DNA of 35,378 nt from Verrucomicrobiota bacterium (GTDB taxonomy: Bacteria; Verrucomicrobiota; Verrucomicrobiia; Opitutales; Opitutaceae): positions 1-35,378 of the forward strand of contig JANYDX010000176.1 in assembly GCA_025363395.1 (NCBI GenBank), read 5' to 3'. Within the stretch, counting starts at the first letter, position 1; each line of letters starts with the position of its first letter. A program made the translations under genes and the position numbers. The notes under the pieces were generated by a model. That model saw only the letters and a list, made by a program, of their open reading frames with translations, had not been told where the DNA came from and did no database searches. This document shows positions 1 to 35,378 of the stretch, in pieces.

Positions 1-1
1 C

Positions 2-1468
2 GATATCGTCGTAGCCGCGGGACTGGGTCCGGTCGGTGGACTGAGCCGCAGTGATCTCGACTTCCCGAGCTTCATCAACGCGTTTCTTAATCCGTCCACT
101 GCGGGCAACCGCTCGGCCACGCTGCTGCCGGAGTTGGGGAAAATTTTGGGCGTGGTCGTCGACCCCAAGAATGCGGCGGCGGGGAATGCCCAGGTTTGGG
201 AAACCTTTAACCGTCTGCCAGCGGCTCAGCGGAATTCGCTCGCATTGGACGTTTTCTATCTTGTGCTTCGTAATGCCGGCCGCGACCGCAATAACGCAGT
301 GTCGGCGGACTTCGGCAATTACAACAGTGGCTACGAGGCAATCACGACATTGTTTGGTCGCCGGCTTAATTTCAGCGACGCTGCGGGCAGCGGGTTTGTT
401 GATCAGTACCTGAATCCGGTGACGGGTGGTCTGGAGGCAAAGCAGTATTTGCCGCAGCTGAATGGGCTCATCGGTGGCAATGCGAGCAACACCGATGCCC
501 AAGTGTGGTCGGCCTTCACCCAGCTGCCGGTTGATCAGCAGCATTCGCTCGCCTTGAAGATTTTTTCCCAAGTGCTGGCTGATTCGGCGAAGCTGACGAC
601 CAATTCCACCACCAGTGCGACCGGAAAGACGCCAGCAGCCAAGGCGCTCGGAGCCCTGTTTGCCGGTCAGGCTTGGAAAGGTAACATTACCCTGGCGACG
701 CGCCTCATCGAAACGACCAACGGGGGCAATATCACGGTCACGGCTCCGGGCGGCGACATCACGGTGGGCCGCGCGACCGATCTGCAAAATGCGGATCAGG
801 GCATCCTGACCGCTCACGGCGGGGACATCGCGCTCTTTGCCAATGGCAACGTCAACGTCGGTACCTCCCGCATCTTTACCTTGCGGGGCGGCAATGAAAT
901 CATCTGGTCCACCAACGGAAATATTGCGGCAGGGAGCGGGTCGAAAACCGTAAAGTCGGCGCCACCAACTCGTGTCTTGATTGATCCACAGAGCGGTGAC
1001 GTGAAGAACGATCTGGCCGGCCTCGCGACCGGCGGTGGCATTGGCGTGTTGGCCACCTTGGCGGGCGTGGCCGCCGGAGACGTCGATTTGATCGCGCCCG
1101 CTGGAACGGTTGACGCCGGGGATGCGGGCATTCGTTCCTCCGGCAATCTCAACATCGCGGCGCAATTTGTCCTGAATGCCTCGAATATTCAGGTAGGTGG
1201 CACTACCGCCGGCACGCCACCGCCTCCGCCGGCGCCAAATCTCGGTTCACTCACGGCGGCATCGACCGCGTCCGCCGGCGCCTCCAGTGCCGCCACCGAT
1301 GTGGCGAAACAAAACTCCGCCGCCAAGCAGCCCACCGAGCTTCCGTCGTTGATTTCGGTCGAAGTCCTCGGTTACGGCGGCGATGATGAGGACGAGGAGG
1401 AAAAAAAGAAAAAGACGACCGCGGCGGTCGGGAAAACGGCTACGGAGAACTCGCCGGCAAACTCATAG
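2..1468 (+). CDS. Filamentous-haemagglutinin-like / large surface protein, C-terminal part (5' truncated by window edge)
   Basis: Frame is open from base 2 (DIVVAAGLGPVGGLSRSDLDFPSF...) into the listed ORF 134..1468. Has beta-helix-like segments (GGNITVTAPGGDITVGRATDLQ, GGDIALFANGNVNVGTSRIFTLRGGNEIIWSTNGNIAAGSG) typical of haemagglutinin-family exoproteins, and a charged tail DDEDEEEKKKK. Confidence 0.75.
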   Translation, partial: DIVVAAGLGPVGGLSRSDLDFPSFINAFLNPSTAGNRSATLLPELGKILGVVVDPKNAAAGNAQVWETFNRLPAAQRNSLALDVFYLVLRNAGRDRNNAVSADFGNYNSGYEAITTLFGRRLNFSDAAGSGFVDQYLNPVTGGLEAKQYLPQLNGLIGGNASNTDAQVWSAFTQLPVDQQHSLALKIFSQVLADSAKLTTNSTTSATGKTPAAKALGALFAGQAWKGNITLATRLIETTNGGNITVTAPGGDITVGRATDLQNADQGILTAHGGDIALFANGNVNVGTSRIFTLRGGNEIIWSTNGNIAAGSGSKTVKSAPPTRVLIDPQSGDVKNDLAGLATGGGIGVLATLAGVAAGDVDLIAPAGTVDAGDAGIRSSGNLNIAAQFVLNASNIQVGGTTAGTPPPPPAPNLGSLTAASTASAGASSAATDVAKQNSAAKQPTELPSLISVEVLGYGGDDEDEEEKKKKTTAAVGKTATENSPANS

Positions 1469-1664
1469 CGGCTGCACGCAAATCGAGTGATTTTGCCCGG
1501 CGTCGTCACCTAAAGTTTTCCTGTTCGTAACCGCGCGATCCTTGTTTGAGCCGATGCTTTGAGGAGTGCTAGTGATGAATCCGCTCCGGCGCCTCGAACT
1601 ATTTATCTGCCAGTGGGTCCTTAATGTGCTACAAGTCACCGATTATAATGAAACCATATTTCCC

Positions 1665-2120
1665 ATGAAAACACCGATTATCGCCAGCCTGGTTGCAGCC
1701 ACTTTATTTACCCATGCGGCCAAGGCGCAGCCTGTTCTTTCATTCCTCGCTTCGTCTTCGGCCGCTTGGACTGAATCGTCCGGTGCTGAAAAGGAACAAG
1801 CCGTCAGCGTTCATCAGGACGTTTGGGGCTACGGGGCCGTTTCCGCAGCGACGGAAACCTCGTATGGAGTTTTCAGGGCAGATCATAGGGATGACGCGTC
1901 GAGTTCATCGGTCGGCCACCGGAATCTCTGGGTGGAGGCCGGTGATTTTGCGGAGTTGAAATCCGCCGGGTTGGCTGAGCACCACTATCATTTTGTGCCG
2001 GGAGACCATTGGCATCCGCCCAGCCCGATTCCGGAGCCGTCCACCTATGCGTTGCTAAGTGGAATCGGGATATTGGGGTTCGCTGTGTTGCGCCGGCGGT
2101 TCCGTGCCATCGCGGCCTAG
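1665..2120 (+). CDS. Small PEP-CTERM sorting-domain protein
   Basis: Signal-peptide-like N-terminus MKTPIIASLVAATLFTHAAKAQP and C-terminal PIPEPSTYALLSGIGILGFAVLRRRFR (PEP motif, hydrophobic stretch, Arg cluster). Internal ATG at 1665 preferred over 1566. Confidence 0.8.
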   Translation: MKTPIIASLVAATLFTHAAKAQPVLSFLASSSAAWTESSGAEKEQAVSVHQDVWGYGAVSAATETSYGVFRADHRDDASSSSVGHRNLWVEAGDFAELKSAGLAEHHYHFVPGDHWHPPSPIPEPSTYALLSGIGILGFAVLRRRFRAIAA

Positions 2121-2285
2121 CCAACGACCGATTGGTCTTTTCCGCCTCGGATCTTTTCACTGAGCTCAATTGAGTTCGGGGTCAGGCAGGCGATGCGAGG
2201 GAACCTGCGGCGAGCCTTGTTGCCTCGCTGTAACGCGGACCGTCATGGGTTCTTGACTCTTTCGTCACGCAGCGCGGCGAGTTTT

Positions 2286-2323
2286 CTGATAAAATCAGGG
2301 CGCACGGATGCTTTTTTCCGTGC
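2286..2323. promoter_or_regulatory. Two adjacent inverted repeats upstream of a PEP-CTERM gene
   Basis: CTGAT-aaa-ATCAG (2286-2298) followed by GCACGGA-tgcttttt-TCCGTGC (2302-2323, perfect 7-bp arms), about 35 nt before the ATG at 2358. Confidence 0.35.
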
Positions 2324-2357
2324 TACCCACAAATGTTTTTGAAACTTGCTTCCCCCC

Positions 2358-3341
2358 ATGACCATTGCCCGCCTTTGCGCTTCTGCGATTGAAATTCCTA
2401 ATCGCCCCCGAGTGTCGTCAACCTGGTCGAGCCGCATTTTTTTAGCATTGGTTTTCGGGACAGCACTGATGCAAGCGGCCTATGCCGGGCCCGCGGCCAG
2501 CCAGAACCGGACGTTCAAGTTTTCCATCCGTGACGAGGCGGGACAGCTGATTGAGAGTCAGGATGTGTCAGGTCTCCTTTCCAATTACGACTCAAGCACG
2601 GGTGATTTGAGTACGGTGCCGGTGGGGACTGCGCCGGGCAGTCTGCCCGGCGTGGTCGGCAATTGGGGCTGGTCAAATATTGATGTGACCAATGACCAGG
2701 TGATGGATCAAAAGATTCTCACCTGGCAAAGCATCGCCACGACGACGACTGCAAATGGGCTCGTGGCGCAATCGACCGTGCAACTCAAAGCCAACGGCAA
2801 CATCGATCCGACGATGACCTACAGTTTTTCGGCCAAGAACAATACGGCGGTGAATCAGACCTTCACCTTTTCCTATGGGGAATCCATCGTGCCTCCGGTT
2901 TCGGGAAATTATTTCATCAACGCCGACATCGCCGGCAGTGTGACCCGGGGGAACACCACGCAGAATGCGCAGATCACTCCGGTGCTCGGTGACTTTGACG
3001 GCGATGGCATCAGCGAAATTCAAACATTGAAGCTTTCCACCGATGGCGGCCTGACCTTTTTGAATGCCGGAGTGGATGTGGGAACCGCGCATACGTCGGC
3101 CTTTAAAACCAACCCGTTTGGAACCGATTATGCCGAGGCGTACGGCAATCTCAGCTCAATCAATTATTGGCAATTTGACGTCGCCTTCTCTTTGACGCCA
3201 AACAAAGACGCGACCGCTCTGTCCGGTTCCGCTGAAATCAGCGCGATTCCCGAGCCTTCGACATCAGCGATTATGCTCGGGGTGGCGTCACTCGCTTTGG
3301 TCGTGCGCTGCCGCCGGCCTCGGGTCGGTGCGGGTCAATGA
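2358..3341 (+). CDS. PEP-CTERM sorting-domain protein
   Basis: N-terminal hydrophobic export signal (IFLALVFGTALMQAAYAGPA) and C-terminal IPEPSTSAIMLGVASLALVVRCRRPR. Start could also be 2346. Confidence 0.8.
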   Translation: MTIARLCASAIEIPNRPRVSSTWSSRIFLALVFGTALMQAAYAGPAASQNRTFKFSIRDEAGQLIESQDVSGLLSNYDSSTGDLSTVPVGTAPGSLPGVVGNWGWSNIDVTNDQVMDQKILTWQSIATTTTANGLVAQSTVQLKANGNIDPTMTYSFSAKNNTAVNQTFTFSYGESIVPPVSGNYFINADIAGSVTRGNTTQNAQITPVLGDFDGDGISEIQTLKLSTDGGLTFLNAGVDVGTAHTSAFKTNPFGTDYAEAYGNLSSINYWQFDVAFSLTPNKDATALSGSAEISAIPEPSTSAIMLGVASLALVVRCRRPRVGAGQ

Positions 3342-3425
3342 TGTCCGGCAGAAACAGAAGGGTCGGCGAATGTGCAGCGGAAGACGCTTTTCGAAACAAA
3401 CTGCCGCAGGCTTGAGCGGGCAAGA

Positions 3426-5600
3426 TTAGCCGGCGGCACGCGCGGGTGCATCCTGCAGTTTTGGATCATAATATTCTTTGAAGGCCTTGCTGTTTGTATC
3501 CATGTAATAATAGGCCCCGGTGAGGCCGGCCTTCATGTCGTTCATCACGGCCCCAAAGACCGGAATGTTCGCCGAGCGGAGCCGCTGCGCGCAGCGCTGA
3601 ACTGCGCCGCGTTTCGCTCCGTTGAAACGGATCGTGTAGATCGCCCCGTCCATTAAAGGGAGGATGTTGAGGGCATCGCTGACCGCACCGAGTGGCGGAG
3701 TATCAAACAGCACGCGGTCGTAACGTTTGCCCAGTTCGGCGACCAGGGTTTCGAATTCCTTGCTGTTGAGCATGTGAATCGGGTTTTTGGCCCGGGCGCC
3801 AACCGTGATGACATCAAGATTGGGGTGGACGTTTTTCACGATGATCTCGTCCAGGGTGGCGGCGTTCGCGCAATAGTTGACCACGCCCTTGCCCACGTTC
3901 AGCCGGAATGACCGTTCGATATTTGGTTTACGCAGATCGCAATCGATGATGACCGTGCGCTGGCCTTGCGAGGCGAAGGTCAGCCCGAGATTCGTCGCGA
4001 TGAAAGATTTTCCTTCTCCCGGCAGCGTGCTGGTGACGAGGATTAGCTTTGCGTTGCGGCTTTCGTCATTGATGCGCAGCGTCGAATAGAGGGATAGAAA
4101 CGCTTCCGTCACCATGCGGTCGGCACCGTTCGAAACAATTTGGGCCTTGTCAGGTTGTTCCATCCGTTCAACGCGCGGGATGAGGCCCAGCAACGGCAGG
4201 CCCACCAGGGTTTCGACGTCAAAAGTGGTTTTTATTTTGTCGTCAATGGTTGCCAGGAGAAAGGCGAAGCTGAAACCAAGGAAGAGCCCTCCGAGCACAC
4301 CAAGGGCGAGATTGACGCCGACATTAGGCGAGATCGGGTTGGTGGGTTCGACGGCCCGATCGATGATCCGGGCGCTTTCCATCTCAATGCTACTGGTGAC
4401 GGAAGTTTCGCGCATCCGGGACATCATCGACTCCAGCAGCTGTTCGTTCACGCGGAATTCACGGTTTAGATTTTCATACTCCACTGCGGATTTATCCAAA
4501 TCCAATGACTTGGCTTCCTGATCGACCAGCGCCTTGCGTGCGCCTTCGTCATTCTGGAGGGCATTCTCATATTCGGACTTCACCGAGGTCGCGGCGGTAT
4601 CAAGCGCGATTTTCAATTCCTGTTCGGTTTGGGCGAGGCCGTTGATTGCTTCAATCAGTCGGGGGTGCTTGTCCTTGTAACGCTCCTGCAACTGCGCGAC
4701 GGCCAGCTTTTGGGTGGTAACTTGTAGACTCAACTGGGCCACCTTCGGCTGGGCGGTGACGAAAGGCAGCTCCGCGAGATCCCGTCCCGTTTTGCTCCAA
4801 TCCCGCACTTGGTTCCACCGCACTTCCGCTTCTTTCAAGCGCGAGTTGGTCGAGGTCGTCAGCATGTTCAGGGCTTTGAGTTTCTCGGTCACGATATCCT
4901 TGCTCTGCATCAGGGAAATCAGGTTTCCACGCTGCCGGAAGGTTTGCAGTGCGTTGGCAATCTCATCAACCCGCTTGCGTTGTTGATCGGCGCGATCCTT
5001 CAGGTCATCCACCGCCTTCAAGGACTCCTCGATGCGCAGGCGCGAGTTGTAGGCGATGTATTCAGATGCAAGCAGATTTGCCACGCGGGCCGCCATCTTC
5101 GGATTGGGGTGCTGGAATTGGATCAGGGTGATCAGCGTCATTCTTTGCGGGACGACTTTCCGGTGTAAAATGATTCCGGTGGCGCTCGGAGGTTCGCCGG
5201 AGCGGCTCTTGTACGGATCGACCAGGAGTTTGGTTTCCTCGGGCGTGAGCCGGGCAGCCACGTTCTGGGCGATCGCGATACTTTCTAGCACTTTGATCTG
5301 AGTATTGAAATCAGAGTCGCTGGTGACACTGCTCTCGACCACATCAGCCACGCGCAATACCTGGGGTCCGTGCTTGAGTACCTGAATGGAGGCGCTCCCG
5401 CCGTAGATCGGCGTCGTGAGAAAGGTGTAGGTTGCGGTCGCCAGCACTGTGAGGGCAAATACCGCCAACGCGTACCATTTGCGTTCGACCACCATGAGCC
5501 AGCTGTTCCGCAGAAAATGCTTTTCTTCGGCTTCGGTGTGATCGGAATCGGTTTCGCCAAAGGCGTTGTTGGAGCCCGAAGGCCGGGAAGAAGGTTTCAT
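3426..5600 (-). CDS. Exopolysaccharide chain-length / tyrosine autokinase (Wzc/GumC-type BY-kinase)
   Basis: N-terminal Wzz-type segment, long coiled-coil region, Walker A LVTSTLPGEGKSFIATNL, Walker A' VIIDCDLRKP, C-terminal Tyr-rich AYYYMD...EYYDP. ORF is open to a TTG at 5636; ATG at 5600 also plausible. Confidence 0.9.
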   Translation of the reverse strand: MKPSSRPSGSNNAFGETDSDHTEAEEKHFLRNSWLMVVERKWYALAVFALTVLATATYTFLTTPIYGGSASIQVLKHGPQVLRVADVVESSVTSDSDFNTQIKVLESIAIAQNVAARLTPEETKLLVDPYKSRSGEPPSATGIILHRKVVPQRMTLITLIQFQHPNPKMAARVANLLASEYIAYNSRLRIEESLKAVDDLKDRADQQRKRVDEIANALQTFRQRGNLISLMQSKDIVTEKLKALNMLTTSTNSRLKEAEVRWNQVRDWSKTGRDLAELPFVTAQPKVAQLSLQVTTQKLAVAQLQERYKDKHPRLIEAINGLAQTEQELKIALDTAATSVKSEYENALQNDEGARKALVDQEAKSLDLDKSAVEYENLNREFRVNEQLLESMMSRMRETSVTSSIEMESARIIDRAVEPTNPISPNVGVNLALGVLGGLFLGFSFAFLLATIDDKIKTTFDVETLVGLPLLGLIPRVERMEQPDKAQIVSNGADRMVTEAFLSLYSTLRINDESRNAKLILVTSTLPGEGKSFIATNLGLTFASQGQRTVIIDCDLRKPNIERSFRLNVGKGVVNYCANAATLDEIIVKNVHPNLDVITVGARAKNPIHMLNSKEFETLVAELGKRYDRVLFDTPPLGAVSDALNILPLMDGAIYTIRFNGAKRGAVQRCAQRLRSANIPVFGAVMNDMKAGLTGAYYYMDTNSKAFKEYYDPKLQDAPARAAG

Positions 5601-5632
5601 GAGAACAATAGCGGAGGAGGACGGCCGGTGAA

Positions 5633-6256
5633 TCAAAGGATCCGCTCGGGAACGAAAATGATGTCACCGTCCTGAATGGTTGAACGGTTGCTGGTATCGC
5701 CGGAAACGAGCTGGTCGGCATTGATCGTGAAATTCACGGTTTGCCCGTCGGCCTGAGTCCGGGTCAGGCTGACTTTATTGCGATTAGCCAGACGGGAGAA
5801 ACCGCCTGAACGTGCGATGGCATCCAGCAGCGTGAGATTTTTTTCCGGCGGCATCAATATCGAGCCGGGGGAATTCACCGCACCGAGAACATTGATGTTC
5901 CGCTGCGAATATTCCGTGACCGTGATGTTCAGCTGGGGATTGACCAGATAATCGCGCTGATAAAGCTCGGTGATGAGGGTCTCGGCATCGCGGACCGTGA
6001 GATCCCGCACATCAACAATCCCAATCAAGGGAACCACGATGGTGTGGTCCTGGGAAATGCGCAGATCGCGATCAAGTTCGGGTTCTTGAAAGACTTGGAT
6101 TTTAATCAAATCCATCGGCCGCAATTTGTAGGTAGCGAGTTGGTTGGCTGGCTTCGGGTCTTTGCGGGAGGCGTGTGCCGGGGTGACAAGCAGGGCACCG
6201 CCGAGTACAAGTAAGGCAGCGGCCGTCAGCGCAGAAGGGAGGGATGAATTTCGCAT
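5633..6256 (-). CDS. Polysaccharide export protein (Wza-like, Poly_export/SLBB)
   Basis: Signal peptide, then YKLRPMDLIKIQVFQEPELDRDLRISQDHTIVVPLIGIVDVRDLTVRDAETLI and SLBB-like segment NINVLGAVNSPGSILMPPEKNLTLLDAIARSGGFSRLANRNKVSLTR. Confidence 0.9.
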   Translation of the reverse strand: MRNSSLPSALTAAALLVLGGALLVTPAHASRKDPKPANQLATYKLRPMDLIKIQVFQEPELDRDLRISQDHTIVVPLIGIVDVRDLTVRDAETLITELYQRDYLVNPQLNITVTEYSQRNINVLGAVNSPGSILMPPEKNLTLLDAIARSGGFSRLANRNKVSLTRTQADGQTVNFTINADQLVSGDTSNRSTIQDGDIIFVPERIL

Positions 6257-6277
6257 ACAGCAGTTCCTCAGATGCAG

Positions 6278-8032
6278 TTAGTAGCGCCAGCCCAGCATCA
6301 GGCTGAGGATGCTGTCGGTGTATTCCGCGCCGGTGAGGGTGGAGTGATTGCGGCGGAGCGTATAGTCGGCCGTCGCGCTGAGCCAGCTGCGGAAAAGGTA
6401 GGTCGCCTGCAAACCGCCTTCCCAGTGTTTGTCGCGCCGATCAACTGGCGTCGTGACATTATTCAGGCTGAAGACCGACGGACCATATTCTACGCGTCGA
6501 TAAGCGAGCGTCGCGCCCAATTGCCACTGGGGCGTCAAGTCGGTGGATAATTGCAGATCGTAACTGCTGTTCTTTAAGGATTCGCCCAAGGCTCCCGTGC
6601 TGAAGTCGTTCGAAATGCCCAGCGTGGAAGTTGTTTTGGGCGTCAACTCGTAGTTTAAGGAGCCATTGAGACCCCAGAGGTTTTCGCGCGGATTGCTTCC
6701 GACGGTGCGGGTCCGATAGTCGACGGAGAGGGTCCCGCTGAGCTTGGCCGTAAAGTTGCCCCGGGCACCAAGATTGTAGTCCATATCCTTGCCCTTGGCG
6801 CCGCCGTTCTGCGGATTAACACGACGATAGGAAACGCCGGTCGACACACTGACTTTCGGCGAGGTTTCGTAAAAGACTTTCAATGGCACTTCCGTCTCCT
6901 GGCTGCCGGTCAGTCCCGCCGTTTTATACTCGGACTTGGAATAATTCGCTCCGGTCATGACACTGGTCTTGGCGGTGAGGTGGGATTCGACGCTAGCATT
7001 CAGGCCGAGGACATCGCGGCGGAAGATCGCCTTCTGTCCGAGGGCCGCGACCTCATTGTTGTTTTGATTCAGTTGCTGGAACGACGCCGTTCCATTCACT
7101 GCGAGACTCCCGCTATCATAACCAAACGCAGCAGCGCCATTGCCGAGATTAACGTTGGGCGAAGTCTTATCTGCGTATCTCGTGAAGGCCGTGCTGTAAC
7201 TCAGCGATCCGTGGGCCAGAGAGTTTTGGCCGAAACTGAACGCGACTCCCGGAATAAACGCGTAGACCGTGTCGCTCACTTCATTGGCGCTGCTGAGGTA
7301 AATATTGTCATCGTGGCTGACGCTCAAATTGGCCGTCACATTGAATGTGGTGTTACCTCCCAGCGAAGATTTGTGTGCCATCGACTCCCCGTCGGACATG
7401 ACGGAGTCGGCCGCATACTCGCGGAGGGGCGCTTCGGTTTCAGGCTCTGGATTGGATGCCGTTCGGGAGCGGTGTCGGGTGGCGGGGGCTTCCGGTGCGT
7501 CCGCCAGGGGCTTGGCTGGTGTCCGGGATTTGGCCGCCGCCACTCGCGTCTGCCGTGGTGAGTTGGGTCTTTTCGCCGCGGCATACGCTGCGCTGCGAAT
7601 CTGGCCCGCGGCGTTATCGATCCGCGCGAGCGCGGGCGTAAACGAAACCGCATTCGCAATCACTTCGGCGAAGCCAGGCGCGGCCCGGGTCGCCGCTTCG
7701 GTCAGATCGAGCGCGACGCCCAAAACCTCCTCGGGCTTTTGTTTGTAGGCGGTGGCTGCAACGACGGCGACGCGAACGGCGGTTGAAATGCGTTTCTCTT
7801 TTTTGGCGCGGGAGATCGCCGCCGAATGAGAAATTTCAGACACCTGGTCGGCCAGATCGCCGGCCGCATCTGATTGCTCCGGGCTCTCAGCTGCACCCCG
7901 CGGCGGCGCAGCGGACTGGCCGGTTTTGGCGTGGCCGTCGGCGACTGAAAAAATGGAAAAGAGCACTGCGAGGGCGACGCAGTGCAAAGAAGATTTAGGA
8001 ACGGAAATCATACGCGGCCGCTTTCGATGCAT
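6278..8032 (-). CDS. Outer-membrane beta-barrel protein with an N-terminal helical module
   Basis: N-terminal signal region, Ala-rich helical segment, then alternating beta-strand pattern (SLAVNGTASFQQLNQNNNEV..., WLSATADYTLRRNHS...SLMLGWRY) ending in an aromatic residue. ATG at 8032 overlaps the upstream stop (TGATG). Confidence 0.8.
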   Translation of the reverse strand: MHRKRPRMISVPKSSLHCVALAVLFSIFSVADGHAKTGQSAAPPRGAAESPEQSDAAGDLADQVSEISHSAAISRAKKEKRISTAVRVAVVAATAYKQKPEEVLGVALDLTEAATRAAPGFAEVIANAVSFTPALARIDNAAGQIRSAAYAAAKRPNSPRQTRVAAAKSRTPAKPLADAPEAPATRHRSRTASNPEPETEAPLREYAADSVMSDGESMAHKSSLGGNTTFNVTANLSVSHDDNIYLSSANEVSDTVYAFIPGVAFSFGQNSLAHGSLSYSTAFTRYADKTSPNVNLGNGAAAFGYDSGSLAVNGTASFQQLNQNNNEVAALGQKAIFRRDVLGLNASVESHLTAKTSVMTGANYSKSEYKTAGLTGSQETEVPLKVFYETSPKVSVSTGVSYRRVNPQNGGAKGKDMDYNLGARGNFTAKLSGTLSVDYRTRTVGSNPRENLWGLNGSLNYELTPKTTSTLGISNDFSTGALGESLKNSSYDLQLSTDLTPQWQLGATLAYRRVEYGPSVFSLNNVTTPVDRRDKHWEGGLQATYLFRSWLSATADYTLRRNHSTLTGAEYTDSILSLMLGWRY

Positions 8033-8559
8033 CAATGGGAAGGACTGACGACGGTCTCGCCATGGTTGGGCCCGCCAAACTCGTGTTTTTGGGAGTGGGC
8101 TGGGTTTACCGCAGGATTCGCCAGGTCGGGCTCGTGCCCGGCGTCGAGGCCGGCTTGGACGGCCGATTGGATATGCTCGAGGGCACCTTCAATTCCGGCG
8201 ATGGAGGGAATACCGGATACCGCGCTGGCAATCGTGGCGGAAAATTGGGGCGCGGCCTGGACGGCCACGGTGGCGAGTTCCAAGGCAACGCTCAAACGCT
8301 CCGCCGGATCCTTGATTCCTTCGATGGCGGCTGTGATGGCCATGTGGACCGCATTGGTGATCAATTTCGACTGGCTCTTGCGCGACATCGCGGACGACGC
8401 GGCAATCTCTTTTACCTGGTCCGCGAGTATCACGGCGGGAGTTTGTTCTTCATTTTGTTCCGTTGGGCTTTGGTGGCGGGAGGAAGCGGTGGCTTCTTTC
8501 GCGCTCAATTCGGCGGCGAGGGGCAATAGTACAAGGAGAATGGCTAGATTTGGTTTCAT
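8032..8559 (-). CDS. Secreted hypothetical protein, homologous to the N-terminal module of the downstream beta-barrel protein
   Basis: Signal peptide MKPNLAILLVLLPLAAELSAKEA; body aligns without gaps to residues of the 6278..8032 product (about 43 of 98 identities by hand count). Confidence 0.75.
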   Translation of the reverse strand: MKPNLAILLVLLPLAAELSAKEATASSRHQSPTEQNEEQTPAVILADQVKEIAASSAMSRKSQSKLITNAVHMAITAAIEGIKDPAERLSVALELATVAVQAAPQFSATIASAVSGIPSIAGIEGALEHIQSAVQAGLDAGHEPDLANPAVNPAHSQKHEFGGPNHGETVVSPSH

Positions 8560-8566
8560 GGGAGAA

Positions 8567-9019
8567 TTAGGCGTATTTTACGCTCTGCGAGGGGAGTGGG
8601 TTGTTTGGTTTGCCGGTTTCTTTGATGAGTATCCGCTTTTTGGCGGCCGAGCTGATCTTGGTCCGTCGGATGGTTACCAGGGTGCTTTCTTCGTCATGCC
8701 GGTCCTGCTGGCTGGCTTCCTCGTCCAGTTGATCAATGAAATTAAGTACCTTGAGCATCTTGTGGCCTCTCGCGGTGAGCCGGTATTCCACTACTTTCGA
8801 AGTGGATGCGCCCGGATACCGCGCGATCAGGCCGAATCGAATCATGTTGCGCAGCCGTTCATTCATCGCGCTCTGGGACAGATCCAATTCCTGCTTACGG
8901 ATCTGGGCCGGATCGGTGATGCCGCTGGCCAAATGACGAAGAATGATGGCCGACCATTTCCGTTTCAGGAGATTTTCAGTCACCGCCGCAGTCCCTACGA
9001 GATATGAGGGGGGGATCAT
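8567..9019 (-). CDS. HxlR-family winged-helix transcriptional regulator
   Basis: LLKRKWSAIILRHLASGITDPAQIRKQELDLSQSAMNERLRNMIRFGLIARYPGASTSKVVEYRLTARGHKMLKVL matches HxlR wHTH architecture. First gene of the minus-strand operon; 7-nt gap to the next gene. Confidence 0.8.
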   Translation of the reverse strand: MIPPSYLVGTAAVTENLLKRKWSAIILRHLASGITDPAQIRKQELDLSQSAMNERLRNMIRFGLIARYPGASTSKVVEYRLTARGHKMLKVLNFIDQLDEEASQQDRHDEESTLVTIRRTKISSAAKKRILIKETGKPNNPLPSQSVKYA

Positions 9020-9570
9020 GGGATGGGTTGATCAGCGCGTGAACGATTGAACTGGAGGTTGAGTCTCACGTGGTAATTTAGAAACGAGGTTGCCTTTTCC
9101 TGAATGCTTCGAGGGACAAAAGATTGATGACGGCCGGTCAACCGTTAGTGGCTGCGCGGGGCGGTGCGGACGGCGCCGGAACGGGATTGTTGGGCCCCGG
9201 CAAGGCGGATCGCAGACGATTTTTGGCACGGGCGCAGATGGTGGGCGCCGGGCGTAGCAATATTTCTGCATTCATAAGGCCCGGGATGGTACAGCCACTA
9301 TGTGTCGGAAACGCGGCAACTTGGTGACGATTTAGCAAAGAACTATTGGGCATTCGCCTGGGGTTGACGGGCGGAGCAGGGGCTTTGTCCGCGTGCGGCG
9401 GGTGCCTGTTGATTCAGATTAACAAGGTGTGGGGCGGAAAAATTGTAACATTCCTGCGGTTGCCATCGGCGGTGGTTGTGATGAACATCATAGGACCGTT
9501 TGTTGGGGCCGCTTCGCTTTCGGATTACGACGAGAGGCGGTTTGAGTGCGTCTTTAGTCGAATAATTTCC

Positions 9571-9924
9571 ATGAAAAACACCCCGCTCTCCACAGTTAAG
9601 ACCAAGCCAAAGTCCGGTGAAATCACGGACAAGATCACGGCCGCTAGGAAACGGTCTGATGCAGCCAAAAAAATGGCGCAGATCGCGAAGGCTGATTTCA
9701 AGCGCGTCCGCAAAACTTTCAAACAGGCAAAAAAGGCGGCAAAAGCTGCCCGACGTGAACTCAAGGAATTGAAAAAGGCACTCGCTGCCGCCAAGGCCGC
9801 GGTTAGCCGCCGAAAAGCGTCGGCGAAAACCCGGAAGCAGCAGCGCTCCCGCAAGGTGATTCCGGTCATTGCGCCGATTGCGGAACTGGCAGTGTCTGCT
9901 GCCGTATCGCCGGAAGTGAATTGA
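9571..9924 (+). CDS. Lysine/alanine-rich histone-H1-like or coiled-coil small basic protein
   Basis: MKNTPLSTVKTKPKSGEITDKITAARKRSDAAKK... KQAKKAAKAARRELKELKKALAAAKAAVSRRKASAKTRKQQRSRK; internal ATG at 9571 preferred over 9346. Confidence 0.6.
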   Translation: MKNTPLSTVKTKPKSGEITDKITAARKRSDAAKKMAQIAKADFKRVRKTFKQAKKAAKAARRELKELKKALAAAKAAVSRRKASAKTRKQQRSRKVIPVIAPIAELAVSAAVSPEVN

Positions 9925-10156
9925 GCGAGACTCGGAATGCGGATTGAAGCTTAAGCGCGCGGATCGGTTTCGTTTCGCAGGAAGGCAGGCCTGACTTTTG
10001 CAGAATTATCGGTGCAGGTTTTCGGTGGCAAAGCACGCGCGCGGTTTTTGCGTGGAGGGGGCTGCCATTGGGCCGTCACCTCCATTTAACTGGCCCGTAA
10101 CAAAAGCGATTCGATTGGGATGGTGCTCAGGGGAGAATTCTCGTTCTCCTCAACTC

Positions 10157-12313
10157 ATGACCCGCCCCATTTTCTTTCCCAATCTTGCTCTGCGGAGCCG
10201 GATCTTCCCGGTTGCTGCGTTGCTTGCGCTCATGGTGCAGCCGGTTTATGCCACTTCGTTTACGGTGAGCAGCGGCACTGATTCATCAGCGAAAACGCTG
10301 GGCACCGGGGCAGGACAAACCGGGGTCGTGAACAGTGGGGCCACGCTTTCTGTCAGCGGCGGCACCGACGCAGTGACGATCTCCGGTGACAACGCGACCC
10401 TCACCAATAGCGGGAACATCATCCAGACCGGCACCGGACGGGTGATTCGCGATAATACGGGCAAGGCGGGTTTGACGGTGACCAATAATGCCGGGGCACT
10501 GATGCAATCAGCGGATTCGGATGTCATCCAGCTGAACAAAACGCCCGCGAGTGTGACTTTGAATAATTATGGAACGATGACTTCGCTCAATGCCTCGAAG
10601 GGTGGATCACAGGCGGTTGATTTTACCGCGATTTTGTCGGGCGCTAACATCATCAATAATTTTTCCACGGGTCTCATGCAAGCGTCCGAAGCCGATGCGG
10701 TACGTCCAGGGGTGGGCGGCGTGGTAAACAATTATGGTACCATCAAAGCGACCTCCACCTCTGGAAGCAGCAGTGACGGCATCGATGCCCAAACGAATAC
10801 GGCCACCAGCATCACCAATTTTGGAACCAGCCTCATTGAGGGCGCACGCCACGGCATCACGGGTGGCAATGTCCTCATTGCCGTCAACAGCGGTGCCTAC
10901 ACCATGAATGTGACCAACAATTCCGGAGGCTCGATCAGGGGAAATAACGGTGCCGGCCTTAATATCGACGGAATCAACAAGAACGAAGTCGTGACGGTGA
11001 TCAATGGCGGCGCCATTACCGGCAACGGTGTGACCGGCGACGGTGATGGCGTCGATGTCGATGGCCTCATCAACCTCACGAACACCGGCATTATCCGGTC
11101 GGTTAACTCATTCAGCTCCTCGACACCCGCGCAGAGCGAGGGTGTCACCGTGGGCGGAGGGACCATCGTTAATTCCGGCACCATCGAGGGTTTGGTTGCG
11201 GCCGGAAATAATAACGCGGTCGGTCGCGGAATTACCATTGCGGGCATAGATACCAGCGGCACGCCGGAGCCCATTTATGCCGCCACCACGATTACGAATC
11301 AATCGGGCGGTCTGATTCGCGGGCAGTCGGATTCCGGGATTGCGGTGGGCGGTGCGGCCAGTGGTTTTACCGTCACGATCAACAACGAGGCCGGCGCCAC
11401 GATTCGAGGCGGAGGTGTTACCAATGCCGCGATCCTCACCGGTGCGGACAACGACACGATTAATAACGCGGGCATCATCGACGGACTGGCCAGTGGCAAA
11501 GCAATCGATCTCGGCGCCGGCAATGATGCGCTCAACATCATCGGTGGCTCGGCCAGCATTGTGGGGAATATTTCCGGCGGGACGGGCACGAATGCATTGA
11601 CCATTGATCCCGGCACTGGCGGCACCTTCAGCTACAATGGCGCGATTTCGAATTTCACCAGCGCGCAAATCAAGAGCGGAACCGTGAAACTCTTCGGGGC
11701 CAGTCTCTATTCCGGCACCACCACTATTTCCGGTGGGACACTGTTTGCCCGGAACCTGAGCGGTAGTGCAACGGGCACCGGAGATGTGGTCATTAAGAAT
11801 TTTGGCACGCTGGCGGGCGATGGCCGAATCAGCGGCAACGTGAACGTGGAGGCCGGCGGTTTCATCACTCCGGGGGATGGCGTTGGTTCACTTTTAATCG
11901 GGGGAAATTTGAACTTGGTTGATTCCTCCCGGTTTCTATTCGAGCTCGGCTCGAATGCAGCCTCTTCGGATCAGCTGACGATTGGTGGTGCGTTGATTTT
12001 TTCCGGGTCGGGCCAATCGATCTTCGATTTTTCGAACAATGGCATCGGGCTCGGTACTTACCGCCTGCTTAATTTTGGCAGTGCCGCCGGCGTTAATCTC
12101 GCAAATTTTGTGATCGGCACCCACGACGGATTTTCCGGCAATTTGGTGATGGATGGGACTTCCTTGTCGCTCGAGGTGACGGCGATTCCCGAGCCCTCCA
12201 CCAGTGCAGTGCTTTTGAGCGGGATTATATTTTGCGGCGTGCTCGGTTTGCGCACAAGGCGCGGCAAGATCGGCGTTTTGAAAAACCAGGCCCAAGCTTC
12301 CCGGTCATTTTAG
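10157..12313 (+). CDS. PEP-CTERM protein with autotransporter-passenger-like beta-helix repeats
   Basis: Signal peptide (FPVAALLALMVQPVYATS), repeated N/G/T-rich beta-helix segments, segment SGTVKLFGASLYSGTTTISGGTLFARN resembling autotransporter-associated beta-strand repeats, and C-terminal AIPEPSTSAVLLSGIIFCGVLGLRTRRGK. Confidence 0.85.
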   Translation: MTRPIFFPNLALRSRIFPVAALLALMVQPVYATSFTVSSGTDSSAKTLGTGAGQTGVVNSGATLSVSGGTDAVTISGDNATLTNSGNIIQTGTGRVIRDNTGKAGLTVTNNAGALMQSADSDVIQLNKTPASVTLNNYGTMTSLNASKGGSQAVDFTAILSGANIINNFSTGLMQASEADAVRPGVGGVVNNYGTIKATSTSGSSSDGIDAQTNTATSITNFGTSLIEGARHGITGGNVLIAVNSGAYTMNVTNNSGGSIRGNNGAGLNIDGINKNEVVTVINGGAITGNGVTGDGDGVDVDGLINLTNTGIIRSVNSFSSSTPAQSEGVTVGGGTIVNSGTIEGLVAAGNNNAVGRGITIAGIDTSGTPEPIYAATTITNQSGGLIRGQSDSGIAVGGAASGFTVTINNEAGATIRGGGVTNAAILTGADNDTINNAGIIDGLASGKAIDLGAGNDALNIIGGSASIVGNISGGTGTNALTIDPGTGGTFSYNGAISNFTSAQIKSGTVKLFGASLYSGTTTISGGTLFARNLSGSATGTGDVVIKNFGTLAGDGRISGNVNVEAGGFITPGDGVGSLLIGGNLNLVDSSRFLFELGSNAASSDQLTIGGALIFSGSGQSIFDFSNNGIGLGTYRLLNFGSAAGVNLANFVIGTHDGFSGNLVMDGTSLSLEVTAIPEPSTSAVLLSGIIFCGVLGLRTRRGKIGVLKNQAQASRSF

Positions 12314-12423
12314 CCTGCAGTGGAGGCTCTTTGAGTTGGGCCGGGGAAACGCGAGCCGAATAGACAGCGGAATTCGCGACGAGCCGGTTGAGACTTCAGG
12401 CCACCTTGAAGCCGCGTGATCTC

Positions 12424-12945
12424 TCAAGGCGTGCCGGCTACGGCGGTGAATTGCGGGGCAATGCTGGCGTGACCAGCCCCTTCGTCTCTCGCTGACGTGT
12501 AGAATATCGTGCAAACCCGGCCGAGAAAATTGCCTGCCGAAACGGTCTCGCGATCAATGGCGGTATTGTTGTCGCCCAATACGAACCATCGGTCGCCATG
12601 CTTTTCGTAGAGCCGGTGAATCACGGGCAGTCCGGCGGCGTTGCGGTAAATTACAATATCACCCCGCTTTAATTTCTCCAAAGTGACTTTTTCGACCGTC
12701 ACGATGCTCCCGGCATCGAGGGTCGGAAGCATGCTGCCGGAGGGCGCAATGGCATACACTCGGCCACCGATGCTGGTCGCGACTTGCTTCGCCAAGCTGA
12801 TCGCAGTGTCACGTGACACCGTGGAATGCGGTGCGGTGCCGCTTAAGCTGGAACTTGAGGTGCAACCACTCAGGCCCATGCCCAGCAACGCGGTGCCCAG
12901 TGATACCATGAACCTTTGATAAGCATGCGCGGTGGAATCCATTCC
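12424..12945 (-). CDS. S26-family signal peptidase-like protein, probable lipoprotein
   Basis: Ser motif SGSMLPTL, then LKRGDIVIYRN, PVIHRLYEKHGDRWFVLGDNNTAID (His-containing, ER/SipW-type layout). N-terminus MVSLGTALLGMGLSGCTSS has a lipobox. ORF is open to 13035; ATG at 12945 preferred. Confidence 0.75.
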   Translation of the reverse strand, partial: GMDSTAHAYQRFMVSLGTALLGMGLSGCTSSSSLSGTAPHSTVSRDTAISLAKQVATSIGGRVYAIAPSGSMLPTLDAGSIVTVEKVTLEKLKRGDIVIYRNAAGLPVIHRLYEKHGDRWFVLGDNNTAIDRETVSAGNFLGRVCTIFYTSARDEGAGHASIAPQFTAVAGTP

Positions 12946-13295
12946 ACTTACTGGAATCGGAGTGCCTGCCGGCACCTTGAGTTTTAATTGCGGCCCATGG
13001 CACGATTTAACATGCGACAACGCATTAACCGTCATTAGAGAAGACAGAATCGCACGGTCCCGAAGACCTCAGCTTTGAGGGTGCGCTATTTCTGCTTGCC
13101 GTTGACTTTAACGCGGGCGTAGTACTTTGCGTTCTGACGATTGCGAAGAGGTTCGTGACGTTTGTTCTTTCCCACTCCTTGTTCACATTTTAGCCGAATC
13201 CGGGCTTAAAATGAGAAAAAGCGGCGTAGGAAAAATAAACCCACGAAAGACCTCTCTTTCGTTAGTAGTTATTGATAAATTGTATAGAATTTTTT

Positions 13296-13380
13296 GCCCG
13301 GGTGGTGGAATTGGTAGACACGCAGGTCTCAGAAGCCTGTGCCTAAAAGCATGACGGTTCGAGTCCGTCCTCGGGCACCA
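13296..13380 (+). tRNA. tRNA-Leu (anticodon CAG)
   Basis: 85 nt with encoded CCA; acceptor GCCCGGG/CTCGGGC, anticodon stem CAGGT/GCCTG with loop CTCAGAA (CAG at 13330-13332), long variable arm, T-arm GACGGTTCGAGTCCGTC. Confidence 0.97.
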
Positions 13381-13387
13381 TTTAATC

Positions 13388-13420
13388 AAGCCGCTCACTT
13401 CAACGGTGAGCGGCTTTTTT
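13388..13420 (+). terminator. Rho-independent terminator after tRNA-Leu
   Basis: Perfect 11-bp stem AAGCCGCTCAC / GTGAGCGGCTT, 7-nt loop, followed by a T run. Confidence 0.92.
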
Positions 13421-13539
13421 CTGCCGGTTGACTGGGCGAATTGACTACTGACTGGCAATCACGCCGGGCGAATGAGCCGTTCGCCTGTGGATGTCGCTTT
13501 GAGCCGGCCTGTCCTTACAAGGAAGCTCTGGCCGGTCGC

Positions 13540-14061
13540 CTAGCGCGCCCGCCGACGTTTTACGTTTCGAGCGGTCTGAGGTTTCTTTTTCGCTCCGACC
13601 TGGACGGCTTGTTCGAGGAGGATGGTGCGGGAGCGCGCCATGAAATCGAGGATCAACGCCAGTTCGGTGTCACTGTAGGAACCAGACAGCTGCCCCATCG
13701 CAGTGATCAATGAACCAAAAACCGCCTGCACTTCCTTCGCCTTTTTAGGATGGTGGATCGGGGTCAGGATTACGCGACGTTTGTCCGCTGGATCCTGGAT
13801 GCGCTTGACCCAGCCGGCTTGGGCCAGCCGGTCAACAATGCCCGTGATCGCACCAGAAGTCAGCCCGGTGATTTCGGCGAGCTTGCCGGCGGTCATCGGT
13901 CCCGAGCGCATCAGGATGTCGGCGTATTTATGGTCGCCCGCATTCAACCCCAGCCGCCGGGAGACGGCGTGGTGGAAAACCACTACGGCCGTGCTGTATT
14001 GCCGGCCTTCGTGGTTGAGGGCGTGGATTAAAGCGGCGTGCTTGGTGGCGACTGGCGGCAT
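13540..14061 (-). CDS. MarR-family transcriptional regulator
   Basis: wHTH MRSGPMTAGKLAEITGLTSGAITGIVDRLAQAGWVKRIQDPADKRRVILTP. Confidence 0.9.
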   Translation of the reverse strand: MPPVATKHAALIHALNHEGRQYSTAVVVFHHAVSRRLGLNAGDHKYADILMRSGPMTAGKLAEITGLTSGAITGIVDRLAQAGWVKRIQDPADKRRVILTPIHHPKKAKEVQAVFGSLITAMGQLSGSYSDTELALILDFMARSRTILLEQAVQVGAKKKPQTARNVKRRRAR

Positions 14062-14086
14062 TTTCTTGCTTTACGCGGGGTGATTA

Positions 14087-14101
14087 TCTTAGTCACTAAG
14101 A
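14087..14101. promoter_or_regulatory. Candidate MarR operator in the divergent intergenic region
   Basis: Perfect inverted repeat TCTTAGT-C-ACTAAGA between marR (-) and the efflux adaptor gene (+). Confidence 0.65.
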
Positions 14102-14146
14102 CAAACCACGGATGAGTTTCAAGACTACAGTGCCGGCCCCACGCTC

Positions 14147-15361
14147 ATGAGTCACGACAAGCAGACTCTCGACCAGTTGAAGATCCAGCGACCGACCACG
14201 CAGCCGCGGAGCAATGTGGCTGGACGGCTGGGCTGGGCTCTGGTGGTTCTCGCGGTTCTCGCCGTGGCAATTTGGTTTTTCCTGCGCCCCAAGGCCGTGG
14301 AGGTTCGCACCGCCATTGCCCAGGCCGTCAAAACGGAAGGCCCGCGGACTCTGCTCAATGCCTCCGGTTACGTGACGGCACGGCGGCAGGCGACGGTGTC
14401 ATCCAAGGCGACCGGGCGCGTGCTCGACGTGCTGGTGGAAGAAGGCCTGAAGGTCGAGGAGGGCCAGGTGCTCGCGCACATCGACGCCTCCAATGTCGAG
14501 GCCAGCCTCAATCTTGCGCGGGCGCAGCTGGAGTCGGCCCGCAGTGGGCTCGGCGAAACCAAGGCCAATCTCGATCTCGCGGAAAAAGCCCTCTTGCGCA
14601 CCCAAAAGATCGCCGATGTGCAGGGCGTCAGCCTGGCCGATGTGGATCGTGCGTTTGCCGATGCGGCGATGTTGCGCGCGCGTCTCGCGCGTCAGGACGC
14701 GGACCTCAAGGTGGCGAATGAACAGGTGTCTATTTGGAAGCAGCAGCTCGACGACACCATCATCCGCGCGCCTTTCACCGGAGTGGTGATTTCCAAAAAC
14801 GCGCAGCCGGGCGAAATGATTTCACCGATGTCCTCGGGAGGATTTACCCGCACAGGCATTTGCACCGTCGTCGACATGAGTTCGCTCGAGGTGGAGGTCG
14901 ACGTCAACGAGAGCTACATCAATCGCGTCTCGGCGGGACAGCCGGTCGCTGTCACCCTCGATTCCTATCCCGACTGGCGCATTCCCTCGAAGGTCATCGC
15001 GATCATTCCCACCGCCGACCGCCAGAAAGCGACGGTCCGTGTGCGCGTCGGATTTGAAGCGCTTGATCCGCGGATTCTTCCGGACATGGGACTCAAGGTG
15101 GCGTTTCAAGGCGCGATGGAAGCCCGGACGCAGCCGGCGCATTTCATCTCCGTGCCCAAGAGCGCGGTCCGCCGTATCGACGGAAAGGACATTGTCTGGC
15201 TGGTGCGCGATGATCGTATCGAGCGCCGGGCTGTGACCGTGGATTCTACTTTGGGTGATCAGGTGTCGCTGGCCGCCGGACTTGACGGTGGGGAGCGCAT
15301 CGTCGTGGAAGGGCCGGAAAATCTTAATGAAGGCGCAAAAGTAACGGAGATAAAAACATGA
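14147..15361 (+). CDS. Periplasmic adaptor subunit of an efflux pump (HlyD/MacA type)
   Basis: N-terminal TM helix, biotinyl-lipoyl-like GRVLDVLVEEGLKVEEGQVLAHID, coiled-coil hairpin, IIRAPFTGVVISKNAQPGEMISPMS. Confidence 0.92.
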   Translation: MSHDKQTLDQLKIQRPTTQPRSNVAGRLGWALVVLAVLAVAIWFFLRPKAVEVRTAIAQAVKTEGPRTLLNASGYVTARRQATVSSKATGRVLDVLVEEGLKVEEGQVLAHIDASNVEASLNLARAQLESARSGLGETKANLDLAEKALLRTQKIADVQGVSLADVDRAFADAAMLRARLARQDADLKVANEQVSIWKQQLDDTIIRAPFTGVVISKNAQPGEMISPMSSGGFTRTGICTVVDMSSLEVEVDVNESYINRVSAGQPVAVTLDSYPDWRIPSKVIAIIPTADRQKATVRVRVGFEALDPRILPDMGLKVAFQGAMEARTQPAHFISVPKSAVRRIDGKDIVWLVRDDRIERRAVTVDSTLGDQVSLAAGLDGGERIVVEGPENLNEGAKVTEIKT

Positions 15362-16056
15362 GTTCAAATGGTGAAGTCCTCGTCCGCATCAAGGAGGTCG
15401 ATAAAGTTTTCCGCCGCGGCTCGGAAGACATCAATGTGTTGACGGGCCTCAACCTCGAGGTCGCGAAAGGCGAGTTCCTCGCGCTGATGGGTCCGTCCGG
15501 TTCGGGCAAGTCCACGCTGCTCAACCTGATTGGCGGCTTGGACCGCGCTTCCCGCGGCGTCGTCGAGATTGGCGGCGAGCGCGTTGACCAGATGTCGGAC
15601 CGCGACCTCGCCGGCTGGCGCGCGCGGCACATTGGATTTGTCTTCCAGTTCTACAACCTGCTGCCGGTGCTCAACGCGGAGCGCAATGTCGAGCTGCCCC
15701 TCCTGCTCACCCACCTGGCCAAGGCCGAGCGCCACAAACATGTCGATACCGCCCTCAACGTCGTCGGGCTCGCCCATCGCACGAAGGCCTATCCGCGCAC
15801 CCTTTCGGGCGGCGAACAGCAACGGGTCGGCATCGCCCGCGCCATCGTGACCGATCCGACCATCCTGCTTTGCGACGAGCCCACCGGGGATCTCGACCGC
15901 AAATCGGGTGATGAAATTCTTTCGCTGCTGCAGGCGCTGAACCGCGACCAGGGCAAAACCATCATCATGGTCACGCACGATCCGCATGCCTCGCATCGTG
16001 CGAGCCGGACGGTCTATCTCAACAAGGGTCAGCTTTTCGCGGAGGCTCCGGAATGA
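15358..16056 (+). CDS. ABC transporter ATP-binding protein (MacB/LolD type)
   Basis: Walker A GPSGSGKST, signature LSGGEQQRVGIARAI, Walker B ILLCDEPTGDLD, H-loop VTHD. Confidence 0.95.
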   Translation: MSSNGEVLVRIKEVDKVFRRGSEDINVLTGLNLEVAKGEFLALMGPSGSGKSTLLNLIGGLDRASRGVVEIGGERVDQMSDRDLAGWRARHIGFVFQFYNLLPVLNAERNVELPLLLTHLAKAERHKHVDTALNVVGLAHRTKAYPRTLSGGEQQRVGIARAIVTDPTILLCDEPTGDLDRKSGDEILSLLQALNRDQGKTIIMVTHDPHASHRASRTVYLNKGQLFAEAPE

Positions 16057-17207
16057 AATTCCTGTCGCTCGTCCTCAGCAATCTGATGCGGAAAAAGCTC
16101 CGCACGATCCTGACGATGCTCTCGATCGGGATCGCGTTTGTGCTCTATTCGTTTCTCGGCGCGGTCAAGCAGGCCCTGGTCGGCGGCGTGGCGCTCGCGG
16201 GCAAGGACCGGATCGTGGTGCGGCACAAGGTTTCGATCATCCAGAATATTCCCATCGCCTATGAAGAGCGAATCCGCCGCATTTCGGGCGTGGCGGAGCT
16301 GGTGCATTTCTCCTGGTTCAACGGCATCTATCAGGATCCCAAGAATTTTTTCCCCAGTTATCCCACCGACCCCGAGGCCTGTCTTTCAATTTATCCGGAG
16401 ATTCTGATTTCGCCGGAGGTCAGGCAGGCTTGGCTCTCGACCCGCACCGGCGCGATCGTGGGGCGCGCGACGGCTGATCGCTTTGGCTGGAAGGTTGGCC
16501 AGCGCATTCCCCTCAACTCGCCCATCTGGCCGCGCGCGGACAACGCCGTGTGGGAATTTGACCTCGTGGGGATCTACGATGGGAAAAAAGGCTTCGACAC
16601 CTCCGGCTTTTACTTTCGTTACGACTACTTCGACGAGGCGCGCCGGTGGGGCCAGGGCTCCATTGGCTGGTACGTCGTGCGCGTGTCGGACGCCACCAAG
16701 ACCGCCGGCATCGCCAAGGCGATCGACGAGGAATTTGCCAACTCCGCAGCTGAAACCAAGGCCGAGCCCGAGGGCGTGTTTATGCAGTCGTTCGCCCAGC
16801 AGGTCGGTGACATCGGCACCATCCTGCTCGGCATCCTGAGTGCCGTGTTCTTCACGATCCTCCTCGTCGCGGGCAATACCATGGCCCAAGGGGTGCGTGA
16901 ACGCACCGCGGAACTCGGCGTGCTCAAGGCGCTGGGCTTCGGTGATGGTCTGGTGTTGGGCGTCGTGCTCGCCGAGTCGATGTCGATCGCGCTCATCGGT
17001 GGCTTGCTTGGACTTCTGCTCGGCGCCGGACTTGTCACGGGCATGGCGCCCGCAATGGCCGCGATGCTGCCGAATTTCTATTTGCCCACCGGCAATCTCG
17101 TCGTGGGTGCGGTCCTGACTCTCCTCCTGGGGTTTGTCGCCGGAATTTTACCGGCCATGCAAGCCGGCCGGCTGCGCATTGCCGAGGCGTTGCGGCGCAG
17201 CGCCTGA
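16053..17207 (+). CDS. ABC transporter permease (FtsX/MacB type)
   Basis: N-terminal TM, large periplasmic segment, three C-terminal TMs with FtsX-like ERTAELGVLKALGFGDGLVLGVVLAES. Overlaps the ATPase stop. Confidence 0.92.
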   Translation: MKFLSLVLSNLMRKKLRTILTMLSIGIAFVLYSFLGAVKQALVGGVALAGKDRIVVRHKVSIIQNIPIAYEERIRRISGVAELVHFSWFNGIYQDPKNFFPSYPTDPEACLSIYPEILISPEVRQAWLSTRTGAIVGRATADRFGWKVGQRIPLNSPIWPRADNAVWEFDLVGIYDGKKGFDTSGFYFRYDYFDEARRWGQGSIGWYVVRVSDATKTAGIAKAIDEEFANSAAETKAEPEGVFMQSFAQQVGDIGTILLGILSAVFFTILLVAGNTMAQGVRERTAELGVLKALGFGDGLVLGVVLAESMSIALIGGLLGLLLGAGLVTGMAPAMAAMLPNFYLPTGNLVVGAVLTLLLGFVAGILPAMQAGRLRIAEALRRSA

Positions 17208-17245
17208 ACCGGTAAACACACCAATCCAACCGGACACCAATCATC

Positions 17246-18442
17246 ATGAGCTCCGCCTCCAACTGGTTATCCCAGGTTTTCTCTGTCACCTCGTTCGGCA
17301 TCCGCACTCTGCCCGAGCGCAAGGGCTCGGCCCTCACCACCGCCATCGGCATCGCCGGCGTGACGGTGGTTTTTGTGGGCGTGATGTCCATCGCGGTCGG
17401 CCTCCGCAGTACGCTGATGTCCTCGGGGCGCGACGATGTCGCGTTCGTCACGCGGCGCGGGGCCGACAGTGAAATGACCAGCATTCTGACGCGGGATGAT
17501 TCGCGGATCGTCGGTGACGTGGCGGGCATCGCGCGCAACGACAAGGGCCCGTTGTTGTCGTCGGAGCTGTTTGTCATTATCAATCTGCCTAAACGATCGA
17601 CCGGCTCGGATGCCAATGTGCCGTTGCGAGGGGTCGAGGGCCCGGCTTCCGAGGTCAGGGGCAACGTGAAGATTGTGGCCGGTCGCCAGATCGAGCCCGG
17701 TCGTACCGAGCTGATCGTCGGAGCGGGGGCCGCGCGCGAATTTTCCGGCCTGGAGATCGGCCGGAAGATCCGGGTCGGGAAAAACGACTGGGACATTGTC
17801 GGCATTTTCACGGCGGAAGGCGGCGTGGCCGAATCGGAGATCTGGACGGACGCGGCGGTGCTGCAGGGAGCCTATCAGCGCGGGACTTCCTATCAATCCG
17901 TGCAGGCCCGGCTGGTGTCGGCGGACAAGTTTGATGCGTTCAAGGACGCGCTGACGGCCAATCCGCAGCTCACCGTCGATGTGGTGCGTCAGAAGGATTT
18001 TTTCGCGAAGCAATCCGCCAACGTCGGCCTCATTGCCACCATCGGTGTTTTTATTGCCGCGATGATGTCGCTCGGCGCGCTCTTTGGTGCAGTCAACACC
18101 ATGTACAGCGCGGTCGCGGCGCGCGGACGGGAGATTGCCACGCTGCGCGCCTTGGGCTTCGGGGCGAGCCCGGTGATTATTTCGGTGCTCGTCGAATCGC
18201 TCTTTGTCGCGCTGCTCGGCGGGGTGATCGGCGCGGCGGCGGCATTTATCGCCTTCGATGGAATGACCACCTCGACCATGAATTTCCAAACGTTCAGCCA
18301 GGTGGCCTTTGCGTTCCGCGTGACCCCGTGGTTGTTGGGGCTGGCCATCGGCATCGCGTTGCTCATCGGATTTATCGGCGGTTTGTTTCCGGCCCTCGCT
18401 GCGGCCAGGGCGCCGATTGCGATCTCATTGCGCGAGACCTGA
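17246..18442 (+). CDS. ABC transporter permease (FtsX/MacB type), second copy
   Basis: Same architecture: AARGREIATLRALGFGASPVIISVLVESLFVALLGGVIG; C-terminal FPALAAARAPIAISLRET. Confidence 0.92.
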   Translation: MSSASNWLSQVFSVTSFGIRTLPERKGSALTTAIGIAGVTVVFVGVMSIAVGLRSTLMSSGRDDVAFVTRRGADSEMTSILTRDDSRIVGDVAGIARNDKGPLLSSELFVIINLPKRSTGSDANVPLRGVEGPASEVRGNVKIVAGRQIEPGRTELIVGAGAAREFSGLEIGRKIRVGKNDWDIVGIFTAEGGVAESEIWTDAAVLQGAYQRGTSYQSVQARLVSADKFDAFKDALTANPQLTVDVVRQKDFFAKQSANVGLIATIGVFIAAMMSLGALFGAVNTMYSAVAARGREIATLRALGFGASPVIISVLVESLFVALLGGVIGAAAAFIAFDGMTTSTMNFQTFSQVAFAFRVTPWLLGLAIGIALLIGFIGGLFPALAAARAPIAISLRET

Positions 18443-18534
18443 TCCTGTGGAGTCCAAGGGCGGGGTGTTCCAGTTTTTTTTGGCCTGATGGAATTTGACG
18501 AACGCCTGCGATGCACCACGTTGGTTGCGTTGCG

Positions 18535-18714
18535 ATGAACGAATCGATCTCCATTGAATGTCCACATTGCGGGGAATCCTTTTCCCTCGCACTGGATGTG
18601 AGTGAAGGCAGCGCGGAGTTTATCGTCGACTGCGAGGTATGCTGCCGCCCCATGACCGTGGCGGTAAGGATAAATGACGGGGAAATCGAAGGAATCGAAG
18701 TGGTCGAAGCCTGA
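18535..18714 (+). CDS. CPXCG-motif cysteine-rich small protein
   Basis: MNESISIECPHCGESFSLALDVSEGSAEFIVDCEVCCRPMTVAVRINDGEIEGIEV; CPHCG...CEVCC zinc-ribbon-like. Confidence 0.85.
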   Translation: MNESISIECPHCGESFSLALDVSEGSAEFIVDCEVCCRPMTVAVRINDGEIEGIEVVEA

Positions 18715-18757
18715 CCGGACGCCCACAACCGAAACCCGCATCGCTTTCATTTATCGA

Positions 18758-19495
18758 ATGAAACCGGCTTTCACGTTACACTCGCCACAGACGGGCACGG
18801 ACTACGCGGTCTAGGTCGAGGCTCCTGAAGGGAAAGACGCGGCCGGACCGTGGCCGACTTTTCTGTTCATGGACGGTGACGATCAGTTTTCCGCGGCAGT
18901 CGCGGCTTATCACGCCGCTCGCGGAGCGGGAACGGTGGGGCCAGTCCTGTTAATCGGCGTGGGTTATGGCGCGAGCTACGCCAAGCCCGCGAACAAACGT
19001 GGCCGCGATTACACCGCCACTGCGCACAGCGACGAACCCACGAGTGGTGGCGCAGCGAACTTTACGGCCTTCCTGACAAAAACCCTGTGGCCGGAACTGG
19101 CCCGGCGTTATCCGGTGGATGACAGGCAACGGGGAATTGCCGGTCACTCGCTGGGTTCGCTTTTGGTTTTGTACGCTCTCTGGCAGGAGCCGTTGTTTTT
19201 CAGCCACTACCTGGCGAGTGCACCGTCAATTTGGTGGGATGATCGCAGCATTCTTAAATTGGCGGGCCAACGGCAGACGCATAATCCCGCGTTAAATGCC
19301 CGCGTCTTTCTGAGTGTGGGCGAGGAGGACACTGCTTCTATGACGGGTGATCTCGCATTGCTTGAGCAACAACTAAGTGCCCGACCATTTTCAGGACTCG
19401 ATATCACCCTCCGGCGCTTTGCTCGCAAAAATCACTTCAACGTTTTGCCCGAGGCGTTTCAGGCAGGGTTAACCAGTCTGTTGGGGCGGCCTTAA
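18758..19495 (+). pseudogene. Putative esterase (alpha/beta hydrolase, PF00756-like) with in-frame TAG at 18812-18814
   Basis: Frame reads MKPAFTLHSPQTGTDYAV*VEAPEGKDAAGPWPTFLFMDGDDQF...; downstream part has nucleophile motif GHSLGS, ASPSIWWDD-like segment and C-terminal HFNVLP. The intact ORF only starts at 18869. Confidence 0.75.
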
Positions 19496-20595
19496 AGCAG
19501 CTCCAGTTGCACGCCGCCGGGACGGCGAAAGTGCGCAGTAGAGAGGGAGGGCTCCCCGCGGTTTAGCCCGGCCCGACGGGCGGCGACACCGAATAATTGG
19601 GCGATCTGTTCGGCAAAGATTCCTTCGCCACGCATACGCGTGCCGAAACTGGCGTCGTACAGTTTGCCTCCGCGCAAATCGCGAATGCGCGAAAGTACGC
19701 GCTCCTTTTTCCCGGGCTCATGGGTGTCGAGCCACTGGAGGAAGACATCCTTCACCGAATGGGGCAGTCGCAGCACAATGTAATTTACGCGGCTGGCCCC
19801 GGCCGCCGCTGCTGCTTCGATGATCGCGGGCATCTCATGATCGGTGAGGCCGGGTATGACCGGTGCAATGTTGACGCCGACCGGCACGCCCGCCGCCACT
19901 AGCAACCGGATAGCGTCAAGCCGGTGCTCGGGCCGGGCGGCGCGCGGTTCAAGTTTGCCGGCGAGCGCGGGGTCGAGGGTGGTAATGGTGATCGTAACGC
20001 GGACGCAGTTGTACCGCGCAAGTTCCGCGAGGAGGTCCCGGTCCCGGGTGACCAGAAAGTTTTTGGTGATAATTCCGACCGGCTGACGAAACTCGGCGAG
20101 GACTTCGAGGCACGCGCGAGTGAGACGGAATCGACGCTCGGCCGGCTGGTAGCAATCGGTCACCCCGCTGAGTCCGATCGGTTCGGGTTTCCACTGGGAT
20201 GAAGAAAGTTCCGCGCGCAACAGCTCCGGCGCGCGAAGCTTCACCATGATTTTGGTTTCAAATTCCATGCCGCCGCTCCAGCCGAGATAATCATGGTAAG
20301 GCCGGGCATAACAATAGGCGCAACCGTGTTCGCAGCCGCGATAGGGATTCAGGCCCCAGCCCCGCCCCAAATCGGGGCTGTCATTATGCACCAGAATCGA
20401 CTCGGTGGCATCGTGGAAGAATTGCGTGCGCGGATGCGGGATCGAACCGGTTTCGGCAAACTCGGTGTGGAGCCACTCGGCATCGGGCTCGAGCTGAATC
20501 CGGTCGAAACGGTTAACAGGATTTATATTCGGGCCGCGCCCGGGAATGGCGGGAAGGAGCGGAGGTTGGGGCAACATGTTTACACGGATCGCCAC
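19492..20595 (-). CDS. PA0069-family / SplB-like radical SAM protein
   Basis: Radical SAM motif CEHGCAYCYARPYHDYLGWSGGMEFETKIMVK and GVTDCYQPAERRFRLTRACLEVLAEFRQPVGIITKN. Confidence 0.9.
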   Translation of the reverse strand: MAIRVNMLPQPPLLPAIPGRGPNINPVNRFDRIQLEPDAEWLHTEFAETGSIPHPRTQFFHDATESILVHNDSPDLGRGWGLNPYRGCEHGCAYCYARPYHDYLGWSGGMEFETKIMVKLRAPELLRAELSSSQWKPEPIGLSGVTDCYQPAERRFRLTRACLEVLAEFRQPVGIITKNFLVTRDRDLLAELARYNCVRVTITITTLDPALAGKLEPRAARPEHRLDAIRLLVAAGVPVGVNIAPVIPGLTDHEMPAIIEAAAAAGASRVNYIVLRLPHSVKDVFLQWLDTHEPGKKERVLSRIRDLRGGKLYDASFGTRMRGEGIFAEQIAQLFGVAARRAGLNRGEPSLSTAHFRRPGGVQLELL

Positions 20596-20829
20596 GAACC
20601 GTTAAAATACAAAACGTTTCTTCCGCGCCCCGGTTCTTTTTTATTTCGCCACCGGGGCGGGCGAGCTTTGCTGCCTCCACTGAATGAAACAAATCACGCG
20701 TTTTCTCGGGCGCATCAATTTGAGAGGGAATTGGCCACTGGCTTTCATCTTCCTTCCAGTAGAAAGTCCCGGGGGAATTTGTTTGACGATCAACTTTCCC
20801 ATCCTCGTTGCTGGCCGGGGGGCGCGCCG

Positions 20830-21003
20830 TCACTGGCCGGATTTACTGCGAACTCTTTTGTCGAGTTCCACCCGTTCCGGGCCGGTCGACTTCTCGGCTT
20901 GGTCCTTGATCAGTTCGAGCTCCTTGGTTTTGGCTGGCAGCTGTTCAAAGGTCTTCAACTGCTTGGCAGGGTCTTTCTCCGTTTCAATGGGTAGAGTTTT
21001 CAT
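20830..21003 (-). CDS. 57-aa charged hypothetical protein (below the 60-aa cut-off of the ORF track)
   Basis: Translation [57 protein letters not shown]; strong SD upstream (CTAAGGAGTC-ATG). Confidence 0.6.
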
Positions 21004-21147
21004 GACTCCTTAGACCGGCCGAATGGCACCATGTTCACCGGGAAAATGAAGGCCGCCGACGGACAAACGCCGAGTGACAATGAACCTTCGTTGGTCCAAC
21101 GTCGGTATGCGGCACGCCATTCCGGGGTGCCATTCTACCGCATCCCC

Positions 21148-21690
21148 ATGGCCTACAAAAAAATCACGATGGAGCCGAATAAGAAGATCGCGCTGGTGGC
21201 GCACGACAACAAGAAGCGCGACCTGGTCGAGTGGGCCAAGTTCAACCGCGACCTGCTGGCACACCACAAGGTTTACGCCACGGGCACCACGGGCGCATTG
21301 CTGGAGCGCGAACTTTCCTTTCCCATCAACAAATTGCAGAGCGGGCCCCTCGGGGGCGACCAGCAGATCGGGGCCAAGATCGTCGACAACGAAATTGATT
21401 TCCTGATTTTCTTCTGGGATCCGCTGGAACAGCAGGCCCACGACCCTGACGTCAAGGCGCTGCTGCGCATGGCCGTGGTCTGGAATATTCCGATCGCCTG
21501 CGACCGGGCCTCGGCTGACTTCATTATTTCCTCGCCGTTGATGGACAAGCCCTACGACCGGCTGATTCCGGACTACGACGTCTATCGCAATCGCAAGGTG
21601 GCGGGCGTCGAAACTCCCCCGCTGCCCATCCCCGGCATTACCGAAAATAAAAAACGCCGGTCAATTGACGCATCCGCCACTCCCGTTTAA
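21148..21690 (+). CDS. mgsA: Methylglyoxal synthase
   Basis: [88 protein letters not shown], strongly like MgsA. Exact start uncertain (21148 or 21169). Confidence 0.95.
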
Positions 21691-21921
21691 ACCGGGGTAA
21701 CATGGCTTCCGGACGCATCCTTCGCCAACAAAAGCCTGGGCGCTCCGGCCCTGGAGTCCGCCCGTGGAATTTCCAGATGCTTGGTCGGAATTGCGGCGTG
21801 AAATCGCTCGGGTAATTCGAAAAAAGGTCAGAACCACGCTTAGACCGGTAAATTTTCTGCATCGTTAATTCTCCTCCGGGTGCGGACTGGACACGACCGG
21901 CATCCATTGATGCGATGAGGC

Positions 21922-22344
21922 GTGGCTTTCCTGCGCTCCGCGCAAACCTCGCTCCTCTTTCAAACCACGGCGGTCATCCGGACGCTTTGGGTCACGGTGA
22001 CCTGTTGTCTGGTTTTGGCGAGTTGTGCCGCACCGGCACCGGTGGCGTTGAGCGCCCCGTCGTTGCCGGCGCGCCTGATCGTCATCAACCAGACCGACTA
22101 CGAGTGGCATCTTGCGATCAGCCGTCCTTCAGGGGAATCCGTGCACGATTCCCGCTTAAAGCCACGGGCTTCCCTCGCAGTTGATCTCGCGGGAGGCGAT
22201 TACACAATCGAGCAGACGGCGCTCGCGGAAAATGCACCGGAACTGACCCGGAAAATTTCCGCCAAATTGGACGCCGGACAGACGTATCGCTGGCGGCTCG
22301 CAACCCTGATGTCTGATCCCACCGGGAATTCCGATTCGCAATAA
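21922..22344 (+). CDS. Putative lipoprotein, unknown function
   Basis: Hydrophobic segment with lipobox TVTCCLVLASC; beta-rich remainder. Ends 8 nt before the next ORF. Confidence 0.6.
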   Translation: MAFLRSAQTSLLFQTTAVIRTLWVTVTCCLVLASCAAPAPVALSAPSLPARLIVINQTDYEWHLAISRPSGESVHDSRLKPRASLAVDLAGGDYTIEQTALAENAPELTRKISAKLDAGQTYRWRLATLMSDPTGNSDSQ

Positions 22345-22352
22345 GTGCTGCA

Positions 22353-25241
22353 ATGAGCACCGCTCCCACCACCCGCCGTGCAGCCGCCGAAATCAATTTC
22401 GGCGAAGGTGAGGACATGAGTTTCAAGATCGGGAATCGCTCGATCCATCAGTTCTGGCATTTGTTCTCGGCCCATTTTCGTCATGTACTACTGGCGCCGC
22501 AACGACGGCCGGACAGCGGCCGCTTGGCTTGGAACTGGCGAGAGGCGATTGAAAGAAGACCGGTCACGGCCACGGAACTTGCCGAAGTCCGGAGGCGGCT
22601 GTCAGAAGCGAATCGTTCGCTTGCCGGTGGTTTTTCCGGACTAGAGCCCGATGACGATACTCCTGATGGCGGGGCCACGACGCTCGAGGGCCAGGTGCGC
22701 GCGAGTGTGACCGAAATGGTTGGGCAGTTGATCGCGCATCGGGATGCGGTTCTGACCCGGTTTGTCTGCCGCACGGATGCCGGCCTGATGCTGCACAGTT
22801 GGGGCAGCCCGGCAGCGGCTGAGCCGTATTTTCCCGATGCACAAAGCGGTGAGATCAGTGGAGTCGTCATGGTGGGTGCCGAGCGGCCTGCGAGCATCAG
22901 CGTTGTCCTCGAAAACGCGCAGGGCGCCGGCGTGGCCCGGGTCAAATCAGACCAGGATGGTGCGTTTCATTTCTCCAACATTGCGGCTGGCAGCTATCGC
23001 GTCCGCGTGGCGGACCGCAGCGATTTTCCCGCCGGCGGTCTGGCCGTGATCATGGAGCGCGATTCTATTAACGGTCTGGAATTGCGTGCCTCGGGGCCGG
23101 CCTCTGATACGGAAACAGAGGGACCATTGCGGGCGACGGATGGTGCGACTCCGTGGTACAAACTGCGTGTAGTCGCTGTTCTCGCTGTCCTCTTGGTCCT
23201 GGGCGGTGGCAGCTGTGTCTGGCGCTCAGTCCGTCCCGGGGCAAAGCAGACCGCGGCAAACACTCGGTCGATCGGCTGGCAGTCGGCGAGTGGACAGTTG
23301 GCGGCAGGTGACGCAAAAAATTCCTCCACGACCGAACCCAAGGTGGGAGAGGAAGGTGCCTGGTCGTCACTTTCAAAGTCGGTGCCGGCTCCGGTTGCTT
23401 TGACTCCTCATCATGTCCCTACTCCGACTGATGCCAGGAATGCAGGAGATCGCGTCCCGGTTGAATCCGCAGATTCCGATGCGACCAGTTCTCCCGCGGC
23501 AGAAGGAAAAACGCCTCCCTCTGACCCTGCCAATAAAGCGACACCTCGCAGCGCGCAGCCACTGGAGTCGAAGCCTGCCGAGCGAAAAGCGCCTGTTCCG
23601 GGCAATCCATCTGAAAGTTCGCATTCTCCTGAAGAACAGGCCGAGCAGGCCGGGGCCGAGCGTGGCGAGGCGAAGGCCGCGGAAAATAAATTAGCGAAGG
23701 CTTCGGGTGAAAAGCAGAACAAAAAGGGAAAAGCTGCGGCTGGCGCATCACAGGCACCCGCGGATGAATCCCCGGCTGAGACCACGGCTTCCGCTGGATC
23801 GCAGGGCTCCACGGAGGCCGCTGTTTCTCCAACTGCACCGAATGGAAACAAGGCCGGGAAATCGGCGGCAGCAAAAAAAAATCCGGCGGCAACCGGGACC
23901 GCTTCGGCTTCAGCGTCAGCAGACGGAGCCGAAACCGGAGCGCAGGATGCAGCCACTTCCTCGGCCAGCGATGCCGCAGGTGATCGGTTGAAAGACAGTG
24001 TTGGGAAAAAATCCAAAGAGCGGATCAACGCCGTTCCGGCCAACACCGCCGTTGCGGCAACCGACGCGTCACCCAATCCGGTCCGTGAGGCGGATACTGT
24101 GGCGGAATCGCCTGAGCAGGATTCGGCGGCGAATAAAAATGTGCCGCCCGCTGCCTCGCGGAAAAAGCCCGCTGCCGCCGCCGCTCTGCCTCAATCGCGT
24201 CCCGTTGAACAATCCAGCCTGGAAAATTCCGGCGACCTTCCGACGCCAGAGGCCGCTGCGGCGGCGAACAAAACCGCCAAGTCACATCCGGCAGTCGCGA
24301 GCAAGGCCGCGACCGCGACCAAATCAACGGCTGACATGCCAGCTTCCGCATCACAATCCGGGGAGAGTCCGGCGGAAACAGCGCAATCGCCAGCCGCCAC
24401 CGGGAGCACACCGCTCCCCGCGCGGGCCAAGAGTTCGCGAAAGAAATCCGCTCCCGCTCCCTCCGCCAAATCAGCGGACGAAAGCCCGGCGGAAGAGTCA
24501 GTCGGGAAAAATTCCCCCAATGAAGTGACTCCCTCTGCGGTGGTGGTGGGGGAGACCGAGGCGCTGCTGAAAATTGCGCGGGTTCATGCGTCAGCTTGGC
24601 AAGCGCGGGTGGTTCAGGATTCGATCCTGCCGACCCGCCCTCTGACCGCGGCGGAGGAGGATGGCGTGGAGGCGATGCGGGAAAAATTATTGCAAGAGCG
24701 CACATCCCGCATGCCGGAGGCTTTCCGGCGCCCCCAGGCGAGGGGCGGGTTTGTCCTGGAGTTTTCACCGGACGCTGCCGACGAAAAAGATCCGCCCCGC
24801 TGGCGGGACGAAACCGGAAATGAACCGCCCGGAACAACCGTGCAGGGCGAACGCGCTGAACTAAGCTGGTCTGGTTCCGTTCCCTCGCGTGACCATGGCT
24901 ATGTGTTGACTCGTTTGGACGGCCGTGAAATTGCCCGGTTAAGCATTGATCAAGCGGGTGGCCTCACCCTGAAAGTTTCGCCCGGTACTCACGCATGGTA
25001 CTGGCTTGGAGTTGAGGTTTTCAGCGCGGCGGGAAGCGCGAAGACGGCATTTGATTGGCGGCTGTCGTCGGGCGGACCTTTGCCGGCTTCTTGGCCGCGC
25101 GACGGCCAGTGGCGCGATAGCCGTGGGAGGCGCGTTGATATTCCCCTGGATGCCACGACCGCGCGGGTGGGACATTATGGAATCGCTTTGGTCGATCCCT
25201 CCACCGGCTGGGCGCTCGCGTGTGAGATCGCTTTGCAGTGA
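22353..25241 (+). CDS. Large single-pass membrane protein: carboxypeptidase-regulatory-like beta-sandwich, TM helix, ~430-aa disordered A/P/S/K/E-rich linker, C-terminal folded domain
   Basis: ISGVVMVGAERPASISVVLENAQGAGVARVKSDQDGAFHFSNIAAGSYRVRVADRSDFP; TM VVAVLAVLLVLGGGSCVW; low-complexity linker with ESPAE motifs; C-terminal ELSWSGSVPSRDHGYVLTRLDG... Confidence 0.75.
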   Translation: MSTAPTTRRAAAEINFGEGEDMSFKIGNRSIHQFWHLFSAHFRHVLLAPQRRPDSGRLAWNWREAIERRPVTATELAEVRRRLSEANRSLAGGFSGLEPDDDTPDGGATTLEGQVRASVTEMVGQLIAHRDAVLTRFVCRTDAGLMLHSWGSPAAAEPYFPDAQSGEISGVVMVGAERPASISVVLENAQGAGVARVKSDQDGAFHFSNIAAGSYRVRVADRSDFPAGGLAVIMERDSINGLELRASGPASDTETEGPLRATDGATPWYKLRVVAVLAVLLVLGGGSCVWRSVRPGAKQTAANTRSIGWQSASGQLAAGDAKNSSTTEPKVGEEGAWSSLSKSVPAPVALTPHHVPTPTDARNAGDRVPVESADSDATSSPAAEGKTPPSDPANKATPRSAQPLESKPAERKAPVPGNPSESSHSPEEQAEQAGAERGEAKAAENKLAKASGEKQNKKGKAAAGASQAPADESPAETTASAGSQGSTEAAVSPTAPNGNKAGKSAAAKKNPAATGTASASASADGAETGAQDAATSSASDAAGDRLKDSVGKKSKERINAVPANTAVAATDASPNPVREADTVAESPEQDSAANKNVPPAASRKKPAAAAALPQSRPVEQSSLENSGDLPTPEAAAAANKTAKSHPAVASKAATATKSTADMPASASQSGESPAETAQSPAATGSTPLPARAKSSRKKSAPAPSAKSADESPAEESVGKNSPNEVTPSAVVVGETEALLKIARVHASAWQARVVQDSILPTRPLTAAEEDGVEAMREKLLQERTSRMPEAFRRPQARGGFVLEFSPDAADEKDPPRWRDETGNEPPGTTVQGERAELSWSGSVPSRDHGYVLTRLDGREIARLSIDQAGGLTLKVSPGTHAWYWLGVEVFSAAGSAKTAFDWRLSSGGPLPASWPRDGQWRDSRGRRVDIPLDATTARVGHYGIALVDPSTGWALACEIALQ

Positions 25242-25280
25242 GCGGGAGTCCGGTTTGATTCCACCGGGTTTCACTCACTG
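25236..25280. terminator. Candidate nested stem-loop between convergent genes
   Basis: CAGTGAG (25236-25242)/CTCACTG (25274-25280), inner CCGGT (25250-25254)/ACCGG (25263-25267). No T run, so weak. Confidence 0.3.
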
Positions 25281-25293
25281 AAGGCACTTCGTC

Positions 25294-26616
25294 TTACTGA
25301 ATCAGATCCTGAATCAATGGCTCCAAGGTCGGTGCAGTCGGCGTGAATTGAATGGCGTCGCGGATGAGCGCCTCGGCACGGAAGCTTTGGGCATGGTCGT
25401 TGAGGTGAAGTGTACACAAGCGAGTGCCGGCGCCGACGGGTTCGCCGATTTTGATGAGGTCCGCGATGCCGACGGCGTGGTCAATCTGGTCGGTCACTGC
25501 GGCTCGGCCGCCGCCGAGTGCCATGATGGCGTGGCCGCATTTGAGTGCATCGACTTCACTGACGAAACCTTTTGCGTCCGCCGGCGCGCGAACCTCGGTG
25601 AACAGTTTCGCCGTGGGCAAAATCTTATAGTCGTCGATCACGCGCGGATCGCCGCCCTGGGCGACGCACATCTGGCGGAATTTCTCCAGCGCCGAGCCGT
25701 TCGCGATGGCTGCCTCCAGCTGGCGGCGGGCACTGGCTTCATCCTTTGCCGCGCCGCCGAGGATGAGCATGTGGCCGGTAAGTGCGTAGGTGAGCTCCAT
25801 CAGATCGGCCGGGCCGCGGCCCTTCAGGCATTCGATGGCTTCGATGACCTCGGTGGTGTGGCCGGCCGCCCGGCCGAGCGGCTGGTTCATCGTGGTGAGC
25901 AGCGCGCGCACGGGTTTCCCCGAGACTTGGCCGATCGCCACCATCGCGCGGGCCAGCTCGAGGGCGCGTTCCTTGGATTTCATGAACGCACCGCGGCCAA
26001 ACTTCACATCGAGCACGAGCGAGTCGATGCCCTCGGCGAGTTTCTTGCTCATGATGCTGGCACAGATCAGGGGGATGCATTCGACGGTGCCCGTGACATC
26101 CCGCAACGAGTAAAGTTTCCGGTCGGCGGGGGCGATTTGCGGCGTCTGGCCAATCATGGCGGCGCCGACTTGCTGGAGAATGGCGCGAAATTCCGCGACG
26201 CTGAGGGTGACGCGGAAGCCCGGAATGGCTTCGAGCTTGTCGAGGGTACCGCCGGTATGGCCGAGGCCGCGGCCGCTCATCATGGGAACCTTGAGACCGC
26301 AGGCGGCGGCGAGCGGCGCCAGAATGAGCGAAACCTTGTCACCCACACCCCCGGTGGAATGTTTGTCCACCTTCGCGCCGGGAATGTCGCGGAGGTCAAT
26401 GATTTCACCGGAGTGCAACATGGCGTCGGTGAGCCAGGCGGTTTCCTGTGGCGTCATGCCGCGCCAGAAAATTGCCATGAGCAAGGCGGAGGCCTGATAG
26501 GACTTAAAAGTACCTTCAGCGACGCCATGCGCAAAGAAATCGATCTCTACTTTGCTCAGCACGCCACCGTCGCGCTTCTTGATGATGATATCCTGGGGAA
26601 AGAAGGTGGCGCTCAT
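25294..26616 (-). CDS. deoA: Thymidine phosphorylase
   Basis: KVDKHSTGGVGDKVSLILAPLAAACGLKVPMMSGRGLGHTGGTLDKLEAIPGF is the pyrimidine-nucleoside phosphorylase signature. Thymidine versus general pyrimidine specificity not determined. Confidence 0.93.
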   Translation of the reverse strand: MSATFFPQDIIIKKRDGGVLSKVEIDFFAHGVAEGTFKSYQASALLMAIFWRGMTPQETAWLTDAMLHSGEIIDLRDIPGAKVDKHSTGGVGDKVSLILAPLAAACGLKVPMMSGRGLGHTGGTLDKLEAIPGFRVTLSVAEFRAILQQVGAAMIGQTPQIAPADRKLYSLRDVTGTVECIPLICASIMSKKLAEGIDSLVLDVKFGRGAFMKSKERALELARAMVAIGQVSGKPVRALLTTMNQPLGRAAGHTTEVIEAIECLKGRGPADLMELTYALTGHMLILGGAAKDEASARRQLEAAIANGSALEKFRQMCVAQGGDPRVIDDYKILPTAKLFTEVRAPADAKGFVSEVDALKCGHAIMALGGGRAAVTDQIDHAVGIADLIKIGEPVGAGTRLCTLHLNDHAQSFRAEALIRDAIQFTPTAPTLEPLIQDLIQ

Positions 26617-26768
26617 GAAAAAAGAAAGTGGAGTTCGAGGCCGAGGAATGCCCTGCGTTCAGTCTCGTTCTCCTAGTCGTTCCCATTCTTTCTTCGCATC
26701 CTACGTCGACCACAAGCACGAACGAGAGAGCGAGAAAGAGTACAAGAATGATAGCAGCATTCAGGCGT

Positions 26769-27410
26769 CTACGCGTAGCGCTCTTCCTTCCACGGATCCC
26801 CGACGTAGTGGTAGCCGCGCACTTCCCAAAAACCGAGGCGGTCCTCGGCGAGAAATGTGATGCTCTTGACGAACTTCGCGCCCTTCCACGCGTACAATTT
26901 GGGGATAATGATGCGCGCCGGCCCGCCGTGTTCGAGGGAAACGGGTTCGCCACCGAACCGGGTGGCGACGAGCACATCGTCATCGAGGCAGTTCGTGAGA
27001 GGCACGTTGGTTGAGTAACCGTCGTAGCTGGTGAAATAAACGAACTTCGCCTCGGGTTTCGGCTGCGCGATCTCGAAGAGGGTGGTGAAGGCCACGCCGG
27101 TCCACTGGCAGTCGTATTTGCTCCAGGTGGTCACACAGTGAAAATCGCTGAGGTCGGTGACCTGGGGCAGGGCATTGAACTGCTCCCAGGAAAAGGCGGT
27201 GGGGTTTTCCACGAGACCATCGATGGTGAGGGTCCACTCGTTGAGGGGAATTTCCGGCCGCACGCCCAGATCAAGGACCGGAAAACCGGTGGTGAGTTTC
27301 TGGCCGGGAGGCAGGCGATCGGTCGCGGCGACCTCGCGGGGCTTGAAGCCCGAGGCCAGTTGTTTTTCTGCCCACCGTTGTTTGGCTTGGATATAACGCT
27401 CCTTGGACAT
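26769..27410 (-). CDS. Sulfite-oxidase-like molybdopterin oxidoreductase (no TAT signal seen)
   Basis: LTIDGLVENPTAFSWEQFNALPQVTDLSDFHCVTTWSKYDCQWTGVAF, HGGPARIIIPKLYAWKGAKFVKSITFL. Start MSKERY at 27410. Confidence 0.9.
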   Translation of the reverse strand: MSKERYIQAKQRWAEKQLASGFKPREVAATDRLPPGQKLTTGFPVLDLGVRPEIPLNEWTLTIDGLVENPTAFSWEQFNALPQVTDLSDFHCVTTWSKYDCQWTGVAFTTLFEIAQPKPEAKFVYFTSYDGYSTNVPLTNCLDDDVLVATRFGGEPVSLEHGGPARIIIPKLYAWKGAKFVKSITFLAEDRLGFWEVRGYHYVGDPWKEERYA

Positions 27411-27611
27411 GGGGTGATAAAATGGGAATCGGGCCGGATTTCGCAAGCCACACCTCGGGCTTCAATGTGAGGCTAAGAAGGTGGCCCACGAAACCTGCGA
27501 AATAGCCCGAAGCCAATGGATCGGAGGACAAAACGGCTGAGAGTAATGTGTAGGAGATAAACCCCGACCGTCGAATCTGATCACCCTGTTTCGAAACTCG
27601 GGAGGGTACGC

Positions 27612-28169
27612 TCAGACGGACGGAGGGAAGTAGGACACGCGGGGACGTGGCGGGGCCGTCAGGGCTTCGGTGATCAAAGCAATCTTGCTCCGGTAGTAGA
27701 GGGCCATGCCGCCTTGATAGAAGAGGGTGAGCACCGCGAAGCCGCCGTAGGCTGCAAAAAAGGCGGTGCGCACCAGCGATAATATGTCACCTTTCGCAAT
27801 GCCGTTCTCCTTAAGAAGCGTTTCCAAGTCGGGGGTTAGGTTTCCCATGACCGTCCCTTCGTCGAAACTCCCGAGGCGGCTGGCGCAGTACACCATGACG
27901 ACCGCGAGCAACAGTATTTGTGAACGCACCAGCAATCTCATGCCGTCGGGCTGGCGTTGTTTGAGGAGCTTGTGTCCGCGGATTTCCATCCAGCCGGCTG
28001 CACCGATTAAAAAGCCCACGACCAGGCCGGAGAAATCGCCCATGGCCAGCGTGATCAGGCTGCCGAGGGCCGCGAATACGATCACGCACCAGCCATTGAG
28101 CAGCGAGATCCGCAGGATTCGCTTGAGCGCCTTTTCCGGCGGCATGGGCTCGGTGGTGGAGCTGATCAT
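27612..28169 (-). CDS. Hypothetical multi-TM membrane protein
   Basis: Several hydrophobic segments (VIVFAALGSLITLAMGDFSGLVVGFLIGAAG, ILLLAVVMVYCAS, FFAAYGGFAVLTLFYQGGMALYY). Confidence 0.65.
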   Translation of the reverse strand: MISSTTEPMPPEKALKRILRISLLNGWCVIVFAALGSLITLAMGDFSGLVVGFLIGAAGWMEIRGHKLLKQRQPDGMRLLVRSQILLLAVVMVYCASRLGSFDEGTVMGNLTPDLETLLKENGIAKGDILSLVRTAFFAAYGGFAVLTLFYQGGMALYYRSKIALITEALTAPPRPRVSYFPPSV

Positions 28170-28252
28170 CCGCCCAATCTGACCGGTCGTGACGACCCGG
28201 GCGAGGATCTTTCGCTGGCTGAGCGTTTCGTCTCGCCGGTAGGATGTGAATT

Positions 28253-29752
28253 TTACTCAACCGGGCGCATCTGGATCGTGTCGATGGTCTTTTCGCCGGC
28301 GAGGACGTTGGTGACCACGACCATCCAGTCGCCGGGCTGCACCCAGCCGCGGCGGAGCAGATACGCGAACGCATCACGAATGCTTTGCTCGGGCCCGGTG
28401 GCGAATTTCACGAGGAACGGCTCCACGCCCCACATGAGCAACATGTGCCGGAAGACCAGCGGGTCGTCCGTGAAGGCGTAGATGGGACAGCGCCACGCGC
28501 GCAAGGCGGCGAGCGTCTGCGGCAGCAGTCCGCTGCGCGTAAAAACCACAATGCCGGCCTCGCCGATTTCCTGCGCCAGCATGATGGCGGAACGGAGCAG
28601 GCGATCCTTGTGCGTCTTGAGCGGAAGCGTGTTGTTGTAGCCCTTGGTCGCGCTGCCCTCGATCCGGCCGGCGACTTTCTTCATAAATTGCACGCATTCG
28701 AGCGGGTAGCGGCCGGTGGTGGTTTCACCGGACAGCATGATCGCATCGGCGGTGGACCAGACCGCAGTGGCGATGTCGCTCACTTCGGCGCGGGTTGGTA
28801 CGGGCGAGGTGATCATCGATTCGAGCAGATGTGTCGCGACGATGACCGGTTTGCGCAGCCGGATGCACGCGTCGACGGCCCGCTTCTGAATCAAAGGCAA
28901 ATCCTCCATCGGGACCTCGATCCCAAGATCGCCGCGCGCGACCATCACGGCGTCGGAGGCCACGATTATCTCATCGAGATTGGCGATGGCGGACTGGTCC
29001 TCGATTTTCGCAATGATGTGCGCCGTGCTGGATTTTTCCGAAAGGAAGCGCCGCAGGATGTCGATGTCGTCCGCCTCGCGCACGAACGACAGGGCAAAAT
29101 AATCCACCTTTTCCTCGATGCCCACGGTGATATCGGCACGGTCTTTCGCGGTGAGCGCGGGCAGCCGGACCTTGACGCCCGGCAGGTTGATGTGGCGCCG
29201 GCTGCCCAGTTTGGCGGGCACGATCACGCGGCAGCGCACGCGGGTCGCCTCCGTACTGATGACTTCCAGGCGGATGAGCCCGCTGTCGACGAGCACCATG
29301 GTGCCGGCCGGAACGTCGCGCCCGAGACCCGGGTAGTTGACAGACACGGCCAGGATGCCGTCTTCCGCGCCACCGCCCTGCGGAAGCAGATCGATCAGTT
29401 GTCCCGCCACCAATTCCACGGGCGCCGGCAGATCCCCGGTGCGGATTTCCGGCCCCTTCACATCCATAAGAAGCGCGATTTCGCGACCGGTCCGGCGGCA
29501 CACTTCGCGGACTCGATGGATCATGGCGCGGGTCCAGGCATGGTCGGCGTGAGCCATGTTGAGCCGGCAGACGTCGACCCCGGCGAGAATCAGCTGCTCG
29601 AGCATCGACTCCTCGGCCGAAGCGGGGCCGAGGGTGAAAACGATCTTGGTGTGGCGATAGGCTTGTTTGGGGAGCGAGGGGGAGGACGGGTTCACATTCT
29701 TGGGGTAGCACAACCGATGCCGGCTCCCCGGTTTGATGCGGGCTGGAATCAC
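28253..29752 (-). CDS. pyk: Pyruvate kinase
   Basis: RHTKIVFTLGPASAEESMLEQLILAGVDVCRLNMAH, IIAKIEDQSAIANLDEIIVASDAVMVARGDLGIEVPMEDLPLIQKR, ATHLLESM, SDIATAVWSTADAIMLSGETTTGRYP. A GTG at 29695 is an alternative start. Confidence 0.96.
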   Translation of the reverse strand: MIPARIKPGSRHRLCYPKNVNPSSPSLPKQAYRHTKIVFTLGPASAEESMLEQLILAGVDVCRLNMAHADHAWTRAMIHRVREVCRRTGREIALLMDVKGPEIRTGDLPAPVELVAGQLIDLLPQGGGAEDGILAVSVNYPGLGRDVPAGTMVLVDSGLIRLEVISTEATRVRCRVIVPAKLGSRRHINLPGVKVRLPALTAKDRADITVGIEEKVDYFALSFVREADDIDILRRFLSEKSSTAHIIAKIEDQSAIANLDEIIVASDAVMVARGDLGIEVPMEDLPLIQKRAVDACIRLRKPVIVATHLLESMITSPVPTRAEVSDIATAVWSTADAIMLSGETTTGRYPLECVQFMKKVAGRIEGSATKGYNNTLPLKTHKDRLLRSAIMLAQEIGEAGIVVFTRSGLLPQTLAALRAWRCPIYAFTDDPLVFRHMLLMWGVEPFLVKFATGPEQSIRDAFAYLLRRGWVQPGDWMVVVTNVLAGEKTIDTIQMRPVE

Positions 29753-29972
29753 TTTTCCGGCAACCGCGGTGTGGAACCAACTGAGTTTGAAAAATATCGG
29801 GCTCGATTCGGCGGTTGATCGGGCTTTATTCCCGATTCACTTTCACCGAAGATTGATGCGTAAAGCCGGACCGACAAAGTTTGCCAGGAATGTCGCCGTA
29901 CTTCGCGGACTTGGGTAAATTTACTCTGCGAGGTGTAAAAGACTCGCGCCAAGGGGTGGGGGTTCGCTCACA

Positions 29973-32900
29973 ATGGCGCTTATAATGTCCCGTCCCAAGA
30001 AACCCTGGCCTTTCCGGATCGAGTATCCCTCCGAGTTGCCCATCAGCGGCCGGGCGGACGAGATCATTGCGGCCATCCGGGATAATCAGGTGCTGATCCT
30101 GGCGGGTGAGACGGGCTCGGGCAAAACCACGCAAATTCCCAAAATGTGCCTGGTGGCGGGTTGCGGTGAGCGGGGAAAAATCGCCTGTACGCAACCGCGC
30201 CGCGTGGCAGCGACCTCGGTGGCGCGCCGTGTGGCCGAGGAACTCAATGTCCAGCTCGGCCGGGAAGTCGGCTGCAAGATTCGTTTTGCGGATCAGACCT
30301 CGGGGGCGACCGTTATCAAGTTCATGACCGACGGTATGCTGCTCGCCGAGCTGCAGGCTGATCCGGAGTTGCGCGAGTACGATACGATCATCGTGGACGA
30401 AGCGCATGAGCGTTCATTGAACATCGATTTCATCCTCGGGCATCTGCGCCGTCTGCGCGGGCGGCGGCCCGAGCTGAAAATTGTCATCACCTCGGCGACG
30501 ATTGACACGGAGGCCTTCTCCAAGGCGTTCGACAACGCGCCGATCATCGAGGTTTCTGGCCGGGTTTATCCGGTGGAGGTGATTTATTCGCCGCTGGATG
30601 AGATGAAGGAGGAAGAAGATAGGGCGGCGGGTCCCGTCGCTGCCGGTGAGCGGCGCGGAGCGGAGTCCACGCCCTACCCAAAAAAAGGGCGGGCCGAAGA
30701 CTTCACTTATCTGGATGCGGCGGTGGAGGCGGTCGAGCGGGTGTTGCTCGAGAGTTCGCAAGGCGACATCCTGGTGTTTCTGCCGACGGAGCGGGACATC
30801 CGGGAAATCCGCGATCTGTTGGAAGGCCGTTCGCTCGGGCACATCGAGGTTGTGCCGCTCTTCGGCCGCCTGACCAACGCCGAGCAGCAGCGCGTGTTCG
30901 CTTCCAGCCAGCAGCGCAAAATCATTGTCGCGACCAATATCGCCGAGACGTCTCTGACGATCCCCGGCATCCGGTTCGTCATTGATACGGGCCTGGCGCG
31001 GTTCAGTCGCTACACGCCGCAAAGTCGCACGCGCCGGTTGCCGGTCGAGCCCGTGTCACAGAGCAGCGCTGACCAGCGCAAGGGTCGCTGCGGCCGCGTG
31101 AGCGATGGCGTCTGCATCCGGCTTTATTCCGAGCAGGACTATCTCGCCCGCCCGCGTTTCACGCAGCCGGAAATTCAACGCAGCAATCTGGCGGATGTCA
31201 TTCTCCGGATGAAGGCCTTCGGGCTGGGTGACATTGAGGAGTTTCCATTCCTGAACGCGCCGCCCGCCAAGGGGATTCGCGCCGGCTACGGCCTGCTGCA
31301 CGAATTAGGCGCCATCGATGATGCCGGTGTGCTGACGGATATTGGACGCGAGCTGGCGCATCTGCCCGTGGACCCGACGGTCGGCCGGATGATTTTGCAG
31401 GCGCAGACGGAGAAGGCCATGCGCGAGGTGCTGATCATCGCGGCAGCGCTGAGCATTCAGGATCCGCGCGAACGTCCGCTGGACCAGCAGCAGAAAGCTG
31501 ACACGGCGCACCGGCGGTTCAATCACCCGGATTCCGATTTTCTCGCCCTGTTGGCCATCTGGGAGGATTACCACACCGAGTTCGAGAAGCTGTCGCTCGG
31601 CAAGCTGCGGAAATTTTGCACGGCGCATTTCCTTTCGTTCACGCGGATGCGCGAGTGGCGCGACGTGCACAGCCAGCTTGAGGACACGCTGCGGGATCGC
31701 ACGGGGTTTATGCGGACATCAGTGTATGATGGGACGGGCGAAGCGGTGTCATCGGCGAAAAGACAATCCGCCCCGGCCACCGAAATGGATTTCAAACCCG
31801 GTACTCCCGCCTATCGTTCGATTCATCGCTCCATCCTGGCCGGACTGCTCGGCAATATCGCCACGCGGACGGAGGAAGGCGACTATCATGCGGCGCATGA
31901 TCGCCGGGTGGGAATTTTCCCAGGCTCGGCGTTGTTTGAGCGGAAGGAGCAGTCGAGAAGCGATCCGCGAAAAAATGTGACCGGGGGCCATGCGGCACCC
32001 GCCAAAGCCAAGGTGGCGAAGTGGCTGATGGCGGCGGAAATCCTGGAAACAGCGCGGCTGTACGCCCGCACCTGCGCGCGCATCGATCCGCATTGGGTGC
32101 TCGATTTGGGCGAGCACCTGATCCGCGTGGCGCACAGCGAACCATTTTGGAATCCTGAGGCGGGACGGGTGCTCGTGAAGGAACGCCGCCGGCTGTATAA
32201 TCTCGAACTGGAAACGCGTTCAGCTAGCTACGGGAAAATCAATCCGGTGCATGCGACGGAAATTTTCATCCGCGAGGGACTCGTGGGTGATACGATCACG
32301 TGGCCGTTTGATTTTATTGCACACAACCGCCGGGTGCGGGAGCAGACGGAGAGCGTCCTCACCCGCACGCGCAGCTCGGGCTACATGAATTTGGACGAAG
32401 CCGTGTACCAATTTTATGCGCGAGTATTCATGCCCGCAGGTAGGGCGGGCACTCCGTTGACCGCCGTCCGGCCGGGATCCGACTCCGCCAAGGCTTCGAC
32501 GGACAAGACCGGGTCAACGCCCCACCTCGGCATCAGCAGCGTGCCTGAACTGATTGATTTCGTGCGGCACCAGCAGACGACGAATCCGAAATTTCTTTTC
32601 ATGGGCGAAAACGATCTGCGTCCGGAGGTGGAGGCGGAGCATGACGCGGAAGCTTTCCCCGCGGCAATCCCGGTGGACAATTGCGTGCTGCCGCTGGCCT
32701 ATGCGTACCAGCCCGGGCAGGAGGGCGACGGGGTGACCTTACGCGTGACTTTGGCCGAGGCGGAGGCGCTGAATCCCGCCATGCTCGACTGGGCGATCCC
32801 GGGGCATTTGACGGAGAAAGTGGAACTGATGCTCAAGGCGCTGCCGAAGGAACAGCGGCGCGACCTGATCCCGTTGACGGAGACGGCGCAGAAGCTTACG

Positions 32901-34271
32901 CGCGATCTGGCGTTGCTGAGCGCGCGCGCGAAGCAGCCGACGCTGGCGGAGGCGCTGGCGGAATTGCTGTCGCCGCGGCTGGGAGTGCGGATCGATCCGG
33001 CGCTGTGGAGCGACAAGTTGTTTCCCGATCACCTGCGGGTGCGCGTGGAGGTCGTGGACAACCAGGAGAAGGTGCTCGGCGCCAGCCGTGATCTCACGGA
33101 AATTCACGCGCAACTCGACACCCGCCAGCGGGACGTGAGCAAGCATGCGTCGGCGGTGGACAACAGCACCTGGCGCGCGGCGCGGTCGAAATGGGAAGGT
33201 GAGCCCGCCGCCGAATGGAAATTTGGCGACCTGCCGGTGCAAATTGTCGTGAGCGAATTTCATGGCGTGCCGGTGCTGGCTTACCCGGGGCTGAAGGCGA
33301 TGCCGGCGGGTGTGGCGGTACGTTTGTCGGCGACACGCGAGGAAGCCGTCACGATGACGTGCGAGGGATTGCGCAAGCTGTTCGAGATGCAGTTGCGCTT
33401 CGATCTCGGCTGGCTCGAAAGGGATCTCAAGGCGCTGCGGCTCCTGGGGACGCTCGCCGTGACGCTCACCACGCCAGACGCCTTGCAAAAAGACGCGTTG
33501 GAATCGATCCGCCGTTGGGTCTGCGATCCGGCACGGGTGATGGGTCCGGCGGCGAGTGTGACGGGGATGAGTGCGGACGAACGGCGGGTCCGGGATAACG
33601 CGCCCGACCTGACCGCGGCGCGATTCGCCTCGGCGCTGATGGCGGCGAAAGATGATTTGCGCGGACTGGTGCCCAAGCTCGGTGATTGGTTGAAGGAAGT
33701 ATTTACGCTGCGGCTGGCGTTGCAGACCTCGAAGCAGTCCTATCCCGGGATGGATGATGATCTCGCGGAATTGCTGCCGCCGGATTTTCTGCGTCGAATG
33801 CCGTATATCCGGGTGCAGCATTTGCCACGTTATTTACGCGGTATGCAGATGCGGGCGGAACGGTGGAAGCGCGATGCGGCCAAGGATGCGATGCGCGCGA
33901 AGGAGTTGGCCCCGATGACCGCGGCGGCGCGGAAAATGACTGGAGGGTTGGCGACCGCGGCCGGCGCCAAAACGGGTCAGGGCAACTCGCCCACCAACCG
34001 AGATGACGCGGTCGAGGACTTCCGCTGGCTGGTGGAAGAGTTTCGGGTGAGTCTGTTTGCGCAGGAACTGGGCACGGCCGAGCCAGTGTCGGTGGTGCGG
34101 CTGCAGCGGGCGCTGGAAGAGATGGGAAAGGGTGGCGCGGCGGGGCAACCCGGTCAGGAAGACCCGCGGAGCGGAGCGGAGTCCCCGCCCTACCTCAAAC
34201 CTTCGACTGCGGTGAAGAAAGCCGCACCCCTCAAGAGTCTTGGGTCCCTCGACCAGCTCTTCCGGAAATAA
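29973..34271 (+). CDS. hrpA: ATP-dependent DEAH-box RNA helicase HrpA
   Basis: LAGETGSGKTTQIPKMCL, CTQPRRVAATSVARRVAEEL, DEAH, SATIDTEAFSKAF, ATNIAETSLTIPGIRFVIDTG; ~1430 aa with long C-terminal HrpA-type region. Confidence 0.96.
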   Translation: MALIMSRPKKPWPFRIEYPSELPISGRADEIIAAIRDNQVLILAGETGSGKTTQIPKMCLVAGCGERGKIACTQPRRVAATSVARRVAEELNVQLGREVGCKIRFADQTSGATVIKFMTDGMLLAELQADPELREYDTIIVDEAHERSLNIDFILGHLRRLRGRRPELKIVITSATIDTEAFSKAFDNAPIIEVSGRVYPVEVIYSPLDEMKEEEDRAAGPVAAGERRGAESTPYPKKGRAEDFTYLDAAVEAVERVLLESSQGDILVFLPTERDIREIRDLLEGRSLGHIEVVPLFGRLTNAEQQRVFASSQQRKIIVATNIAETSLTIPGIRFVIDTGLARFSRYTPQSRTRRLPVEPVSQSSADQRKGRCGRVSDGVCIRLYSEQDYLARPRFTQPEIQRSNLADVILRMKAFGLGDIEEFPFLNAPPAKGIRAGYGLLHELGAIDDAGVLTDIGRELAHLPVDPTVGRMILQAQTEKAMREVLIIAAALSIQDPRERPLDQQQKADTAHRRFNHPDSDFLALLAIWEDYHTEFEKLSLGKLRKFCTAHFLSFTRMREWRDVHSQLEDTLRDRTGFMRTSVYDGTGEAVSSAKRQSAPATEMDFKPGTPAYRSIHRSILAGLLGNIATRTEEGDYHAAHDRRVGIFPGSALFERKEQSRSDPRKNVTGGHAAPAKAKVAKWLMAAEILETARLYARTCARIDPHWVLDLGEHLIRVAHSEPFWNPEAGRVLVKERRRLYNLELETRSASYGKINPVHATEIFIREGLVGDTITWPFDFIAHNRRVREQTESVLTRTRSSGYMNLDEAVYQFYARVFMPAGRAGTPLTAVRPGSDSAKASTDKTGSTPHLGISSVPELIDFVRHQQTTNPKFLFMGENDLRPEVEAEHDAEAFPAAIPVDNCVLPLAYAYQPGQEGDGVTLRVTLAEAEALNPAMLDWAIPGHLTEKVELMLKALPKEQRRDLIPLTETAQKLTRDLALLSARAKQPTLAEALAELLSPRLGVRIDPALWSDKLFPDHLRVRVEVVDNQEKVLGASRDLTEIHAQLDTRQRDVSKHASAVDNSTWRAARSKWEGEPAAEWKFGDLPVQIVVSEFHGVPVLAYPGLKAMPAGVAVRLSATREEAVTMTCEGLRKLFEMQLRFDLGWLERDLKALRLLGTLAVTLTTPDALQKDALESIRRWVCDPARVMGPAASVTGMSADERRVRDNAPDLTAARFASALMAAKDDLRGLVPKLGDWLKEVFTLRLALQTSKQSYPGMDDDLAELLPPDFLRRMPYIRVQHLPRYLRGMQMRAERWKRDAAKDAMRAKELAPMTAAARKMTGGLATAAGAKTGQGNSPTNRDDAVEDFRWLVEEFRVSLFAQELGTAEPVSVVRLQRALEEMGKGGAAGQPGQEDPRSGAESPPYLKPSTAVKKAAPLKSLGSLDQLFRK
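30620..30676. repeat. Palindromic GC-rich element inside hrpA, copy 1 (57 bp)
   Basis: Terminal inverted repeat TAGGGCG (30620-30626)/CGCCCTA (30670-30676), inner stem CGCT-gccggtg-AGCG. Contains GCGGAGCGGAGTCCACGCCCTACC, shared with the copy at 34171-34194. Confidence 0.65.
32431..32519. repeat. Composite of two palindromic elements inside hrpA
   Basis: TGCCCGC-aggtagg-GCGGGCA (32431-32451), with GGTAGGGCGGGCACTCCG (32439-32456) the reverse complement of the other copies (17/18). Then CGTTGACC (32455-32462)/GGTCAACG (32512-32519) with nested GTCCG (32466-32470)/CGGAC (32500-32504). Confidence 0.65.
34139..34194. repeat. Palindromic GC-rich element inside hrpA, third site
   Basis: GGCGGGG (34139-34145)/CCCCGCC (34183-34189); contains GCGGAGCGGAGTCCCCGCCCTACC (34171-34194), 23/24 to the first copy. 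Confidence 0.65.
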
Positions 34272-34334
34272 GCGCCGGTTTTTGCGGTTGTGGGAGCGGG
34301 CTTAGACAGTAAGTTGCAGGCAACCCCTTACCCT

Positions 34335-34778
34335 ATGAATACGACAATTGCTACGTTGTTGGAACAGAAGGACGGCGCGGTTTTCACCATCCCCTCGACG
34401 GTGACCGTGGCAGAAGCAGTTCAGGAAATGAACGCTCGAAAAGTTGGATCGGTACTCGTGATGAATGGTCTCAGGCTGGCCGGTATTTTTACGGAGCGCG
34501 ATGTCTTGCGCCGCGTCGTCGGCGCGGATCTTGATCCGAAGTTGACGCCCATCACGAAAGTGATGACGGCGGAAGTTCTGACCATTGAGCCCACCGCGAC
34601 CGTGCAACAGGTGATGGATATTTTCACGGAACGGCGCTGCCGGCATTTGCCCGTGGTGGTGGACGAGCAGTTGCTGGGATTGATTTCGATTGGCGACGTG
34701 TCGCGTTGGGTGGCCAACTCGCACCGCGTTGAGGCGGAATCGTTGCGGCAGTACATCGCGGGTGCGTTGTCGACGTAA
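34335..34778 (+). CDS. CBS-domain protein (tandem CBS pair)
   Basis: TVAEAVQEMNARKVGSVLVMNGLRLAGIFTERDVLRRVV and TATVQQVMDIFTERRCRHLPVVVDEQLLGLISIGDVSRWV. Confidence 0.93.
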   Translation: MNTTIATLLEQKDGAVFTIPSTVTVAEAVQEMNARKVGSVLVMNGLRLAGIFTERDVLRRVVGADLDPKLTPITKVMTAEVLTIEPTATVQQVMDIFTERRCRHLPVVVDEQLLGLISIGDVSRWVANSHRVEAESLRQYIAGALST

Positions 34779-34825
34779 AGCGGGTCTCCACCGGCAGGTC
34801 AGGTTTATCGCATGCGGATTGTCGA

Positions 34826-34850
34826 CTGGCCGGGCGTACAGCCCGGCCGG
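34826..34850. repeat. GC-rich hairpin between the CBS and dienelactone hydrolase genes
   Basis: GGCCGGGC (34828-34835) gtaca GCCCGGCC (34841-34848), perfect 8-bp arms, 5-nt loop; no T run. Confidence 0.5.
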
Positions 34851-34913
34851 CTGGCGGCAACGTTCGTAGTGCAGTAGGATTGTTTTTTCTCTGCCAATGA
34901 ATACCGTGCAAAC

Positions 34914-35378
34914 ATGAACTTATCCCGATCGGTATTTTTCCTGACTGGCCTCGTCGTTTGTGCGGGGGTGTCGTTGAAAGCGAAAATCATCACCAAGCCG
35001 GTGGCTTATGAACACGCCGGTGTGAAGCTCGAGGGTTACCTCGCCTATGACGACGCCAAGGTTTCAGCGGGAAAAAAGGCGCCGGGTGTGCTGGTGGTGC
35101 CGGAATGGTGGGGCCTGAACGATTATGCCAAGAGCCGCGCGGAGCAACTCGCCGGGTTGGGCTATGTGGCGTTTGCCACGGATATGTACGGGGCCGGGGT
35201 GGTGACGACGGATGCGAAAAAAGCGGGCGAACTGGCGGGGCCGTTTTATGGTCATCCTCTCATGGCGGAGCGGGCCCAGGCGGGACTTGATCAGCTGTTG
35301 GCGACGGGATTCGTCGAGCCGGCCCACGTGGCTGCGATCGGCTATTGTTTTGGCGGTTCCACGGTGCAGGCGCTGGCC
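34914..35378 (+). CDS. Dienelactone-hydrolase-family protein (3' truncated by window edge)
   Basis: MNLSRSVFFLTGLVVCAGVSLKAKIITKPVAYEHAGVKLEGYLAYDD...APGVLVVPEWWGLNDYAKSRAEQLAGLGYVAFATDMYG...AAIGYCFGGSTVQALA (nucleophile Cys in GYCFGG). Confidence 0.92.
   Translation, partial: MNLSRSVFFLTGLVVCAGVSLKAKIITKPVAYEHAGVKLEGYLAYDDAKVSAGKKAPGVLVVPEWWGLNDYAKSRAEQLAGLGYVAFATDMYGAGVVTTDAKKAGELAGPFYGHPLMAERAQAGLDQLLATGFVEPAHVAAIGYCFGGSTVQALA

Follow-up and report, generated by a model that had tools for sequence, protein, structure and literature searches.

Three segments of the hrpA gene analyzed here are very probably copies of GTAG-headed REP/REPIN elements that transposed into the gene and were kept since they left the protein unbroken. 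The window, that is, the whole stretch of 35,378 nucleotides that was analyzed, belongs to an Opitutaceae genome (G000) of 4.35 Mb in 556 contigs, 88% complete, and hrpA occupies positions 29973..34271 of its forward strand. The open reading frame, Pfam domains and PDB matches identify the product as a DEAH-box RNA helicase of 1432 amino acids, with DEAD, Helicase_C, HA2, OB_NTP_bind (OB-fold) and DUF3418 domains and with the E. coli HrpA chains as best PDB matches (E 8e-237). A single open frame of 1432 codons spans all three palindrome copies. Elsewhere in the window, the ORFs at 1566-2120, 2346-3341 and 9998-12313 end in a PEP-CTERM-like signal (IPEPST, a hydrophobic stretch and Arg), and these putative PEP-CTERM ORFs adjoin genes at 3426-6256 whose translations suggest Wzc/Wza-like polysaccharide export.

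The pattern GGTAGGGCGKGSRCTCCG matched the window exactly three times even when three mismatches were allowed, against 0.24 matches expected, and none of 100 shuffled sequences reached three. The original prediction had placed three copies inside one hrpA frame, two of them encoding GAESTPY and GAESPPY in a shared reading frame, and the positions and strands, the pattern search and the translations all agreed with it. Copy 1 (30618..30678, minus strand), defined by pattern matches and orthologue comparison, is an in-frame head-to-head REP doublet made of a type-1 head at 30661-30678 (-) and a type-3 head at about 30618-30635 (+), and lies in the linker joining RecA1 and RecA2, at residues about 213-240. 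Copy 2 (32439..32529, plus strand), also in frame, consists of a type-1 head at 32439-32456 and a degenerate right arm ending near CGCCCCACCT, and covers residues about 821-849; a possible second repeat, CTTCGCCAAGGCTACGG-like with 4 mismatches and of family D, is nested in it at 32482..32502 (+), and two relatives (G010 and G012) likewise have the family-D repeat nested here. Copy 3 (34157..34194, minus strand) is a single in-frame type-1 REP with its head at 34177-34194, in the C-terminal tail of HrpA (residues about 1390-1410). The alignment of orthologues points to two further remnants on the plus strand: a probable decayed family-B half-element at 31983..32006, which reads GGHAAP at residue ~671 where other species have GGRVPP and where 7 relatives carry a family-B head, and a probable decayed insert at 33528..33602, corresponding to residues ~1186-1210.

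Each copy had been predicted to form part of an inverted-repeat structure. This was true of copy 1, a recognisable head-to-head doublet with a fold z-score of -1.35 against shuffles, but overstated for the other two: the arms of copy 2 are kept but interrupted, and copy 3 amounts to little more than a single right-hand REP. The folds of copies 2 and 3 were no better than those of shuffles, and none of the three window copies folded strongly better, so that they are partly decayed, being either older or further degraded than the best copies in the genome. Palindromy was clear in intergenic copies and in the HrpA inserts of relatives.

Alignment of the genomic copies defined the family-1 unit as GGTAG followed by an 8-bp stem and a 6-nt loop in intergenic copies. 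Changes in the stem compensate each other (CGG..CCG, GGC..GCC, GCG..CGC), and the loop is conserved. Two such units placed head to head give a long hairpin, as in the intergenic copy at 711-805 of locus L004 (z -3.56), and inverted pairs of other families (BB, EE and FF) were found in the relative G013. These paired hairpins with GTAG heads have the structure of REPINs, the paired form of GTAG REPs: an unpaired GTAG or GTGG head precedes a GC-rich hairpin, the units form inverted doublets, copies are many and dispersed, their placement is mostly extragenic, and a RAYT gene is present in the genome.

The original prediction, which proposed an in-frame palindromic insertion system by analogy to Rickettsia palindromic elements, implied that further copies should exist in the genome, and they do. 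With up to 2 mismatches we found 28 matches in the own genome against 5 for the reversed control, and a slightly wider family-1 pattern with at most 1 mismatch gave 22 against 0; the broad pattern GGTAGGGCGNNNASTCCS with 2 mismatches was uninformative (103 matches against 91 in the control). Family 1 reached up to 64 matches in the genomes of relatives, and families A, B and C up to 84, 132 and 122 in genomes of the genus, with controls near zero, so that each of the four forms a repeat population there. A chance similarity of GC-rich linker codons, involving no mobile element, could appeal to the high G+C alone; it is rejected by the shuffles and the near-zero reversed-pattern controls, and palindromic inserts of several families also speak against it, which leaves it a vanishingly small probability.

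HrpA was aligned across 17 genomes of the same genus and several outgroups, with E. coli HrpA added through its PDB match. The HrpA proteins of two genus members are identical to those of CAIUGM010000001 (a Verrucomicrobia MAG) and JANYDW010000040 (an Oleiharenicola MAG). In the alignment the three linkers are gaps for the outgroups, for E. coli HrpA and for some members of the genus, and clean insertions elsewhere, including the three window segments when compared with same-genus orthologues. The segments are absent from about five species of the genus; that of copy 1 is missing from several genus members and outgroups, and the copy 2 site is empty in G001, G003, G004, G007, G015 and the outgroups. 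Multi-copy GTAG-headed head-to-head hairpins, inserted cleanly and as whole codons, are directly supported. A conserved protein linker encoded by unrelated DNA, an outcome against which the original prediction was to be checked, was rejected, since homologues are either empty or carry other palindromes at these places. The further claim that the copies lie in non-conserved linkers agrees with these orthologues. In the AlphaFold model pLDDT falls below 50 at the insert cores (residues 230-242 and 825-849) and at residues 659-663, and the folded core is mostly at 80-97. The insert sites are thus predicted loops, given the low pLDDT at their cores and the gaps relative to the solved E. coli HrpA.

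The same linkers are occupied in different species by different families of palindromes, unrelated to one another and headed by GTAG or GTGG. Site 1 holds family A in G013 and G017, family 1 in G000 and G010, and family D in G011. The site at residues 821-846 holds family B in G013, G010 and G012, family C in G005, G009, G011 and G017, family 1 in G000 and family A in G018. At residues 1192-1207 we found family A (G013), C (G017) and 1 (G012), and at the C-terminal site relatives carry family A (G013, G017, G018) or 1 (G012). Furthermore, the RAYT-less species G002 retains a decayed in-frame family-A insert at site 1, whose alignment score of 55 compares with a maximum of 34 among 1000 shuffles. 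The low-confidence linker position, the different families in each linker and the decay in a transposase-less lineage are all observed directly. On the HrpA tree, each site switches between presence and absence at least 5 times, and parsimony requires at least 9 changes of family identity at each of sites 1 and 3.

Junctions are often common to different families, to the nucleotide, which raises the possibility that a resident element attracts newer ones, or gives way to them, at a fixed nucleotide position. This might occur by RAYT re-insertion at the GTAG/CTAC ends or by conversion between elements sharing GGTAGGGC...GCCCTACC ends. The right junction at site ~1192 is CTACC|nnCTGACC or TTGACC in families A (G013), 1 (G012) and C (G017) alike, and the left junction of A and 1 is likewise identical, at ATG|GGTAGGGCG. 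At site 821-846 the insert ends beside the same GGCATC/GGAATC whichever of families 1, A, B and C occupies it. The nested repeats and the family changes demanded by parsimony point in the same direction. However, codon-level constraint on a short linker could by itself yield similar junctions, the comparisons are few, and no transposition intermediate was seen, so that we hold such reuse of an address to be possible but doubtful. Its stronger form, in which an occupied linker becomes a permanent docking point where later families replace earlier ones at the same nucleotide and the peptide changes with them, is rather unlikely.

The mosaic of filled and empty linkers could also be produced, with few transpositions, by local homologous recombination between species that moves insert-bearing linker alleles. 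The filled alleles at site ~1192 are flanked by DxxRM..LTKxxF and most empty ones by R.V.PLHA..F, and sister pairs differ in their inserts (G013/G004, G017/G011, G012/G007), as such exchange would predict, but the same sister pairs come out of the trees built from the N- and C-terminal parts (in the C-terminal tree G017/G011 and G012/G007 with good support, G013/G004 weakly), so that any exchange must have been very short. The differing families would be left unexplained, and we judge this route unlikely as the source of the mosaic. Whole-gene or large-block recombination is unsupported, the two trees giving the same pairs. The flanks of residues ~1186-1210 differ even between sister species, where very local recombination or loss of an insert is possible.

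Transposition of REP elements calls attention to the RAYT genes. Genes with a PF01797 (Y1_Tnp/RAYT-type) domain were found in 16 of 21 genomes of the genus, and four of the five RAYT-less genomes have zero copies of all four tested families (1, A, B and C). At least one of these families was present in 16/16 genomes with a RAYT and in 1/5 without (Fisher p 8e-4; treating G001 as empty gives 4e-3). The test ignores phylogeny, although G002 and G006 are sister genomes, and two of the genomes it covers are 69-80% complete. The exception, G029 (91% complete), has REP families, with 18 family-B matches, and no detected PF01797 gene, which may reflect either recent RAYT loss or an assembly gap. The search for a RAYT proposed in the original prediction was successful in part: the own genome has three Y1_Tnp (PF01797) genes with RAYT-like products of ~320 aa, but no family-1 REPs were found flanking them, and none of these proteins is adjacent to an intact GTAG hairpin. 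In G013 (C1:1775323-1775598 and 1185314-1185562), G003 (L159), G005 (L167) and G015 (L169), RAYTs have cognate GTAG or GTGG hairpins of other families, such as GTAGGGCGGGATCACCGTATCCCGCC, in inverted orientation on their flanks, which is the classical layout; the genus also harbours several more REP families side by side. Since no RAYT was found flanked by family 1, we file it as a GTAG REP family without an assigned cognate RAYT. By analogy with established REP-RAYT systems, we infer that its elements would be mobilised by a RAYT, a Y1/HUH REP-associated tyrosine transposase, supplied in trans.

The 28 elements of the own genome comprise 16 intergenic ones, 8 touching gene ends, 3 in hrpA and 1 in mutL, a count that covers the loci found by the pattern and not a full unbiased census. 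The mutL element is a decayed family-1 palindrome (ARAPTMARTEFAPYPP; contig C165 of G000, locus L025, about 1490-1508) in the linker between the N-terminal domain and the C-terminal (dimerisation) domain. Gene calls came from our own hexamer model, which missed MutL; it was found by a spanning-ORF check and Pfam. In the complete relative G013, 11 of 65 elements in 800 kb were intragenic, so that 54 of 65 were intergenic or at gene edges, compared with 24 of 28 in the own genome. Five of the 11 lie in HrpA; further in-frame inserts occur in an RlmD-like rRNA methyltransferase (C1:1675571-1676971, with two), a RecD-like helicase (1182865-1185207), a TatD DNase (1229781-1230617) and a 425-aa protein (1768271-1769545), with one questionable, the names other than TatD and MutL being a reading of the sequence. 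Against uniform placement, the HrpA clusters have Poisson p values of about 3e-6 in the own genome and 3e-5 in G013. In G003, which has the same families, 1 of 21 elements in a 400 kb sample was intragenic and no element pair was found in HrpA, so that the hotspot is not uniform across the genus; the HrpA of G003 carries a family-B half with 3 mismatches at residue ~671.

Families differ in how often they lie inside genes. None of 27 elements of families E and F lay inside genes in the G013 sample, against 11 of 38 for families 1, A, B and C. Pair lengths of E and F are seldom divisible by 3, those of A, B, C and 1 are mostly codon multiples where measurable (single-REP lengths were assumed, so that the length argument rests mainly on B, E and F), and families A, B, C and 1 have several open frames. 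One F-type pair, 76 nt by its heads, was called inside a gene in the G003 sample. The simplest mechanism would be scattered insertion followed by selection, which would purge inserts that frameshift, add a stop or disrupt folded parts of the protein. Because disruptive inserts would be removed, survivors would gather in intergenic DNA and, within multidomain proteins such as HrpA, MutL and the RecD-like, TatD and RlmD-like proteins, in a few linkers that tolerate them. HrpA would be a hotspot because it offers five or six tolerant linkers, and possibly also because a resident element improves the target, an effect that could add to the repeated use of one position. Most likely the encoded peptides, for instance GRAGTP and GAESPPY, lack any function themselves and act only as passive, disordered spacers. 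Selection for the peptides, or for RNA hairpins acting in mRNA regulation or helicase tuning, along the lines proposed for repair genes tagged with REPs, would account for the strong enrichment in one gene, and the other targets are also helicase, repair and RNA-modification proteins, a trend that matches an earlier report (PMC3733652). Five genus members and the outgroups nevertheless lack the main inserts, whose sequences are unrelated and decaying and map to low-confidence loops, and we consider a functional role very improbable.

In-frame intragenic GTAG REPs were already reported in 2013 (BMC Genomics; PMC3733652), so that the case in the window extends a known phenomenon. In that report, the richest genome is that of Opitutus terrae, of the same family (Opitutaceae) as the source of the window, where the targets include RNA helicases, uvrA and DNA ligase; the elements encode 20-30 aa, a gene such as uvrA can receive multiple insertions, and two Xanthomonas species carry different REPs at nearly the same place in recB. 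Those REPs and ours have in common GTAG hairpins, head-to-head dimers, several coexisting families, in-frame placement and helicase or repair targets. Relative to the main text of that report, only the present case follows one gene across a genus, with five or six linker sites, at least four families, shared junctions, empty orthologues and decayed inserts in a RAYT-less species. With the REPIN/RAYT system (PMC3116915; PMC2817692) it shares inverted REP doublets forming a long hairpin, a presence that tracks RAYT, and some genus RAYTs flanked by cognate inverted REPs; classical REPINs are extragenic, whereas here there are intragenic copies and a family 1 for which no flanking RAYT was found. 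The Rickettsia precedent was apt for palindromes inserted in frame at tolerated gene positions, but the GTAG-REP superfamily is the closer one: Rickettsia palindromic elements, as described in the same report (PMC3733652), are a CGTC-tagged or longer class with no dedicated transposase; they are lineage-specific and unrelated in sequence, and the GTAG or GTGG heads read from our copies set these apart from the CGTC tag. That different families reuse identical coding addresses throughout a genus we did not find described in the literature consulted, the nearest precedent being the Xanthomonas recB case.

Comparison of orthologues carries the creation of new in-frame protein segments by REP elements beyond a single genome. 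The hrpA gene of this Opitutaceae genus, with its many sites, several families, empty alleles and RAYT-less lineages, is a tractable gene in which two questions become testable: at which places RAYTs insert REPs, and to what extent target choice or selection accounts for the extragenic bias of these elements.
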